DNA of 64,000 nt, taken from positions 799,707 to 863,706 of the forward strand of contig NZ_KE136354.1 in NCBI RefSeq assembly GCF_000406945.1, given 5' to 3'. The notes beneath the pieces were generated by a model. The model was not told where the DNA came from, did no database searches, and worked only from the letters and a program-made list of their open reading frames with translations. Made by a program: the position numbers and the translations under genes. This document shows, one piece after another, positions 1-64,000 of this stretch (position 1 is its first letter; each line of letters opens with the position of its first letter). The stretch is from Enterococcus dispar ATCC 51266 (GTDB taxonomy: Bacteria > Bacillota > Bacilli > Lactobacillales > Enterococcaceae).

Positions 1-284
1 GTGAGCAGTGGAATGAAGGCAACCAAGAAAAACTGCTTCGCTTAAAACAAGAAGCAGATTACGTTGACTCAGTCAGCCATAAAGCTTACCAGAATCCGCA
101 ACAATTACAAAATCATACAAATTTTTTATTGCAACATTCAGACGGTCTTTTAGCAGTTTTTGATCCGGAATTCCCGGGAAAACCGAAATATTTGCTTGAT
201 GCTGCCTACAAAGTTGCACAAAATAACGAATATCTCATTGACCTAATTACAATGGATGATTTACAAAATACCTTCTACGAATGA
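1..284 (+). CDS. ypsA: YpsA family (DUF1273, SLOG-like) protein, C-terminal part
   Basis: The window opens inside a reading frame that ends at TGA 282-284 and gives about 93 residues, finishing with ...DLQNTFYE. The start lies outside the window. The C-terminal features (a QWNEGNQEKLL helix, the LLAVFDPEFPGKPKYLL stretch) and the position directly upstream of gpsB match the YpsA family, a SLOG-superfamily nucleotide-binding fold. In Bacillus and Staphylococcus, YpsA is linked to cell division and has a conserved ypsA-gpsB neighbourhood. The family call therefore rests partly on context. The molecular activity is not known from this sequence. Confidence 0.75.
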   Translation, partial: EQWNEGNQEKLLRLKQEADYVDSVSHKAYQNPQQLQNHTNFLLQHSDGLLAVFDPEFPGKPKYLLDAAYKVAQNNEYLIDLITMDDLQNTFYE

Positions 285-290
285 TTTTTG

Positions 291-318
291 TTGCTTTCTA
301 GCTTATTTTTGATAGAAT
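291..318 (+). promoter_or_regulatory. Candidate sigma-A promoter for gpsB
   Basis: TTGCTT at 291-296 and TAGAAT at 313-318 are 16 bases apart, just after the ypsA stop and about 40 bases before the gpsB start. The -35 is a four-of-six match, so this is a moderate call. Confidence 0.4.
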
Positions 319-360
319 GTTTTAAGAGAGTTTCTAAAAATAAATGAGGTGTATGAATTA

Positions 361-789
361 ATGGCGAATTTAAACTTTAGTCCAAAAGACATTTTGCAAC
401 AAGAATTCAAAACAAAAATGCGTGGTTATGATCCCGTTGAAGTTGATGAGTTTTTAGATAACGTAATTAAAGACTATGAAGCATATAACAAAGAAATTTT
501 AGCTTTACAAGAAGAAAATGATCGCTTGCAGGCTAAATTGAGCCAACAAGCGACGAATCCGGCTCCTACACCGAGTCGCGTCCAAACAGAAGTACCTAAA
601 AGTCAAACAGTAACAAATTTTGATATTTTAAAACGTCTATCTAATTTGGAAAAAGAAGTATTTGGTAAAAAATTAGATCAAGATGCTGCTGATCATAGCG
701 AAGTAACCACTCGGGTATCTCAAGCGTTGAACAGTAATTATACCAACGATGAAAATAGCGATGACAATGAACGGACACGTCGTTTCTAA
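361..789 (+). CDS. gpsB: Cell division regulator GpsB
   Basis: GpsB is a DivIVA-like cytoplasmic, membrane-associated adaptor that shuttles between septum and sidewall and docks penicillin-binding proteins and other wall enzymes. The 142-residue protein begins MANLNFSPKDILQQEFKTK. It carries the DivIVA/GpsB lipid-binding motif with MRGYDPVEVDEFLD at about 20-33, a coiled coil at about 35-66, a variable proline/threonine-rich linker, and the conserved C-terminal trimerisation helix NFDILKRLSNLEKEVFG at about 87-103. A hydrophilic acidic/basic tail follows. The ATG at 361 is chosen over an upstream in-frame GTG at 349 because GAGGT at 346-350 sits ten bases before it and because family members start MANL. 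Confidence 0.96.
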   Translation: MANLNFSPKDILQQEFKTKMRGYDPVEVDEFLDNVIKDYEAYNKEILALQEENDRLQAKLSQQATNPAPTPSRVQTEVPKSQTVTNFDILKRLSNLEKEVFGKKLDQDAADHSEVTTRVSQALNSNYTNDENSDDNERTRRF

Positions 790-790
790 T
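761..790 (+). promoter_or_regulatory. Possible promoter for rnpB inside the end of gpsB
   Basis: ATGACA at 761-766 and TCTAAT at 785-790 are 18 bases apart, which would start transcription close to the folded 5' end of rnpB at about 801. The match is modest, and the RNA could also be processed from the gpsB transcript. Confidence 0.35.
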
Positions 791-800
791 TTTAATTGAA

Positions 801-1186
801 GCTCTGTGATTTTCGGGTAATCGCGGTCTAGCAATAGGCTGAGGAAAGTCCATGCTCGCACAAGCTGCGATGCTTGTAGTGTTCGTGCCTGGCGAAACCA
901 TAAGCCAGGGTACTATTTTAGTAACGGCAGGAAAAATTCCTAAGGCGTAAGCTATGGATCAGTATCCTTGAAAGTGCCACAGTGACGAAGCGTTAAAGGA
1001 AACTTTAACGGTGGAACGCGGTAAACCCCTCGAGCGAGCAACCCAAACAATGGTAGGGGCACTTCTTTGACGGAATCAAACGAATACAAGAAGGTATCTT
1101 TATGATGCAGATAGATGATTACCCCGTGGTTTTTGACCCTGAAAAAACTACGGACAGAACATGGCTTATAGAAAATCACAGGATTC
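801..1186 (+). ncRNA. rnpB: RNase P RNA, type B (Bacillus class)
   Basis: This is the catalytic RNA of RNase P, which removes the 5' leader of pre-tRNAs together with the RnpA protein. Diagnostic conserved segments appear in order: TTCGGGTAATCGC near the 5' end, GAGGAAAGTCCATGCTCGCA, GTGTTCGTGCCTGGCGAAA, AACGGCAGGAAAAAT, the GAAAGTGCCACAGTGACGAAG block, GGTGGAACGCGGTAAACCCC and the terminal ACGGACAGAACATGGCTTA. Helix P1 is visible as CTGTGATTTTC near 804-814 pairing with GAAAATCACAG at 1171-1181. The organisation is type B. It lies between gpsB and the methyltransferase gene, as in Bacillus and Enterococcus. Ends are good to a few bases. Confidence 0.97.
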
Positions 1187-1211
1187 AGGGCTTATTTTAG
1201 AAGTAAATTAA

Positions 1212-1240
1212 AAGCTGGACAAGTGGGTTCGGCTTTTTTT
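1212..1240 (+). terminator. Intrinsic terminator after rnpB
   Basis: AAGCTGGAC (1212-1220) pairs with GTTCGGCTT (1227-1235), with G-U pairs, around a six-base loop and runs into a T-tract to 1240. Confidence 0.8.
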
Positions 1241-1322
1241 CTTTGCAATCATTTGCATTCAAGTGATTGTCGTGTTTCAATACATTTAAGAACATTTTGT
1301 ACCTGCGGGTAAAGGAGAATAT

Positions 1323-2483
1323 ATGAAAGAACAAACATTTAATTTAGTAGCAACATGTGCCAGTGGACTGGAAGCTTTAGTTGGAAAAGAATTACGCGAT
1401 TTAGGGATTGAATGTCAAGTAGAAAATGGTCGCGCGCGGTTTAAAGGCGATTTGCAGACAATTGCTACGGCTAATTTGTGGCTTAGAACTGCTGATAGAA
1501 TCAAAATTGTGGTAGGAGAGTTTGATGCTTATACTTTTGATGAATTATTTGAAAATGTAAAAGCACAACAATGGGAGGATTTATTACCATTGGATGCTGA
1601 ATTTCCTGTCAGTGGAAAGTCGATTAAATCAAAACTTTACAGCGTGCCGGATTGTCAAGCAATTACTAAAAAAGCGATTGTGGATCGCTTGCGTTCTTAT
1701 TATCATCGTCCCAGTCATGTGCCTTTGGCTGAAACGGGAGCACTTTTTCCGGTAGAAGTCGCTCTTTTAAAAGACCATGTGATGATAACGCTTGACACAA
1801 CAGGCCCAAGTCTATTTAAACGCGGGTATCGATTGGAAAAAGGTGGTGCGCCTTTAAAAGAAAATTTGGCAGCAGCGTTAGTGTTGTTAACAAATTGGCA
1901 TAAAGATCGTCCTTTTGTCGATCCTGTTTGTGGCTCAGGAACAATTTGTATTGAAGCCGCATTGATTGGCCATAACATTGCCCCAGGATTTAATCGGGAG
2001 TTTTTATGTGAGGCATGGGATTGGGCAGATGAAACTGTATTTGAAAAGGTAAGAGCTGATGCAGATCTTGCCGCAGATTATGATGTGAAGCTGGATATTA
2101 GCGGTTATGATATTAATGGCAGAATGATCGAAATTGCAAAAGCAAACGCAGAAGAAATCGGTTTAGGCGATTCAATTACTTTTAAACAACAGGCTGTCAA
2201 AGATTTTACTACGACAAAAGATTATGGTGTGATTGTGGCTAATCCCCCTTATGGCGAGCGCTTGGGTGAGGCAGAAACGGTTCAAAGATTATATAAAGAG
2301 ATGGGCGATATTTTGCGTCCGCTAAAAACTTGGAGCAAATATATTTTAACGAGTGATTTACAATTTGAATCATTCTACGGTGCAAAAGCTACTAAAAAAC
2401 GCAAGTTATATAATGGTGCGTTACGAACAGACTTGTTCCAATATTGGGGTACGCGACCACCACGACAAAAGGAGGAAGCTTAA
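1323..2483 (+). CDS. ypsC: THUMP-domain class I SAM-dependent 23S rRNA methyltransferase (YpsC/RlmL-like)
   Basis: Predicted rRNA guanine-N2 methyltransferase, 386 residues. A THUMP RNA-binding domain covers about 1-160. The Rossmann methyltransferase domain follows, with the SAM-binding segment FVDPVCGSGTICIEAALIG at about 199-217 and the N6/N2-methylase motif NPPYGERLG at about 306-314. The related E. coli enzyme RlmL makes m2G2445, but the exact target base here is inferred from family only. AAGGAG lies just upstream of the ATG. The stop TAA overlaps the start of the following carboxypeptidase by one base (TAATG), so the two are probably translationally coupled. Location after rnpB matches the ypsC position in Bacillus. 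Confidence 0.9.
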   Translation: MKEQTFNLVATCASGLEALVGKELRDLGIECQVENGRARFKGDLQTIATANLWLRTADRIKIVVGEFDAYTFDELFENVKAQQWEDLLPLDAEFPVSGKSIKSKLYSVPDCQAITKKAIVDRLRSYYHRPSHVPLAETGALFPVEVALLKDHVMITLDTTGPSLFKRGYRLEKGGAPLKENLAAALVLLTNWHKDRPFVDPVCGSGTICIEAALIGHNIAPGFNREFLCEAWDWADETVFEKVRADADLAADYDVKLDISGYDINGRMIEIAKANAEEIGLGDSITFKQQAVKDFTTTKDYGVIVANPPYGERLGEAETVQRLYKEMGDILRPLKTWSKYILTSDLQFESFYGAKATKKRKLYNGALRTDLFQYWGTRPPRQKEEA

Positions 2484-3982
2484 TGAAAGAAAAAGAGTTT
2501 TTAACAGAATTAGAAGAATTGGCCTTACTCAATCAAACGTTGGCCTTACTGGATTGGGATAGTCAAACGGGAATGCCAGAAACTGCGGCCGAAGAAAGAG
2601 GCGCTGCTAGCGGTTATTTGAGTGGGTTAGCCTTTGAAAAACAAACGAGCTCTAAAATAAAAGAAGCCCTTGATTACTTTGATCACCACGCGGATGAACT
2701 TTCTGAGGTTGGAAAAGCAGCCTACCACGTAGTTAAAAAAGATTATGATGAATTACATGCGATTCCTAAAGAATTGATGGTAGAACGAAGCCGTTTATAC
2801 AGCGAAGCCCATTCTGCTTGGTTAAAGGCAAGAGAAACCAAAAATTTTGCAGATTTTGAACAGGCTTTAGCAGAAAATATTCGTATTACAAAAGAGCTAA
2901 TTCCCTATTATAAAAAAGATGAGGCAACCGATTATGATGTCTTGCTAAATATGTTTGAACCAGGGATGACAACTGCTGTTTTGGACGCTGTTTTTGCAGA
3001 ACTTAAAGAAGGTCTCGTAAAAATTCGCCAAGTCATTGCCGAAAAAGGCAGTCAACCAGATATCAGTTTTAAAGATCGAAAAATGACAAAGAACCAACAA
3101 AAATATTTTGTTAAAAATTTAGTCGCCGAACTAGGCTTTGATTTTAATCGTGGTCGTCTTGATGATACTGTTCATCCTTTTGCAACACGAATTACTCGTA
3201 ATGATGTACGTATTACAACTCGTTGGAATGAACAGGATTTTACTATGGGGATTTTCGGTGTCATTCATGAATCAGGTCACGGTATATATGAACAAAGTAT
3301 TGCCGAAAAATATAATATGACACCAGTTTATGACGCCCCTTCGATGGGGATTCATGAATCGCAATCTTTGTTTTATGAAATTATTATAGGCAGTAAACGC
3401 AGTTTTTGGAAAAAACAATATCCAGTTTTTCAAGCGGCTGCTAATGGTACTTTTGATGATATTGACTTCGAAACATTTTATCGCTCTTTAAAAGCTACTG
3501 CAGCAAGTCTAATTCGTATTGAAGCAGATAGTCTAACTTATCCTTTACACATTATTATTCGTTACGAGTTGGAAAAAGCACTCTTTAATGACGACCTCGC
3601 GGTAGCAGATTTACCCAAAGCTTGGAATGATAAATACGAAGAGTACCTAGGTATTCGTCCTGAAAATGATTTGGTAGGAGTCTTACAAGATGTCCACTGG
3701 TCTGGAGGGATGTTTGGTTACTTCCCATCGTATGCGTTAGGTTATATGTATGCTGCGCAATTGCTGCATAGCATAGAAAAGAATCTTGCTGTGGATACAT
3801 TACTAGAGCAAGGAGACTACGCTCCAATCAAAGCGTGGTTAACTGAACATATTCATCAATTTGGCAGAAGTAAAACACCAAGTGAGCTAATTGAAGCTGC
3901 CACAGGAGAGACATTAAATCCGCAATATTTACTCACTTATCTAACTGATCTTTATGAGGATGTTTATCAAATTAAAGGATAG
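2483..3982 (+). CDS. Metallocarboxypeptidase, M32 (Taq) family
   Basis: Predicted zinc carboxypeptidase that trims single residues from peptide C-termini in the cytoplasm. The protein is 499 residues, the normal length for family M32. The zinc/catalytic motif HESGH is visible in GVIHESGHGIYEQ, and further M32 signatures follow: the HESQSLFYE segment, IRIEADSLTYPLHIIIRYELE and GYFPSYALGYMYAAQ. The start at 2483 is chosen over the in-frame 2444 because GGAGG at 2471-2475 precedes it and because homologues begin within a few residues of this point. The start codon overlaps the stop of the upstream methyltransferase gene. Confidence 0.93.
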   Translation: MKEKEFLTELEELALLNQTLALLDWDSQTGMPETAAEERGAASGYLSGLAFEKQTSSKIKEALDYFDHHADELSEVGKAAYHVVKKDYDELHAIPKELMVERSRLYSEAHSAWLKARETKNFADFEQALAENIRITKELIPYYKKDEATDYDVLLNMFEPGMTTAVLDAVFAELKEGLVKIRQVIAEKGSQPDISFKDRKMTKNQQKYFVKNLVAELGFDFNRGRLDDTVHPFATRITRNDVRITTRWNEQDFTMGIFGVIHESGHGIYEQSIAEKYNMTPVYDAPSMGIHESQSLFYEIIIGSKRSFWKKQYPVFQAAANGTFDDIDFETFYRSLKATAASLIRIEADSLTYPLHIIIRYELEKALFNDDLAVADLPKAWNDKYEEYLGIRPENDLVGVLQDVHWSGGMFGYFPSYALGYMYAAQLLHSIEKNLAVDTLLEQGDYAPIKAWLTEHIHQFGRSKTPSELIEAATGETLNPQYLLTYLTDLYEDVYQIKG

Positions 3983-4015
3983 CTAGCAGATTTAATAAAA
4001 ATAGCTATCAAAATA

Positions 4016-4043
4016 ATGCCAGGCAATTTTGCCTGGCATCTTT
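4016..4043 (+). terminator. Intrinsic terminator after the M32 carboxypeptidase
   Basis: ATGCCAGGC (4016-4024) and GCCTGGCAT (4031-4039) form a perfect nine-base stem, followed by CTTTT. Confidence 0.75.
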
Positions 4044-4191
4044 TGGGGAAGTGGCTAGAATTTTGGCTGCAACCATGACCAGTTCATGACAAAGAAGAAA
4101 ATAGATTGTATTACAATAAATGACTGTTCTAATAACATTGTAAACGCTTTATATAAATTGGGGAAATTCGAATTTGCATAAAGGAGAAATA

Positions 4192-4848
4192 ATGGAAAAG
4201 ATAACTGAAATAATAGCTTTTGCCAAAAATAAACTACAAGATGATTTGACAGGGCATGGTTTTGATCACGCCAAAAGAGTAGCTACATTGGCAAGTCAAA
4301 TTGCAGAAGGAGAAAAAGCTCAAGTAGATAAAATCGTTTTGTTAGCAGCGGCATATCTCCACGATACCATTGATGATAAAGTCGTTGCAGATGTAACTGT
4401 TGCTATTAGTGAATTACAACAGTTTCTTCAAGAAATCGGTTTAACAGTTCAGCAGCAAGAAGAAATTATTTTTATTATTACTAATATGTCTTTTTCAAAT
4501 GAATTGGGCAAAAAAGTTGCTTTGACTGCTGCAGGACAAATCGTTCAAGATGCGGATCGCTTAGAAGCATTAGGCGCAATAGGGATTTTGCGCACCGCAT
4601 ATTTTGGTGGCAGCCATCAACATCCTTTACACGATCCCACGATAAAACCCGTTAATTTGACGAACAAACAAGAGTATCGGAAAGCAAGTACGGTGATCAA
4701 TCATTTTTATGAAAAATTGTTTCTCTTACCGGACAAAATGAATACCCAGACGGCATATCATGAAGCGATGCGGCGGCAAAAATTTATGGAAGAATTTTTA
4801 AAGGAATTTTACCAAGAGTGGGAACCAGAAGAGTTTGATCGTCTGTAA
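4192..4848 (+). CDS. HD-domain phosphohydrolase (YedJ-like)
   Basis: A 218-residue HD superfamily protein. Metal ligands are visible as H in GHGFDHAKRV, the paired HD in YLHDTIDD and the later D in VQDADRLEALGAIG, which is the classic H...HD...D pattern for a metal-dependent phosphohydrolase. The AIGILRTAYFGG segment and HDPTIKP region match the YedJ/YpgQ-type group, some members of which hydrolyse nucleotide triphosphates or pyrophosphates. The substrate here is unknown. Start ATG 4192 is favoured over an upstream in-frame TTG because AAAGGAG lies at 4180-4186. It appears to be a single-gene unit. Confidence 0.85.
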   Translation: MEKITEIIAFAKNKLQDDLTGHGFDHAKRVATLASQIAEGEKAQVDKIVLLAAAYLHDTIDDKVVADVTVAISELQQFLQEIGLTVQQQEEIIFIITNMSFSNELGKKVALTAAGQIVQDADRLEALGAIGILRTAYFGGSHQHPLHDPTIKPVNLTNKQEYRKASTVINHFYEKLFLLPDKMNTQTAYHEAMRRQKFMEEFLKEFYQEWEPEEFDRL

Positions 4849-5009
4849 AAATTATTTAAAACATCTTCTTTTAGCTGATAGTAATTGTTTAGATGTTAGT
4901 TGGAATAAGACTTTAAGAAGCTCATTAGTTTAGCCGTTGCTTTTTGGTTACAACACTTATTATTTTTTTTTACTGTAGATATCTCCTATAATTGTCTTAA
5001 GGGGGGATA

Positions 5010-5365
5010 ATGATGTTTTACCAACAAGCTATGGAACCTGCTGAGCTTTTGAATACTTTAGCAGCTAATAATGAATGTTTTTTGTAATTGAAGCGCAATT
5101 ACCCCAAAAGCACTATCATGTAGCTATTTATAAGTATGAGAAAGAATACTTTTTACTCTTAGACCCTCGTTTATTTCAACAGATTATTAAAACCAGAACT
5201 GAAGTCCATGGGGATGAAGAAGAAGTTTTACCTTATATCGAAGAGGCTTTGGAAGAAAATCTTTATCAGCTAGTAGCGGAAGATTATGTAAATTTAGATC
5301 TTTATACATTAACAAATTTAGCGCAAAAAAATACTGTCAGTATTCGTTTTTATGAATTTTATTAG
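5010..5365 (+). CDS. Small hypothetical protein split by a -1 frameshift at a T6 slippery run
   Basis: A frame with a strong ribosome site (AAGGGGGGAT at 5000-5009) starts at ATG 5010 and stops at TAA 5085-5087 after 25 codons. A second frame, in the -1 register, runs from about 5075 to 5365 but has no ribosome site of its own. The two meet at T-TTT-TTG (5078-5084), which is a textbook -1 slippery heptamer followed directly by the stop codon. Joined, they give one protein of about 118 residues, running ...LAANNECF|FVIEAQLPQ..., with a C-terminal part rich in beta-like and acidic segments. The product is not recognised. Either programmed frameshifting, a one-base deletion, or a sequencing error in T6 explains the split. 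The next gene, at 5378, follows closely and is probably cotranscribed. Confidence 0.6.
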
Positions 5366-5377
5366 GAGCTGTTAAAA

Positions 5378-5602
5378 ATGAAAAAAACAGAGTATTTAAC
5401 TTTTAAGGATAAGAATTTTATCAAATTATTTCAAAATTTAGGTGAGGATTATTCTGCTGTTGAATTCATTGATGAACAAAACGATGTGGATGTAGTGGTT
5501 TTATCGCAAGCAGATTTTAACTATTTGATCAGTCAACTAGACGAAGAATCCCGTAGTCAATATGTTGAAGATAACGATGAATCGGAATTTTTAGAGGACT
5601 AA
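5378..5602 (+). CDS. Small acidic hypothetical protein
   Basis: A 74-residue acidic protein of unknown function that starts MKKTEYLTFKDKNFIKL and ends in an Asp/Glu-rich tail (EDNDESEFLED). AGGAGCTG lies upstream of the ATG. It begins 12 bases after the frameshift-split gene and shares its downstream terminator, so the two form a likely bicistronic unit. No membrane segment, signal peptide or catalytic motif is visible. Confidence 0.6.
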   Translation: MKKTEYLTFKDKNFIKLFQNLGEDYSAVEFIDEQNDVDVVVLSQADFNYLISQLDEESRSQYVEDNDESEFLED

Positions 5603-5625
5603 GTCAAAAAAATCAAATTAAATTA

Positions 5626-5690
5626 CCCAAACTAACCGGTGCATTCTTGTTTTCAGCTTGAATGGAAAAAGGAAAGTTTGGGCGTTTTTT
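5626..5690 (+). terminator. Intrinsic terminator with a long branched loop
   Basis: CCCAAACT (5626-5633) pairs with AGTTTGGG (5675-5682), followed by CGTTTTTT. The 41-base loop can itself pair CATTC with GAATG. It closes the 5010-5602 unit and may also serve the convergent gene on the other strand. Confidence 0.7.
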
Positions 5691-5713
5691 ATTTGTGTTT
5701 TATACAGAATGGC

Positions 5714-6034
5714 TTATGATTTAAGTTGGGGTGAGATCCGCTTATATGCACGAAAAATATTAACTATAACCAAAAGAATACCTACACCTAATGGTAAATA
5801 AAGTAACCAAAAAGGATAATTTAAAACCAACGTTACCCCAGTTTGATCTAATTGGCTTTGTTCTTTTAACGCATATTGCAATACTTGATAACTAAAAGCG
5901 ACCATAAATCCTGCTATAATAAACAAAACAAATCCGAGATAGGGGATTTTACTTTTTTTACGGAGTACTAAAATTATTCCATATAAAATGATTAGTGCAA
6001 CAGGAACACCTAATGCAAAATATCTGTTTAACAT
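5714..6034 (-). CDS. Small integral membrane protein of unknown function
   Basis: A 106-residue very hydrophobic protein with three predicted membrane segments, at about 7-25, 33-54 and 71-94. Short basic loops separate them (LRKKSKIP; the C-terminal AYKRISPQLKS). On the minus strand AGGAGGTG lies just upstream of the ATG at 6034, which supports expression. No family is recognised. It diverges from the VanZ/RDD gene, with about 100 bases between them that may hold both promoters. Confidence 0.6.
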   Translation of the reverse strand: MLNRYFALGVPVALIILYGIILVLRKKSKIPYLGFVLFIIAGFMVAFSYQVLQYALKEQSQLDQTGVTLVLNYPFWLLYLPLGVGILLVIVNIFRAYKRISPQLKS

Positions 6035-6133
6035 AATTGCACCTCCTAATAATTATCATACGCCAAACTATATTTTTTGGGAAATATTTAAAAATTTTTA
6101 TTCGATACCAATAAAACGAAGAAAGGATTTTTT

Positions 6134-7285
6134 ATGTCTGCCTATATTGAACCAATTAAAACAGCTTTATTGATTTTCCCTTTTTTAGCTTTGTTTATTT
6201 CCTCTTTTTTCTTTATTTATGAATACCGCAAGTTCGGTCGCTTTATTATTAGCCGTGCCATCATTTTGTATTCTTTTGTTTTTTATTTATTGTGTGCCTA
6301 CTTTTTGGTGATTTTGCCTTTACCACCCATTAGTGAAGTTGCTCACTACGGAGGACCACATTACGAATTACATTTGGGGGCTTCGTTACACAATTTTCTC
6401 AATCAAACTGTTTTAAAAATTAACGATCCAAGTACCTATCTGCCTGCAATGCGTCAAGGTGTTTTTTTAGAACCAGTTTTTAATGTGTTGCTTTTATTGC
6501 CATTTGGTGTTTATTTACGCTATTTCTTTGGCTTTTCTTTAAAAAAGACGATTCTAGCTAGTTTTTTATTGTCCTTATTTTTTGAATTAACCCAACTGAC
6601 GGGACTTTATTTTATCTACCCTCGAAATTATCGCTTAGCAGATGTGAATGATCTTCTTCACAATACGATAGGTGGTACGCTAGGCTATCTATTAGAGCCG
6701 TTGTTTACCTTATTACTTCCTTCCCGTGAACAATTAGATGAAACGGCTTATGAAAAAGGGAAGGATGTTACCCTTTTTCGGCGCTTTGCAGCCTTTTTCT
6801 TAGACTGGTTTATTATTTACTTCTTTACCTTTATTCTTTCAGTCGGCTTACGTTTAGCTACAAACGGTTATTCTGATAAGTTTTTTGATTCGCCCCTTTG
6901 GTATTTTGCTACCATTTTGGTTTATTTTATTTTCTTAAACTATCTATTAAATGGACAAACACTCGGCAAAAAAATCGTACGGATTCGTGTTGTGGAAAAT
7001 AATCATCAGCATATCACTTTAAAAGCTTTATTTATTCGTTATGGTTTATTATATTTCGTTTATGGCGGCATCGGACAACTTGGAACGATTTTTGCTCCAC
7101 TGGTCGGGGATAAAAACCATTTCTTAGTCGGGATTGCCTCTTTTTTTACCATTGGCGCAACCATTATCCAATTTTTATTTGTGGTCAATGTCCTGTGGTC
7201 TGTTATCCGCAAAAAAAGACAGTTATTTTATGAAAAGAGAAGTGGAACATACGTTATCAGCACAATTTTGCCAAAAGAAATCTGA
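6134..7285 (+). CDS. VanZ-like / RDD fusion membrane protein
   Basis: A 383-residue polytopic protein with two recognisable modules. Residues about 40-195 match the VanZ family, including the PLPPISEVAHYGGPHYE region and the FFELTQLTG...DVNDLLHNTIGGTLGYLL signature. Residues about 212-370 form an RDD domain, with RRFAAFFLDWFIIYF and the GQTLGKKIVRIRVV motif. VanZ proteins are linked to low-level teicoplanin resistance, while RDD proteins are membrane proteins of mixed or unknown function, some acting in ion exchange. GAAAGGA precedes the ATG. The fusion suggests an envelope role, but no substrate can be assigned. Confidence 0.85.
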   Translation: MSAYIEPIKTALLIFPFLALFISSFFFIYEYRKFGRFIISRAIILYSFVFYLLCAYFLVILPLPPISEVAHYGGPHYELHLGASLHNFLNQTVLKINDPSTYLPAMRQGVFLEPVFNVLLLLPFGVYLRYFFGFSLKKTILASFLLSLFFELTQLTGLYFIYPRNYRLADVNDLLHNTIGGTLGYLLEPLFTLLLPSREQLDETAYEKGKDVTLFRRFAAFFLDWFIIYFFTFILSVGLRLATNGYSDKFFDSPLWYFATILVYFIFLNYLLNGQTLGKKIVRIRVVENNHQHITLKALFIRYGLLYFVYGGIGQLGTIFAPLVGDKNHFLVGIASFFTIGATIIQFLFVVNVLWSVIRKKRQLFYEKRSGTYVISTILPKEI

Positions 7286-7342
7286 CGTGGCGGTCCTTTT
7301 GTGCTATAATCCCTAAGAACATTATGAAAAGAAGGTGGAAAC

Positions 7343-8692
7343 ATGCAATTTACGGATTTTCAATTTAAGCCCTTTATATATGAAGCCCTTAAAGAAAAGA
7401 AATTTGAAAAACCAACGGAAGTTCAAGAGCGGCTCATTCCGGTCATTCAGCAAAATAGAAGTGTTGTGGGACAGTCACAAACGGGAACCGGCAAGACGCA
7501 TACATTTTTACTACCCTTATTAGATAAAGTTGATCCAGCTAACGAAAGTGCTCAAGTGGTTATTACTGCACCAAGTCGTGAACTCGCAAATCAAATTTAT
7601 ACGGCAGCAAAACAAATTGCCGATTTTTCACAACCTGCTATTCGAGTTAGCAATTTTGTAGGGGGAACAGATAAGCAAAGACAAATCGATAAATTGAAGC
7701 ACCAACAACCTCATGTGGTTGTTGGCACACCAGGTCGTTTATTGGATATGATTAATGAACAGGCTTTGTTTATTCATAAAGCATTTGCTTTTGTGGTAGA
7801 CGAAGCAGATATGACATTAGATATGGGCTTTTTACAAGAAGTCGATCAAATTGCTAGCCGTTTACCTGAGAAAGTTCAAATCTTGGTCTTTTCGGCAACT
7901 ATTCCCGAAAAATTACGACCATTTTTAAAAAAATACTTGGAAAATCCAGTGATAGAAGAAATTCAACCACAAGCTATCATTGCAGATTCAATTGACAATT
8001 GGCTAATTGCGACAAAAGGAAAAGACAGAAACCGGCTTATTTATCAATTATTAACCACCGGTCATCCTTATATGGCATTAGTATTTGCCAACACTAAACA
8101 GCACGTTGACGAAATCAGTGATTACTTAAAGGAACAAGGGCTAAAAGTTGCTAAGGTTCATGGGGATATTACGCCACGCGAACGTAAACGGATTATGCGT
8201 AATATTCAAAATATGGACTATCAATATGTAGTTGCAACTGATTTAGCTGCCAGAGGGATTGATATCGAAGGAGTTTCTCACGTTATAAATGCTGAAATTC
8301 CCAATGATTTAGAATTCTTTATCCATCGGGTAGGGCGGACTGGACGCAACAACCTTGAAGGTACTGCTATTACCCTTTATAGTCCTCAAGATGAAGAAAA
8401 AGTGGCTGCCATTGAAAAACTTGGCGTGATTTTTAAACCCAAAGAAATTAAAAATGGTGAAATTGTGGACAGCTATGACCGAAACCGTCGTAAAAAGCGG
8501 GAGCAAACCAAAAAAGAGGAATTAGATCCTACGCTAATTGGGCTGGTTAAAAAGAAAAAGAAAAAAATCAAGCCAGGCTATAAGAAAAAAATTCAATGGG
8601 CTGTAGATAAAGACAAAAAACAAAAACGCAAAGTTGAAAAACGACAACAGCTGCGGTCTGCCCGTAAACACAAGAAAAAATCAAGCCAATAA
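7343..8692 (+). CDS. cshB: DEAD-box ATP-dependent RNA helicase (CshB-like)
   Basis: RNA helicase expected to act in RNA decay, ribosome assembly or cold adaptation. All core motifs are present over 449 residues: the Q motif around FEKPTEVQERLIP, Walker A SQTGTGKT, PSRELA, TPGRLLD, Walker B DEAD (in VVDEADMTLD), SAT in FSATIP, then VFANTK, TDLAARGIDI and HRVGRTGR. The last 80 residues are strongly basic (runs of Lys/Arg), an RNA-binding tail typical of CshB proteins. The length and tail favour CshB over CshA, but this subtype call is by resemblance. AAGGTGG lies before the ATG. A strong terminator follows. Confidence 0.92.
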   Translation: MQFTDFQFKPFIYEALKEKKFEKPTEVQERLIPVIQQNRSVVGQSQTGTGKTHTFLLPLLDKVDPANESAQVVITAPSRELANQIYTAAKQIADFSQPAIRVSNFVGGTDKQRQIDKLKHQQPHVVVGTPGRLLDMINEQALFIHKAFAFVVDEADMTLDMGFLQEVDQIASRLPEKVQILVFSATIPEKLRPFLKKYLENPVIEEIQPQAIIADSIDNWLIATKGKDRNRLIYQLLTTGHPYMALVFANTKQHVDEISDYLKEQGLKVAKVHGDITPRERKRIMRNIQNMDYQYVVATDLAARGIDIEGVSHVINAEIPNDLEFFIHRVGRTGRNNLEGTAITLYSPQDEEKVAAIEKLGVIFKPKEIKNGEIVDSYDRNRRKKREQTKKEELDPTLIGLVKKKKKKIKPGYKKKIQWAVDKDKKQKRKVEKRQQLRSARKHKKKSSQ

Positions 8693-8698
8693 TAAAAA

Positions 8699-8751
8699 AA
8701 CGCTCCCATTAGACTGTGTAGATTATGGTCTATGGGCGCGTTTTTTTTTGC
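8699..8751 (+). terminator. Intrinsic terminator after the helicase gene
   Basis: ACGCTCCCATTAGAC (about 8700-8714) pairs with GTCTATGGGCGCGT (8728-8741) apart from small mismatches, and is followed by nine T's. Confidence 0.8.
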
Positions 8752-8791
8752 TCACTTTCCTTTTAAGAAAGAAGAGATATTTTTGGACATA

Positions 8792-9223
8792 TTATAATGC
8801 TTTTTCCATTTTGCGACACCAAACTCCGTCTTCTAAAAAAGGAGCACTACAAATTTGATAGTTCATTTTGAGGTAAAAGGGGATCGCTGCTAGTTCTGCT
8901 GATAAACTCGCGCGGGTATAGCCATCGCTAAACGCGTGTCTTTCGTAAAATGTGAGTAATTTTTTTCCAATGCCTTTGTGGCGCCACGCTTTTGCGACAC
9001 AAAAACGATCCGGCTGTATCGTTTGATTATCCAAGGCTTGATAACGGATGGTGGCGATTGCTTGTTCGTTATGAAAAAATACAAAATATTTGGCCTGACT
9101 GCTATCAAAAGCATCAAACTCTAATTCGGGTTTGATTTTTTGTTCCAAAACAAAAACGTGATAACGAATGTAAAAAGCAGCAGCTTGCAAATAACAATCC
9201 GATCCAAAAGAAATTTTATCCAT
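8792..9223 (-). CDS. GNAT family N-acetyltransferase
   Basis: A 143-residue GNAT-fold acetyltransferase. The acetyl-CoA motif is visible as RFCVAKAWRHKGIGKKLLTFYERHA (Q/RxxGxG/A form), preceded by the beta-strand segment AIATIRYQAL and followed by the NAQ-like YQICSAPFLEDGVWCRKMEK end. This layout resembles the ElaA/YitI-type subgroup. The acceptor substrate is unknown. The start at 9223 is chosen because GGAGT lies just upstream on the minus strand. The longer in-frame extension to 9361 would overlap the divergent gene and has no family resemblance. Confidence 0.85.
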   Translation of the reverse strand: MDKISFGSDCYLQAAAFYIRYHVFVLEQKIKPELEFDAFDSSQAKYFVFFHNEQAIATIRYQALDNQTIQPDRFCVAKAWRHKGIGKKLLTFYERHAFSDGYTRASLSAELAAIPFYLKMNYQICSAPFLEDGVWCRKMEKAL

Positions 9224-9303
9224 AATAGACTCCAATCGTGCTATACTTAATTTTAGCAAGTTTTCATAAGAATAGCATAGTAATTGTTTGAAGGGGAATT
9301 TCG

Positions 9304-10359
9304 ATGAATTTATTTGAAATGCTACGTTGGAATAATTGGAAAAATTTAACAGATGAGACAAAAATCCAAGCTTTTCAACAAGTTTTGATGTATTTTGTCA
9401 GTCCGTTAAAAGAAATTACCAATCTTGAATTATTAACTTATCAACTGGATGGGGTAAAATGTCGTACTTTTGAATTAGAAATTGATGGCGAGGCTTTCGT
9501 GTTTGTGCCCGGCCAAAACGAAGCAATCTTAGGTTGGGATTTAGGTGTTCAAAGTTTACCTACGAATGCCTGGTCAACGATGGAAAAGAATACTCTGACT
9601 GAATCAGATAAAAAAATTATCAATGAATATCAATTAACAAATTTGGACAACTGGGATCTCTATGTTGACTTACATACTTCACCTTTACGTAAAAAAGATA
9701 TCCCGCCAATGCTTGTCCAAAAACACGCTTTACCGGCGGGTACGCGTTATTTGGGGATGTTAGATACCATTACAGGTGAATTCACAGGCGATGTTGAAAA
9801 ATTTAGTCCGTTTGCAGACAAAATTAAAGAACAATTTGTCGGCCCGCAAACATTTGCCGAAAGCTTAAATTTTTCATTGCCCTATCATGTTTTAGCACCC
9901 AATGAATTCTATTTAGAAATTGCCGATGGCACGGATAGCTACTACGTCTTTCAGCATTTTGATTGCACACAGACAAGCTTAATTCACACTATTCAAAATG
10001 ACGGTTTTGATTTATTAAGTGAAGATCAGTGGGAATTTACGGTGGGGGCGGCAACACGTAAGTTATTTCGCTGGGGAAATGCAGCCGATGTAGATGAAAG
10101 TTACTGGGGCAGACAAGTCAAAACTTTAAAAGAAGGTCCTAATATGTTTGGGGTAGTAATAAATGGTGGTGCTAATCGCTATGAAATAACGACCGAAGCA
10201 GTTTTGAAAATGGACCATACCACAAAAAGTGCGCTTCCGTTGTTAACATTATTACCAGAAGCCACTTATTATCGCGCCAATCGTCGTTTAAAAGCGGATG
10301 AAAAGTTAACGCCCCAAGATTTTTTATATCGCAAAGCAATTTTAATAGAATTAGATTAA
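9304..10359 (+). CDS. FGE/sulfatase-modifying-factor-like protein, probably non-catalytic
   Basis: A 351-residue soluble protein. The region at about 237-262, with FDLLSEDQWEFTVGAATRKL then FRWGN, reproduces the hallmark of the formylglycine-generating enzyme fold (normally LPTEAEWEYAAR...YPWGN). The catalytic cysteine pair of true FGE is not seen: only two cysteines occur, at unrelated places. The GGANRYEIT and YYRANRRL stretches resemble the usual C-terminal FGE core. No sulfatase gene lies nearby. I infer a binding or structural role with unknown ligand. It has AGGGGAATTTCG before the ATG and diverges from the GNAT gene. Confidence 0.6.
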   Translation: MNLFEMLRWNNWKNLTDETKIQAFQQVLMYFVSPLKEITNLELLTYQLDGVKCRTFELEIDGEAFVFVPGQNEAILGWDLGVQSLPTNAWSTMEKNTLTESDKKIINEYQLTNLDNWDLYVDLHTSPLRKKDIPPMLVQKHALPAGTRYLGMLDTITGEFTGDVEKFSPFADKIKEQFVGPQTFAESLNFSLPYHVLAPNEFYLEIADGTDSYYVFQHFDCTQTSLIHTIQNDGFDLLSEDQWEFTVGAATRKLFRWGNAADVDESYWGRQVKTLKEGPNMFGVVINGGANRYEITTEAVLKMDHTTKSALPLLTLLPEATYYRANRRLKADEKLTPQDFLYRKAILIELD

Positions 10360-10363
10360 ATCG

Positions 10364-10392
10364 TTGACAAGTGTGGGTTTGTCACCTATACT
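10364..10392 (+). promoter_or_regulatory. Sigma-A promoter of the alaS T-box transcript
   Basis: TTGACA at 10364-10369 and TATACT at 10387-10392 with an ideal 17-base spacer. Transcription would begin near 10399, just before T-box stem I. Confidence 0.85.
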
Positions 10393-10398
10393 TTGTAA

Positions 10399-10616
10399 GG
10401 AAAAAGGATATGACCAGACAGCTTCTTTGTTACAGAAAGCTTTTGATTGCTGAGAAAAAAGCACAAATCTGTTTGTGGTTGCTCCCTTTTGAATTTCAGT
10501 AGCAATACTGACGCAACTCTGCGTTATAGAGCTTAAGAGGTAATGAATGACATCATTGCAAACAAGGTGGTACCGCGGTTTTCGTCCTTGTCTTGCAGTG
10601 GTGTCTTATTTTTTTG
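10399..10616 (+). promoter_or_regulatory. T-box riboswitch, alanine (GCU specifier)
   Basis: The T-box sequence AAGGTGGTACCGCG is at 10564-10577. Stem I can be drawn: AAAAAGG (10401-10407) pairs with the CCCTTTT region at 10484-10490, and CCAGACAG (10413-10420) pairs with CTGTTTGTGG. This leaves an internal loop whose 3' strand shows GCT at 10481-10483, a good Ala specifier codon. The terminator is GACATCATTGC...AAGG (10549-10567) pairing with CCTTGT...GTGTC (10585-10604), then TTATTTTTTT. Uncharged tRNA-Ala would favour the antiterminator and turn on alaS. Confidence 0.93.
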
Positions 10617-10633
10617 TGAAAGTAGGAGAAATA

Positions 10634-13276
10634 ATGAAAGAATTATCTAGCGGCCAAGTCCGCCAAATGTTTTTAGACTTCTTTAAGTCAAAAGGACATA
10701 GTGTTGAACCCAGTGCGTCTTTAGTTCCAGTTAATGATCCCACTCTTTTGTGGATTAACTCTGGTGTAGCTACGCTAAAAAAATATTTTGATGGGTCCGT
10801 TGTGCCGGAAAATCCCCGGATTACCAATGCGCAAAAATCAATTCGGACCAATGATATTGAAAATGTTGGGAAAACGGCCCGTCACCATACCATGTTTGAA
10901 ATGTTAGGTAATTTTTCGATTGGTGATTACTTTAAAAGAGAAGCGATTCATTGGGCTTGGGAATTTTTGACTGATGAAAAATGGATGGCTTTTGATCCGG
11001 AAAAATTATATGTTACCGTTTATCCAAAAGATACAGAAGCAAAGCGAATTTGGCATGAAGAAGTCGGTCTTCCTTTAGATCATATTGTCGAAATTGAGGA
11101 TAATTTCTGGGATATCGGCGCAGGTCCTAGTGGTCCAGATACTGAAATTTTTTATGACCGTGGCGAAGAATTTAATGATTTGGCTGCTGACGATCCAGAA
11201 AATTACCCTGGTGGAGAAAACGAGCGCTATTTAGAAATTTGGAACTTAGTCTTTTCTGAATTTAATCACAAGCCAGATGATACTTTTGAACCATTGCCTC
11301 ATAAAAATATTGATACGGGAATGGGATTAGAACGGATGGTTTCCATCGTTCAAAATGCGCCAACAAACTTTGAAACTGATCTATTTATGCCAATAATTAA
11401 AGAAGTTGAAACTTTAAGTGGTAAATTCCAATACGGAGACGCACCACAAACAGATATTTCTTTTAAAGTTATTGCCGATCATATTCGCGCTTTAGCTTTT
11501 GCCATTGGTGATGGTGCACTACCTTCAAACGAAGGACGGGGTTATGTTTTACGTCGTTTGTTACGTCGCGCTGTTATGCATGGTAAAAAATTAGGCATTG
11601 ACCAAGCTTTCTTATACAAATTAGTTCCGGTTGTAGGTAAAATCATGAACAGCTATTACCCGGAAATATTGGAGCAACAAGAGTTTATTGAAAAAGTAAT
11701 TCGGACAGAAGAAGAACGTTTCCACGAAACAATCAATGAAGGGTTGGAAATTTTGACTCAAGTCATTGAAAAAGTGAAGGTTGAGAAAAAAGATACATTA
11801 AGTGGCGAAGATATTTTCAAATTGTATGACACTTATGGTTTTCCAGTTGAATTGACTGAAGAAGTTGCCGAAGATGAAGGCCTAAAAGTAGACCATGCTG
11901 GTTTTGAAGCCCAAATGCAAGCACAAAGAGAACGCGCTCGTGCTGCGCGCAATACGGATATGTCAATGGGGGTACAATCTGCTTTATTAACCGAAATTAA
12001 AGTAGATAGTAAATTTGTTGGGTATACTAACTATGAGACTGAAAGTGAATTACTGGTTGTCATTCAAGATGAAGCAGTTGTTAGTGAAGTGAAGGCTGGA
12101 GAGGCGCAATTAATTTTTGCCCAAACACCATTTTATGCTGAAATGGGTGGACAAGTTGCTGATACTGGTATTATTTGTGATTTAGAAGGTAATATTGTGG
12201 CAGAAGTTCACGATGTGAAAAAAGCACCAAACGGCCAATTTTTACACACTGTTACGATTCAAGCACCAGTAACAGAAGGGACGACTTACTTCTTACAAAT
12301 TAATGTGGGGCGCCGTAATCGGATCATCAAAAACCACACTGCGACCCATTTGTTGCATAAAGCATTAAAAGAAGTATTAGGAAATCACGCTAATCAAGCT
12401 GGTTCATTAGTAGCACCAGGTCATTTACGTTTTGACTTTACTCATTTTGGGCAAGTAACTACAGAAGAGTTGCGTCAAATGGAAGCAATTGTTAACCAAA
12501 AAATTTGGGAAGCTCTTCCAGTTGTAACGATTGAAACAGATATCGATACCGCAAAAGGGATGGGTGCGATGGCTCTCTTTGGCGAAAAATATGGTCATGA
12601 CGTGCGTGTAGTAAATATTGCGGATTGGTCCATTGAACTTTGTGGTGGGACCCATGTTGCCAATACAGAAGATATCGGTATTTTTAAAATCGTTGCAGAA
12701 TCTGGTATTGGAGCAGGCGTACGCCGCATTGAAGCAGTAACAAGTAAAGAAGCGTATGAATTACTTTACAGTGAAGAAACACAATTAAAAGAAATCGCGA
12801 CAATTGTAAAATCACCACAATTAAAAGAAGTCGTGACAAAAACAGAACAATTACAACAACAGTTAAAAGATTTACAAAAAGAAAATGAACAGCTGGCAAG
12901 TAAGTTGGCAAATCAACAAGCAGGCGATGTTTTCAAAAATGTTGAAACTGTAAATGGTATCTCATTTATCGCGGCTGAAGTAAAAGTTAAAGATATGAAC
13001 CAATTGCGTCAATTGGCTGACCAATGGAAACAAAAAGCTACTTCTGATGTTTTAGTGTTAGCAAATGCGAGTGATCAAAAAGTTAACTTATTGGCAGCAA
13101 TGTCTCCGGATGCTGTAGCCCGCGGCTTAAAAGCAGGGGATTTAATTAAGATGATTGCTCCCCTTGTTGGCGGCGGTGGTGGCGGCCGACCAGATATGGC
13201 GCAAGCCGGTGGTAAAAATCCAGCAGGGATTAAAGACGCTTTAGCAAAAGTAGCTGAGTTTTTACAACAAGCTTAA
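10634..13276 (+). CDS. alaS: Alanyl-tRNA synthetase
   Basis: Class II synthetase that charges tRNA-Ala and edits mischarged Ser/Gly. The protein is 880 residues, the usual length. The aminoacylation domain opens with [18 protein letters not shown] and includes [20 protein letters not shown]-type and GMGLERM motifs. The editing domain shows [11 protein letters not shown] and CGGTHV, which supply the zinc ligands. The C-terminal oligomerisation domain ends in a glycine run ([15 protein letters not shown]) typical of AlaRS. The start at 10634 follows AGTAGGAGAA. The longer in-frame start at 10547 would lie inside the T-box terminator. Confidence 0.98.
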
Positions 13277-13324
13277 TAAAATAATCTAAAATAGCTATTT
13301 TCTAAATAGTATGTAAAACTTATG

Positions 13325-13413
13325 ACCCGAATTATGGTGCAGTTTTCTCTTTTTGCTAGCTTTTTCAAAAAGCATTTGCAAATGGGAAAACCAACCAAAT
13401 TCGGGTTATTATT
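13325..13413 (+). terminator. Large compound hairpin after alaS
   Basis: ACCCGAATT (13325-13333) pairs perfectly with AATTCGGGT (13398-13406). Inside, GTTTTC (13342-13347) can pair with GAAAAC (13385-13390), and the core holds a smaller GCTTT/AAAGC hairpin. A T/A-rich tail (TTATTATTT) follows. It most likely terminates alaS but is far longer than the other terminators in this window. Confidence 0.55.
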
Positions 13414-13546
13414 TATGTCCATTCAGGGGACATTTTTCAATTCATTTAGACGCCAATTATTTTTTGTCAAATATGACCTTAAATTTGTTTGAAATTGGCA
13501 AACAAGGTAAAATGAAGAGAAGTTTAGGGTAAGGAGTTTATCGGCA

Positions 13547-14692
13547 ATGCTGAATTATTTTATAAAAAAGATTAACACCAAAGATTCGAATAAAACACGA
13601 ACTTCTTTTGGTTTTTTAGCGGGAAGTTTAGGTCTGGTATCAAATGGACTTTTGTTTGTGATGAAGTTTCTAATTGGCCTTTTTGCGCAAAGTGTTTCCA
13701 TCATGGCAGATGCCATTAACAGTTTAAGTGACACCGCTTCTTCTGTTTTGACTTTAGTGGGTTTTCGGATTGCAGCCAAGCCTGCAGATAAAGAGCATCC
13801 ATATGGTCATGAGCGCTTTGAATACATCAGCGGCTTTATGATTTCGATTATTATTACATTTGTAGGGTTCCAATTTCTAATTTCATCGATAGAAAAAATT
13901 ATGGATCCTAGCAATATCAAACTTTCACCATTAGTTTTTATAATTTTATTATTATCCATTGTGATTAAGATTTGGCAGAGTTTTATGTATCAAAAAATCG
14001 CGGCCAAAATTGATTCTGAAACTTTGAAAGCCTCCTCACAAGATAGTCTAAATGATGTTATTACCACCGCTGCGGTTCTTCTCTCGGCATTGGTTGAGCT
14101 TTTCACTGGCCTTCACATTGATGGCTGGATGGGACTTTTGATTGCACTTTATATTTTATATAGCGGTCTGAAGATGGTAAAAGAATTTATTGATGAACTA
14201 TTAGGAAGCCGACCTAGCGCAGAAGAAATCTTAGTGATGGAAGAACATTTAAAAGAATACCCCGCTATTTTGGGTTATCACGATTTATTAGTTCACAGCT
14301 ACGGGCCTAAAAAGCAGTTTGCTACAGTGCATATTGAAGTTGATGATACTTGGAGTTTAAATCATGCCCATGATATCATTAATAGTATCGAAAAAGACTT
14401 TCGCGAAACTTTGAAAGTGGAACTTGTTTGTCATCTTGATCCAGTGGCTGTGAAAAGTGCTGAGTATCAACAAAAATGGGAAATCGTCAAAGAATCTATC
14501 ACAGCTTTGCAATTGAATTTGAGGGTCCATGATTTTCGCATTGAAAAAAATCAGCTGTCTTTTGACGTAGTAGTTCCCCCTAAATGTCCCCAGACAGATG
14601 CTGAGATACGTAAGAAATTGACGAATTACTTAACGACTCGATTAGGAGACGTCACTTTAGAAATAACATTTGATCATAATTACTTATTATAA
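13547..14692 (+). CDS. Cation diffusion facilitator (CDF) family metal transporter
   Basis: A 381-residue CDF protein, expected to export divalent metal such as Zn, Mn, Co or Fe in exchange for protons. The N-terminal membrane domain has six predicted segments. Metal-site residues are visible in SIMADAINSLSDTASS (HxxxD-like site with N and D) and again in SQDSLNDVITTAAV, and the loop motif KPADKEHPYGHERFEYISG is typical. A cytoplasmic domain at about 215-300 carries VHSYGPKKQFATVHIEVD. A further C-terminal extension to 381 is longer than the simplest CDF proteins. GGAGTTTATCGGC precedes the ATG. It may be cotranscribed with cls 33 bases later. Confidence 0.92.
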   Translation: MLNYFIKKINTKDSNKTRTSFGFLAGSLGLVSNGLLFVMKFLIGLFAQSVSIMADAINSLSDTASSVLTLVGFRIAAKPADKEHPYGHERFEYISGFMISIIITFVGFQFLISSIEKIMDPSNIKLSPLVFIILLLSIVIKIWQSFMYQKIAAKIDSETLKASSQDSLNDVITTAAVLLSALVELFTGLHIDGWMGLLIALYILYSGLKMVKEFIDELLGSRPSAEEILVMEEHLKEYPAILGYHDLLVHSYGPKKQFATVHIEVDDTWSLNHAHDIINSIEKDFRETLKVELVCHLDPVAVKSAEYQQKWEIVKESITALQLNLRVHDFRIEKNQLSFDVVVPPKCPQTDAEIRKKLTNYLTTRLGDVTLEITFDHNYLL

Positions 14693-14725
14693 TTGAACGA
14701 AAATCAAGATAAAGGAGTTTAGCCT

Positions 14726-16192
14726 ATGACGATTCAACAGGATTTAAGTATTTTGCAATCTGTTTTTCTATTGGTAATTTTTATCAATACCATTGGCGCG
14801 TTGATTACTGTCTTTCGTAAGCCACGATCGATTACCAGTATTTTAGCATGGTCTTTAACATTGGTTTTTATTCCGATTATCGGCTTTATAGTCTATTTAT
14901 TCTGTGGCCGTGGAATTGATGGGGAAACAGTTTATAAATATGACCTCGAAACAAATCGAAAAGTTAAAGAAATTAACGCTTTGATACAAAAAAATAATAA
15001 ACGTTATGACGTAGAAGAAGTGGAAATTGAACTAAAGTTATTAGAACGTTACTTAAAATCAGTCGACGAGTCTCCTTTAACTCGCGGAAACAGCGTAACG
15101 CTTTATACAGATGGTAATGAGAAATTTCAAGCTTTATTTGAAGATATAAAAGCCGCAGAAGATAATATTCACGTTGAATATTATGCCTTTTTTCCAGATC
15201 GAATTGGTCACCAATTTTTACAATTGTTAATTGAAAAAGCAAGAGCCGGTGTAGAAGTGCGGCTCATTTATGATCCATGGGGCGCAAAAGGATCAAGTGA
15301 CAAATTTTTTCAACCTTTAGTAGCCGCAGGGGGCAAAGTAGCAGCGTTTATTACTTCTCGGGATTTAATTCGTAAAACCCGTTTAAACTATCACTTGCAT
15401 CGAAAAATTGTGGTTATTGATGGCAAAATTGGTTGGACAGGTGGTTTTAATGTCGGAGACCAATATTTAGGTCGGAGTGAAAAATTTGGCTATTGGCGCG
15501 ATACCCATGGTCGAATTGTTGGGACTGCAAGTTTTAGTTTACAAGAAATTTTTATTCGGGACTGGAATGCCTCTGTTAAAGACAAAACAGATCAGCTTGA
15601 TTATGAAGCCCGCTATTTTGTTGTGACGGAAAATACAGGTGGAGAAGCCGAAATTCAAGTAGTAGCAGATGGTCCAGAAAATCAAATTGATATTTTGAAA
15701 AGTGCATTTGTGAAGATGATCTTATCTGCTAACGAAAAGGTCTGGATTCAAACACCATACTTAATTCCCGACGATGTAATGTTTAACGCCTTAGTTACAG
15801 CAGCACGTTCGGGTGTAGATGTACGGGTAATGATTCCGAATATGCCTGATCATCCTTTTATTTATCGGGCGACACAGTATTATGCTAATTTATTGCATAA
15901 ACGCGGCGTTAAGATTTATCAATATGAAAATGGTTTTTTACATGCGAAGACAATTGTAATGGATGATAATCTTTGTTCATTTGGCTCGACTAATCAAGAT
16001 ATTCGTAGCTATGAGTTGAATTTTGAAGTAAATGCTTTTGTTTATGATGAAACATTGACAAAACAAATGCAACAAATCTTTTTATCTGATCTAGAGAAAT
16101 GTTATGAATTAACCGATGAAATTATCGCCAAGCAGTCATATTGGCTACGATTTAAACAAAACTTTTCTCGGTTGTTGTCGCCAATCTTATAG
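14726..16192 (+). CDS. cls: Cardiolipin synthase
   Basis: Phospholipase D superfamily enzyme that joins two phosphatidylglycerols into cardiolipin at the membrane. The protein is 488 residues with two N-terminal membrane segments (about 10-30 and 40-60). The two HKD motifs are intact: HLHRKIVVIDGKIGWTGGFN and FLHAKTIVMDDNLCSFGSTN. The length and layout match the ClsA-type Gram-positive enzymes. AAAGGAG lies upstream of the ATG, with 33 bases separating it from the CDF gene. Confidence 0.96.
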   Translation: MTIQQDLSILQSVFLLVIFINTIGALITVFRKPRSITSILAWSLTLVFIPIIGFIVYLFCGRGIDGETVYKYDLETNRKVKEINALIQKNNKRYDVEEVEIELKLLERYLKSVDESPLTRGNSVTLYTDGNEKFQALFEDIKAAEDNIHVEYYAFFPDRIGHQFLQLLIEKARAGVEVRLIYDPWGAKGSSDKFFQPLVAAGGKVAAFITSRDLIRKTRLNYHLHRKIVVIDGKIGWTGGFNVGDQYLGRSEKFGYWRDTHGRIVGTASFSLQEIFIRDWNASVKDKTDQLDYEARYFVVTENTGGEAEIQVVADGPENQIDILKSAFVKMILSANEKVWIQTPYLIPDDVMFNALVTAARSGVDVRVMIPNMPDHPFIYRATQYYANLLHKRGVKIYQYENGFLHAKTIVMDDNLCSFGSTNQDIRSYELNFEVNAFVYDETLTKQMQQIFLSDLEKCYELTDEIIAKQSYWLRFKQNFSRLLSPIL

Positions 16193-16299
16193 AATAAGGC
16201 CAATCATGTAGGATAGCTTTTTGCTAAACCATCACAGCTGTGCTCCACTTTTTTAAGAGTTACACGTGCGCCGAGTAGAACGTGTCTATTCTCTTCAGT

Positions 16300-16371
16300 A
16301 AAAGCCCCCAACGATTAAATTACAAAGGAAAAGGTCACTTTGTTTTTAAGCGGGCGTTGGGGGCTTTTATT
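16300..16371. terminator. Bidirectional terminator between cls and the RNase HI gene
   Basis: AAAAGCCCCCAACG (16300-16313) is a perfect match to CGTTGGGGGCTTTT (16355-16368), with an inner CAAAG/CTTTG hairpin. A's on the left and T's on the right let it work in both directions for the convergent genes. Confidence 0.85.
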
Positions 16372-16389
16372 GCATAAAGTTGAAACCCT

Positions 16390-16809
16390 TTAACTTTTTT
16401 TCTGTAATGCTTTTTGTAATCCTTGTCTTGCCAATTGATCGGCACCTTTATTTTTATTTTCAGGAAGCCATTGTAGGATTAATAATGTAAAGTTTGGCAG
16501 CAAAGCTTGAATTTTTTGAAAAATTTCTTGGAAATTTTCGTTATTAGTGTAGTTTTTATCCACCGTTTGGACTAGAATCTTACTATCGGAATAAACAAAG
16601 ATTGTTTCACTCGTATAATTGTGGCGTTTTAAATACATCAGTAACTCATAAAATGCCCAAAATTCTGCCTGATGGTTACTCATTGTTCCAGTTAGAGGCA
16701 GCGGAATTTGTTCATGAAGATTTTCGGCAACTAAAAGTATTCCAGCACCACTAGGACCTGGATTTCCTTTTGTTGCAGCATCAATGTAGGCTTTAATCAA
16801 TACATTCAT
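16390..16809 (-). CDS. RNase HI family protein
   Basis: A 139-residue RNase H fold protein that should cleave the RNA strand of RNA-DNA hybrids. The first catalytic Asp is in AYIDAATKGNPGPSGAG, the Glu in MSNHQAEFWAFYELL and the second Asp in FVYSDSKILVQTVDKNY. The last acidic residue of the usual DEDD set is in NKGADQLARQGL. ATG 16809 sits only one base after AAAAAGG, so a TTG at 16800, eight bases past the ribosome site, is a realistic alternative. It diverges from ebsA, as in Enterococcus. Confidence 0.85.
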   Translation of the reverse strand: MNVLIKAYIDAATKGNPGPSGAGILLVAENLHEQIPLPLTGTMSNHQAEFWAFYELLMYLKRHNYTSETIFVYSDSKILVQTVDKNYTNNENFQEIFQKIQALLPNFTLLILQWLPENKNKGADQLARQGLQKALQKKS

Positions 16810-16861
16810 CCTTTTTAAATTTTGTGATTTAACTTTAACAGAAGAGGGGCAATTTGTAAGC

Positions 16862-17284
16862 ATGAAAAATAGAAAATATCGTTGGCAGCCTGAACTTGCT
16901 GTCAGTATCATTTATTGGTCATTAACATTCATTGTTCTCTTTTATAGTTTGACGTTGTCCTTAGAAAATACGCGCCCTTATTGGAAAAGTAATTTGGTCA
17001 TGGTCTTCTTTTTCGTCTGTGTTATAATTGGCTGTCTGCGTCGTTTTGTTCTGACGGAAGACCATATTATTGTTTTTTTTGCCCGTTTTTGGAAAAAGCA
17101 GGAGTTTTATTATCATAATATTACCCGTGTTGCCCTTGTTCCTAATGGAATTGAGTTTTTATATTTAGGAAAAGAATATCATTTTCTAATGCGAAAGAAA
17201 ACAAAAAATGCTTTTGTAGCAGCGCTTCAAGCTCACATTTCGACAGAAAAATTTGTGACAAAAGATAGTGACCTATTTCAATAA
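16862..17284 (+). CDS. ebsA: EbsA family membrane protein
   Basis: A 140-residue protein with two membrane segments (about 14-34 and 43-61) and a cytoplasmic PH-like tail (RFVLTEDHIIVFFARFWKKQ, then LVPNGIEFLYLGKEYHFLMRKK). Size, topology and place beside an RNase HI gene match EbsA, described in Enterococcus faecalis near genes tied to pheromone-induced aggregation substance expression. Its biochemical function is not settled. GAGGGG is upstream. The next gene starts 21 bases on, so the two may be cotranscribed. Confidence 0.7.
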   Translation: MKNRKYRWQPELAVSIIYWSLTFIVLFYSLTLSLENTRPYWKSNLVMVFFFVCVIIGCLRRFVLTEDHIIVFFARFWKKQEFYYHNITRVALVPNGIEFLYLGKEYHFLMRKKTKNAFVAALQAHISTEKFVTKDSDLFQ

Positions 17285-17305
17285 AAATAACAAAGGAGTA
17301 TGGAG

Positions 17306-17995
17306 ATGGCCACAAGTGCAGATTTATTTTTGGCAAGTTTTAATCGAATTAACAAGTGGTTGAAAGATCAATTGGACAATCCAAAAAATATGGGTTTTAG
17401 CGAGATGGTACGCCGCTTAAATAAAAAGCCAGAACTTTTAGCCAATGAGTATATGGATGATCTATTGCAAATGGCACAATTAAGAAATGCGATTGTCCAC
17501 GATCAAATTGGGACGGATTTTGTCATTGCAGAACCCAATGAGTGGGTAGTAAAACGAATTACAGAAATTGAAGATGCTTTATTACAACCGGAGCTTGTTT
17601 TGCCCCGTTTTCAAAAAAAGGTGACGGGTTTTGAAATTACTCTGCCCATTCATGAGATTTTGAAAACAATCGCTAAAAAGCGTTACTCACAATTTCCCTT
17701 ATATCAAAAAGGAAAATTCAAAGGTTTAATAACTTTGCGTGCACTAGGATATTGGTTTGCGAAAGAAAGTGTTAAAGGAGAAATTATTCTAGGCAACCGG
17801 TTGGCTGACGAGTTGATTATTGCAGATGGAAAAGTAACCAATTATCAATTTGTAGACAGTACCACTACTGTCGCTCAAGCGAAAAATATGTTTCATCAAA
17901 ATGCTTTATTAGAAGCAATTTTAATTACGCGAGACGGGGATCCTGATGGAAATTTATTAGGTATTATTCGCCCACGGGATTTATTTAATGTTTAA
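17306..17995 (+). CDS. CBS-pair protein with an N-terminal HEPN-like helical domain
   Basis: A 229-residue protein. Residues about 1-100 are helical and hold LRNAIVHDQ, where R60 and H65 make an R-N-x3-H pattern like the catalytic R-x4-6-H of HEPN ribonuclease domains. Residues about 105-229 form a pair of CBS modules: the SQFPLYQKGKFKGLITLRAL half and the LLEAILITRDGDPDGNLLGIIRPRDLF half. CBS pairs usually bind adenine nucleotides. Start ATG 17306 is chosen because AAAGGAG at 17292-17298 is seven bases upstream. ATG 17300 is too close. It sits between ebsA and lspA. The HEPN assignment is a motif-level inference. Confidence 0.7.
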   Translation: MATSADLFLASFNRINKWLKDQLDNPKNMGFSEMVRRLNKKPELLANEYMDDLLQMAQLRNAIVHDQIGTDFVIAEPNEWVVKRITEIEDALLQPELVLPRFQKKVTGFEITLPIHEILKTIAKKRYSQFPLYQKGKFKGLITLRALGYWFAKESVKGEIILGNRLADELIIADGKVTNYQFVDSTTTVAQAKNMFHQNALLEAILITRDGDPDGNLLGIIRPRDLFNV

Positions 17996-18011
17996 GAAAT
18001 GAGTTGAATTT

Positions 18012-18473
18012 ATGTTATTTTTTATTATTATTGCTGCAGTTTTGATAGTAGCAGATCAATTGGTTAAAGCTTGGATTGTGGCAAATATTGCTTTAGGTGA
18101 ATCCGTGTCTCTGGTAAAAAACTTTTTTTCTTTAACGTATTATCAAAACACTGGTGCCGCTTGGAGTATGTTAGAAGGGCAAATGGGCTTTTTTACCATT
18201 GTCACAATTATTGCAGTTGGCGTTTGCGGTTATTTATTATATAAGAATCGTCATGGTGCTAAGTTATATTCTTTAGGGTTAAGTTTGGTACTTGCCGGTG
18301 CTCTTGGCAACTTCATTGATCGTGTGCGTTTGGGTTATGTAGTAGATATGTTTCAAACGGATTTTGTCTCATTTCCGATTTTTAATGTGGCTGATTCTTG
18401 CCTTGTGATCGGCGTCATTTTGATTTTTATTTACATTTTATTTGAAGAGCACTTTAAAGGAGCAAAATCATGA
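18012..18473 (+). CDS. lspA: Lipoprotein signal peptidase (signal peptidase II)
   Basis: Membrane aspartyl protease that cleaves the signal peptide of diacylglyceryl-modified prolipoproteins. The 153-residue protein has four membrane segments. Conserved blocks are present: DQLVKAWI near the N-terminus, YYQNTGAAWS, GNFIDRVRLGYVVDMF with the first catalytic Asp, and FNVADSCLVIG with the second. The stop overlaps the next start in ATGA, showing tight coupling with the pseudouridine synthase, the usual lspA-rluD pairing in Firmicutes. Confidence 0.97.
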   Translation: MLFFIIIAAVLIVADQLVKAWIVANIALGESVSLVKNFFSLTYYQNTGAAWSMLEGQMGFFTIVTIIAVGVCGYLLYKNRHGAKLYSLGLSLVLAGALGNFIDRVRLGYVVDMFQTDFVSFPIFNVADSCLVIGVILIFIYILFEEHFKGAKS

Positions 18474-19375
18474 ATGAACTTTTAATCATTATAAAAGAAA
18501 ATGGCCCGAGAATTGACAAGGCGTTAACGGAGTACTTACCAGATTATACGCGTTCACAGATACAGCTGTGGCTCAAAGAAGGCGTTGTCTTTTTAAACGG
18601 ACAGCCTTTAAAAGCAAATTATAAAGTAAAGGCTGGGGATGAAATCGTAATTAAAATTCCTGAGCCCGAAACTTTAGACTTAGTGCCGGAAAATCTTGCT
18701 TTGGAGATTGTTTATGAAGATGAAGATGTGGCTGTAGTCAATAAGCCACAAGGAATGGTGGTTCATCCTTCTGCTGGACATAGTCATGGAACGTTAGTTA
18801 ATGGACTGTTATTTCAACTAAATAATTTATCAACCATTAACGATGTTGTCCGTCCTGGAATTGTTCATCGCATTGACAAGGATACTTCAGGATTATTGAT
18901 GGTTGCTAAAAATAATGCGGCGCATGAATCTTTGGCAGCGCAATTAAAGGACAAAACTAGTTTACGTAAATATATTGCTTTAGTGCATGGGGATATTGCA
19001 CATGAAAAAGGCACGATTGAAGCACCGATTGGGCGATCTAAAGTTAATCGTAAAATGCAGGCTGTTCGAGAAGACGGTAAGCCTGCTATTACACATTTTA
19101 CTGTTTTAGAACGCTTTGGCGACTTTACTCTTGTTGAGCTGCAATTGGAAACGGGGCGCACACATCAGATCCGCGTTCATATGCAATACATTGGTTTTCC
19201 TTTGGCAGGGGATCCAACTTACGGTCCCAAAAAAACTTTAAAGGGGAATGGCCAGTTTTTACATGCCAAATTGTTAGGATTTACTCATCCACGCACACAT
19301 GAAAAAATGGTTTTTGAAGCACCACTACCAGCAGTGTTTGAAAAAACATTAGCAAACTTACGAAAAAAAGATTGA
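18470..19375 (+). CDS. rluD: RluA/RluD family 23S rRNA pseudouridine synthase
   Basis: A 301-residue pseudouridine synthase with an N-terminal S4 RNA-binding domain (TRSQIQLWLKEGVVFLNGQ at about 28-46) and a catalytic domain. The catalytic aspartate lies in GIVHRIDKDTSGLLMVAKN. The family motifs NKPQGMVVHPSAGH and TGRTHQIRVHM are intact. RluD modifies helix 69 of 23S rRNA in E. coli, and target positions here are inferred only. It overlaps lspA by four bases. The PyrR attenuator begins just after its stop codon. Confidence 0.93.
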   Translation: MNELLIIIKENGPRIDKALTEYLPDYTRSQIQLWLKEGVVFLNGQPLKANYKVKAGDEIVIKIPEPETLDLVPENLALEIVYEDEDVAVVNKPQGMVVHPSAGHSHGTLVNGLLFQLNNLSTINDVVRPGIVHRIDKDTSGLLMVAKNNAAHESLAAQLKDKTSLRKYIALVHGDIAHEKGTIEAPIGRSKVNRKMQAVREDGKPAITHFTVLERFGDFTLVELQLETGRTHQIRVHMQYIGFPLAGDPTYGPKKTLKGNGQFLHAKLLGFTHPRTHEKMVFEAPLPAVFEKTLANLRKKD

Positions 19376-19400
19376 TTTTTGCTTTAAAGAAGTGTAGTCT
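19373..19400 (+). promoter_or_regulatory. Candidate promoter of the pyr operon
   Basis: TTGATT at 19373-19378 and TAGTCT at 19395-19400, with 16 bases between them, lie at the rluD stop. They would start a leader RNA of about 200 bases that carries the PyrR site. Confidence 0.45.
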
Positions 19401-19406
19401 ATTTCT

Positions 19407-19586
19407 AGGAAAACTAAATAGTAATCCTTTAAGAGTAGTCCCGTGAGGCTAAGAAGGAGTTGAGCAAGAACTTTAGTAAGGTGCGCCTTAGTAGAACTTG
19501 CCTAGTGAATTGTAGTAAAAAGGGTCAGTGGATCCAGATACTAAATCAATTATCACTCCTGCCTAATTTCGGGTAGGAGTTTTTTT
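19407..19586 (+). promoter_or_regulatory. PyrR-dependent transcription attenuator
   Basis: The PyrR-binding loop AGTCCCGTGAGGCT is at 19437-19450 and fits the known consensus ARUCCNGNGAGGYU. The terminator is CTCCTGCC (19556-19563) pairing with GGGTAGGAG (19571-19579), followed by seven T's. With UMP bound, PyrR stabilises the anti-antiterminator so the terminator forms and the operon is switched off when pyrimidines are plentiful. Only this one copy is seen in the operon. Confidence 0.92.
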
Positions 19587-19599
19587 GTCTTTCAAATGA

Positions 19600-20151
<552 letters not shown>

Positions 20152-20184
20152 AAACTGAACGCCAAATAGGTAGGGGGAAAAAAG

Positions 20185-21111
20185 ATGATTATCCAACAAG
20201 AAAGAATTAGTCTAAAACACTTATTAACAGTCGAAGCTTTAACGGACCAAGAAGTGATGGGGTTAATCCGTCGTGGACAAGAGTTTAAAAACGGTGCGAA
20301 ATGGACACCAGAAAAAGAACAATATTTCGCTACGAATCTATTTTTTGAAAATAGTACCCGTACCCACAAAAGTTTTGATGTGGCAGAAAAGAAATTAGGA
20401 ATTGAAGTGATTGAATTTGATGCTTCGACTAGTTCTGTTCAAAAAGGAGAAACATTATACGATACTGTTTTAACAATGTCCGCATTAGGGGTAGATGTGG
20501 CAGTCATTCGCCACGGAGATGAAAATTATTATGACGATTTGATTCAAAGTAAAACAATCCAATGCGGCATTATTAACGGTGGCGACGGCAGTGGACAACA
20601 CCCTACTCAATGTTTATTAGACTTAATGACAATTTATGAAGAATTTGGTCGGTTCGAAGGATTAAAAGTTGCAATTGTCGGCGATATTACACATTCGCGA
20701 GTAGCAAAATCCAATATGCAGATGTTAAAACGTTTAGGTGCACAAGTTTTCTTCTCTGGTCCTGCCCAATGGTATGATGAAGAATTTGAAGTATATGGTC
20801 ACTACCTACCATTAGACGAACTTGTTGGTGAAGTAGATGTGATGATGATGCTACGGGTCCAACATGAACGTCATGATGGCAATGAAAGTTTTTCAAAAGA
20901 AGAATATCATCAACAATACGGCTTAACAGTTGGTCGCGCCAAGAAGATGAAAGAAGGTGCGATTATTATGCATCCGGCACCGGTTAATCGCGACGTTGAA
21001 TTGGCAGATTCATTAGTGGAAGGTTATCAAGCCCGGATTATTCAACAAATGACCAATGGTGTTTTTGTTCGTATGGCAATTTTAGAAGCAGTTTTAGCTG
21101 GTAGAGCTTAA
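20185..21111 (+). CDS. pyrB: Aspartate carbamoyltransferase, catalytic chain
   Basis: Joins carbamoyl phosphate and aspartate in the second step of UMP synthesis. The 308-residue chain contains the carbamoyl phosphate motif [20 protein letters not shown], the [17 protein letters not shown] region and the [15 protein letters not shown] aspartate-site loop. It lies only 33 bases after pyrR. The uracil permease gene pyrP, which often sits here in Firmicutes, is absent. Confidence 0.98.
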
Positions 21112-21132
21112 ATTCAATGAATAAGAAGATGT

Positions 21133-21170
21133 GCTATTTATTAGTCATCTCTTTTACAGTAAATAGCGCA
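21133..21170 (+). other. Intercistronic hairpin between pyrB and pyrC
   Basis: GCTATTTA (21133-21140) pairs with TAAATAGC (21163-21170) around a 22-base loop in the 88-base gap. There is no T-run, so it may affect RNA stability or processing rather than termination. Confidence 0.4.
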
Positions 21171-21199
21171 ATTTCCCTACAAATTTTAGGAGGATGATT

Positions 21200-22480
21200 A
21201 TGAAAACACTCATTCAAAACGGTAAAATCAATACTTATGAAAATCACTTAACAACAGCAGAAATTTGGATTGAAGATGGGGTGATTCAGGCAATCGGCAC
21301 CGCTTTTGATCCAAACCTTTTTGATGAAGTGTTTGATGCTAAAGGGCAGTTAATCACTCCAGGTTTAGTAGATGTCCACGTACACTTAAGAGAACCAGGA
21401 TTTGAATACAAGGAGACTATTAAAACGGGAAGTCAAGCCGCTGCAAGAGGTGGATTTACAACCGTTTGTGCGATGCCCAATTTGAATCCTGTTCCAGATA
21501 CGGTTGAAAAATTTGAAAAAATCCAAGCGATTATTAAATCTGACGCCGTAGTAAAAGTTTTACAATACGCTCCCATCACAGAAGAATTGCGCAGTGATGT
21601 TTTAACCGATCAAAAGGCTCTAAAAGCTGCGGGCGCCTTTGCTTTTACAAATGATGGCGTTGGTGTTCAAACAGCGGGAACCATGTATTTGGCAATGAAA
21701 GAAGCTGCAGCCAATAATATGGCACTTGTAGCCCACACAGAAGATGAATCGCTGTTGTTTGGTGGAGTTATGCATGCCGGCAAGAAAGCAGAAGAGCTCG
21801 GCTTACCTGGAATTTTAAGTGCGACTGAAAGTTCTCAAATTGCTAGAGATTTAATTTTGGCTGAAGAAACTGGTTGTCACTATCATGTTTGCCATGTTTC
21901 TACTAAAGAAAGCGTACGGATTATTCGTGAAGCAAAAAAAGCAGGAGTTCATGTTACTGCTGAAGTTTCTCCCCACCACTTAATTTTATCAGAAGAAGAA
22001 ATTCCCAATGACTTTGGTTACTGGAAAATGAATCCACCATTACGAGGGACCGCAGACAGAGATGCTTTAATTGAAGGCTTATTAGATGGCACAATTGACT
22101 GCATTGCGACTGATCATGCACCCCATGGTTTTGAAGAAAAAAATCAAAGTTTCCTAAAAGCGCCTTTTGGAATTGTCGGTTCAGAATATGCTTTCCAATT
22201 GATTTACACTCATTTTGTCAAAACCGGCATTTTCACATTAGAACAAGTAATTGCATGGATGGCCACAAAACCAGCAGCAATTTTTGGCTTACAAGCTGGA
22301 CGCTTGCAAATTGGGCAACCCGCTGATTTAGCTGTCTTTGCTATAAATGAAGAATCTGAAATTGACGCTGAAAAATTCTTATCCAAAGCAGTTAATACAC
22401 CTTTTAATCACGAGAAAGTTTATGGCGAGACCTTGTTAACATTTGTTGACGGTCAAGTAGTTTGGCAAAAAGGGGAGTAA
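21200..22480 (+). CDS. pyrC: Dihydroorotase (class I)
   Basis: Zinc amidohydrolase that cyclises carbamoyl aspartate to dihydroorotate. The protein is 426 residues. Metal-site motifs are visible: [18 protein letters not shown] with the HxH pair, the VAHTEDE and [11 protein letters not shown] histidines, and [13 protein letters not shown] with the catalytic Asp. ATG 21200 is chosen because AGGAGG at 21188-21193 lies six bases upstream. The in-frame ATG 21194 would directly abut it. Confidence 0.97.
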
Positions 22481-22482
22481 GT

Positions 22483-23580
22483 ATGAAACGATGGTTAATC
22501 TTAGAAGACGGCACCTACTTTGAAGGGGAAGGTTTTGGCGCTGGCAACAATGTATTTGGTGAAATTGTTTTTACTACCAGTATGACCGGTTACCAGGAAA
22601 CTATTACTGATCAAAGTTTTAATGGACAAATTATTACGTTCACCTATCCAATGGTAGGAAATTATGGGATTAACCGGGATGACTATGAATCCATTGCACC
22701 TACATGTAAAGCGGTTGTGGTCAAAGAACATGCGCGGCTTGCGAGTAATTGGCGTAATCAAATGACATTGGATGATTTTTTAAAACGAAAAGAAATTCCA
22801 GGTATTGCCGGAATTGATACTCGGGCATTAACACGAAAAATTCGAAAATATGGCACTATGAAAGCCAGTATTGTGGCAGAAGAAGATTTTACCCATGCTT
22901 ATGATCAATTAAAAGCAGCCGTTTTACCCAGCAATCAGGTAGCTCAAGTTTCCACTGCAAAACCTTACCCGAGTCCTGGTGTAGGTCATAACGTCGTAGT
23001 GATTGATTTTGGCTTAAAACATAGTATTTTACGGGAACTGTCAAAACGAAATTGTAATTTAACTGTCTTGCCTTATAACACTAAGGCAGCCACGATTTTG
23101 GAGTTGTGTCCAGACGGTGTCATGCTAACCAATGGACCGGGAGATCCTAAAGATGTGCCAGAGGCTATTGAAATGATTCGAGAAATTCAAGGCCAAGTTC
23201 CAATTTTCGGCATCTGTTTGGGGCATCAATTATTCTCATTAGCAAATGGTGCAGACACATTCAAAATGAAGTTTGGCCATCGGGGATTAAATCATCCGGT
23301 GCGAGAAATCGCAACAGGACGGATTGATTTTACTTCTCAAAACCATGGCTACGCAGTGGAGGCAAACTCCATTGATAATGAGCGCTTAATGATAACCCAC
23401 ATAGAAGTGAATGATGGCACCATCGAAGGCGTGCGCCATAAAAACCATCCTGCATTTACGGTTCAGTTTCATCCTGATGCAGCACCAGGGCCTCATGATG
23501 CCCTGCACTTATTTGATGAATTTATTGAAATGATGGATGCATGGAAGGAGCAAAAAGATGCCAAAGCGGACGGATATTAA
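22483..23580 (+). CDS. carA: Carbamoyl phosphate synthase, small (glutaminase) chain
   Basis: Supplies ammonia from glutamine to CarB. The chain is 365 residues. The N-terminal CPSase domain starts [19 protein letters not shown]. The class I glutamine amidotransferase domain has the nucleophile elbow GICLGHQ and the His/Glu region [25 protein letters not shown] is just upstream, at the end of pyrC. It overlaps the start of carB by 23 bases, so the two subunits are likely translationally coupled. Location within the pyr operon ties it to pyrimidine rather than arginine synthesis. Confidence 0.97.
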
Positions 23581-26500
23581 AAAAATTATGGTAATCGGTT
23601 CTGGTCCAATTATCATTGGCCAAGCGGCTGAATTTGATTATGCCGGCACTCAAGCGTGTTTGGCTTTGAAAGAAGAAGGATATGAAGTTGTTTTAGTCAA
23701 TTCCAATCCAGCAACCATTATGACAGACAAAGAAATTGCCGACAAGGTTTATATTGAACCCATTACTTTTGAATTTGTTTCCCGGATTTTACGTAAAGAA
23801 AATCCTGATGCCCTCTTACCGACATTAGGCGGACAAACGGGGTTGAATATGGCAATTGAGCTGGCTGCTTCTGGTATTTTGGCAGAGTTAGAAATTGAAC
23901 TTTTGGGTACTAAACTTACTGCGATTGATCAAGCCGAAGATCGTGATTTATTTAAACAGTTAATGGAAGAACTCGGACAGCCGATTCCTGAATCTGCGAT
24001 TATCAATACAGTAGCTGAAGCAGTGGCTTTTGCTACTGAAATTGGTTATCCCGTGATCGTTCGTCCTGCCTTTACTTTAGGCGGAACAGGTGGTGGGATG
24101 TGTGATAACGAAGAAGAATTACGCCTTATCGCTGAAAATGGCTTGAAATTATCACCGGCTACGCAATGCTTAATTGAAAAAAGTATCGCAGGTTTTAAAG
24201 AAATCGAATACGAAGTGATGCGAGACTCAGCAGATAATGCCATTGTCGTTTGCAATATGGAAAATTTTGATCCGGTTGGAATTCATACAGGAGATTCTAT
24301 CGTCTTTGCACCAAGCCAAACATTATCAGATATCGAATATCAAATGTTGCGGGATGCTTCTTTATCCATTATTCGCGCGTTGAAAATTGAAGGTGGCTGT
24401 AATGTTCAACTCGCGCTAGACCCACATAGTTTTAATTATTATGTCATTGAAGTGAACCCGCGCGTTTCCCGCTCTTCAGCTCTTGCTAGTAAAGCTACGG
24501 GATATCCAATCGCCAAGTTAGCTGCCAAAATTGCTGTAGGTTTAACCTTAGATGAGATGAAAAACCCGGTTACAGAAACAACCTATGCTGAATTTGAACC
24601 AGCCTTAGATTATGTTGTAGCCAAAATTCCGCGTTGGCCCTTTGATAAATTCGAAAAAGGGGAACGTATTTTAGGTACACAAATGAAAGCTACTGGTGAA
24701 GTGATGGCGATTGGCCGCAATATTGAAGAATCACTGTTAAAAGCGGTCCGTTCTTTAGAAATTGGAGTCTGCCATGTTGAAATAAAGGAATTAGCTGAAT
24801 TAAGTGATAATGAACTAACAGAAAAGATGATTAAAGCACAAGATGACCGTCTTTTTTATGTGACTGAAGCGATTCGACGCAACTACTCTATTACAGAAAT
24901 TGCAGAAATGACCAAAATCGATCTTTTTTTCTTAGATAAGTTGTTGCATATTGTTGAATTAGAAAATGCCTTAGAAAAGACGCCAAATGATCTCGGTATT
25001 TTAAAAAAAGCCAAACAAAATGGCTTTACAGATAAAAAGATTGCCACTCTTTGGCAAATGACAGAAGAGGAAGTACGCAGTTTTCGTACAGAACATAACT
25101 TGCAGCCTGTCTACAAAATGGTAGATACTTGTGCCGCTGAATTTGAATCAGAAACACCTTATTTTTACAGTAGTTATGAATTTGAAAATGAGAGTCAAGT
25201 GACAGAAAAGCCTTCTGTTTTAGTGCTAGGCTCCGGACCTATCCGGATTGGTCAAGGAGTAGAGTTCGACTACGCTACTGTTCACTCTGTTAAAGCAATT
25301 CAAGCGGCAGGTTATGAAGCAATCATTATGAATAGTAACCCGGAAACTGTTTCTACTGACTTTTCGATTTCGGACAAATTGTATTTTGAACCTTTAACGT
25401 TAGAAGATGTTTTAAATGTGATTGAATTAGAACAGCCAATCGGAGTTATCGTGCAGTTTGGCGGACAAACCGCAATTAATTTAGCAGAACCACTACAAAA
25501 TGCGGGTGTCAGAATTTTAGGAACGAGCATTGAAGACTTAGATCGCGCAGAAAATCGGGATTTATTTGAACAAGCACTAAAAGAGCTTGATATACCGCAA
25601 CCCCCTGGGGAAACAGCGATAAATCATCAAGAAGCTGTTGCGATTGCTGAAAAAATCGGCTATCCTGTCTTAGTTAGACCAAGTTATGTTTTAGGTGGAC
25701 GGGCAATGGAAATCGTGGAAAATAAAGCGGATCTAGAAGATTATATGAAAAATGCAGTTAAAGCATCCCCGGAACATCCCGTTTTAGTCGATCGCTACTT
25801 AACCGGCAGTGAATGTGAAGTTGATGCCATTTGTGATGGTCACACCGTTTTAATTCCAGGTATTATGGAACATATAGAACGAGCAGGGGTACATTCCGGA
25901 GATTCAATGGCAGTTTATCCACCTCAATTTTTAAGTCCCGAAATACAAGCCACTATTGCAGAATACACTGAAAAATTAGCCTTAGGTTTAAATTGTATTG
26001 GCATGATGAATATTCAATTTGTCATCAGCGAGAATAAAGTTTATGTTATTGAAGTAAATCCGAGAGCCAGCCGAACAGTACCATTTTTAAGTAAAGTAAC
26101 CGGCATTCCTATGGCACAAATTGCAACAAAAGCTATTTTAGGGGAAAAAATTATTGCACAAGGCTATGGAAATGGATTATATCAAGAAGATACTGGTGTC
26201 CATGTTAAAGCCCCTGTCTTTTCTTTTACCAAGTTACAAAAGGTCGATACTTATTTAGGGCCGGAAATGAAATCTACCGGTGAGGTCATGGGTAGCGATC
26301 GTAACTTAGAAAAAGCGTTATATAAAGCTTTTGAAGCAGCTGGTTTAAAAGTTCCGGAATTTGGTTCGGTTTTGTTTACTATTGCTGACGAAACAAAAGA
26401 AGAAGCTTTATCTTTAGCCAAACGTTTTGCCGAAATTGGCTTTAGCTTAATTGCCACTAAAGGAACGGCAAATTACTTGGCGGCAGCTGGCTTACGTGTT

Positions 26501-26740
26501 AAAGAGATTGCAAAAATTTCAGAAAGTAAAGATCGGAATGTCGTGGAATTAATTCGCAATAATCAAGCACAATTGGTGATTAATACAATGGATACGGATC
26601 GTCAAAGTGCTTCTATTGATGGCTTTGTTATTCGACGTGAAGCAGTGGAACATGGGGTACCACTTTTAACTTCATTAGATACAGCAGATGCGATTTTAAA
26701 AGTTATGGAAGATAGAGCTTTTTCAACAAATGCGATATAA
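23558..26740 (+). CDS. carB: Carbamoyl phosphate synthase, large chain
   Basis: Makes carbamoyl phosphate from bicarbonate, ammonia and two ATP. The 1060-residue length and duplicated ATP-grasp architecture are normal. The first half shows [20 protein letters not shown] and [14 protein letters not shown], the second half [20 protein letters not shown] and the ATP-grasp loop [13 protein letters not shown]-terminal MGS-like allosteric domain ([19 protein letters not shown]) is where UMP/ornithine usually act. Start 23558 has AAGGAG eight or so bases upstream within carA. Confidence 0.98.
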
Positions 26741-26747
26741 AATAAAC

Positions 26748-26772
26748 GGAGTGTGCGATATTCGCACACTCC
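26748..26772 (+). other. Perfect 11-bp hairpin between carB and pyrK
   Basis: GGAGTGTGCGA (26748-26758) and TCGCACACTCC (26762-26772) form an 11-base perfect stem with a three-base loop. No T-tract follows (ATTTGTGAG), so it is unlikely to terminate fully. It may protect the upstream RNA end or mark a processing site, giving different carB and pyrK-E levels. Confidence 0.6.
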
Positions 26773-26812
26773 ATTTGTGAGAATAATGTATTTTAATAGC
26801 AGGAGGAGCAGC

Positions 26813-28509
<1,697 letters not shown>

Positions 28510-28512
28510 AAA

Positions 28513-29235
28513 ATGAATGAACGTCCAATTATTGCACTAGATTTTTCAAGCAGAGGAGAAGTTGAGCTATTTTTCAAAAAATTTCCAAAAAAAGAATCAT
28601 TATTTGTTAAAATTGGAATGGAACTTTTTTATCAGGAAGGTCCAGAAACTGTTCGTTGGCTAAAAAGAAATGGCCATGACGTGTTCTTAGACTTAAAATT
28701 GCACGATATTCCTAACACAGTAGAAAAAGCGATGCGGGGCTTAGCAGGACTTGGTGTGGATATTACTTGCGTCCATGCAGCCGGCGGTGTCAAAATGATG
28801 GCAGCGGCGATGCGAGGCTTAGAAGAAGGTACACCGATGGGCAAAGAGCGGCCTAAACTTTTAGCCATTACCCAATTGACCTCAACCACTGAACAAGAAA
28901 TGCACGATGACCAATTAATCGAAGTACCTTTAGCCCAAAGTGTGATTCATTATGCGCAATGTGCAAAAAAAGCTGGATTAGACGGTGTCGTTTCTTCTGC
29001 TTTAGAAGTTGCGGATATTAAGGGGGCAACAAGCGAAGAATTTATTTGTTTAACACCTGGAATTCGTCCGACAGGTAGTGAAGTGGGGGATCAAAAACGC
29101 GTGGTGACACCGGGAAATGCCCGCAAAATCGGTTCTAATTTTATTGTGGTGGGACGCCCGATTACTTTAGCCGAAGATCCTTACAAAGCGTATACCCAAA
29201 TTAAAAATGAATGGAATGGTATTGAAAATGACTAG
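28513..29235 (+). CDS. pyrF: Orotidine 5'-phosphate decarboxylase
   Basis: Final step to UMP. The 240-residue TIM barrel has the catalytic DxKxxD segment in [13 protein letters not shown], the early PIIALDF, and the phosphate-binding end [10 protein letters not shown] and [10 protein letters not shown]. It begins three bases after pyrD, and its last eight bases overlap the pyrE start. Confidence 0.98.
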
Positions 29236-29860
29236 TTTAGAAACGACAATTGCCAAAGATTTATTAGCAGTAGAAGCGGTATTTTTGAGCCCAAATGATC
29301 CTTTCATGTGGGCCAGTGGGATTAAAAGCCCAATTTATTGTGATAATCGGATTACCATTAGCTATCCTAAAGTTCGTAAACAAATTGCCCAAGGCTTAGC
29401 AGATAAAATTAAAGCCCAATTTCCTGATGTCGAAGTAATTGCTGGAGCGGCTACAGGAGGCGTACCTCATGCAGCGTGGGTGGCTGATATTTTAGACTTG
29501 CCTATGGTTTATATTCGCGCGAAGGCCAAAGATCATGGTAAAGGTAAACAAATTGAAGGACGGATTGAAAAAGGCCAAAAGATGGTAATTATTGAAGATT
29601 TAATTTCAACTGGCGGCAGTGTATTAGGTACTTGTGAAGCTGCTAAAAAAGAAGGCGCAGATGTTTTAGGCGTAGCCGCAATTTTCACTTATGAACTGCC
29701 AAAAGGGATTGCCAACTTTGAAGCAGCTGACATGCCTTTAGTGACATTGACAAATTATTCGACTTTAATTGAAGTGGCTTTAAATAGTAATTATATCAAC
29801 ACTAATGAACTAGTTTTATTAAAAGCATGGAAAGAAGATCCAGAAAACTGGCTAAAATAG
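29228..29860 (+). CDS. pyrE: Orotate phosphoribosyltransferase
   Basis: Joins orotate to PRPP to give OMP. The protein is 210 residues from ATG 29228, which overlaps the pyrF stop; the in-frame 29207 start adds a non-conserved tail. The PRPP motif is [20 protein letters not shown], and [18 protein letters not shown] and [15 protein letters not shown] are the other conserved blocks. No clear ribosome site is visible, so it may depend on coupling to pyrF. It is the last gene of the operon. Confidence 0.97.
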
Positions 29861-29867
29861 AAATTGA

Positions 29868-29909
29868 AAGTTGTGACGCTACTACTATGCTAGCATCACA
29901 ACTTTTTTT
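29868..29909 (+). terminator. Intrinsic terminator of the pyr operon
   Basis: AAGTTGTGACGCTA (29868-29881) pairs with TAGCATCACAACTT (29891-29904) with one mismatch, then a run of T's. Confidence 0.88.
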
Positions 29910-30032
29910 ATAGGTAATCTCCTTTTTTATATGGAAATTTTATTTGTGGATAATTTTGCATAAATTTTTGTTTTAGCGATAGAATGAGGACAGATCATTC
30001 GTATATTAAGTGAACAAAGAGGAGGAGGTCAG

Positions 30033-30575
30033 ATGACAGACGAAGAAATTGTAAGATTAATTACAGCACAAGATTTTATCGGACTGGAAAAAATGATTAC
30101 CGTTTACGGTCAAACGATTATTAAAACCATTCGCGGTGTATTATCAGAAAGTAGTGAGCGGACATTTTGGGCAGATTGTGAAAATGAAGTTTTTTATACT
30201 CTCTGGCAAAAGATACCAACCTACGACAAAGATAAAAGCAGCTTTGCGACTTTTATTATGGTGATTACCCGTAATAAGGCGATTGATTTTAAGCGTAAAC
30301 AACAACGACAAAACAGTCACCAAACAGAATTACTTGAAGAAAAAATTGATAAAAGTTACCCCCAAGAAGAAAGTCCTTTGGCTAAAGAAGGGTTTTTGGA
30401 ATTGCTAGATACACTGTCTGAACAAGATCAATTAATTTTCTTACATTACTATTTTTATCAAACAAGTCCCAGTGAAATTGCACAATTATTGGGTCTCAAA
30501 GTCAGTGCTGTTTACAATCACTTATCTCGGGGAAAAGTACGGTTGCAAAGTGCCTTAAAGGAGGAATTATCATGA
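30033..30575 (+). CDS. ECF-type (sigma-70 family) RNA polymerase sigma factor
   Basis: A 180-residue sigma factor with region 2 at about 20-90 (FWADCENEVFYTLWQKIPTYD, then FATFIMVITRNKAIDFKRK) and region 4 at about 125-175 (LSEQDQLIFLHYYFYQTSPSEIAQLLGLKVSAVYNHLSRGKVRLQ). No region 1.1 or 3 is present, as in ECF sigma factors. GGAGGAGG precedes the ATG. Its stop overlaps the next gene in ATGA. That neighbour has a C-terminal membrane segment and is the natural candidate for a regulator. The stimulus and target promoter are unknown. A TTGCAT/TAGAAT pair near 29955-29985 is a possible sigma-A promoter. Confidence 0.9.
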   Translation: MTDEEIVRLITAQDFIGLEKMITVYGQTIIKTIRGVLSESSERTFWADCENEVFYTLWQKIPTYDKDKSSFATFIMVITRNKAIDFKRKQQRQNSHQTELLEEKIDKSYPQEESPLAKEGFLELLDTLSEQDQLIFLHYYFYQTSPSEIAQLLGLKVSAVYNHLSRGKVRLQSALKEELS

Positions 30576-31387
30576 GCTTCAAAGAAGTTATTTATGAAGA
30601 AAATGCTAAATTACAGCCTGAATATTTAAGTAATCTGGATAAAAAAGCCCTTTTTGAGCGTAGTAAGTACTATATTCTCTTCCAAGAAATTAAAGAAAAA
30701 TTACAGCCACAATTAGAACAATCAGAAGAAATTATGGGTTACTTGCCGATGACAAACGAAGGAAATTCGGGCATTATGACAGCTGGACCAATGGGTATGG
30801 GGTATGCAAGAAGCACACAAGCGAGAAAATATGTCACGACATTTCATGATAATCGTGGGAATCGCTTATTAATTTTTACCACTACGCGTATGATTTTTTT
30901 AACTGTTTTGGACTTTTTTGAAATGAATCATTTCTCCAGTTTTGATTATGATAAAATTAAAGGGATTACAACGAAAAAATGGAGTATTCATTACTGGGAT
31001 GAAAAGCGCCAACGCCAAACTGTTAATTGGTATTTTTTAGATTTTGCGGCAGATACAAAAATTTTCAATGAAGTTTTAACGGAAAAAGAAATGCAGTTAT
31101 TTAAAGATAACTGGAAAAAAATTGAAAAAATGCAGACAATTCCTGAGACGGGGAAAATCTTACGGAATCAAAAAATGGATATGGTTTTCAGTAATTTAAG
31201 GCTTGGGTTCAGTTTATTACAAGGCATAAATGTCTTATTCATTATTTTGGCAATTGTGCTTATTTTGGTTATTTTATTTATGCTAGGGCCAGGGAAAACG
31301 TTATTTACTGGTATTGTGTTTCCAACTAGCCAGTTTGGAAATTTGCCACTTGCTAGTGCATTTGATATGCTATTAAAAATATTTTGA
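30572..31387 (+). CDS. Membrane-anchored protein, candidate partner of the ECF sigma factor
   Basis: A 271-residue protein of unknown family. Residues 1-75 are helical and charged. A middle region (RKYVTTFHDNRGNRLLIFTTTRMIFLTVLDFFEMNHFSSFDYDKI) looks like a bacterial PH/YokE-like beta domain. A strongly hydrophobic segment at about 214-236 is the one clear membrane span, followed by a short outside tail. Translation is coupled to the sigma gene by an ATGA overlap, which is how anti-sigma factors are usually arranged. No zinc-binding anti-sigma (ZAS) HxxxCxxC motif is seen. The regulatory role is inference from context. Confidence 0.6.
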   Translation: MSFKEVIYEENAKLQPEYLSNLDKKALFERSKYYILFQEIKEKLQPQLEQSEEIMGYLPMTNEGNSGIMTAGPMGMGYARSTQARKYVTTFHDNRGNRLLIFTTTRMIFLTVLDFFEMNHFSSFDYDKIKGITTKKWSIHYWDEKRQRQTVNWYFLDFAADTKIFNEVLTEKEMQLFKDNWKKIEKMQTIPETGKILRNQKMDMVFSNLRLGFSLLQGINVLFIILAIVLILVILFMLGPGKTLFTGIVFPTSQFGNLPLASAFDMLLKIF

Positions 31388-31408
31388 CAAATTTAGCGAG
31401 GTGAGAAA

Positions 31409-32104
31409 ATGCAACGAAATTTAGATGTTCCTTGGAGTTATACAGGCAGTAATGGTCCGCAATATTGGCACACTTTATGTGATTGGTATGCTGAAGGGGC
31501 AGACTATGCCTATCAATCACCAATTGCCATTAATAGTGATGAAACATTGGTTGGTACAGAAAAACATCGTTTGACTTTTTCTTATCAAGTTGAAAAATTT
31601 ACCGAAAAAGAATTTAAAAATACCATACACTTTGTACCTTTTGATTGTCAGAGCTATGTTTTATTTGCTGGGGAAGAATATGGCTTAACAGACATCCACT
31701 ATCATTTACCTAGTGAGCATATTTTGGATAATGAACAGGCCCCCTTAGAAATCCATTTGGTGCATATGAAAAAAGATGGTACCAATTTAGTCGTGGGAGT
31801 GTTGTGTGATATTCTTCCAGGTATCTTACCCAATGGTCCCTTAAAAAAGGCGCAACGCTGGGATTTAGATGAACATATCGAAGTTTTTAATCCTAATTTA
31901 TTTTTACCAACCGAGCAGAGTTATTTTCACTATGTTGGTTCCCTTACGACACCCCCAACAAAGGGTCCGATTAACTGGTTTGTCTTTCAAGAGCGCCATC
32001 AAATTTCCCGAGCCTTTTTATCTCAGTTTCAAGAGGAAATTTTAAAGGGGAATAATCGCCCCCTACAAGCCAGAAAAGGTCGTAAAATCTATTTTTGTGA
32101 TTAA
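31409..32104 (+). CDS. Alpha-class carbonic anhydrase, no signal peptide
   Basis: Reversible hydration of CO2 to bicarbonate. The 231-residue protein keeps the alpha-class core. Zinc ligands are H97 and H99 in DIHYHLPSEH and H116 in LEIHLVH, and the substrate pocket/C-terminal signature is in YVGSLTTPPTKGPINWFV. The N-terminus (QYWHTLCDWYAEGADYAYQSPIAI) matches the usual WxYxG...QSPI start. Most bacterial alpha enzymes are exported, but this one shows no signal peptide and is expected in the cytoplasm. GAGGTGAG precedes the ATG, 21 bases after the sigma-partner gene, and it shares the same terminator. Bicarbonate feeds carbamoyl phosphate synthase next door. Confidence 0.92.
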   Translation: MQRNLDVPWSYTGSNGPQYWHTLCDWYAEGADYAYQSPIAINSDETLVGTEKHRLTFSYQVEKFTEKEFKNTIHFVPFDCQSYVLFAGEEYGLTDIHYHLPSEHILDNEQAPLEIHLVHMKKDGTNLVVGVLCDILPGILPNGPLKKAQRWDLDEHIEVFNPNLFLPTEQSYFHYVGSLTTPPTKGPINWFVFQERHQISRAFLSQFQEEILKGNNRPLQARKGRKIYFCD

Positions 32105-32180
32105 ACTAAAAAAGTGAGTAAAAGTTAATAACTTACTTAGAGTAATCTATCTTCTCTGAGTTACACGATAAAATTAGCTA

Positions 32181-32237
32181 AAAAAATCGAACATCACCTG
32201 AGATTTGCCTTAGATCAGGTGATGCTCGATTTTTTTT
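32181..32237. terminator. Bidirectional terminator between the carbonic anhydrase and rqcH genes
   Basis: ATCGAACATCACCTGA (32186-32201) pairs with TCAGGTGATGCTCGAT (32215-32230) with one mismatch. T's follow on the right and A's precede on the left, so it can stop both convergent transcripts. Confidence 0.88.
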
Positions 32238-33936
32238 AGCGTTTTTGCAAGCGTGTTATAATATCGGCTTCTGGTGTCACATAATACGTTTTTTGATTTT
32301 CATAAATAACATAACCAGGCTTAGCGCCGTTTGGTTTTTTTATATATTTTACTTGAACTAAGTCCACTGGAACTTGAGCAGAATGACGATACTTGGAAAA
32401 ATAAGCGGCAAGCTCAGCAGCTGCCAAAATGGTTTCTTCACTTGGCTCACTACTTTTGATAATAACGTGAGAGCCGGGAATATTTTTGGTATGTAACCAG
32501 TAATCTGTTTTTCGTGCTGTTTTTAAAGTGAGTTGATCATTTTGCAAATTATTTTTGCCAACTAAAATAAGCGTACCATCTGGAGCTAAATATTGATCTG
32601 GCTGTGATTTTGACTGAGATTTTTTACGTTTGGTTGTCTTTTTCAAATATCCTTGGGCGATTAATTCTTCACGTATCAAATCCAAATCCATAGGTCCCGC
32701 AATCTCAATTTGAGCTAAGACCGATTCTAAGTAAGCAATTTCTGCTTGTGCTTCTTCAATCTGCTGATAAATTAATTTGACCGCATTTTTCAATTTTTGA
32801 TACCGATGAAAATATTTTTGGGCATTTTGGCTAGGAGATAGTGCTGGGTTTAGTTTAATTTCTAAAGGCTGATCTTCTTCGTAGTAATTGGCTAAAACAA
32901 CACTGTTTGCGCCTTTAGGTACCTCATGTAAAAACGTAGTTAGAAGTTCCCCTTTTTGCCGGTATTCTTCTGCATTTTCTGATTCTTTTAATGTTTGCTG
33001 GCGTTTTTTTAATTTTGTCTGATTACGGGTCAATTCATTCTCGACCTTTTTAAGCAATTGTCCGCCTTGTTGCTTCACACGATCACGTTCAGCTTTATCA
33101 CCATAAAAAGCATCTAGTAGCTCATTTAAATTATTATAAGTAAGATGACTGATTGCTCTTTCAGATAAATAATCATAAGCTATAGGTGTAAAGAATTCTT
33201 TTGTTTCCGTTACAGTCAATGTGGGTTGCAAGCGTTCCAAATCTTTGAAAAATTGGCGCCAAGTAGCAACTTTTTCATTTTCATTTTTGCTAAGCCGAAA
33301 AGCGAGCTCTTGAGCTGTATCAAAGCCCAACCCTTGGAATTTTTGCTGTAAAGCTTTGCCGTTTATTGCAAAAAGTTGCGACAATGCATCAAAAAGAGCG
33401 ACATCCTTCACGGTAAAAGGGTTGAGGAGATCTTGTTTTGGAGGCGCAATGTAAAGGGCACCTGGTAAAATAGAACGATAGCTATTTTGGCTACTGCCAA
33501 TATGTTTAATTGCATCTAAAATTTTTCCATTTGCCTCATTTAGTAGTAAAATTGTACTGTGCCGTCCCATTAATTCGACCACTAAAACAATATTTTGCAA
33601 ATCACCTAATTCATCGCGTTTATTAAAAGTAAAATGAACTACACGATCATTTTCTAGCTGTTTTATTCCCGTTAAAATTGCGCCGTCCAAATACTTTCGT
33701 AACATCATCACGAAATTTGGGGGTGTATCAGGATTTTGATAAGCAATTTCCGTTAATTGAATCCGTGCATAGCTGGGATGGGCTGATAATAATAATTTAT
33801 GATTTTTTCCTTTTGAACGGATAACTAAAATGATTTCATTTTGATAAGGCTGGTGGATTTTAGAAATACGCCCCCCAACCAATGTTTCGGATAACTCTTT
33901 TGTAACCAAATGGGTAAAAACACCATCAAAAGACAT
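32236..33936 (-). CDS. rqcH: Ribosome quality-control protein RqcH (NFACT family; EfbA/FbpA homologue)
   Basis: A 566-residue NFACT protein. In Bacillus, RqcH binds stalled 50S-tRNA complexes and adds C-terminal alanine tails for degradation. Enterococcal and streptococcal homologues were first named fibronectin-binding proteins. The NFACT-N domain starts MSFDGVFTHLVTKELSETL and includes NPDTPPNFVMMLRKYLDG. A long coiled coil lies at about 285-430. The NFACT-R (DUF814) domain follows, with YWLHTKNIPGSHVII and PGYVIYENQKTYYVTP. No signal peptide or wall anchor is seen, which fits a cytoplasmic job. AAGAAGG is upstream on the minus strand. Confidence 0.95.
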   Translation of the reverse strand: MSFDGVFTHLVTKELSETLVGGRISKIHQPYQNEIILVIRSKGKNHKLLLSAHPSYARIQLTEIAYQNPDTPPNFVMMLRKYLDGAILTGIKQLENDRVVHFTFNKRDELGDLQNIVLVVELMGRHSTILLLNEANGKILDAIKHIGSSQNSYRSILPGALYIAPPKQDLLNPFTVKDVALFDALSQLFAINGKALQQKFQGLGFDTAQELAFRLSKNENEKVATWRQFFKDLERLQPTLTVTETKEFFTPIAYDYLSERAISHLTYNNLNELLDAFYGDKAERDRVKQQGGQLLKKVENELTRNQTKLKKRQQTLKESENAEEYRQKGELLTTFLHEVPKGANSVVLANYYEEDQPLEIKLNPALSPSQNAQKYFHRYQKLKNAVKLIYQQIEEAQAEIAYLESVLAQIEIAGPMDLDLIREELIAQGYLKKTTKRKKSQSKSQPDQYLAPDGTLILVGKNNLQNDQLTLKTARKTDYWLHTKNIPGSHVIIKSSEPSEETILAAAELAAYFSKYRHSAQVPVDLVQVKYIKKPNGAKPGYVIYENQKTYYVTPEADIITRLQKR

Positions 33937-33968
33937 GCTGTAACCTTCTTTCTTGACAGATTAAGTCT

Positions 33969-33974
33969 ATTATA
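33969..33974 (-). promoter_or_regulatory. Extended -10 promoter element of rqcH
   Basis: On the minus strand TGCTATAAT (TGn followed by a perfect TATAAT) lies about 35 bases upstream of the rqcH ATG. The -35 region is weak, as is usual for extended -10 promoters. Confidence 0.55.
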
Positions 33975-33978
33975 GCAG

Positions 33979-34011
33979 AAAAAAACCAGATTCTTACATA
34001 ATCGAATCCGG
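33979..34011 (-). terminator. Intrinsic terminator of the DUF1622 gene
   Basis: On the minus strand CCGGATTC (34011-34004) pairs with GAATCTGG (33993-33986), with one G-U pair, and is followed by seven T's. It overlaps the upstream side of the rqcH promoter, so the two minus-strand genes are separate units. Confidence 0.8.
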
Positions 34012-34050
34012 CTAGAGAGTAGCTGTTTTATTTATAGAAGTACCGTGTCA

Positions 34051-34449
34051 TCATTTCTTAGCATTGATTTTTTCCATAGTTTCTTCGTTATCCAGAGCAT
34101 CTTGAATTTCACGATGTAAAAAGTATGAAATAACCGTTCGAATTACTACCACCGCAGCTAAACGCAAAATATCCGCTGATGTCGGATTAATAATGGACTC
34201 AATAATGTCAGCTGCAATCAAAATTTCTAAACTGAGCAAAACATAGCTGCCTAAAAAATTGCGAATAAAATTATTATGGCGAGCAGCTTCAACGTGGTTG
34301 GCATAAGAACATTCTGACTTGATGAAGTCGTAGCCTGCGATAATGACACCCCAAACTAAGACGATAATGGATAAAAAGTTAAGAAAAACAATAATAACAT
34401 CAAAAACGGGTGTCGCGACATTCATAATAATGTGTCCTAAATTTGCCAT
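34051..34449 (-). CDS. DUF1622 family membrane protein
   Basis: A 132-residue protein with three or four membrane segments and the DUF1622 pattern: FLNFLSIIVLVWGVIIAGYDF, then RNFLGSYVLLSLEILIAADIIESI, then LAAVVVIRTVISYFLHREIQ. Function is unknown. Start 34449 is chosen because AGGAGGATCGCAAG lies just upstream. The in-frame extension to 34542 has no conserved sequence. It diverges from the next gene. Confidence 0.85.
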   Translation of the reverse strand: MANLGHIIMNVATPVFDVIIVFLNFLSIIVLVWGVIIAGYDFIKSECSYANHVEAARHNNFIRNFLGSYVLLSLEILIAADIIESIINPTSADILRLAAVVVIRTVISYFLHREIQDALDNEETMEKINAKK

Positions 34450-34638
34450 CTTGCGATCCTCCTTAAAAATTTCCATGAGTACTATTATTTTATGATAGCG
34501 AATATTTAAAGAATTGCCAACTATCTTGACGATAATAAACATTGCTTGCTACTATAAAGGAAGTAAAATAAAAATGCGATCATCCAGAACATCCACAATA
34601 CTATTTTGTTTTTTAATAATTTTCTTAGGAGCAAAACA

Positions 34639-35214
34639 ATGAAGATAATTCAAAAATTTTTGGTCAGCGTAAAAGCTGGTTTCCTGCAAATATGGCATGA
34701 TTTTGCTAGTTGGGCAGAAGCAAATCAACGAAAAGCGCTTTTGACGGTTTTAGGTCTATTGCTTGGGGTTACGCTTTTTTCTGCTTCGATGATAGTGGCG
34801 GTAGCACACATTCGCCAATCCGAATATACCGAACTTTTAGCACCAACCATCAGTAGTAAAAAAATTAAACTTTTTGCTTATGGTAGTGAGGATCAAGAAA
34901 TAAAAAATACGAATGCTATTTCGGTTATGTTTTCACCGCCTTATGGTGCACAATACGATAAAGTGATGCAAACATTAGGTGGAAAACAAGGGGCCGAACT
35001 AAATCGTACGTTTTATTACTATCCTTTAGTGTATGACACCCAAAATGTAACCCAAAAATATCGGATTGATCCCAATAAAGTAACATTCATCTTCTTTGAA
35101 AAGGGTGTTGAAAAGAATCGCTTTGAAGTAGAAGATCTGACCGATTATACAGATGAATTTATTCCAGAATTGAACCGACTGCCAATGTGGAATATTAAAG
35201 ACTTAGACGAATAA
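34639..35214 (+). CDS. Hypothetical single-pass membrane protein with outside domain
   Basis: A 191-residue protein. After a short cytoplasmic amphipathic stretch (KIIQKFLVSVKAGFLQIWHDF), one membrane segment covers about 33-55 (ALLTVLGLLLGVTLFSASMIVAVA). About 135 residues then lie probably outside the membrane, with a mixed polar, aromatic composition and no cysteines. No family is recognised. AGGAGC is upstream of ATG 34639; the in-frame start at 34606 is less likely. It is followed by the promoter of the trp leader, so it is a separate unit. Confidence 0.6.
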   Translation: MKIIQKFLVSVKAGFLQIWHDFASWAEANQRKALLTVLGLLLGVTLFSASMIVAVAHIRQSEYTELLAPTISSKKIKLFAYGSEDQEIKNTNAISVMFSPPYGAQYDKVMQTLGGKQGAELNRTFYYYPLVYDTQNVTQKYRIDPNKVTFIFFEKGVEKNRFEVEDLTDYTDEFIPELNRLPMWNIKDLDE

Positions 35215-35248
35215 TCTGATTGAATTTTCTGGAAATTGAAAATTAGCC

Positions 35249-35277
35249 TTGACGCCTGAATTTTTCTGCGGTATTCT
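35249..35277 (+). promoter_or_regulatory. Promoter of the Trp leader / trpXYZ operon
   Basis: TTGACG at 35249-35254 and TATTCT at 35272-35277, separated by 17 bases, give a start near 35284, a few bases before the leader peptide ribosome site. Confidence 0.8.
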
Positions 35278-35310
35278 TAATTACAACAAAAACAAACGAG
35301 GTGAGCCATC

Positions 35311-35370
35311 ATGAAACTATTTACTACAACCCAAGGAACTTTATTAACATGGCAATTTTGGCGTAGATAG
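35311..35370 (+). CDS. Tryptophan leader peptide
   Basis: A 19-codon open frame with a strong ribosome site (GAGGTGA at 35298-35304) encodes MKLFTTTQGTLLTWQFWRR and stops at TAG 35368-35370. Trp codons lie at 35350-35352 and 35359-35361, close to the end. It precedes a tryptophan-type ABC transporter, and the base after its stop begins a set of competing hairpins, so I infer a ribosome-sensed attenuator. Too short to be found by ordinary gene calling. Confidence 0.8.
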   Translation: MKLFTTTQGTLLTWQFWRR

Positions 35371-35524
35371 TTGTATTGATGGATTTTTCCATAGATACAA
35401 CTTTTTAGAGAACTCTAAAACTTGTATCTATGCTGGCAATATTGAGATGATTCCGCATAGAGACAATCTCTATGCGGATTTTGTTTACTTAAAGCAATTT
35501 CCGTAGGGGGAAATTGCTTTTTTT
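35371..35524 (+). promoter_or_regulatory. Trp attenuator: competing hairpins plus tandem terminators
   Basis: Five segments can pair in exclusive ways. Segment 1 is TTGTATTGATGG at 35371-35382, 2 is CCATAGATACAA at 35389-35400, 3 is TTGTATCTATGC at 35422-35433, 4 is CCGCATAGAGACAA at 35453-35466 and 5 is TCTCTATGCGG at 35467-35477. Pairs 1:2, 2:3, 3:4 and 4:5 are all nearly perfect; 4:5 is followed by ATTTTGTTT. A second, classic terminator has AAAGCAATTTCC (35491-35502) with GGAAATTGCTTT (35509-35520) and more T's. Inferred logic: a ribosome at the stop codon masks 1, so 2:3 and then 4:5 form and transcription ends. A ribosome stalled earlier on Trp leaves 1 free, so 1:2 and 3:4 form and reading continues. 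Confidence 0.75.
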
Positions 35525-35557
35525 CATCTCAAAATTATATCTTAGGAGGAAATAAAA

Positions 35558-36598
35558 ATGAAAAATAAGGGATTAATGTACACAGTTATGGCATTGGGAA
35601 TTCTTCTGATTGGTTTTTTAGGCTTCCAAATTTTAACAGGGGCAAAAGATGATTCGGCAAAAGATACACCAACAGTTAAAGAAAAAATTCATACTGTTGG
35701 TGTTTTACAATTTGTCAGTCATCCAGCTTTAGATCAAATCTATGAAGGCGTCAAAGAAGGATTGAAAGAAGCTGGCTATGAAGAAGGCAAAAACTTAAAA
35801 ATTAATTTTCAAAATGGTCAAGCAGATCAAAGTAAACTTGATACTATGAGTAAACAATTAATTAATGATAAAGCAGACGTTTTAGTGGGAATTGCAACAC
35901 CAGCTGCTCAAGCATTGGCAAATGCCACGACAGATATTCCGATTGTATTAGGCGCTGTCACTGATCCAGAAGGGGCCGGACTGGTAGCAAGTAATGAAAA
36001 TCCCGGTGGTAACATTACGGGAGTTTCCGATCAACCACCAGTTGCCTCTATTATTGAATTAGCACATAAATTATTACCCGATGCCAAAAAAGTCGGTCTT
36101 TTATATTCTTCTTCTGAGATGAATTCCAAATTTCAAACCGGTCAAGCAGAAGCTGCCGCAAAAAAACTGGGGTTAGAAGTGGAACGAAAAGCAGTAACAT
36201 CAACCAATGAAGTAGCACAAGCAGTTCAAGTTTTATCCCAATCAGTGGATTTTATCTTTATTCCCAATGACAATACGGTTGCCAACGCGATGGAAACCGT
36301 TAGTCAAGAAGCCGATAAAAATAATGTTCCCGTTTTTCCCTCGGTAGATACCATGGTGGAACAAGGTGGTTTAGCAACAATTGGCATTAACCAAAAAGAA
36401 TTAGGGGTAAAAACTGGGGAGATGGTCGCTGAAATTTTAGCAGGTAAATCCAAACCTGCTGATACACCGGTTTATACATTTACAGACGGGGATACGATTA
36501 TTAATGAAGATCAGTTGGCAAAATTCCATTTAACTTTACCGGCAGATTTAAAAGATAGTGCCAAGTTAGTGGAAACAGTTAAAGGAGACAGCAAATAA
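35558..36598 (+). CDS. trpX: Tryptophan ABC transporter, substrate-binding protein (TrpX-like)
   Basis: A 346-residue solute-binding protein of the ABC_sub_bind (DUF534) group used for aromatic amino acid uptake. It starts with a hydrophobic segment (about 8-27) and has the type I fold signature HTVGVLQFVSHPALDQIYEGV and VGIATPAAQALAN. The lipobox cysteine expected of a lipoprotein is missing (GFLGFQILTGAKD), so the protein is probably held by its uncleaved N-terminal anchor. The Trp leader upstream supports tryptophan as substrate. AGGAGG precedes the ATG. The permease gene starts one base after its stop. Confidence 0.88.
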   Translation: MKNKGLMYTVMALGILLIGFLGFQILTGAKDDSAKDTPTVKEKIHTVGVLQFVSHPALDQIYEGVKEGLKEAGYEEGKNLKINFQNGQADQSKLDTMSKQLINDKADVLVGIATPAAQALANATTDIPIVLGAVTDPEGAGLVASNENPGGNITGVSDQPPVASIIELAHKLLPDAKKVGLLYSSSEMNSKFQTGQAEAAAKKLGLEVERKAVTSTNEVAQAVQVLSQSVDFIFIPNDNTVANAMETVSQEADKNNVPVFPSVDTMVEQGGLATIGINQKELGVKTGEMVAEILAGKSKPADTPVYTFTDGDTIINEDQLAKFHLTLPADLKDSAKLVETVKGDSK

Positions 36599-36599
36599 A

Positions 36600-37481
36600 A
36601 TGATTATTTCAACCATTGGACAAGGGCTTTTATGGTCCTTACTAGGAATAGGTATTTATTTAACTTACCGTATTTTAAATTTTCCTGATATGACAACTGA
36701 AGGAACGTTTCCCTTAGGTGGCGCTGTTTGTGTAACAGCAATTACGAGTGGTATCCCGCCACTAGTAGCGACTTTATTGGGAGTGTTAGCTGGAGTGGCA
36801 GCGGGTTTTGTAACGGGAATTTTATTTACTAAAGGAAAAATCCCAGTCATTTTAGCGGGTATCTTAGTGATGTCTGGGCTCAATTCCGTCATTTTATTTG
36901 TCATGAAGAGTCCAAATAAGGGATTGAGTAATTTTCCCCGCATCCAAACATTTTTTACCAATTTAAATCTACCTAATTATTTTGATATTGTCATTCTTGG
37001 ATTAATCGCTGTGATTGTGACCATACTTTTTGTACTTTTTTTCATTAATACAGAATTAGGACAAGCCTATATTGCAACGGGTGATAACGAGGTAATGGCC
37101 CGCTCTTTAGGGATTAAAACCGATCGCATGAAAATCTTGGGATTGACTGTTTCGAATGGTGTTATTGCACTTTCTGGTGCATTGATTTCACAAAATGACG
37201 GATACGCCGACGTCTCAAAAGGAACAGGTGTGATTGTTATTGGACTTGCTTCTATCATCATCGGTGAAGTTCTATTTGGAGAGTTAGCCTTTTTAGAGCG
37301 CTTAGTGGCAGTAGTGGTAGGGAGTATTATTTATCAAGCGATTATCACCTTAATTATTTATTTAGGCTTTGATACAACGTACTTGAAAATTTTCTCTTCT
37401 GCAATTTTAGCAATTTGTCTAATGATTCCAACGTTAAAAGAAAAGCTGAATTTAAAAACTGGGTTGGAAAAGGAGGCGTAG
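36600..37481 (+). CDS. trpY: Tryptophan ABC transporter, permease (TrpY-like)
   Basis: A 293-residue membrane protein of the branched-chain-type (LivH-like) permease family with about eight segments. Recognisable pieces are FPDMTTEGTFPLGGAVC near the N-terminus and GDNEVMARSLGIKTDRMKILGL, the cytoplasmic EAA-type loop that meets the ATPase. The gene is between trpX (one base away) and the ATPase gene (three bases away), so all three are one unit. Confidence 0.88.
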   Translation: MIISTIGQGLLWSLLGIGIYLTYRILNFPDMTTEGTFPLGGAVCVTAITSGIPPLVATLLGVLAGVAAGFVTGILFTKGKIPVILAGILVMSGLNSVILFVMKSPNKGLSNFPRIQTFFTNLNLPNYFDIVILGLIAVIVTILFVLFFINTELGQAYIATGDNEVMARSLGIKTDRMKILGLTVSNGVIALSGALISQNDGYADVSKGTGVIVIGLASIIIGEVLFGELAFLERLVAVVVGSIIYQAIITLIIYLGFDTTYLKIFSSAILAICLMIPTLKEKLNLKTGLEKEA

Positions 37482-37484
37482 TCA

Positions 37485-38249
37485 GTGAGTGTTTTAACAA
37501 TTAAAAAGGCCGTAAAAAAAATCAAGAATGGCGTTAATGACGAACGCATAATTTTAAACAACGTCAGTTTAACTTTAAATTCAGGTGACTTTGTCACAAT
37601 TGTTGGCGGCAATGGGGCAGGCAAGAGCACTTTATTTAATACGGTTACTGGAACACACTTTTTAAACAGTGGCCAAGTCTTTTTAAAAGATGAAAATGTA
37701 ACAGGATACGGTGAAGAAAAAAGAGCAAAATATTTAGGACGTGTTTTTCAAGATCCCAAAATGGGGACTGCACCGCGCATGACAGTCGCAGAAAATCTTC
37801 TTTTAGCTGAACGTAGAGGGCAAAAGAGGACTTTACGTCCCCGCAAGCTTAACGAGCGCAAAGAATTTTTTAAAGCTTTATGTGGGAAAGTTGGCAATGG
37901 ACTAGAAGATCAGCTGGATACTCCCACAGGACACTTATCTGGGGGGCAACGCCAAGCATTGAGCCTTTTAATGGCAACCATTCAAAGACCTGAACTTCTG
38001 TTATTAGATGAACATACAGCTGCTTTAGATCCTAAGACATCAAAAAACATTATGGCTTTGACCAATGATTTAGTAAAAGAAAACAATTTAACGTGTATGA
38101 TGATTACGCATCAAATGGAAGACGCTTTAAAATACGGCAATCGTTTGCTACTTTTGAAAAAAGGCGAAATTGTTAAAGACTTAGATCAGATTGAAAAAGC
38201 TAAACTGACTCTCTCTGATTTACTGCTCTTTTTCGAAGAAGAATTGTGA
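37485..38249 (+). CDS. trpZ: Tryptophan ABC transporter, ATP-binding protein (TrpZ-like)
   Basis: A 254-residue ATPase with Walker A VGGNGAGKSTL, Q-loop FQDPKMGTAP, signature LSGGQRQALSL, Walker B LLLLDEHTAALDP (Glu present, followed by HTA in place of the usual PTA) and the switch His in MMITHQ. The start is GTG at 37485, nine bases after AAGGAGG. It powers the TrpY permease. The operon ends here, and a new promoter for the aro leader begins 40 bases on. Confidence 0.9.
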   Translation: MSVLTIKKAVKKIKNGVNDERIILNNVSLTLNSGDFVTIVGGNGAGKSTLFNTVTGTHFLNSGQVFLKDENVTGYGEEKRAKYLGRVFQDPKMGTAPRMTVAENLLLAERRGQKRTLRPRKLNERKEFFKALCGKVGNGLEDQLDTPTGHLSGGQRQALSLLMATIQRPELLLLDEHTAALDPKTSKNIMALTNDLVKENNLTCMMITHQMEDALKYGNRLLLLKKGEIVKDLDQIEKAKLTLSDLLLFFEEEL

Positions 38250-38287
38250 AAACTGATGAAAATATTTGCAATTCTTCCAAAAACGTA

Positions 38288-38316
38288 TTGACAGCTTAAT
38301 AAAATCAATCTATACT
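38288..38316 (+). promoter_or_regulatory. Promoter of the Tyr/Phe leader / aro operon
   Basis: TTGACA at 38288-38293 and TATACT at 38311-38316 with a 17-base spacer, a near-consensus sigma-A promoter, with start near 38323. Confidence 0.88.
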
Positions 38317-38350
38317 TAACAACATCTTAATCAGTTCGGAGGACTTTTTT

Positions 38351-38407
38351 ATGTTAGAAAAAAGCAAACCACAACTGAATAATTATTACTTTGGCTATTT
38401 TAGATAG
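38351..38407 (+). CDS. Tyrosine/phenylalanine leader peptide
   Basis: An 18-codon frame behind GGAGGA (38338-38343) encodes MLEKSKPQLNNYYFGYFR and stops at TAG 38405-38407. Three Tyr and two Phe codons crowd the last seven sense codons. It precedes the operon that makes Phe and Tyr and sits before a hairpin set built like that of the Trp leader, so I infer that it senses charged tRNA-Tyr and tRNA-Phe. Confidence 0.82.
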   Translation: MLEKSKPQLNNYYFGYFR

Positions 38408-38597
38408 TTTGTATTCATGAAAAACATGGATACAAACCAAACTGTTTGTATCTATGATGGCTAAGGGATTTTGTAATGACTTTAAAGCCACGTAGATCAA
38501 GAATCTATAGTGGCTCTTTTTATTCCCATCGGAAAATATATTTTTTCGCATTAGGTGTTCACTGTAGATTGTTGTATCTTAGGTGAACACTTTTTTT
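38408..38597 (+). promoter_or_regulatory. Tyr/Phe attenuator: competing hairpins plus tandem terminators
   Basis: Segment 1 is TTTGTATTCATG at 38408-38419, 2 is CATGGATACAAA at 38425-38436, 3 is TTTGTATCTATG at 38445-38456 extended by ATGGCT to 38462, 4 is AGCCACGTAGAT at 38486-38497 and 5 is ATCTATAGTGGCT at 38503-38515. Pairs 1:2, 2:3, 3:4 (ATCTAT...TGGCT with AGCCA...GTAGAT) and 4:5 are all possible; 4:5 is followed by CTTTTT. A second terminator has GTGTTCAC (38555-38562) with GTGAACAC (38583-38590) and seven T's. The layout copies the Trp attenuator 3 kb upstream, and the same stall-or-finish logic is inferred. Confidence 0.78.
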
Positions 38598-38634
38598 GTA
38601 CCCATCAGCTTTCAATAATTAGGGAGTGATAAAA

Positions 38635-39501
38635 ATGGAAGTTACTGGTTATACGCGTTTGGCAGGTTTAATCGCAAAACCCGCTCGCCATAGCATTTCG
38701 CCGTTAATGCATAATACAGCTTTTAAGGCAAATAACATCGATGCTGTGTATTTATCTTTTGAAGTAGAAAAAGAGCAATTACCTCAGTTTATAAAAGGTA
38801 TTTCAGCGTTTGGTATGATTGGCGTAAATGTTTCAATGCCCTATAAGCTGGCAGTCATTCCTTATCTGGATGAATTGAGTGAAGCGGCAACTTTAATTGG
38901 TGCTGTGAATACCATCGTTCCGCAAAAAGATGGGCGCTTAGTCGGACACAATACCGATGGCAGTGGTTTTATGCGCAGTTTGGTTGATAGTAATGTGGAG
39001 ATTATTGGAGAAGAGATTACAGTAATCGGTACAGGTGGTGCGGCCACGGCGATTTGTGTCCAAGCTGCTTTAGACGGGGTTCAAAAAATCAATGTCTTTA
39101 ACCGTCAAGGTGAGTTCTTTACTCAGAAACAGCAAAAAATTAATGAGATTGCCCAAAAATCACAGTGTACATTATCCTTAACAGATTTAGCCGATGGTAA
39201 AGCCTTAAATAAAGCGCTGGGAAATAGCAAACTGTTAGTAAATGCAACTGATGTTGGTATGAAACCAAATGAAGCTCAGACACCAATTCAGGATTTTAGT
39301 GCATTTCATGATGATTTAGCCGTATATGATGTGATTTATAATCCGCGGGAAACAAAACTGATTCAAATTGCTAAAGAAAAAGGATTAAAGACTGTCAATG
39401 GTTTAGGTATGTTGCTGTATCAGGGCACGTATGCTTTTGAATTATGGACAGGTAAAAAAATGCCATTAGAAATCGTTAAGCCACTCGTGGCTAACAGTTA
39501 A
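38635..39501 (+). CDS. aroE: Shikimate 5-dehydrogenase
   Basis: NADPH-dependent reduction of 3-dehydroshikimate to shikimate. The 288-residue protein has the substrate site KPARHSISPLMHN (Ser-x-Ser) and GVNVSMPYKLAVIPYLDE with the catalytic Lys, then NTDGSGF and the NADP-binding VIGTGGAATAICVQA. ATG 38635 follows AGGGAG; the GTG at 38626 would abut it. First gene of the eight-gene aromatic operon. Confidence 0.96.
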   Translation: MEVTGYTRLAGLIAKPARHSISPLMHNTAFKANNIDAVYLSFEVEKEQLPQFIKGISAFGMIGVNVSMPYKLAVIPYLDELSEAATLIGAVNTIVPQKDGRLVGHNTDGSGFMRSLVDSNVEIIGEEITVIGTGGAATAICVQAALDGVQKINVFNRQGEFFTQKQQKINEIAQKSQCTLSLTDLADGKALNKALGNSKLLVNATDVGMKPNEAQTPIQDFSAFHDDLAVYDVIYNPRETKLIQIAKEKGLKTVNGLGMLLYQGTYAFELWTGKKMPLEIVKPLVANS

Positions 39502-39517
39502 AAAGGAGAATATGAAA

Positions 39518-40543
39518 ATGATTGTAATTATGAAACCAGGTGCTACCAAAGAGCAAGTTGAATTAGTGGTCAAACGCATTCAAAAAGAAGGTCTAGATGT
39601 CAATATTGATCAAGGTACTGAACATATTGTCATCGGCTTAAAAGGTGACGTAAGAGGGATTCAAGATGTCCCGTTTAATACTTACGACGGGGTAGAAAAA
39701 ACACTAAAAATTTCGAATACTTACAAATTAACTTCACGGGAATTTCACCCTGGGGATACGGTCGTTGATGTGGATGGTGTCAAAGTTGGTAATGGTAATT
39801 TTGTAACAATGGCTGGTCCATGTTCTATTGAAGGTTTAGAACAAATTCGCGAATGTGCCAAAATTGCCAAAGCTGGTGGGGCACAAATTTTACGTGGAGG
39901 CGCATTTAAACCACGTACCTCCCCTTATGCTTTTCAAGGGCTAGAAGAAGAAGGTTTAAAATACATTCGGCAAGCAGCTGATGAATTTGATATGAAAGTC
40001 ATCACAGAAGTAATGGATGAAGGCCATATTGAAATGGTAGCAAAATACAGCGACATTTTGCAAATTGGTGCGCGAAATATGCAAAATTACAAATTATTAC
40101 AAGCCGTTGGTAAAACAGGCAAACCGATTGGCTTAAAACGAGGGATTGCCGGCACAATTGATGAATGGTTAAATGCAGCTGAATACATTGCTGTCCAAGA
40201 TAAGTCGCAAGTTATTTTCATTGAACGAGGGATTAGAACATACGAGACAGCAACCCGCAATACTTTTGACTTATCTGCTGTCCCCTTAATTAAGAAGTTA
40301 AGTCATTTTCCAATTATTGTTGATCCAAGCCACGGAACTGGCGTTTGGGATCTTGTTACGCCAATGGCGCGAGCAGGGGTTGCTGCTGGAGCTGACGGTA
40401 TGATTGTTGAGATTCATCCTGATCCCCAAAATGCCTGGTCTGATGGACAACAGTCATTAAATGAAGCAAATTACTTAAAAATGATGCAAGAAGTGGATAT
40501 CTTGACAGCTGCCATGAAGCAAATTAAAGAAATCGAGGGCTAA
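39518..40543 (+). CDS. aroF: 3-deoxy-7-phosphoheptulonate (DAHP) synthase, type I-beta
   Basis: First committed step of the shikimate pathway, from PEP and erythrose 4-phosphate. The 341-residue protein has an N-terminal ferredoxin-like regulatory domain ([20 protein letters not shown]) and the I-beta barrel with [35 protein letters not shown] and VDPSHGTG. In the related Thermotoga enzyme such a domain gives feedback inhibition by Tyr and Phe; here that is inferred. ATG 39518 is preferred over 39512 on spacing from AAAGGAG (39502-39508). Confidence 0.96.
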
Positions 40544-40546
40544 CTC

Positions 40547-41611
40547 ATGCAAGTTAACTTAAAAGAACATTCCTACGAAATTCTGATTAAACGTGGCGCT
40601 TTAAAAGAGTTGGGGCGCTGGATTAATTCCTTATGGACGCCTCAAAAAATTGCCGTCATTACCGATACCAATGTGGCACCCCTTTATAGTCAAACTGTGA
40701 TGAAACAATTAACAGCTGCTGGACACGCACCGCATTTAGCGGTAGTGCCCGCAGGAGAAGCGAGTAAATCGTTGAAAACTGCAGCAGAATTATATGATTT
40801 TCTAGCAGAAGCAGGATTTACTCGCAGTGATGGTATTCTTGCACTAGGTGGGGGGGTAATTGGTGATCTAGCAGGATTTGTGGCTTCAACGTATATGCGG
40901 GGTATCCATTTTGTCCAAATTCCAACGACATTACTAGCGCAAGTAGATTCTAGCATCGGCGGCAAAACTGGAGTAAATACGAGTAAAGCAAAAAATCTGG
41001 TGGGAACTTTCAGTCAGCCTGCTGGCGTCTTAATCGATCCAAATGTTTTAGAGACATTAGAAATGCGACGGGTACGAGAAGGAATTGCCGAGATCATTAA
41101 ATCTGCGGCAATTGCAGATTTGCATTTATGGCAGCAATTAACCCAGTTAAAAGACGAAACAGATTTATTATATCACGCTGAAACAATTATCACTGCAGCT
41201 CTTGAAGTAAAGCGTCATGTCGTAGAAGAAGATGAATTTGATAATGGCATGCGTCTGATCTTAAACTTTGGGCATACCATTGGCCATGCCATTGAAAATA
41301 CGGCAGGATATGGGGTTGTTAGTCACGGAGAGGGTGTGGCTTTAGGAATGCTGAAAATTAATCAGGTCTCAGAAATAAAAGGTTTGACGCCTATGGGGAC
41401 CACAGCACAACTTAAAGAGATGATTATGAAATTTCATTTGCCAACAGAATTACCAAATTGGGATGAAAATGCCTTGTATCAAGCGATTACCCATGATAAA
41501 AAAGCACGAGGGACAAATTTGAAATTAATTTTATTAGCTGAAATTGGTCAAGCTAAAATTGTAGAAATCCCTTTAATAGAAATGAAAGATTATCTAAAGG
41601 AGGCGTTATAA
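40547..41611 (+). CDS. aroB: 3-dehydroquinate synthase
   Basis: Converts DAHP to 3-dehydroquinate with NAD+ and zinc. The 354-residue protein has the NAD-binding [18 protein letters not shown], the active-site [21 protein letters not shown] and the zinc ligands in [23 protein letters not shown] and [11 protein letters not shown]. It starts four bases after the aroF stop. The stop overlaps the aroC start by one base. Confidence 0.98.
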
Positions 41612-42777
41612 TGCGTTATTTAACAGCAGGAGAATCTCATGGCCCGGAACTAACGGCTATTATTGAAGGGCTACCAGCTGGTATGCCACTTTTAGCAGAA
41701 GATATTAATTTGGAATTGGCAAGACGGCAGGGCGGCTATGGACGAGGTGGTCGGATGAAAATTGAAAAAGATCAAGTACGGATTACCTCTGGTGTACGAC
41801 ATGGGAAAACATTGGGTTCACCTGTTACTTTGATTGTCGAAAATCGCGATTGGAAAAATTGGCAAACTGTTATGTCAGCCAAAGAAGTACCGGAAAAAGA
41901 GCAAAAATTACGACAAGTAACCCACCCAAGACCTGGTCATGCAGATCTAGTGGGAGGAATGAAATATCACCACGATGATTTACGAAATGTTTTGGAGCGT
42001 TCATCTGCCAGAGAAACTACAATGCGCGTAGCTATTGGAGCCATTGCCAAAAAATTATTAAAAGAATTAGAAATCGAAGTCGCAGGACATGTTACCGTTT
42101 TAGGTGGTATTAAAGCAGAAATTCCAGCAGAAATTAGTTTAGCGGAAGTAAAAAAACGTTCTGAAAAGTCTGAAGTGCGCGTGGTGGATGCAAGTGTTGA
42201 AACCCAAATGAAGCAACTGATAGATCAGACGAAAAAAAATGGCGATACTATCGGGGGCATTGTAGAGGTTTTAGTGGGAAATGTTCCAGCAGGACTGGGT
42301 AGTTATGTCCAATGGGATACAAAGCTAGATGCCAAATTAGCCCAAGCAATCGTTGGAATTAATGCTTTTAAAGGGGTAGAATTTGGCGTTGGTTTTGAAG
42401 CTGCTAATTTACCCGGCTCGAAAGTAATGGATGAAATTATTTGGACAAAAGAAGTCGGCTATCGGCGTAAAACCAATCATCTTGGTGGTTTTGAAGGTGG
42501 TATGACAAATGGTGAGACTATTATCGTCAAAGGGGTTATGAAACCAATTCCAACTTTATACAAGCCTTTAATGAGTGTCGACATTCAGACCAAAGAACCT
42601 TATAAGGCGAGTGTAGAACGCTCCGATAGCACGGCAGTTCCTGCGGCGAGTGTGGTTGCTGAAAATGTGGTGGCTACTGTTTTAGCAGAGGAAATTTTAG
42701 CCAAGTTTTCTAGTGATTCGTTTGAAGAGTTAAAAGAAGCTGTTATGAACTATCGCCAATATGTTAAAAACTTTTAG
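41611..42777 (+). CDS. aroC: Chorismate synthase
   Basis: Turns EPSP into chorismate using reduced FMN. The 388-residue protein has the family blocks [61 protein letters not shown] and [23 protein letters not shown] is upstream inside aroB. It is the branch-point enzyme feeding TyrA and PheA in the same operon. Confidence 0.98.
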
Positions 42778-42790
42778 GAGGTCTATTAAG

Positions 42791-43882
42791 ATGGAGCAAA
42801 AAGTTTTAATCGTTGGTTTAGGATTAATTGGTTCATCGCTTGCCTTAGCAATTAAAAAAGAGCACCCAAAAGTTATGATTACAGGTTTTGATTTACATGA
42901 AAAAACCTGTGAGATTGCTTTACAAAAAGGAGTTATTTCTGAGGTTGCGTGCAATTTTGCCCAGAGCGCAGCACTTGCAGATATCATCATTTTAGCGGTA
43001 CCGGTTTTTAAAACGATTGCTTATTTAGAAGAACTCGCACAACTTTCACTAAAAGAAAATGTGATTGTGACAGACGTTGCAAGCACCAAAGAGATGATTA
43101 TGCATACGGCTAAGACTTTACCCTTTGCATTTATTGGGGGTCATCCCATGGCAGGCTCGCATAAATCGGGAATAAAAGCAGCAGACAGCAACTTATTTGA
43201 AAACGCCTACTACATTATTACCAACCAAAAAGAATCCCAGAACAAAGTAGTACTTTTAGAGACGCTACTGGCAGGCACAAAAGCAAAATTTGTTGCACTT
43301 CATCCGACCGAGCATGACCAAATTACAGCCATGCTAAGTCATTTACCTCATATAATTGCTGCTGCATTGGTAACGCAAGGAGATCTTTTTAATCAAGACT
43401 ATCCGCGAGCAAAGCAATTAGCCGCAGGGGGATTCCGGGATATTACACGAATTGCTTCTTCTGATCCGGTGATGTGGACAGAAATTTTACTAAGTAATCA
43501 AAAAGCTATTTTACACCAGTTAGATAATTGGCAACTAGAGGTTAGTCATATCAAAGAATGGGTAGCAGCAGCGGACAAAAAAGCTATTTTCAATTTCTTT
43601 GACCAAGCCAAAGATAATCGTGATCGTTTACCTGTTCATAAAAACGGTGCAATCCCTGCCTTTTATGATCTTTACCTCGATATCCCCGATGAACCAGGTG
43701 TAATTGCTGAAGTAACCGGACTTTTAGGACGTCATCAAATCAACCTGATTAATCTGAAAATTCAGGAAACAAGAGAAGACATTAATGGCATTTTACAAAT
43801 TAGTTTTCGTAATGAAAATGATTTACAACGGGCACAAGGATGCCTTTTAGAAAATACAAATTATCCTATCCGCATAAAATAA
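42791..43882 (+). CDS. tyrA: Prephenate dehydrogenase with C-terminal ACT domain
   Basis: Oxidative decarboxylation of prephenate towards tyrosine. The 363-residue protein has the NAD-binding LIVGLGLIGSSLALAIKK and catalytic-region segments IGGHPMAGSHKSGIKAA and HDQITAMLSHLPH. A C-terminal ACT domain at about 293-361 (LDIPDEPGVIAEVTGLLGRHQINLINLKI) probably binds an aromatic amino acid for feedback. Start 42791 lies nine bases after AGGAGG, while the in-frame start at 42761 lies inside aroC. The chorismate mutase is not fused to it and is not encoded in this operon. Confidence 0.95.
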   Translation: MEQKVLIVGLGLIGSSLALAIKKEHPKVMITGFDLHEKTCEIALQKGVISEVACNFAQSAALADIIILAVPVFKTIAYLEELAQLSLKENVIVTDVASTKEMIMHTAKTLPFAFIGGHPMAGSHKSGIKAADSNLFENAYYIITNQKESQNKVVLLETLLAGTKAKFVALHPTEHDQITAMLSHLPHIIAAALVTQGDLFNQDYPRAKQLAAGGFRDITRIASSDPVMWTEILLSNQKAILHQLDNWQLEVSHIKEWVAAADKKAIFNFFDQAKDNRDRLPVHKNGAIPAFYDLYLDIPDEPGVIAEVTGLLGRHQINLINLKIQETREDINGILQISFRNENDLQRAQGCLLENTNYPIRIK

Positions 43883-43894
43883 AAGGAGGCCGCT

Positions 43895-45187
43895 ATGAAA
43901 TTATTACAAGCACCAAACGGCTTATATGGCAGTATTACTGTTCCTGCAGACAAATCAATTTCGCATCGCAGTATTATGTTTGGCGCCTTATCAATTGGTC
44001 AAACAACAATTAAAAATTTTTTACGCGCACAAGACTGTTTAAGTACATTAAATGCATTTAAAAAACTTGGTGTTCCCATTACAGATGATGGTACTACAAT
44101 TACAGTAACTGGTGTCGGTTTCAATGGTTTAACCAAAAGCCCGGCAGCAATTGATATTGGTAATTCTGGTACAACAATTCGCTTAATGATGGGCATTTTA
44201 GCAGGACAAAACTTTACTACAACCTTGTTTGGCGACGAATCACTTAATCGGCGGCCAATGGAGAGAGTAATGGCACCGTTACGCCAAATGGGAGCACACC
44301 TTACGGGTAAAGAGGATAGTGAATTTCCACCGATTACAATTCAAGGTACAAAAGAGCTAGTATCAATTGACTATCAAATGCCAGTAGCGAGTGCTCAAGT
44401 CAAATCGGCAATTATTTTTGCGGCTTTACAAGCAAAAGGTACGTCAACGATTATTGAAAAAGAGATTTCCCGTAATCATACCGAAGAAATGATTCGGCAA
44501 TTTGGTGGCAAAATTATGACAGACGGCCGAGAAATTAGACTAACAGGACCACAGACTTTGAGCGCTCAAAATGTTATAGTACCAGGCGATATCTCTTCTG
44601 CTGCATTCTTTTTAGTGGCTGCTGCAATTACGCCTGATAGTCAGTTATACCTTAAAAATGTGGGCATGAACCCCACCCGAACCGGAATTATTGATGTTTT
44701 AACCCAAATGGGGGCTAAATTAGCAGTAGAAAATATTGATGCAGAAAACCAAGCAGCTGATTTAAAAATTGAGACCACTAACCTTGAGGCAATTACGATT
44801 GAAGGGGAGATTATCCCCCGTTTAATTGATGAACTACCAATTATTGCTCTACTTGCCACCCAAGCGAATGGTCAAACAATTATCAAAAATGCTGAAGAGT
44901 TAAAAGTAAAAGAAACCAATCGAATCGATGCAACCGCTGAAGAATTACAAAAAATGGGTGCCGATATTATTCCCACTGCCGATGGCTTAATTATTAATGG
45001 ACCGACGCCGTTAAAAGGGGCTGAAGTCTCAAGTCGTGGCGATCATCGCATTGGCATGATGTTGCAAATCGCGGCTTTAATTGCCGAGGGCGTCACCACG
45101 CTGCAGTTTCCAGAAGCTATTAATATTTCCTACCCCAATTTTTTCAACGATGTTAAAAAAATCATAGCAGGTGAAAATAATGCGTAG
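43895..45187 (+). CDS. aroA: 5-enolpyruvylshikimate-3-phosphate synthase
   Basis: Joins PEP and shikimate 3-phosphate. The 430-residue protein keeps the active-site blocks [49 protein letters not shown] and KVKETNRI. Its glyphosate region reads GNSGTT, where class I enzymes have GNAGTA. This is consistent with the glyphosate-tolerant class II group common in Firmicutes, though tolerance is not proven. AAAGGAGG is upstream. The end overlaps aroK by eight bases. Confidence 0.97.
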
Positions 45188-45689
45188 TATTTTACTCATT
45201 GGTTTTATGGGCGCTGGAAAATCAACTATCGGTAACACTTTAGCTAAAAAATTAGGATATCCATTAATTGATTTGGATGATCTAATTACTGAAAAAATCG
45301 GGATGCCCATTAATACCTATTTTGACCAACACGGCGAAGCTGCTTTTCGCCAAGTAGAAACAGCTGTTTTGAAAGATAATTTGACGACAGATGCAATTGT
45401 TGCCACTGGGGGTGGTATTGTTGTAAATGAATTAAACCGTAATCTTTTAAAAAGTCATCCGCAAGTCATTTATTTACAAGCAGATTCTGAAACGTTAATT
45501 AGACGCATCAAAAATGATACTCAAAATGTTCGTCCTTTGGCTTCTGAAAAAAAGGAAGACACAATTATTTCATTATTAAACTCACGTTTGAAACATTATG
45601 AAGAAAGTGCAGCAATTATAATTGAAACTTCACAGCGTCCCCCTGATGAAATTGTAGCAGAAATTATAGAAAGGCTGGAAAAAGCATGA
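45180..45689 (+). CDS. aroK: Shikimate kinase
   Basis: Phosphorylates shikimate. The 169-residue P-loop kinase has Walker [12 protein letters not shown], the DLDDLI shikimate site, ATGGGIV and the lid RNRP-equivalent NVRPLAS. ATG 45180 is used with AGGTG eight bases upstream, within aroA. The stop overlaps pheA in ATGA. Confidence 0.95.
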
Positions 45690-46510
45690 AGATTGGTTAT
45701 TTAGGTCCTGAAAGTTCTTTTTCTTACCATGCTGCCAAAAGACAATTTGATACAGCTGATCTAGTAGCATACGCTTCTATACCGGCCTGTTTACAGGCTG
45801 CATTGCAAGCAGAAGTGGATCTGGCAATTGTCCCCATTGAAAATTCTCTGGAAGGCTCTGTTCATGCTACAATCGATACTTTATCACAAAATCCAGAACT
45901 GCAAGTATTAGCCGAGGTCATCTTGCCGATAAAACAACAACTATTAGCAGTGAATCCAGCTGATTTTCAAAAAATTTATTCTCATCCACAAGCTTTGGCC
46001 CAGTCACAGAAATTCTTAGCAACGAATTATCCCCTGGCTGAGTTGATTCCTACCGCTTCAACTGCTGCCGCTTGTGAATACGTCGCTAAGCAACATGCCG
46101 ACCAAATTGCCGCAATTGCATCTTTTGAAGCAGCATCGGCCTATGGGCTAGAGATTGTCAGTAGTGACATTCAAGACAATGATTTCAATCAAACACGTTT
46201 TTGGATTGTGAGTCCAAAAAAAGTAATGGATTTTGGCTGTGCTGAAAAAATGTCATTAATTTTGACCTTACCTTCCAATCAAGCAGGAGCACTCCATCAA
46301 ATGTTGGCAGCCTTTGGTTGGCGCCAAATCAATTTAAGTAAAATTGAATCTCGGCCTCTTAAAACGAGTCTGGGAGAATACTTTTTCGTGGTCGACCTCT
46401 TATTAAATCGTCCGTCTGAATTAATTGAAAATGCAATTGAAGAAATCGAATTGTTAGGAGGAATGGTTGTCCGGTTAGGTGCCTATCCTGTGACAATTAC
46501 TAGCGACTAA
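45686..46510 (+). CDS. pheA: Prephenate dehydratase with ACT domain
   Basis: Converts prephenate to phenylpyruvate. The 274-residue protein opens with GYLGPESSFSYHAAK and has VPIENSLEGSVHATID and the catalytic Thr region DNDFNQTRFWIV. A C-terminal ACT domain at about 190-270 contains LTLPSNQAGALHQML and ESRPLKTSLGEYFF, the Phe-binding ESRP motif, so feedback by phenylalanine is likely. Last gene of the operon, followed by a terminator. Confidence 0.97.
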   Translation: MKIGYLGPESSFSYHAAKRQFDTADLVAYASIPACLQAALQAEVDLAIVPIENSLEGSVHATIDTLSQNPELQVLAEVILPIKQQLLAVNPADFQKIYSHPQALAQSQKFLATNYPLAELIPTASTAAACEYVAKQHADQIAAIASFEAASAYGLEIVSSDIQDNDFNQTRFWIVSPKKVMDFGCAEKMSLILTLPSNQAGALHQMLAAFGWRQINLSKIESRPLKTSLGEYFFVVDLLLNRPSELIENAIEEIELLGGMVVRLGAYPVTITSD

Positions 46511-46526
46511 CAAATTTGAAAGAAAT

Positions 46527-46566
46527 GCTATGAAATGATTAAATTTTTTCATAGCCTCTTTTTTTG
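46527..46566 (+). terminator. Intrinsic terminator of the aro operon
   Basis: GCTATGAAA (46527-46535) pairs with TTTCATAGC (46547-46555), followed by CTC and seven T's. Confidence 0.85.
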
Positions 46567-46621
46567 CCATCAAGTTGGGGTACACTTGAAGAGAAACGAT
46601 TTACTTTTGGAGGTAGCCAGT

Positions 46622-47842
46622 ATGAGTCGCATGGATCGCTATAAAAAAATTCATGAAGAAACAAGCAAAAAAGAAAGTGTCTTTGCCCGTAAACAAATAA
46701 ATGAAAAAGAAACTGCAGAAAATGAAACGGACAATGATAAAGACAATTACCCAAATAACAGGCCTGTGCCAGAATCTTATCAGGAGGAGGCTACTAGCAA
46801 AAAAGCACTTCCTAGTTTTGGCATTAAAAAAAATAAGTTCAAAACTAATCGTAGCTATAACAGTGGTGGCGGAAATGAAGGAAGTAATAGAAATAATCAG
46901 AAAAAAGCAGCCTCTTCTGCAAAAAAAACACAACCTAAAGCGCCTAAGAAAAAACGACCTATTATTCGGTTTATCATTGGCTTGCTTGTTTTTCTACTTA
47001 TCTATAGCGGAGGTGCTTTTGCGCTAGGCAAAATGGCGGCCTCTTCTGATAAAGAGATTCCCAAACAAGAGACCGAGAGCTTTAACGGTTTTACCTCAGC
47101 GGATGGTTCCAATAATATTTTGTTGCTAGGTAGTGACAGTCGTAAAGGAGAAACCGCGCGTGCAGACACCATTATGGTATTGCAATTAGATGGTCCGAGT
47201 AAAAAACCAAAATTGGTCTCCTTTATGCGGGATACATTAGTTGATATTCCTGGCGTAGGACAAAATAAGATTAATGCAGCTTATGCATATGGGGGCGCAG
47301 AATTGGTACGACAGACAATCGCACAAAATTTTGGTTTAGAATGTAAATATTATGCTGTGGTGGATTTCAAATCATTTGAAAAAGTAATCGATACCTTATT
47401 TCCCGGCGGAGTTGCGATTAACGCTGAAAAAGATATGAGTACCAACTTGGAAGTTCCGATTAAAAAAGGGCAACAAAATATGGATGGTTTGCATTTATTA
47501 CAGTATGCTCGTTTTCGGATGGACGAAGAAGGGGACTTTGGGCGTGTTAGACGCCAACAACAAGTGATGGATGCTATTTTTAGCCAAATGAAAAATCCAC
47601 TTGCGATTGCTAAGTTACCATATGCAGCCGGAAAAGTTTTAGGTTATACTGGAACAAACCTTAAAACCAGCTTCTTAGTGAAAAATAGTTTGCATATTTT
47701 AAAAGGGGCTAGTGGCATTGACCGCATGACAGTTCCTGCTAAAGATACATGGGAATATGGTAACACCGCAGAAGCAGGCAGTGTTTTAGTGGTGGATAAA
47801 GAAGCAAATAAAACAGCGCTAAATAATTTTTTAGCAAAATAA
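46622..47842 (+). CDS. psr: LytR-CpsA-Psr family wall polymer ligase (Psr-like)
   Basis: LCP enzymes move teichoic acid or polysaccharide precursors from lipid carriers to peptidoglycan outside the membrane. The 406-residue protein has a long charged cytoplasmic part (about 1-105), one membrane segment (about 110-131) and the LCP domain with NILLLGSDSRKGETARADTIM, SFMRDTLVDIPG and RFRMDEEGDFGRVRRQQQ, which hold the pyrophosphate-binding Arg and Asp residues. Start 46622 follows GGAGG; the longer frame from 46535 runs through the terminator. In Enterococcus the psr gene also follows pheA. Confidence 0.9.
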   Translation: MSRMDRYKKIHEETSKKESVFARKQINEKETAENETDNDKDNYPNNRPVPESYQEEATSKKALPSFGIKKNKFKTNRSYNSGGGNEGSNRNNQKKAASSAKKTQPKAPKKKRPIIRFIIGLLVFLLIYSGGAFALGKMAASSDKEIPKQETESFNGFTSADGSNNILLLGSDSRKGETARADTIMVLQLDGPSKKPKLVSFMRDTLVDIPGVGQNKINAAYAYGGAELVRQTIAQNFGLECKYYAVVDFKSFEKVIDTLFPGGVAINAEKDMSTNLEVPIKKGQQNMDGLHLLQYARFRMDEEGDFGRVRRQQQVMDAIFSQMKNPLAIAKLPYAAGKVLGYTGTNLKTSFLVKNSLHILKGASGIDRMTVPAKDTWEYGNTAEAGSVLVVDKEANKTALNNFLAK

Positions 47843-47885
47843 TTTTTTTGATCTAAGAAGAATATGTATATTAAATTTTGTCATT

Positions 47886-47922
47886 AAAAAAGGATTGGGA
47901 GACAATCCCCCATCCTTTTTTC
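47886..47922 (+). terminator. Intrinsic terminator after psr
   Basis: AAAAAAGGATTGGG (47886-47899) pairs with CCCCCATCCTTTTTT (47907-47921) around a short loop; A- and T-runs flank it. Confidence 0.85.
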
Positions 47923-48040
47923 CATTTTATTTTTAACGACTGCTTCTTTTCAAGTGAATCCAGCATAAACTATTTTCCTGTCTCTTAGTTTATGCTATAT
48001 TTGTAGAAGTAGTGAAATTTTCTTGAAACGAGGATTATAA

Positions 48041-48889
48041 ATGAAATTAGCAGTTGTAACAGATAGTTCTGCATTTCTACCTGAAACCATCAAAAATCAT
48101 TCAGATTTATATATTATTCCTGTCCCTGTCATTATTGACGGAAAAAGCTATAACGAAGGTGTTGATATTGAAGCTGATGAATATTACGATATGTTGAATA
48201 GTAGTAAAGAGTTTCCCACGACTTCTCAACCTGCATTAGGGGAAGTAATCGAGCTTTACGAGAATTTAGCCGCCAAAGGATATGATACGATTTTGAGTAT
48301 TCATTTATCTGGAGGGATTTCTGGATTTGTAGCAACTCTAAATACAATTAAAGATGAAATAGACGGTGTAAAAGTTATCCCCTATGATTCAAAAATTACC
48401 AGTATGCCAATGGGACATATGGTAGAAAGTGCTATCCAGATGAAGGATGCCGGTAAAACATTAGAAGAAATCATTCAACACTTAGATATGATTCGTGACA
48501 ATACTTATGCCTACTTAATCGTAGATGATTTAAACAATCTTGTTCGCGGTGGACGTTTAACCAATGGAGCGGCCTTAATTGGTGGTTTACTGAAAATCAA
48601 ACCTATTTTAACCTTTAATAATGGTAAAATTGAATTATTTGAAAAAATTCGTTCTAGTAAAAAAGCCTTTAATCGCGCGGAAGAAGTGATTGGCCAGCGA
48701 GATGAGGAGATTAAGCGACCTGTTAAATTGTATGTGATTCATGCCAATAATTTAGTGGTAGCACAAGAAGAAAAAGAAAAATTAGCAGCAAAGTATCCGA
48801 ATGCGGATATTGAAATTGGGTATTTTGGTCCTGTTATTGGTACCCATTTAGGAGAAAAAGCAATTGGAATTGCTATTTCCGCCCTGTAA
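48041..48889 (+). CDS. DegV family fatty-acid-binding protein
   Basis: A 282-residue DegV protein. Homologues (FakB) bind a fatty acid and present it to the kinase FakA for incorporation into phospholipid. The N-terminal VVTDSSAFLPE, the lipid-site loop TTSQPALGE, ILSIHLSGGISGF, and VDDLNNLVRGGRLTNGAALIGGLLKIKPIL are diagnostic. The C-terminal VIGTHLGEKAIGIA ends the family fold. Which fatty acid is bound cannot be told. No FakA gene is nearby. It is a single-gene unit. Confidence 0.93.
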   Translation: MKLAVVTDSSAFLPETIKNHSDLYIIPVPVIIDGKSYNEGVDIEADEYYDMLNSSKEFPTTSQPALGEVIELYENLAAKGYDTILSIHLSGGISGFVATLNTIKDEIDGVKVIPYDSKITSMPMGHMVESAIQMKDAGKTLEEIIQHLDMIRDNTYAYLIVDDLNNLVRGGRLTNGAALIGGLLKIKPILTFNNGKIELFEKIRSSKKAFNRAEEVIGQRDEEIKRPVKLYVIHANNLVVAQEEKEKLAAKYPNADIEIGYFGPVIGTHLGEKAIGIAISAL

Positions 48890-48908
48890 AAAAGCAAGCA
48901 GCTTCCAA

Positions 48909-48937
48909 AGAGTAGAAATTTTTCTACTCTTTTTTTA
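48909..48937 (+). terminator. Intrinsic terminator after degV
   Basis: AGAGTAGAAA (48909-48918) pairs with TTTCTACTCT (48921-48930), then six T's. Confidence 0.85.
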
Positions 48938-49058
48938 TTTTTCAATCAAGTCATATCTAGCCCAAGAGTAAAAGCTAACACGTCTGACAGTTTTTCCAAG
49001 AAATTGCGAGATTTTTTAGTAAGTTGGAATTCAAATAATTGGGTATAAGTCAAAATAA

Positions 49059-49087
49059 TTGGCAATTTATCCGACCTTTTTTATACT
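49059..49087 (+). promoter_or_regulatory. Promoter of the DUF6530-like / AAA-VWA operon
   Basis: TTGGCA at 49059-49064 and TATACT at 49082-49087 with a 17-base spacer. A short inverted repeat (TAGTATTTTACTA, just downstream near 49096-49110) overlaps the start region and could be an operator. That role is a guess. Confidence 0.65.
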
Positions 49088-49160
49088 TTAGTAGAGTAGT
49101 ATTTTACTAAATTACTGCGTGGCAATAATAGCCACGGAAAAAACTAGAGGAGTGAAGATA

Positions 49161-49640
49161 TTGGAAATTCCAACAAATCTAAAACATAAACCGGTTCTTG
49201 TCGTAGAAAATTATGATAATGCTGATGGCAAACAAGCTTTTGAATCAGATGCAAAAGGGATTTCATTGGGACTGGCACAATGGAATGATCGTGGTAAAGT
49301 GGATATTTCTGGTAAGGTGTGGCGTCATACTGGTGAAAAATGGTCGCGTCAATCAGAAGAATTACCGATTAATCGCATTTTGGATTTGGCAATTTTAGTC
49401 GCGCAAGCCAGCATCTATTTTCAAGATGCATATCGTTATCCTAAATTTTACGATCCAGAAAATCCTGTAGTTGATATTATTGGCGTACAAGGAAATCGGA
49501 TGACAGTTGAAGTCGATACAAATAACCCAATGATTGATGAAGATATTAAACTTTTCCATGACACTTGGCAAAAAGATGGTGAAATTCTAGGGGAACGTTT
49601 CCGCATTTTGAAACGACTATTAGAAGAAGCGGGTTACTAA
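49161..49640 (+). CDS. Conserved small protein, DUF6530-like, partner of the AAA-VWA gene
   Basis: A 159-residue soluble protein without a known activity. Distinct features are VENYDNADGKQAFESDAKGISLGLAQW, the WRHTGEKWSRQSEELP block, and ILDLAILVAQASIYFQDAYRYPKFYDPENPVVD. I recall this pattern as the DUF6530 family, but that name is from memory. The start is probably TTG at 49161 because AGAGGAG (49147-49153) lies seven bases before it. The frame extends to GTG 49119 without a ribosome site. Only 21 bases separate it from the AAA-VWA gene. Confidence 0.75.
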   Translation: MEIPTNLKHKPVLVVENYDNADGKQAFESDAKGISLGLAQWNDRGKVDISGKVWRHTGEKWSRQSEELPINRILDLAILVAQASIYFQDAYRYPKFYDPENPVVDIIGVQGNRMTVEVDTNNPMIDEDIKLFHDTWQKDGEILGERFRILKRLLEEAGY

Positions 49641-49661
49641 TACAAAGTAGGTGAAATAACT

Positions 49662-51914
49662 ATGACGATGCCCTATGCCGTTACAAACGAACGAATATTT
49701 AGTCGCTTGGAAAAACAAATGATTTGGCAAAAACCAAAAAGTCATCAAACAAGTGAGATAGAATTACGGATTGCTTCAGAGATCAAAAGTAATTGGAACG
49801 ATTCGGACATGAAAATAATGAATGTACTCTTAGAAGGCGATGCCGGCTCTGGTAAAACGCAATTAGCCAAAGCTCTATCGTATGATTTGCAACTACCGTA
49901 TACCAAAGTAACTTGTTTTGCAGATATGGATAAATCTGATGTTTTTGGTGCTTTATTACCAGTCGTTGCAAGCGATGATGAAAGCGATGGTGAATTACTA
50001 GAAGCTATTTATCAAACCGACAGCTTAGACGCTGTTCTAAACTTAATTGCGCAACATTACAGTATTACGATCGCACGTGCCAAAGTGCGTTTAGCAGAAC
50101 TGGTGGAACGGATTAATCAGAATGAACAAGAAGTAGTTCATTACAAGTTTTATCCTTCCGAAATTGTCCGAGCGATAGAAAAAGGTTACCTGTTGGAAAT
50201 TCAAGAGCCCACGGTGATACGTGATGCATCTGTATTGGTCGCATTAAATTCGGCTTTAGAAGCAAATGGGATGTTGAATTTACCAACCGGAATGATTAAA
50301 AGACATCCCGATTGCGTCATTATCATTACTACCAATCGTAACTATCAGGGAAATCGGCCGTTAAACGAATCGCTACGGGATCGTATGCAACATGCCGAAC
50401 GGATGGATTTACCTGAACTTGAAGTGATGGTAGAACGAGCCGTAGCAAAGACGGGGGCCAATAATCTGCCGGTTATTACCAAAATGGCTGAAATTATTCG
50501 TTTATTAGATGAAACTGCTAAAGCCAATGCTATTAAAGGTGTAGCAGGGATGCGTTCTTATTTTTATTGGGTCAATACCTTTAAGCAAGGACAAAATATT
50601 TTTGAAACACTTTATCCAAAGGTGATTTATAAGTTAACTACTGAACCAAGCGAAATAGCATTGTTACAAGAAGCGTTAGATGACAGTCAGCTACTTGTAT
50701 TATTACGTCAGGAACTTGTTCCTAACGCTAAAGAAGTCTTTAAAGAAATTAAAGGGCGAAAAATTTCTACCACTGAAGCCGATTTGCGTAATATTGCTCA
50801 AGAAGCTGAAAGTGAAGCAATTTTAGGAAGTACCCTTACAGAAGATGAAGATAGCCAAAAAGAAGATTCTATAAGTGAAGCCGAGCCAATCCAAGAGCAG
50901 TCCGTAAAAACGACGCCAAAAGAACAGGCTGCACTGAATAGCGAAAAAGATGCTCACGATGGGGCCAGCCAAAAGGGAAAAGAAAATGATGAAGGGATTT
51001 CAAGCGAGCAAAATGTCGACATTGCGACTTATGAAAAATCCGAAAAAGAATTAAGGAAAGAATTGAATAAAGCTGCCCGTACTGCAATGAAAGGCACCCT
51101 TCATGAAAAAGAAGGACTAATTGTTCAGCGGCCCACATTTACTAAAGAAAATGTTGTACAAGCAGCAGTTTTGCGTCAAAGTGTAGCCTCCGTCGTGGAA
51201 CGTTTAACAAAAAAAATTACTGATATTTTAGAAAATGAGCAAAGTGAAGTTTATGGAAAGGGAAAATATAGTGGTACTCGCTTTGATGCCAGTCGGGTTG
51301 CCTATGGTGATTATCGCACTTTTGATAAGAAGACACCTCCTCACAAAGAGCCTTCTTTAGCTTTAGCCATTCGCATTGATGAATCTGGCTCAATGTTAAA
51401 AGACGATCGCATTGCAAGTGCCCGTTTAGCGGCTATAGCAGTCGCAAGCTTTGCAGAAAAAATGGCAATTCCGTTCATGATTTATGGGGATACCGCGGAC
51501 TTATCAACTCGTGAAAAAACTTCTATTTATTCGTATAAAGAATTTGAAGATGATTTTACCTATTTAGGGGCAAAACTTGTTACGATGAAACCACGTCAAA
51601 ATAATCGTGATGGCGTACCTCTCCGTCTCTTAAGCCAAAAATTAGCGAATGAAAAGGCGACCACCAAGTTATTGATTAATATCTCTGATGGACAACCTAA
51701 AGCACTGCCAGATTATACTGGTGATAAAGCAAAAAAAGATATTCAAAATGTTATAGCAGAATTTGAACGCCAAGGTGTTATTTATTTAGCCGCTGCCATC
51801 GGTGATGATAAAGAAGCAATTAAAAATATCTATGGCAGTGAACGCTTTTTAGATATTGGTGATCTTAAAACATTCCCAGAAGATTTAATTCAATTGATTT
51901 CACGTTATTTGTGA
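49662..51914 (+). CDS. MoxR-type AAA+ ATPase fused to a von Willebrand factor A domain
   Basis: A 750-residue cytoplasmic protein. Residues about 50-320 are an AAA+ ATPase, with Walker A EGDAGSGKTQLAKAL (Lys at 65), a conserved sensor-type stretch PDCVIIITTNRNYQG and an arginine-rich LNESLRDRMQHAERMDLPE segment. An acidic, low-complexity linker covers about 390-470. A VWA domain at about 565-750 has an intact MIDAS motif DESGS at 573-577 in ALAIRIDESGSMLKDDR, with LLINISDGQPKALPDY further on. MoxR/VWA pairs act as metal-cofactor or complex-assembly chaperones elsewhere. The client here is unknown and none of the usual clients is adjacent. It follows the DUF6530-like gene closely. Confidence 0.88.
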   Translation: MTMPYAVTNERIFSRLEKQMIWQKPKSHQTSEIELRIASEIKSNWNDSDMKIMNVLLEGDAGSGKTQLAKALSYDLQLPYTKVTCFADMDKSDVFGALLPVVASDDESDGELLEAIYQTDSLDAVLNLIAQHYSITIARAKVRLAELVERINQNEQEVVHYKFYPSEIVRAIEKGYLLEIQEPTVIRDASVLVALNSALEANGMLNLPTGMIKRHPDCVIIITTNRNYQGNRPLNESLRDRMQHAERMDLPELEVMVERAVAKTGANNLPVITKMAEIIRLLDETAKANAIKGVAGMRSYFYWVNTFKQGQNIFETLYPKVIYKLTTEPSEIALLQEALDDSQLLVLLRQELVPNAKEVFKEIKGRKISTTEADLRNIAQEAESEAILGSTLTEDEDSQKEDSISEAEPIQEQSVKTTPKEQAALNSEKDAHDGASQKGKENDEGISSEQNVDIATYEKSEKELRKELNKAARTAMKGTLHEKEGLIVQRPTFTKENVVQAAVLRQSVASVVERLTKKITDILENEQSEVYGKGKYSGTRFDASRVAYGDYRTFDKKTPPHKEPSLALAIRIDESGSMLKDDRIASARLAAIAVASFAEKMAIPFMIYGDTADLSTREKTSIYSYKEFEDDFTYLGAKLVTMKPRQNNRDGVPLRLLSQKLANEKATTKLLINISDGQPKALPDYTGDKAKKDIQNVIAEFERQGVIYLAAAIGDDKEAIKNIYGSERFLDIGDLKTFPEDLIQLISRYL

Positions 51915-52040
51915 AGCTTGCGCAATTCTGACTACTAAAGTTTCTTTTTAGAGAAACAAAACGCAAAAATATTCTAATTGATGAGAAAAATGAGAAACTT
52001 ATTGTTTGAAGGACGTATTTTTATCAGTTAAAGTAAATAA

Positions 52041-52075
52041 AGACGCACTAGCCGCAGCTTGTGGCTAGTGTCTAT
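52041..52075 (+). terminator. Hairpin between the AAA-VWA operon and the ABC exporter
   Basis: AGACGCACTAGCCGC (52041-52055) pairs with GTGGCTAGTGTCT (52061-52073) with one bulge. The tail TATTTTCAT is only moderately T-rich. It may be a weak terminator or an attenuator for the exporter genes that begin 30 bases later. Confidence 0.5.
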
Positions 52076-52104
52076 TTTCATATGAAAAAGAAAGGACGGA
52101 GGAT

Positions 52105-53847
52105 ATGATCAAAAAACTATTAGCTAATGTGGGCCAGTACAAAAAAGATAGTTTACTAACACCGATTTTTGTTGCCGGCGAAGTTGCCCTTGATGTTATT
52201 ATGCCACTTATTATGGCCATGATGATTGACCAAGGTGTGGAAAAAAGTAATACGAGTGTCATTTTGAAACTAGGTGGGCTTCTTTTTTTCTGTGCCCTGA
52301 TTGCCTTAATTTTTGGCGCACTAGGAGGGCGAACTGCGGCAATTGCTTCAGCCGGTTTTGCACGTAATTTACGCCATAATATTTTTAGTCGAATACAAGA
52401 CTTTTCATTTTCCAATATTGACCGGTTTTCAACTTCAAGTTTAATTACACGGCTGACAACAGACGTCACCAATGTGCAAAATGCCTACCAAATGATTATT
52501 CGAATACTGGTTAGAAGTCCATTGATTTTAATTTTTTCCCTGATTATGGTTAGTTTTATCAATCCCCAACTAATGTTAATCTATTTAGCTGTATTACCCT
52601 TTTTAGCGATTGGCTTGGCAATTGTGATTCATTTTGCCCATCCTTTATTTATGAAAGTCTTTCGCATTTATGACAAGCTTAATAACGTGGTCCAGGAAAA
52701 CTTACAGGGTATTCGCGTTGTTAAATCATATGTGCGTGAAGAACAACAGGAAAAGGTATTTGATGAAGTGTCCACCGATGTTTACAAAAACTTCACCAAA
52801 GCACAACGAATCGTAGCCTTCAATAATCCCTTGTTACAAATTTCTGTTTATACTTGTATGCTTTTGCTTTCATGGTTTGGGGCGCAATTAATCGTTGATA
52901 AAAGCAGTTTAACAACGGGCGAATTGGTCAGTATGTTCAACTATACTATGCAAATTTTAATGAGTTTAATGATGATGTCAATGGCTTTTGTCCAAATTTT
53001 AATTGCCCGTTCCTCAGCTGAACGGATTACAGAAGTTCTATCAGAAGAAAGTGATTTAAAAAATGATGCGCAACCACTGCTTGAAGTAGCGGACGGTTCG
53101 ATTAGTTTTGATGATGTCTGCTTTAGTTATGCAGATGATATGGAAAAATTAGCACTCGAGCATATTAGCCTATCTATTAAATCTGGGGAGGTTATTGGAC
53201 TTATTGGTGGAACAGGGAGCTCAAAATCTACATTGGTTCAATTAATCCCTCGTCTTTATGATGTAACATATGGCACAGTTAAAGTTGGTGGTGTGGATGT
53301 GCGAAAATACGACCTAGCCACATTACGTGATCAAGTAAGTATGGTTTTGCAAAACAATGTTCTATTTACAGGCACTATCAAAGACAATTTACGCTGGGGG
53401 AATGAATCTGCAACCGACGAAGAATTAATTGCTGCTTGTAAAATTGCGCAAGCGGATGATTTTATTAATGAATTTCCAGATAAATATGACACAATGATTT
53501 CTCAAGGCGGCAATAATGTCTCTGGTGGACAAAAGCAACGGTTAACCATTGCTCGTGCCTTGCTTAAAAAACCTAAAATTTTAATTTTAGACGATTCAAC
53601 TAGTGCAGTAGACACAAAAACAGATCGTGCTATTCGTGAGGGTTTAGCTAAAGCAATTCCTGGTATGACCACCTTAATCATTTCACAGCGCATCAGTTCC
53701 ATTCAAGATGCAGACCGTATCGTTGTTTTAGATGATGGTAAAGTAAATGGTATTGGCACTCATGCAGAATTATTGGCTGATAATCAGATTTATCAAGAAG
53801 TTTATCAATCGCAACAGAAAGGATTTGGTGAAAGTGGAAATGAGTAA
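52105..53847 (+). CDS. Heterodimeric ABC exporter, first subunit (EfrA/LmrC-like)
   Basis: A 580-residue half-transporter with a six-segment membrane domain (about 15-300) and an ATPase domain. Walker A reads IGGTGSSKSTLVQ, the signature NVSGGQKQRLT, and the residue after Walker B is Asp (ILILDDSTSAVD) instead of the catalytic Glu, so its own site is degenerate, as in the first subunits of EfrAB and LmrCD. It should pair with the next gene product to export drugs or other amphipathic compounds. The actual substrate is not known. AAGGACGGAGG is upstream. The end overlaps the partner by eight bases. Confidence 0.92.
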   Translation: MIKKLLANVGQYKKDSLLTPIFVAGEVALDVIMPLIMAMMIDQGVEKSNTSVILKLGGLLFFCALIALIFGALGGRTAAIASAGFARNLRHNIFSRIQDFSFSNIDRFSTSSLITRLTTDVTNVQNAYQMIIRILVRSPLILIFSLIMVSFINPQLMLIYLAVLPFLAIGLAIVIHFAHPLFMKVFRIYDKLNNVVQENLQGIRVVKSYVREEQQEKVFDEVSTDVYKNFTKAQRIVAFNNPLLQISVYTCMLLLSWFGAQLIVDKSSLTTGELVSMFNYTMQILMSLMMMSMAFVQILIARSSAERITEVLSEESDLKNDAQPLLEVADGSISFDDVCFSYADDMEKLALEHISLSIKSGEVIGLIGGTGSSKSTLVQLIPRLYDVTYGTVKVGGVDVRKYDLATLRDQVSMVLQNNVLFTGTIKDNLRWGNESATDEELIAACKIAQADDFINEFPDKYDTMISQGGNNVSGGQKQRLTIARALLKKPKILILDDSTSAVDTKTDRAIREGLAKAIPGMTTLIISQRISSIQDADRIVVLDDGKVNGIGTHAELLADNQIYQEVYQSQQKGFGESGNE

Positions 53848-55714
53848 ACCGGTAGTGAAACGTTCAACTGGATCTAATCTAAAGCGGTTATTAACTTTAA
53901 TGTTTAAAGAATATAAGATTCAGCTGGTCTTTGTTTTAGTCATGATTTTATTAAGTGCATATGCTAACGTCAAAGGTTCTTTATTCTTACAAGTGGTTAT
54001 TGATCAATATATTACACCTTTGATTGGCCAAACACATCCTAATTTCAGCGGGCTATTACAAGCAATTTTACAAATGGCTTTGATTTATTTAGTTGGGGTC
54101 ATTGCCTCACTTACCTATAATTTTATGATGGTTAAAATTAGTGAAGGAACGCAAAAGAAAATACGGGATCAAATGTTTACGCATTTAGAAAGTTTGCCAA
54201 TTCGTTATTTTGATGCGAATTCTGATGGGGATATGATGAGTCATTTTACCAATGACACCGACACATTGCGGCAAATGATCTCGCAAAGTATTCCCAATTT
54301 GATGATGGCATTGGTAACTTTTGTTTCTGTTTTCATTGCCATGTTCACGATTAGTTTGCCCTTAACCGGCTTTGTCTTAATTTCTGTCTTTTTGATGATG
54401 AATGTGATTCGTTTTATCTCCAAAAAAAGTGGCCGCTTCTTTGGTGCTCAACAAAAAGATTTAGGCCAAGTAAATGGCTATATCGAAGAGATGATGCACG
54501 GACAAAAAGTGGTTAAAATTTTTAACCATGAAAAAAAAGTAATGGAAGAATTCGATACTTTAAATGATCAACTACAAGAAAGCGCCACGAAAGCCAATAT
54601 CAATGCAAATACTCTAATGCCAATTATGATGAATCTTTTAAATGTGCAGTATGTTTTAGTCGCAATTATTGGGGGGCTTTTTGCAATTAACGGTATTTCT
54701 GGCTTAACAGTCGGCATGATTGCCTCTTTTTTACAATTGAGTCGTTCTTTAAATGGACCGATTAGCCAAATATCACAACAAATTAACTTTGTTATTATGG
54801 CATTAGCCGGTGCCGGCCGTATTTTTAATTTACTGGATGAAAAATCCGAACAAGATGACGGTTATGTTACTTTAGTTAATGCTAAAAAAGTTGACGATCA
54901 ATTAGTGGAAACAAAAGAGCGTACCGGCTTGTGGGCATGGAAGCACCCCCACGAAGATGGCAGCATTACCTACACCGAACTGACAGGTGACGTTGTTTTT
55001 GAAGATGTTGACTTTGGCTATGTTGACAATAATATTGTTTTACATGATATTAATCTTTACGCCAAACCGGGTGAAAAAGTGGCCTTTGTTGGCGCTACAG
55101 GCGCAGGTAAAACGACCATTACAAACCTGATTAATCGATTTTATGATATTCAAGATGGTAAGATTCGTTATGACGGAATCAATATTAAAAAAATCAAAAA
55201 AGACTCTTTACGCCGTTCGCTGGGGATTGTTTTACAAGACACCCATTTATTTACCGGCACAATTCGCGAAAATATCCGGTTTGGTAAATTAGATGCAAGT
55301 GATGAAGATGTATTGGCTGCTGCAAAATTAGCCAATGCCGATGGCTTTATTAATCATCTGCCGGATAAATACGATACTGTCATTACTGGTGATGGCGAAG
55401 GTCTTTCACAAGGCCAGCGCCAATTGCTGGCGATTGCCAGAGCTGCAATTGCCGATCCGCCAGTCATGATTTTGGATGAGGCAACTTCAAGTATCGATAC
55501 CCGAACAGAAGGAATTGTTCAGTCAGGGATGGACAGACTAATGCATGGACGCACAGTCTTTGTGATTGCTCACCGTTTATCGACTATTCAAAATGCCGAC
55601 GTTATTATGGTTTTAGACCATGGACGTATTATTGAACGAGGAAGTCACGAAGCCTTATTAGCGGAAAAAGGCATGTATTATCAACTGTATACTGGAAAAG
55701 TAGAATTGGATTAA
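53840..55714 (+). CDS. Heterodimeric ABC exporter, second subunit (EfrB/LmrD-like)
   Basis: A 624-residue half-transporter with the competent ATPase site: Walker A VGATGAGKTTITN, signature LSQGQRQLL, Walker B VMILDEATSSIDT with the catalytic Glu, and switch IAHRLST. About 40 extra residues lie between the membrane domain and the ATPase (YVTLVNAKKVDDQL through HPHEDGSITYTEL), as in LmrD-type subunits. ATG 53840 overlaps the end of the first subunit gene; the longer frame from 53747 would read back through that gene. Together the pair makes one asymmetric exporter. Confidence 0.93.
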   Translation: MSKPVVKRSTGSNLKRLLTLMFKEYKIQLVFVLVMILLSAYANVKGSLFLQVVIDQYITPLIGQTHPNFSGLLQAILQMALIYLVGVIASLTYNFMMVKISEGTQKKIRDQMFTHLESLPIRYFDANSDGDMMSHFTNDTDTLRQMISQSIPNLMMALVTFVSVFIAMFTISLPLTGFVLISVFLMMNVIRFISKKSGRFFGAQQKDLGQVNGYIEEMMHGQKVVKIFNHEKKVMEEFDTLNDQLQESATKANINANTLMPIMMNLLNVQYVLVAIIGGLFAINGISGLTVGMIASFLQLSRSLNGPISQISQQINFVIMALAGAGRIFNLLDEKSEQDDGYVTLVNAKKVDDQLVETKERTGLWAWKHPHEDGSITYTELTGDVVFEDVDFGYVDNNIVLHDINLYAKPGEKVAFVGATGAGKTTITNLINRFYDIQDGKIRYDGINIKKIKKDSLRRSLGIVLQDTHLFTGTIRENIRFGKLDASDEDVLAAAKLANADGFINHLPDKYDTVITGDGEGLSQGQRQLLAIARAAIADPPVMILDEATSSIDTRTEGIVQSGMDRLMHGRTVFVIAHRLSTIQNADVIMVLDHGRIIERGSHEALLAEKGMYYQLYTGKVELD

Positions 55715-55721
55715 TAAATAT

Positions 55722-55772
55722 AAAAATGCAGAACGTATTCGCCTTTTAAAGCGATAGGTTCTGCATTTTTTA
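55722..55772. terminator. Bidirectional terminator after the ABC exporter genes
   Basis: AAAAATGCAGAAC (55722-55734) pairs with GTTCTGCATTTTT (55758-55770). A- and T-runs on the two sides suit both the exporter genes and the convergent UPF0340 gene. Confidence 0.85.
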
Positions 55773-55801
55773 AGTTGGAAAAACTTTTCTAAAAAAGACT
55801 T

Positions 55802-56353
55802 TTATTCATAAGCTGCCCGCGGACCACCGATATATTTTGGTCGTGAACGCAAAGCTGTCACGTGAGCACTACCTAAAGTATTGGCAACGGGTCGTACAGG
55901 TACTTGGACATGTTTCACATGCATACCGATAGACGTATCACCAATATCAATTCCTGCTTGGGCGATGATATGTTCCACTTCGACAGGATTTTCAAATTGT
56001 TCAAAAGCCGCAACGGAGCAGGATCCTCCTGCGTGCAGTGCTGGTCTAACCGAGACAATTTCAAAATTATTTGCCTTAGCAACGTCACGGTCTACAACTA
56101 AGGCGCGATTTAAATGCTCACAACCTTGAACTGCCAAATTGATTTTTAACGGATCTAATATACCTTTTAATGTTTCAATAACCCATTGACCGACTTTTGC
56201 ACTAGAATTTTTCCCAATGACACCACCTATAATTTCACTTGTAGAACAGCCCAGGACAAAAATATCATCTTCTTCTAAATTAGCTGCCGCAAGGATACTT
56301 TCAACCATCGCTGTTAACTGTTCTTTTAATTCATTTTCAGTAATTTGGCTCAT
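55802..56353 (-). CDS. UPF0340 / TIGR01440 family protein (YwlG-like)
   Basis: A 183-residue protein of the UPF0340 family. The segments [57 protein letters not shown] and [19 protein letters not shown] are all typical. The fold is related to nucleotide or sugar-phosphate binding proteins, and no enzyme activity is established. ATG 56353 is chosen because AGAGGTG lies six bases upstream; the in-frame GTG at 56362 falls in that site. Confidence 0.9.
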
Positions 56354-56461
56354 TTTTTTCACCTCTGGTTTTATTATCGCTAAAATTTAAAACATTGCAA
56401 GTAACTCTAGTATCAGAAAAAACAGACACCGTGGTAAAATGAAGAATAGGAGGGGATTATA

Positions 56462-56686
56462 ATGGAAGAAACAGTTTTTTTCAATCTTGGGAATGCTATT
56501 GCATCTAACTTTGATACCAAAGAATTAGCTCGCACTGCACAAATTGAACAATCAAAGGATTTAAAACGACGGGGACTGGTGATTGCAACTGATCTTGATT
56601 CTGGGGAACACTTCCTCTTTTATGCCGATGATGTAGCAGATGCATCAAGTGATACAACGGAGTTTAAACTTCGCCATACATTATAA
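56462..56686 (+). CDS. Small conserved hypothetical protein
   Basis: A 74-residue protein that starts MEETVFFNLGNAIASNFDT and has a LVIATDLDSGEHFLFYADD segment that looks like two beta strands. No family is recognised. GGAGGGG lies upstream of the ATG. A TAAAAT element near 56433-56438 could be its -10. It sits divergently from the UPF0340 gene and ahead of the ABC-F gene, from which it is separated by a promoter-like element and a terminator. Confidence 0.6.
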   Translation: MEETVFFNLGNAIASNFDTKELARTAQIEQSKDLKRRGLVIATDLDSGEHFLFYADDVADASSDTTEFKLRHTL

Positions 56687-56704
56687 TTTGTCTGTAGGCT
56701 GTCT

Positions 56705-56733
56705 TTGACAAGCTTGGAGCTTCATGTTAGGCT
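56705..56733 (+). promoter_or_regulatory. Candidate promoter of the ABC-F gene
   Basis: TTGACA at 56705-56710 and an extended -10, TGTTAGGCT (-10 hexamer 56728-56733), are 17 bases apart. The -35 is perfect and the -10 weak. Transcription would start near 56740, which leaves a very short leader before the hairpin at 56761. Confidence 0.45.
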
Positions 56734-56753
56734 TTAATTTATACCATCTGGAT

Positions 56754-56801
56754 ATGAACCAAAAGCGGCGGATGATTTTTGTCTGGCGCTTTTTACTATG
56801 A
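56754..56801 (+). promoter_or_regulatory. Possible leader ORF over an attenuator ahead of the ABC-F gene
   Basis: An intrinsic-terminator-like hairpin (AAAAGCG at 56761-56767 with CGCTTTT at 56787-56793, inner pairs C-G, G-U, G-C, A-T, then T's) ends 25 bases before the ABC-F start. A 15-codon frame, MNQKRRMIFVWRFLL, starts at 56754, runs through the whole hairpin and stops at TGA 56799-56801, overlapping an ATG at 56798 that is in frame with the ABC-F gene. Ribosome stalling in such frames is how drugs induce several ABC-F resistance genes. No good ribosome site precedes the frame, so the call is tentative. Confidence 0.4.
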
Positions 56802-56818
56802 GAAATGAGGATTTAACC

Positions 56819-58342
56819 ATGTTACGCTTAGAAAATATTACCCAGCAGTTTGGCGATAAAGTTTTATATGAAGCTGTTTCGGTTCAAGTGAATCGCGGAG
56901 AACACGTCGGTTTAATTGGTCGCAACGGGGCAGGGAAAAGTACATTAATTAAGATTATAACTGGCGAAATATTGCCAGATGACGGTCAAGTTGTCTTTCC
57001 TAAAAATTTACGTTTAGGCTACTTAGACCAGTATGTCGGAGTAGACGAACATTTAACGATTCGTAAATTTATGCAAACTGCTTTTAAAGAAGATTTTGAT
57101 AAAGAAGCAAAAATAACTAAGCTCTATGAAGAATACGGCGAAAGTTTTGATGATCGTTTATTAGAACAAGCCGGACGTTTGCAAAATGAATTAGATCAAG
57201 GCGATTTTTATCAAATGGATACACTAATTGATGATTTGGCCACAGGACTTGGGATCAACGTCTTGGGAATGGACAGTCTTTTGAAAAATTTAAGTGGCGG
57301 GCAACGTTCTAAAATTATTTTAGCCAAAATGTTGTTAGAAAAGCCTGATTTACTAATTTTAGATGAACCAACCAATCATTTGGATGACAATCATATTCAA
57401 TGGTTGACGCAGTTTTTACAAGATTTTGATGGAACTTTTGTTGTTGTTTCCCATGATCAAGCCTTTTTGGATGCTATTACCACTCATATCATTGATATCG
57501 AGTTTGGCAAATTAACCAAGTACACTGGTAATCTAAACCGCGCATTGAAATTAAAAGAATTGCAACAAGAAACTTATATGCGCCAATACGAAGCCCAACA
57601 AGAACATATCAAAAAAACAGAATCTTATATCCGAAAGTATAAAGCGGGCTCTCGTTCGACAATGGCAAAAAGTCGTGAAAAACAACTAGCAAAAATTGAG
57701 CGTTTAACCCCTCCAACAGATGCTCCAAAACCGCATGTCACCTTTACTTATGCCCCAATTGTAACTACTTTGGCACTGGAAACAACGCAGCTTGTAATCG
57801 GTTATGAAAAACCTTTACTTGCACCAGTTGATTTGACGATTCGCGCGGGTGAAAAAATCGCTTTACGAGGATTTAACGGTATTGGAAAATCAACCTTAAT
57901 CAAAACGTTGTTGGGCATTATTCCAGCTATCGATGGCGAATTTCATTTCCCTCAACATACAAAAATTAATTATTTTGAACAAGAATTAGCCTGGGAAAAT
58001 CCATTGGCAACGCCTTTACAGTATTTAAGTGATAAATATCCAACCATTAACAATAAAGAATTACGGCGCTATTTGTCCCGTGCAGGTTTGACAAGTCAGC
58101 ATGTCCAAGAATCATTAAAGTATTTAAGCGGGGGCGAACAAACAAAAGTGAAGTTAGCAGAAATGATGATGCCTAAAAGCAACTTCTTATTTCTTGATGA
58201 ACCTACTAACCATATCGATCAAGCTTCTAAGGAAAACTTACAAGAAGCATTAATCGCTTTTCCTGGAACAATCGTTGTCGTTTCTCACGAAGCAGAATTT
58301 TATGAAGATTTTGTCGATCGTGTAATCGAATTAGAGAGTTAA
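56819..58342 (+). CDS. ABC-F family ATPase (YfmM-like), ribosome-associated
   Basis: A 507-residue protein with two ATPase domains and no membrane segment. The first has Walker A GLIGRNGAGKSTLIK, signature LSGGQRSKI and LLILDEPTNHLDD. The second has [22 protein letters not shown] and LFLDEPTNHID. A charged helical linker with RKYKAGSRSTMAKSREKQL lies between them, the region that reaches the ribosomal P/A site in ABC-F proteins. General resemblance is to YfmM. Role could be translation rescue or antibiotic protection. ATG 56819 follows GAGG by eight bases. Confidence 0.9.
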   Translation: MLRLENITQQFGDKVLYEAVSVQVNRGEHVGLIGRNGAGKSTLIKIITGEILPDDGQVVFPKNLRLGYLDQYVGVDEHLTIRKFMQTAFKEDFDKEAKITKLYEEYGESFDDRLLEQAGRLQNELDQGDFYQMDTLIDDLATGLGINVLGMDSLLKNLSGGQRSKIILAKMLLEKPDLLILDEPTNHLDDNHIQWLTQFLQDFDGTFVVVSHDQAFLDAITTHIIDIEFGKLTKYTGNLNRALKLKELQQETYMRQYEAQQEHIKKTESYIRKYKAGSRSTMAKSREKQLAKIERLTPPTDAPKPHVTFTYAPIVTTLALETTQLVIGYEKPLLAPVDLTIRAGEKIALRGFNGIGKSTLIKTLLGIIPAIDGEFHFPQHTKINYFEQELAWENPLATPLQYLSDKYPTINNKELRRYLSRAGLTSQHVQESLKYLSGGEQTKVKLAEMMMPKSNFLFLDEPTNHIDQASKENLQEALIAFPGTIVVVSHEAEFYEDFVDRVIELES

Positions 58343-58344
58343 TA

Positions 58345-58392
58345 AAAAAAGCCGCACCAGCGCTATAAAGAATAGTCTGGTGCGGCTTTTTT
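58345..58392 (+). terminator. Intrinsic terminator after the ABC-F gene
   Basis: GCCGCACCAG (58351-58360) pairs perfectly with CTGGTGCGGC (58377-58386), with A's before and T's after. Confidence 0.88.
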
Positions 58393-58694
58393 ATTAGACT
58401 TTAAACTAAGGCGCCCTGAATAGTCTTTTCCAAAATATTGCTAGTTTTTAAAGATAATCGTGTTTCTTTCTACTAATTTCAGTAGGTATTTGAGATTTAG
58501 CACACTATTTTGCCATTATGCTGCTATCTATTTCCATTTGTATGTTGCATCTAAAAAGAGAACGCGAAGGTTATCAAAGACAGTGGTTGGTACGAATAAA
58601 AATTGGCGTAAATCCTAGCTTTTCTTCAAGATTAAGGTAGATTATGCTACAGTAAAGTAATAAAATTGCAAAAAGCCGTACAAGGAGGAAAATC
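58393..58694. other. Intergenic stretch with a candidate promoter
   Basis: About 300 bases without a convincing gene on either strand. TTCAAG (58625-58630) and an extended -10 TGCTACAGT (hexamer 58648-58653), 17 bases apart, could drive the acetyltransferase gene at 58695. Nothing else recognisable was seen. Confidence 0.4.
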
Positions 58695-59276
58695 ATGAAC
58701 TTAGACTTAGAGGCCAAAACAGCACCGATAACTATTCGCAACGTAACAGAGACTGAATTACAACGTTTGTGGGAAATAAGCTATGGTCCCAAAGCGGATT
58801 TAACGTGGAAAAATTTTGATGGTCCTTATTTTAACGATCCGATTCTCTCATGGGAAGAGTATAAAGAAGGATTTGGCTGCCGTTTTTTAAATGACACAAA
58901 TGGGGGTGTAATCTTTTTTGAAAATGAGATGGTCGGTGTTGTAACGGCATATTTTGAAGATGGCAAGTTAAAACGGTGGTTGGAATTTGGTATTGCGATT
59001 TATCACCCACACAATTGGAATAAGGGAATCGGAAGTAAAGCTGCCGATTTATGGATAAAACATTTATTTCAATGTTATCCCGAGATTGAGCGGGTCGGCT
59101 ACACCACTTGGTCTGGGAATGACCGGATGATGGCATTGGGTGAAAAAATTGGTATGAAAAGAGAAGCGCAAATTCGGAAAGTTCGTTATTGGCAAGGACA
59201 ATTTTGGGATTCCATGAAGTATGGCATTTTAAGAGAAGAAGTAAAATTTGGCCAAAAGGTATTTTCAAATGTCTAA
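58695..59276 (+). CDS. GNAT family N-acetyltransferase (RimJ/RimL-like)
   Basis: A 193-residue GNAT protein with N-terminal IRNVTETELQRLWEIS, a central GVVTAYFEDGKLKRWLEFGIAIYHPHNWNKGIGSKAADLWIKHLF that contains the acetyl-CoA loop NKGIGS, and a C-terminal GYTTWSGNDRMMALGEKIGMKREAQIRKVRYWQGQFWDSMKYGIL typical of RimJ/RimL relatives. Substrate unknown. AAGGAGG precedes the ATG. The end overlaps the kinase-like gene by eight bases, so the two are probably coupled. Confidence 0.88.
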   Translation: MNLDLEAKTAPITIRNVTETELQRLWEISYGPKADLTWKNFDGPYFNDPILSWEEYKEGFGCRFLNDTNGGVIFFENEMVGVVTAYFEDGKLKRWLEFGIAIYHPHNWNKGIGSKAADLWIKHLFQCYPEIERVGYTTWSGNDRMMALGEKIGMKREAQIRKVRYWQGQFWDSMKYGILREEVKFGQKVFSNV

Positions 59277-59739
59277 GCTAATTATTTTACGCGGAAATTC
59301 CGGCAGTGGTAAAACTACTATTGCAAAAACACTACGCAATAATTTTCCCAATGGCTATATCATGACAATTGGACAAGATGAAATCCGTCGTGAAATATTA
59401 AATGTAAAAGATACTCCTGATAATTTAACCGTTTCTGTAATTAAAAATCTCGCTTTATTTGGTCGTGAACATTATCCAGTTGTCATTATCGAAGGAATTT
59501 TAAATCGGGGGATATATGGCAACATGCTTGAAGAACTAGCTCTTTTTTTTGAACAGACGGATTGTTACTATTTTGACCTTACTTTTAGTGATACTGTAGC
59601 CCGCCATCAAACAAGAAAACATCTCACCACATTTACTACTTGTGATATGGCTAGATGGTGGTTAGCAGACGATTATTTAGGTTTTGCTGATGAAACACTC
59701 TTTACAGCAGAAATGACAAAAAAACAATCGTGGATATGA
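59269..59739 (+). CDS. P-loop kinase-like protein
   Basis: A 156-residue P-loop NTPase with Walker A LRGNSGSGKTTIAKTL at about 5-20, a QDEIRREIL segment, VVIIEGILNRG as Walker B, and a lid-like region RHQTRKHLTTF. The arrangement resembles small-molecule kinases such as gluconate or uridine kinases and antibiotic phosphotransferases. No substrate can be assigned. ATG 59269 overlaps the acetyltransferase gene. Coupling to an acetyltransferase hints at a role in modifying a small molecule. Confidence 0.75.
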   Translation: MSKLIILRGNSGSGKTTIAKTLRNNFPNGYIMTIGQDEIRREILNVKDTPDNLTVSVIKNLALFGREHYPVVIIEGILNRGIYGNMLEELALFFEQTDCYYFDLTFSDTVARHQTRKHLTTFTTCDMARWWLADDYLGFADETLFTAEMTKKQSWI

Positions 59740-59955
59740 TAATGGCAAGATTATCGGAAAAATAAGAAAGGGCAGCCTCACAAATGTTGTAAAAAAAGAT
59801 AATTCTTAAATTAGACGTGATAAATCAATAGACTTCAATAGATAGCAAATTATCAAAATTAGTTTTTAAGTGAACATTTTCGTGCTTTTTGATAGAGAAA
59901 ATTCCATGATATGCTTGAAAGCAAGCCTTAACATTTTATGCAAAGGAGTTTTGTA

Positions 59956-60234
59956 ATGTTAAAAAAAATTTCAGAAAAGATTGGATATACAAAATTAGTT
60001 TATGATCGCGTTAGTAAGAAACTAAGGACTAATTACACAAAAAAACAAATTGAAGAATTAGTAGAGGCAATTTTAAACGATAACCAAACAAAGCTAAGTC
60101 GCGTAGGAAAAAATTATTATCTCTGGCATTCTGAAAAACATATTCAGCTCACAATAAATGCTAGCAGTTATCGCTTAATTACGGCAGACAGACAAGAAAA
60201 AATTCCTATATCCAAAAAGTCAGCAAAATCTTAA
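59956..60234 (+). CDS. DUF3781 family protein
   Basis: A 92-residue protein. The stretch LSRVGKNYYLWHSEKHIQLT followed by INASSYRLITADR is the DUF3781 signature, of unknown function. CAAAGGAG lies before ATG 59956. The TAA stop overlaps the start of a broken ORF (TAATG), which suggests the two were once translationally coupled. Confidence 0.75.
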   Translation: MLKKISEKIGYTKLVYDRVSKKLRTNYTKKQIEELVEAILNDNQTKLSRVGKNYYLWHSEKHIQLTINASSYRLITADRQEKIPISKKSAKS

Positions 60235-60657
60235 TGGCCTAAGCACTTAACACATGCAGAACATCTAGTTTATTTAGATAGTGAAGCAAAAGAACTAGCT
60301 CAACTTTTAACTGGGGAGAAAACCACGATTACGCGGGGAGCAGCTGGACGAAAATCACCATTAGGAGGGCAGGCAAAAGTAGGGGAGAGTATCTACTTTG
60401 TCGAAACTGGTGGAAATTTTAACGTTGAATATCACGGAATAATAAAAAAAGTCACTTGAAGAATCTACACAATTTATAAAAAAATACGCTAAACAACTGC
60501 AACTATCTGCAAAACAAGAGCAAAGATGGTTGGGAAGGAAATATTTAGTAGTCTATGAAATTAGTCATTTAGAAAAAATTCTTCCTTTTCAATATAAGCA
60601 AGAAAAAATATGGATGATTGGATTATTGCCGAAAATATCATGACACTTGCACAATAA
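60234..60657 (+). pseudogene. Decayed small gene (PUA/ASCH-like), at least three frame breaks
   Basis: Coding sense survives across three frames. ATG 60234 meets TAA after two codons. The +1-type frame from 60235 then reads WPKHLTHAEHLVYLDSEAKE, continues with TITRGAAGRKSPLGGQAKVG and ESIYFVETGG, and stops at TGA 60457-60459. The next frame reads KKSLEESTQFIKKYAKQL and LGRKYLVVYEISHLEKILPF. A final shift at about 60605 gives NMDDWIIAENIMTLAQ and TAA at 60655-60657. The two later breaks lie in A-runs. The intact protein would be about 140 residues with an RGAAGRKSPLGG core that looks like a small PUA/ASCH-type RNA-binding fold, which is a guess. Confidence 0.7.
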
Positions 60658-60837
60658 AAATAGGCTCCAGGGGTTACTCAGATGAACCCTCCTAAAACTT
60701 TATTTGCCGCTTAAAGTTCCATGACGGTTTTATTGCTTAAATATTCTTTTTGAAAACTATTTCACGAAAATTTCGTTATCTAAATGAAAATTTTATTAAT
60801 TGTTGGTGAAACTGCGCTAAAATCCACATTTTAGTAG
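60658..60837. other. Intergenic AT-rich stretch upstream of the permease promoter
   Basis: No gene is seen. A short inverted repeat ACGAAAATTTCGT near 60763-60775 is the only structured element and could be an operator, without further support. Confidence 0.3.
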
Positions 60838-60866
60838 TTGAAGATTCTTTTAAAAATAACTATGAT
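60838..60866 (+). promoter_or_regulatory. Promoter of the amino acid permease gene
   Basis: TTGAAG at 60838-60843 and TATGAT at 60861-60866 with a 17-base spacer, about 35 bases before the ATG. Confidence 0.7.
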
Positions 60867-60903
60867 ATAGAAGTTGCAATTTATTATTTAAAGGAGTTTT
60901 CTT

Positions 60904-62367
60904 ATGAGTCAAAATCAAAAACAAATGCGGTGGTTCACCGTTGGCTTAATTGCTTTTAATATGGTTTGGGGCCTGGGAAATGTAGTGAATAACTATGCCC
61001 AACAAGGAATTTCAGTAGTAACTTCATGGATTCTTATTTTAGCACTATATTTTATCCCCTACGCTTTAATTGTTGGCCAATTGGGTTCAACTTTTAAAAG
61101 CAGTAAAGGTGGCGTGAGCTCTTGGGTGGAAAATACATCAACCAAACGCTTGGCCTATTATGCGGCATGGACTTATTGGGTCGTACATATTCCATACCTT
61201 GCGCAAAAGCCACAAGCAATTTTAATTGCACTAGGATGGGCTGTTCAAGGGAATGGCGATATGGTCTCTAATATGTCGATGACGACGATTGCTTTACTAA
61301 GTTTAGTTATTTTCTTGCTATTTTTATTCTTATCAACAAAAGGATTGACGACATTAAAAGTCATCGGTGGTTTAGCCGGTACTGCAATGTTTGTAATGTC
61401 GATTTTATTTATTCTATTAGCTGTAGGCGCCCCTGCAGTAAGTAAAGGAATGGAATTTGCTACTCCAGATATGGGGAATATTAAAACCTACATTCCAAAA
61501 TTTGACTTCTCTTATTTTACTACGATTTCAATGTTAGTTTTTGCCGTAGGGGGAGCAGAAAAAATCTCGCCTTACGTTAACCAGACAAAAAATCCGGCGA
61601 AAGAATTTCCACGCGGTATGTTCTTATTAGCGGGTATGGTAGGGGTATCTGCTGTTTTAGGTTCAGTAGCAATGGGTATGCTTTTTGCAAGTAATAATAT
61701 TCCAGCAGACTTAATGCGAAATGGCGCTTATAGTGCCTTTCAACAATTAGGCAATTATTACGGTGTAGGTAACCTGTTAATGATTATTTACGCTTTAACC
61801 AATACAATTGGTCAAATTTCTGCCTTGGCATTTTCTATTGATGCACCATTACAAATTTTACTTGCTGACGCTGATCCGATGTTTGTACCAAATTGGTTGC
61901 GGAAACGTTCTGCCAAAGGAACATTGGTAAATGGGTATTTATTAACAGGTATTTTAGTTAGTGTTATCATTTTATTACCAATTCTAGGGATTGGTAATAC
62001 AGATGAACTGGTAAAATGGATGACAAATCTTAACTCTGTGGTAATGCCAATGCGTTACTTGTGGGTATTCTTTGCTTATATGATGTTAAATAAAGCGTGG
62101 AAAAACTATCAATCTGAATACAAATTCTTAAAAAATCCAAAACTTGGCTTTATTGCTGGTACTTGGTGTTTTGCATTTACAGCTTTTGCCTGTGTCTTAG
62201 GAATGGTGCCAAAATTGGATTACGCAACAAATCCAAAAGCTTGGTGGTTCCAATTAATGACTAATATCTTAACACCAATCGTCCTAATCTTGTTAGGCAT
62301 GATTTTACCTGCGATTGCACGACGGGATAAAGATAAAACAGCAATGCCTGAATTAAAAGAAATTTAA
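60904..62367 (+). CDS. APC family amino acid permease (YjeM-like)
   Basis: A 487-residue transporter with about twelve membrane segments. The N-terminus (RWFTVGLIAFNMVWGLGNVVNNYAQQG), SMLVFAVGGAEKISPYVNQTKNPAKEFPRG and the charged C-terminal RRDKDKTAMPELKEI match the glutamate:GABA antiporter/YjeM branch of the APC superfamily. Substrate is not predicted. AAAGGAG is upstream. It is a single gene between its own promoter and terminator. Confidence 0.88.
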   Translation: MSQNQKQMRWFTVGLIAFNMVWGLGNVVNNYAQQGISVVTSWILILALYFIPYALIVGQLGSTFKSSKGGVSSWVENTSTKRLAYYAAWTYWVVHIPYLAQKPQAILIALGWAVQGNGDMVSNMSMTTIALLSLVIFLLFLFLSTKGLTTLKVIGGLAGTAMFVMSILFILLAVGAPAVSKGMEFATPDMGNIKTYIPKFDFSYFTTISMLVFAVGGAEKISPYVNQTKNPAKEFPRGMFLLAGMVGVSAVLGSVAMGMLFASNNIPADLMRNGAYSAFQQLGNYYGVGNLLMIIYALTNTIGQISALAFSIDAPLQILLADADPMFVPNWLRKRSAKGTLVNGYLLTGILVSVIILLPILGIGNTDELVKWMTNLNSVVMPMRYLWVFFAYMMLNKAWKNYQSEYKFLKNPKLGFIAGTWCFAFTAFACVLGMVPKLDYATNPKAWWFQLMTNILTPIVLILLGMILPAIARRDKDKTAMPELKEI

Positions 62368-62372
62368 CCAAT

Positions 62373-62407
62373 AAAAGCTGCTGATCACATACGATCAGCA
62401 GCTTTTT
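62373..62407 (+). terminator. Intrinsic terminator after the permease gene
   Basis: AAAAGCTGCTGATC (62373-62386) pairs with GATCAGCAGCTTTT (62393-62406), with T's at the end. Confidence 0.88.
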
Positions 62408-62464
62408 AAAAATGAAAAAAACTTACAATAGGCGGGGGAGTAACATTATATTTTACTGACGGTT

Positions 62465-62904
62465 TCAATCATCTTTGTTAGAGTTTATTTTTGAATCTTT
62501 AATAAGTTGAATTAGCTTATTTTCTAGCCCAAAGTTCAACGTTTATAGCTTAGTTGCAATTTCTTTTGCAGATTCTGTAAAGTAGCTATTCGTTACAACG
62601 AACGCGTTATCTAAAGAATAAAAACCGATGCCTGGACATATTTTTTGGTTCGCTTTATTGTCAACTTTATTTTTTGGCGCTTACATTAAATGCCGATTTT
62701 AACCGATCTGAATACACTGAAGTAACTTTTACATTTTCATAATTAAGCTTTTCCAGTAAAAACGCTAGATATTCTTCAAACTCGTTTCCAGCCATTGTAT
62801 CAATTAAACTTAATTGCGTATTGGCAAAACGGCGCCTTTTGGAAACTATAGAAATTAGTTCAGCTAAAAAGTAGAATCAAATTATCTTTTTTCATAATAA
62901 TCAT
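62465..62904 (-). pseudogene. Decayed Mrr-family restriction endonuclease gene
   Basis: Read on the minus strand, pieces of an Mrr-type endonuclease survive. One frame gives SLIDTMAGNEFEEYLAFLLE followed by KLNYENVKVTSVYSDRLKS, matching the usual start of the domain (the IDxMxGxEFExxLAxLL pattern). It stops at TAA after SAKK. The adjacent frame gives VDNKANQKICPGIGFYSLD then AFVVTNSYFTESAKEIATKL, the VGNKAVQE...VVTNSxFTxSAxELA end of the family. The middle section with the expected catalytic D...QxK residues is deleted, and further stops and a frame break lie upstream (62865-62904). The gene is dead. Confidence 0.75.
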
Positions 62905-63019
62905 GCGCAAACTAATTTATTTTAACAAAAGTATAGCATAGTCTAAATAGCGAAAAGATATAAAGGATACACAGAAATAGGGGCAAAAAATAGGCTTATC
63001 AGCTCTTAATTTAAATTAT

Positions 63020-63050
<31 letters not shown>

Positions 63051-63112
63051 AAAATAAAAAAATATTGTTAAATACGCGGATTTTCCTTTATTTTACTCTT
63101 CCCTTTCAAAAT

Positions 63113-63206
63113 ATGCTGCTGCATTTAGAAACTGTTAAATGCAGTAGCTCTTTGAACACTAAGCTGATAATCATTTTTAGTGTTCAAAGAGACAGCAACA
63201 TTTTTT
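63113..63206. repeat. Double-hairpin (cruciform-like) element beside dif
   Basis: Two hairpins sit in tandem. CTGCATTTA (63119-63127) pairs with TAAATGCAG (63136-63144), and CTCTTTGAACACTAA (63148-63162) is a perfect 15-base match to TTAGTGTTCAAAGAG (63177-63191). An outer pairing ATGCTGCTG (63113-63121) with CAGCAACAT (63193-63201) could close both, and six T's follow. It may be a terminator or a small structured RNA. No gene lies just upstream on the plus strand. Confidence 0.6.
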
Positions 63207-63244
63207 CGTCACTGAAGCTATTTAAACAAAATAATCATTTCAAA

Positions 63245-63273
63245 TCCAAGTAAAATCTACTTGGAAATTTTTT
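63245..63273 (+). terminator. Terminator-like hairpin between dif and the ECF S-component gene
   Basis: TCCAAGTA (63245-63252) pairs with TACTTGGA (63258-63265), followed by AATTTTTT. No plus-strand gene is evident upstream. The rest of 63274-63418 shows nothing recognisable. Confidence 0.55.
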
Positions 63274-63418
63274 AGAGTTAATTTTTCAATTAATATTCCA
63301 TTCCTAAGTTTCAAAACTCAACCAAAAAATAGTCAATTTCAAGTAGTCATTCCAATCTTATAATGAAGATTAATAATGTATCCTATTATGGATATTATTA
63401 ACTCATTTGAGGCATTTA

Positions 63419-63913
63419 TTAAGAATTATATTTTAAACGGTTCCCAGTAGCCTTTTTTAATATTTTAACTAACGGTATTGCGACAATAACCCCAAAGCCA
63501 GCTTGACAAAAATTACTTGGAATTGAAGCAATTCCAGCGCCAAATCCATAAAGTAAATTAGTAGCTAGCGCATAACCTACTACCATAATAATCGCCCCCA
63601 GGATAAGGCCCAATACTTTTGCAACATTCTTTTGTTGAAAAAAATATCCAAACATAAAACCTTCTAAGCCGTGAATCACTAAGGAGAAAAAAATCCATTG
63701 AGGATACCCTGCTAATAAATCAATAAAACCTCCGCTAATGGCCCCAACAAAAAGACCTGCAATCGGTCCAAATAATAAAGCGGTCACCGCAATACCCACA
63801 TCACACAAAGTCACTATTCCATTAGTTCCTGGTATTGGAATAACCACAACTAACGAAATGGCTGTAATCAAAGCTGATAAAATGGCATAGTGAGATATTT
63901 TTTTTATTTCCAT
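63419..63913 (-). CDS. ECF transporter S component (vitamin-type)
   Basis: A 164-residue membrane protein with about six segments. The block VVVIPIPGTNGIVTLCDVGIAVTALLFGPIAGLFVGAISGGFIDLLAGYPQW is typical of substrate-binding S components of energy-coupling factor importers, which share an EcfAA'T module encoded elsewhere. The vitamin or precursor bound cannot be deduced. A GGGGGGAG ribosome site precedes the ATG at 63913 on the minus strand. The remaining 87 bases to the window end show no complete riboswitch. It is the first intact gene to the right of dif and reads towards it. Confidence 0.88.
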   Translation of the reverse strand: MEIKKISHYAILSALITAISLVVVIPIPGTNGIVTLCDVGIAVTALLFGPIAGLFVGAISGGFIDLLAGYPQWIFFSLVIHGLEGFMFGYFFQQKNVAKVLGLILGAIIMVVGYALATNLLYGFGAGIASIPSNFCQAGFGVIVAIPLVKILKKATGNRLKYNS

Positions 63914-64000
63914 TTTTCTCCCCCCGCTTTCCTAAATAAATTGATTATGTTCTATTTAATATTTCGTTCGTAATAGACACTTCCAAACTCTTTTGTTACC

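Follow-up and report, generated by a model that had tools for sequence, protein, structure and literature searches.

In the trp, his and pheA leader-peptide attenuators of E. coli, pairing of segments 2 and 3 (2:3) forms the antiterminator and pairing of 3 and 4 (3:4) the terminator. As proposed here for Enterococcus, a ribosome that stalls at codons for the regulated amino acid picks between the two. Among Firmicutes, the Bacillus cereus group, Peptostreptococcaceae and Erysipelotrichales have leader peptides with a run of His codons and a terminator upstream of hisZ or the his operon (PMC9413887, PMC2965389), and in the accessible parts of these papers no link to the trpB motif is drawn. The trpB motif (RF04312) was put forward in 2024 as a strong riboswitch candidate (Nucleic Acids Res, PMC11109978; SRC-39-1). 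In the accessible part of that paper it has over 900 representatives, lies upstream of trpB and of an 'uncharacterized ABC transporter', and is described as two hairpins with an antiterminator in the right shoulder of P1; the authors leave a classic attenuator open, and an ORF is unmentioned there. A second RNA, RF02863 (Enterococcus sRNA 2410), is filed in Rfam as a small RNA, with a structure in which what we call segments 1 and 4 are paired around 2:3. For trpXYZ of Streptococcus suis, the accessible text of PMC9382623 describes a T-box riboswitch.

Here we analysed a window of 64,000 nucleotides of Enterococcus dispar ATCC 51266, in which two leaders stand before neighbouring operons. Very probably they are members of a single family, ribosome-mediated transcription attenuators built from six RNA segments. 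In each, the short peptide ORF and the folding RNA behind it appear to act jointly as a sensor of tryptophan or of tyrosine/phenylalanine supply. The first leader, with Trp codons, precedes trpXYZ:

35249..35277, + strand: promoter-like site TTGACG-17-TATTCT of the Trp leader (consensus scan 9/12; not by itself functional evidence)
35311..35370, + strand: Trp leader peptide ORF MKLFTTTQGTLLTWQFWRR with Shine-Dalgarno sequence, AUG 35311, stop 35368-35370 (sequence, uORF scan, WQxWRR-stop ends in relatives)
35357..35369, + strand: segment 1, last codons plus stop, pairs with 4 (folding, 1:4 covariation)
35370..35382, + strand: segment 2, pairs with 3 (folding, 2:3 covariation)
35389..35401, + strand: segment 3, pairs with 2 or 4 (folding, covariation)
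35422..35437, + strand: segment 4, pairs with 1, 3 or 5 (folding, covariation)
35451..35466, + strand: segment 5, terminator 5' arm, pairs with 4 (antiterminator) or 6 (terminator) (folding, covariation)
35468..35479, + strand: segment 6, terminator 3' arm (folding, 5:6 pairing in alignment)
35388..35489, + strand: RF04312 (trpB motif) match (61.5 bits, cut-off 59)
35452..35478, + strand: attenuator terminator hairpin (terminator scan)
35491..35520, + strand: second terminator-like hairpin (terminator scan)
35558..36598, + strand: trpX, tryptophan ABC transporter substrate-binding protein (NF041285 454.3 bits, cut-off 390; best PDB relative 3lft)
36600..37481, + strand: trpY, ABC permease (under every NCBIfam cut-off; named from position)
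37485..38249, + strand: trpZ, ABC ATPase (all 25 families listed under cut-off; named from position)

RF04312 is the same RNA as segments 3 to 6 of this leader. Its match starts at segment 3 and so covers neither the peptide nor segments 1 and 2, and the RNA published as a riboswitch candidate is read here as part of an attenuator. The uncharacterized transporter behind the motif is TrpX at this locus. The second leader, with Tyr and Phe codons, precedes an aro operon:

38288..38316, + strand: promoter-like site TTGACA-17-TATACT of the Tyr/Phe leader (consensus scan 11/12)
38351..38407, + strand: Tyr/Phe leader peptide ORF MLEKSKPQLNNYYFGYFR, AUG 38351, stop 38405-38407 (sequence, uORF scan, relatives)
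38389..38406, + strand: segment 1 (folding, 1:4 covariation)
38407..38419, + strand: segment 2 (folding, 2:3 covariation)
38425..38437, + strand: segment 3 (folding, covariation)
38444..38464, + strand: segment 4 (folding, covariation)
38484..38499, + strand: segment 5, terminator 5' arm (folding, covariation)
38503..38516, + strand: segment 6, terminator 3' arm (folding, 5:6 pairing in alignment)
38391..38582, + strand: RF02863 (Enterococcus sRNA 2410) match (78.3 bits, cut-off 61)
38423..38525, + strand: weak RF04312 match (38.2 bits, below cut-off 59)
38487..38514, + strand: attenuator terminator hairpin (terminator scan)
38556..38589, + strand: second terminator-like hairpin (terminator scan)
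38626..39501, + strand: aroE, shikimate dehydrogenase (TIGR00507 229 bits, cut-off 200.2)
39512..40543, + strand: DAHP synthase (NF006421 478.7 bits, cut-off 335)
40547..41611, + strand: aroB (TIGR01357 379.7 bits, cut-off 305)
41611..42777, + strand: aroC, chorismate synthase (TIGR00033 443 bits, cut-off 212.2)
42761..43882, + strand: prephenate dehydrogenase (NF005107 516.4 bits, cut-off 414)
43895..45187, + strand: aroA (TIGR01356 422.3 bits, cut-off 287.25)

This leader is the same RNA as RF02863. Its RF04312 match is full length and sub-cut-off, and it is treated as a sister type and not as a member of RF04312.

We propose that when Trp or Tyr/Phe is short, the ribosome stalls on those codons and covers segment 1, so that 2:3 would pair and segment 4 would be left free. 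Segment 4 would then pair with the terminator's 5' arm (4:5), and transcription would therefore continue into trpXYZ or aro. When the amino acid is plentiful, the ribosome would reach the stop codon and cover segments 1 and 2; 3:4 would pair, the terminator 5:6 would form and transcription would consequently stop. If there is no translation, 1:4 might wrap around 2:3 and the terminator might form, which is the least certain step of the mechanism. The peptide would thus be the sensor, and the network of segments a reusable actuator. The likeness to the E. coli attenuators is one of mechanism, with a different use of the segments: here 3:4 would free the terminator, 4:5 would be the antiterminator, and segment 1 also pairs with 4. 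The T-box of S. suis shares with the Trp leader the operon, the signal (Trp supply) and the outcome (antitermination on shortage), but it binds tRNA directly, without translation (accessible text of PMC9382623). No T-box (RF00230) was found in the window at the gathering score, nor at E 1 in 35200-38700; of 21 matches in the genome, 14 are over the cut-off, and none lies at 835-838 kb of contig C1.

In an alignment of 97 leaders, all five possible pairings (1:4, 2:3, 3:4, 4:5 and 5:6) co-vary, the terminator included. The model used to build the alignment contains only 3:4 (95.3% paired) and 5:6 (91.4%), and 1:4, 2:3 and 4:5 lie outside it. The number of cells with double changes was 82 for 1:4 (22.3 in shuffles), 80 for 2:3 (20.1) and 24 for 4:5 (14.3), values reached in none of 500 shuffles. 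Other measures were weaker: for 1:4, 9 of 500 shuffles matched its 9 double-change pairs and 25 its number of pair types, and for 4:5 five shuffles reached its 5 pairs. When 1:4 was slid by +2, there were equally many double-change pairs and more pair types, but only 41.8% of the cells paired. By eye, the most conserved columns fall in the pairing segments, and no further conserved unpaired core was seen in this alignment.

Both leaders have mutually exclusive helices that include an intrinsic terminator, as judged from folding and covariation, and at full length they fold with 1:4 and 2:3 (z -6.9 and -6.0). For the full-length Tyr/Phe leader, with the edge of the ribosome placed for Tyr12 to Gly15, the predicted pairing was 0.93-0.98 for 2:3, 0.59-0.61 for 4:5 and 0.04-0.05 for 5:6. 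With the ribosome at the stop codon it was 1.00 for 3:4 and 0.72 for 5:6, and without a ribosome 0.81 for 1:4 and 0.72 for 5:6; a ribosome stalled at codon 16 or 17, the final ones for Tyr and Phe, mostly lets the terminator form. In the equilibrium fold of the Trp leader past the terminator, 5:6 is favoured (0.68-0.69) at every ribosome position, so antitermination would need 4:5 to form before segment 6 is made. The modelled folding of the Trp leader thus supports a switch only before the terminator is complete. At that stage and without a ribosome, the Trp RNA gave 0.75 for 4:5 and 0.00 for 1:4, which counts against the no-translation step, and the Tyr/Phe RNA gave 0.42 and 0.25. With the ribosome at the stop codon, 3:4 of the Trp RNA before segment 6 varied with the assumed footprint (0.49 at P+14, 0.78 at P+16). 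Each leader also has a second terminator beyond the first, as the first-pass annotation had noted; these hairpins are unaccounted for by the six-segment mechanism, and our script for second terminators is crude, as it fused the two hairpins of the Trp leader into one.

Of the RF04312 hits that reach the Rfam cut-off, 58 were fetched, and just upstream of every one an SD-led short ORF with Trp codons ends; these ORFs were picked blind to composition. In the non-redundant set of 110 leaders, 108 carry an ORF, which contains Trp in 94, at least four Tyr/Phe near the end in 13 and HHH in 1. The other two (L131 and L135) have, by eye, a Trp-coded end with a stop past the limit of the scan. Six shifted controls gave ORFs in only 4-16 of the 110 places, with Trp in 1-6. 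Over all 174 loci an ORF was found in 154 and contained Trp, Tyr/Phe or HHH in 148; 21 loci (the strongest L165, 48.3 bits) were left out of the counts, and 148 of the 153 accepted as leaders have a short ORF with a ribosome-binding site before the RNA switch. The peptides are about 11-26 codons long, carry the Trp or Tyr/Phe codons near their end, and end at segment 1. No description of them was found in the literature searched, with earlier comparative studies of aromatic regulons in subscription journals out of reach.

The first-pass annotation had seen in the two leaders one RNA module that was duplicated and recoded, on the basis of shared words. These words are in place: TAGATAG at 35364-35370 and 38401-38407, TTGTATT opening what it called the first segments (from 35371 and from 38409), GATACAA in both of its second segments and TTGTATCTATG in both third ones. 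The pairwise likeness of the two leaders alone is only modest, and shared words alone would not settle kinship. Local alignment scored 27 against a shuffle mean of 16.4 and was equalled by 2 of 2000 shuffles, or by 6 of 2000 without the codons, and as a proof of kinship it was dropped as too weak alone. Kinship is instead indicated because RF04312, an Rfam model built by others, ranks the Trp leader first (61.5 bits, E 3e-8) and the Tyr/Phe leader second (38.2 bits, E 0.001; curated cut-off 59) in the whole 2.8 Mb genome, and because layout, covariation and a common tree hold in many other genomes. No further convincing copies were found in this genome with RF04312 or our own model (L003-L008 are weak or antisense).

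The expected family of modular peptide-sensing attenuators was borne out by the search of other genomes, in which codons and downstream genes were recorded. At E 0.01, RF04312 has matches in 104 of the 105 genomes of the family, and at E 0.001 it has them in 211 of the 395 genomes of the order; the similarity is neither confined to this genome nor limited to chance TTGTAT words. A Tyr/Phe leader pattern matches 96 of the 395 genomes, and 58 of the 70 loci inspected are leaders; this pattern encodes the FSYFR end of its 58 leaders, and only 14 of the 153 were found without it. The expectation that annotation would miss the family needs correcting for the RNA, which is already in Rfam under the unrelated names RF04312 and RF02863. 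In a tree without the codon region, one branch parts Trp from Tyr/Phe leaders, which upholds common ancestry. A local tandem duplication in this lineage is rejected, as both types are spread over the order. Because both occur in several of its families, they should have parted long ago unless they were transferred. A switch of segment 1 between Trp and Tyr/Phe codons, in either direction, is thus supported as an old and not a local event, unless types were transferred, and would have given two old subfamilies. In the genomes searched outside Lactobacillales, a set without the Fusobacteria that are stated in print to carry the motif, RF04312 matched 5 class-level and 2 phylum-level genomes, and only G437 (Tyr/Phe) and G457 (His) look leader-like; L067, L068, L070, L073 and L074 were discarded as leaders after inspection. 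The His-coded version (HHH; L062) precedes a hisZ-like gene in one genome outside the order and is of the same sort as the described Firmicutes His attenuators. It remains a single case because, among 5 genomes of its family, only its own matched. Our own model, used here without RF04312, was unmatched at 10 of 80 named TrpX loci (3 Bifidobacterium, 5 lactobacilli, 1 Streptococcaceae MAG and 1 Enterococcus).

Trp leaders precede trpX-like and trpB genes, and Tyr/Phe leaders precede aro, DAHP synthase and TrpX-like genes, so that in the Trp, Tyr/Phe and His types the codons fit the amino acid made or taken up. Leader type agrees with the transporter: at the position published as selecting between Trp and Tyr, all 82 Trp-led binding proteins have Gln and all 33 Tyr/Phe-led ones have Tyr. 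Leader type tracks binding-protein subfamily in one change on the tree, and among the scored proteins all 13 Trp-led ones lie above the TrpX equivalog cut-off and all 15 Tyr/Phe-led ones below. One motif hit whose leader ORF was not picked by the scan (L136) precedes an oligopeptide-binding protein.

TnaC-like arrest occurs at the stop codon. If the peptide were such a nascent-chain sensor of free tryptophan, arrest there would mask segments 1 and 2 and lock the switch in its OFF state at high Trp, and WQxWRR-like ends are indeed common among Trp leaders. We consider this improbable, as only the Trp positions are conserved, with varied residues between and after them (WRN, WRF, WKS, WQVD, WQSR), the codons for the terminal RR and FR pair with segment 4, which accounts for these ends, and related leaders bear Tyr/Phe or His at the same place, as codon sensing predicts. 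Convergence, in which unrelated attenuators became alike since each segment must match several others, would fit the modest pairwise similarity and the sub-cut-off RF04312 score of the Tyr/Phe leader. It is very improbable, given that CATAGATAC/GTATCTATGnTGGC are largely common in the same segment order over tens of genomes where any complementary set would serve, that the two leaders take the top two ranks in this genome under an outside model, and that both serve one pathway and related transporters.

The published idea of a metabolite riboswitch with an incidental ORF has in its favour the candidate's strong rating and its two hairpins with an antiterminator in P1, as given in the accessible part of PMC11109978, where a classic attenuator was itself kept open. 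We find it highly unlikely: the 58 hits all have a Trp-codon ORF, its codons switch to Tyr/Phe or His where the downstream genes change, and competing helices account for the conserved segments, with no extra unpaired core seen by eye. Hardly credible is the reading of the aro leader as primarily a trans-acting small RNA, as the RF02863 label would have it on a match of 78.3 bits at 38391-38582. The leader sits between a promoter-like site and aroE and contains coding sequence and a terminator, its type is found before aroE, aroC, DAHP synthase and binding-protein genes, and a terminated leader transcript would itself appear as a short RNA. A secondary role in trans may exist.

Translation-coupled attenuation, in our reading, would answer what a published orphan riboswitch candidate does and unite it with one that Rfam lists as an sRNA. 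Extended further, and here we see an even chance of being right, the whole RF04312 class would be a reprogrammable translation-sensing module rather than a riboswitch, one six-segment actuator in which the codons of segment 1 set at least three specificities (Trp, Tyr/Phe and His) and predict the transporter substrate. The two leader types would be a natural example of an RNA switch in which the sensor was recoded and the actuator kept, with an independent check on the recoding, since codon type agrees with the residue tied by crystal structures to the Trp/Tyr choice. If it is true that codon type tracks substrate, leader codons could be used to annotate transporters. They would be a cheap predictor of substrates for TrpX-like transporters, of which the Tyr/Phe-led proteins now fall just below a database threshold named for tryptophan.

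The window carries two leaders, the Trp leader before trpXYZ and the Tyr/Phe leader before an aro operon. Each has its own promoter-like site and, downstream of a short leader ORF, two terminator-like hairpins.

35249, promoter-like site of the Trp leader
35491-35520, second terminator-like hairpin of the Trp leader
35558-38249, trpXYZ, preceded by a 19-codon ORF with the end ...TWQFWRR*
38288, promoter-like site of the Tyr/Phe leader
38556-38589, second terminator-like hairpin of the Tyr/Phe leader
38626 onward, aroE-DAHP synthase-aroB-aroC-prephenate dehydrogenase-aroA operon, preceded by an 18-codon ORF with the end ...NNYYFGYFR*

Both second hairpins lie 3' of the regulated terminator, and an unregulated second terminator would be expected to cut the ON state. 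A crude scan found one in 57/96 Trp-type and 19/71 Tyr/Phe-type leaders; some of the hairpins overlap and at least one merger occurred, which makes these counts rough.

The first-pass annotation had listed short words shared by the two leaders, and all of them are found in both. Their local alignment is modest (equalled in 2 of 2000 shuffles, or 6 of 2000 with the codons left out). That the likeness is more than chance words is confirmed by RF04312, the Rfam trpB motif, a model built by others and independent of this analysis, which places the two leaders at ranks 1 and 2 over the whole 2.8 Mb genome (E 3e-8 and 0.001). At the Rfam gathering score, RF04312 is found on the Trp leader and RF02863 (Enterococcus sRNA 2410) on the Tyr/Phe leader, which RF04312 also matches with a score under its cut-off. 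T-box matches number 21 in this genome, none of them at either leader. One, at 10389-10592 (+), scores 91.6 bits, just under the curated cut-off of 93.

The proposed further copies do exist in other genomes. RF04312 matches 104 of the 105 Enterococcaceae genomes (E 0.01) and, at E 0.001, 211/395 of the Lactobacillales, 19/348 of the class and 4/348 of the phylum; 14 of these 19 and two of the four belong to the order again. A pattern of 17 bases taken from the Tyr/Phe leader matches 96 of the 395 genomes of the order (backward-read control, 11). Among others, named genomes of Enterococcus, Vagococcus, Tetragenococcus, Desemzia, Carnobacterium, Alkalibacterium and Lapidilactobacillus have a Trp leader before trpX. 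It stands at 70 of 80 named TrpX loci, with a second leader about 3 kb further on in 29 of the 80, within the available flanking sequence; among these named loci, Enterococcus sp. MJM12 comes closest to the window (88% in TrpX). Bifidobacterium (L226, L227, L248) has close TrpX relatives (56-61% identity) and the leader model is unmatched within 2.5 kb on either side, as though the switch had been left behind when the transporter moved.

We read 174 loci with RF04312 matches, of which 148 were top-scoring or picked for spread and second copies, a non-random sample. Inspection discarded 21 (wrong strand, weak or no leader; the strongest at 48.3 bits) and kept 153. The best SD-led ORF ending at most 32 bases from the motif was chosen, with the ribosome-binding site and the start codon as the sole criteria. 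Such an ORF was found in 148 of the 153 loci; it contains Trp in 133 of them, four or more Tyr/Phe close to its end in 14 and HHH in one. Among 110 non-redundant loci, 108 have an ORF (94 Trp, 13 Tyr/Phe, 1 HHH); at six shifted control positions only 4 to 16 of 110 do, with Trp in 1 to 6. With nothing discarded, 154 of the 174 loci have an ORF, and 148 have Trp, Tyr/Phe or HHH. All 58 loci at or over the Rfam cut-off have a Trp-coded leader. Frequent ends are WQNWRR*, WQSWRR* and WQSR*, and the residues near the Trp codons vary.

Both leaders accommodate six pairing segments, 5:6 being the terminator, 4:5 the predicted antiterminator, and 1:4, 2:3 and 3:4 competing helices. A model of 40 leaders of both types was given only 3:4 and 5:6 as structure; searched against 100 of the 110 non-redundant leaders, it aligned 97 at E 1.2e-5 and lost L100, L110 and L144. 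The helices absent from the model still co-vary: 1:4 is paired in 82.1% of cells, with double changes in 9/13 pairs (82 such cells vs 22.3 shuffled), 2:3 in 89.8% (10/13; 80 vs 20.1) and 4:5 in 93.4% (5/7; 24 vs 14.3). Slid helices drop to 17-60%. Weaker measures are the numbers of double-changed pairs, that of 1:4 being equalled in 9 of 500 shuffles and by the helix slid by +2, and that of 4:5 in 5 of 500. The modelled helices 3:4 and 5:6 are paired in 95.3% and 91.4%. Segment 4 is nearly invariant and the peptide ends are fixed (CGT AGA TAG; AGC TAT TTT AGA TAG); both would be explained by the need for segment 4 to pair with three others, 1, 3 and 5.

Folded from the sensing codons onward, the RNA forms 1:4 enclosing 2:3, plus the terminator; from just inside segment 2, it forms 3:4 plus the terminator. 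When the ribosome edge is shifted along the Tyr/Phe leader, the calculation gives the expected switch: 2:3 and 4:5 but hardly any terminator at Tyr12 to Gly15, 3:4 plus terminator at the stop, and 1:4, 2:3 and terminator without a ribosome. Stalling at Tyr16 or Phe17 gives mostly terminator at full length. The Trp leader switches as expected only in RNA stopping short of segment 6, where a ribosome on Trp14 gives 2:3 at 0.89 and 4:5 at 0.75, and one at the stop gives 3:4 at 0.78 (longer footprint) or 0.49 (shorter); 4:5 is preferred in this RNA without a ribosome too. At full length the terminator wins at every position, which in this calculation would mean that the antiterminated state has to be kinetic. 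Covariation thus supports 1:4 as a clamp that would hold the OFF state when the leader is untranslated, but the folding calculation for Trp does not.

Downstream genes were named through representatives and likeness. After the 153 leaders stand 123 TrpX-like binding proteins in one cluster (three of them Tyr/Phe-led), trpB (9), aroE (6), aroB-like genes (4; the one scored lies below its cut-off), aroC (2) and a hisZ-like gene (1); the other 8 are single, short or not found. Of 70 loci read from the 17-base pattern, 58 are leaders, whose FSYFR end is partly built into the pattern. They precede TrpX-like genes (34), aroE (15; four of the 15 checked, all above the aroE cut-off), DAHP synthase (2), aroC (1), an aroB-like gene by resemblance only (1) and another binding-protein type, best likeness below cut-off (5). 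At L281, L283 and L285, Phe-rich leaders (FFFSYFRYSL*) precede a different binding-protein family. At L136 the motif precedes an oligopeptide-binding protein (best likeness Opp4A, below cut-off) and the scan picked no leader ORF; peptide uptake may be under Trp control there. L062 (G457, of the same class, not of the order) has four consecutive His codons before a hisZ-like gene and an RF04312 core score of 54.5 bits; the four other genomes searched from its family gave no match.

The binding proteins follow the leaders. On a quick tree of 115, of which 82 stand under Trp leaders and 33 under Tyr/Phe leaders after exclusion of near copies and an incomplete gene, leader type switches once. The best solved relative is 3lft for the TrpX of the window and 6hni for a Tyr/Phe-led protein; 3lft (SP1069) is described as binding Trp and 6hni (CD0873) Tyr, with Gln-284 and Tyr-279, respectively, at a named selectivity site (PMC6816091). 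At this site, position 279 in the window protein as counted along alignments, Gln is found in 82/82 Trp-led and Tyr in 33/33 Tyr/Phe-led proteins. At another site, which is Glu-263 in CD0873 and Ala in SP1069, 31/33 Tyr/Phe-led proteins have Ser and 78/82 Trp-led proteins Val/Ala. Among proteins scored against the TrpX equivalog (cut-off 390), all 13 Trp-led lie above (390.7 to 477.5) and all 15 Tyr/Phe-led below (269.4 to 384.2). By sequence, the TrpX-like proteins under Tyr/Phe leaders (L065, L069, L170 and the 34 pattern-found loci) are probably tyrosine or phenylalanine transporters.

A recoding of the peptide between Trp and Tyr/Phe had been suggested, and a codon-free leader tree agrees with it. 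The model aligned 72 of the 83 leaders supplied, and the 11 lost were all of the Tyr/Phe type. The tree, built from segment 2 onward, has 38 Trp leaders on one side of a single branch (support 99/98) and 33 Tyr/Phe leaders on the other; with the labels shuffled, about 24 changes are required. It has few columns (125) and a bootstrap that is not settled, and it resolves little of the inner order. On it, the His leader sits on a long branch on the Tyr/Phe side. The single branch suggests that recoding happened once in this sample, in which case it would predate the parting of the families of the order, or the types would have moved among families.

The trpB motif has been proposed as a strong riboswitch candidate, a classic attenuator being left possible (PMC11109978). 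His leader peptides are known from some Firmicutes (PMC9413887, PMC2965389), a T-box is known for trpX in Streptococcus suis (PMC9382623), and T-box specifiers have already been used for predicting transporter substrates (PMC2494555). A description of leader peptides of this family was not found in the literature searched. The mechanism class is ordinary; what is new is what becomes joined. With regulation predicted from sequence, an orphan riboswitch candidate and an RNA filed as an sRNA are brought together as two specificities of the same putative recodable leader-peptide attenuator.
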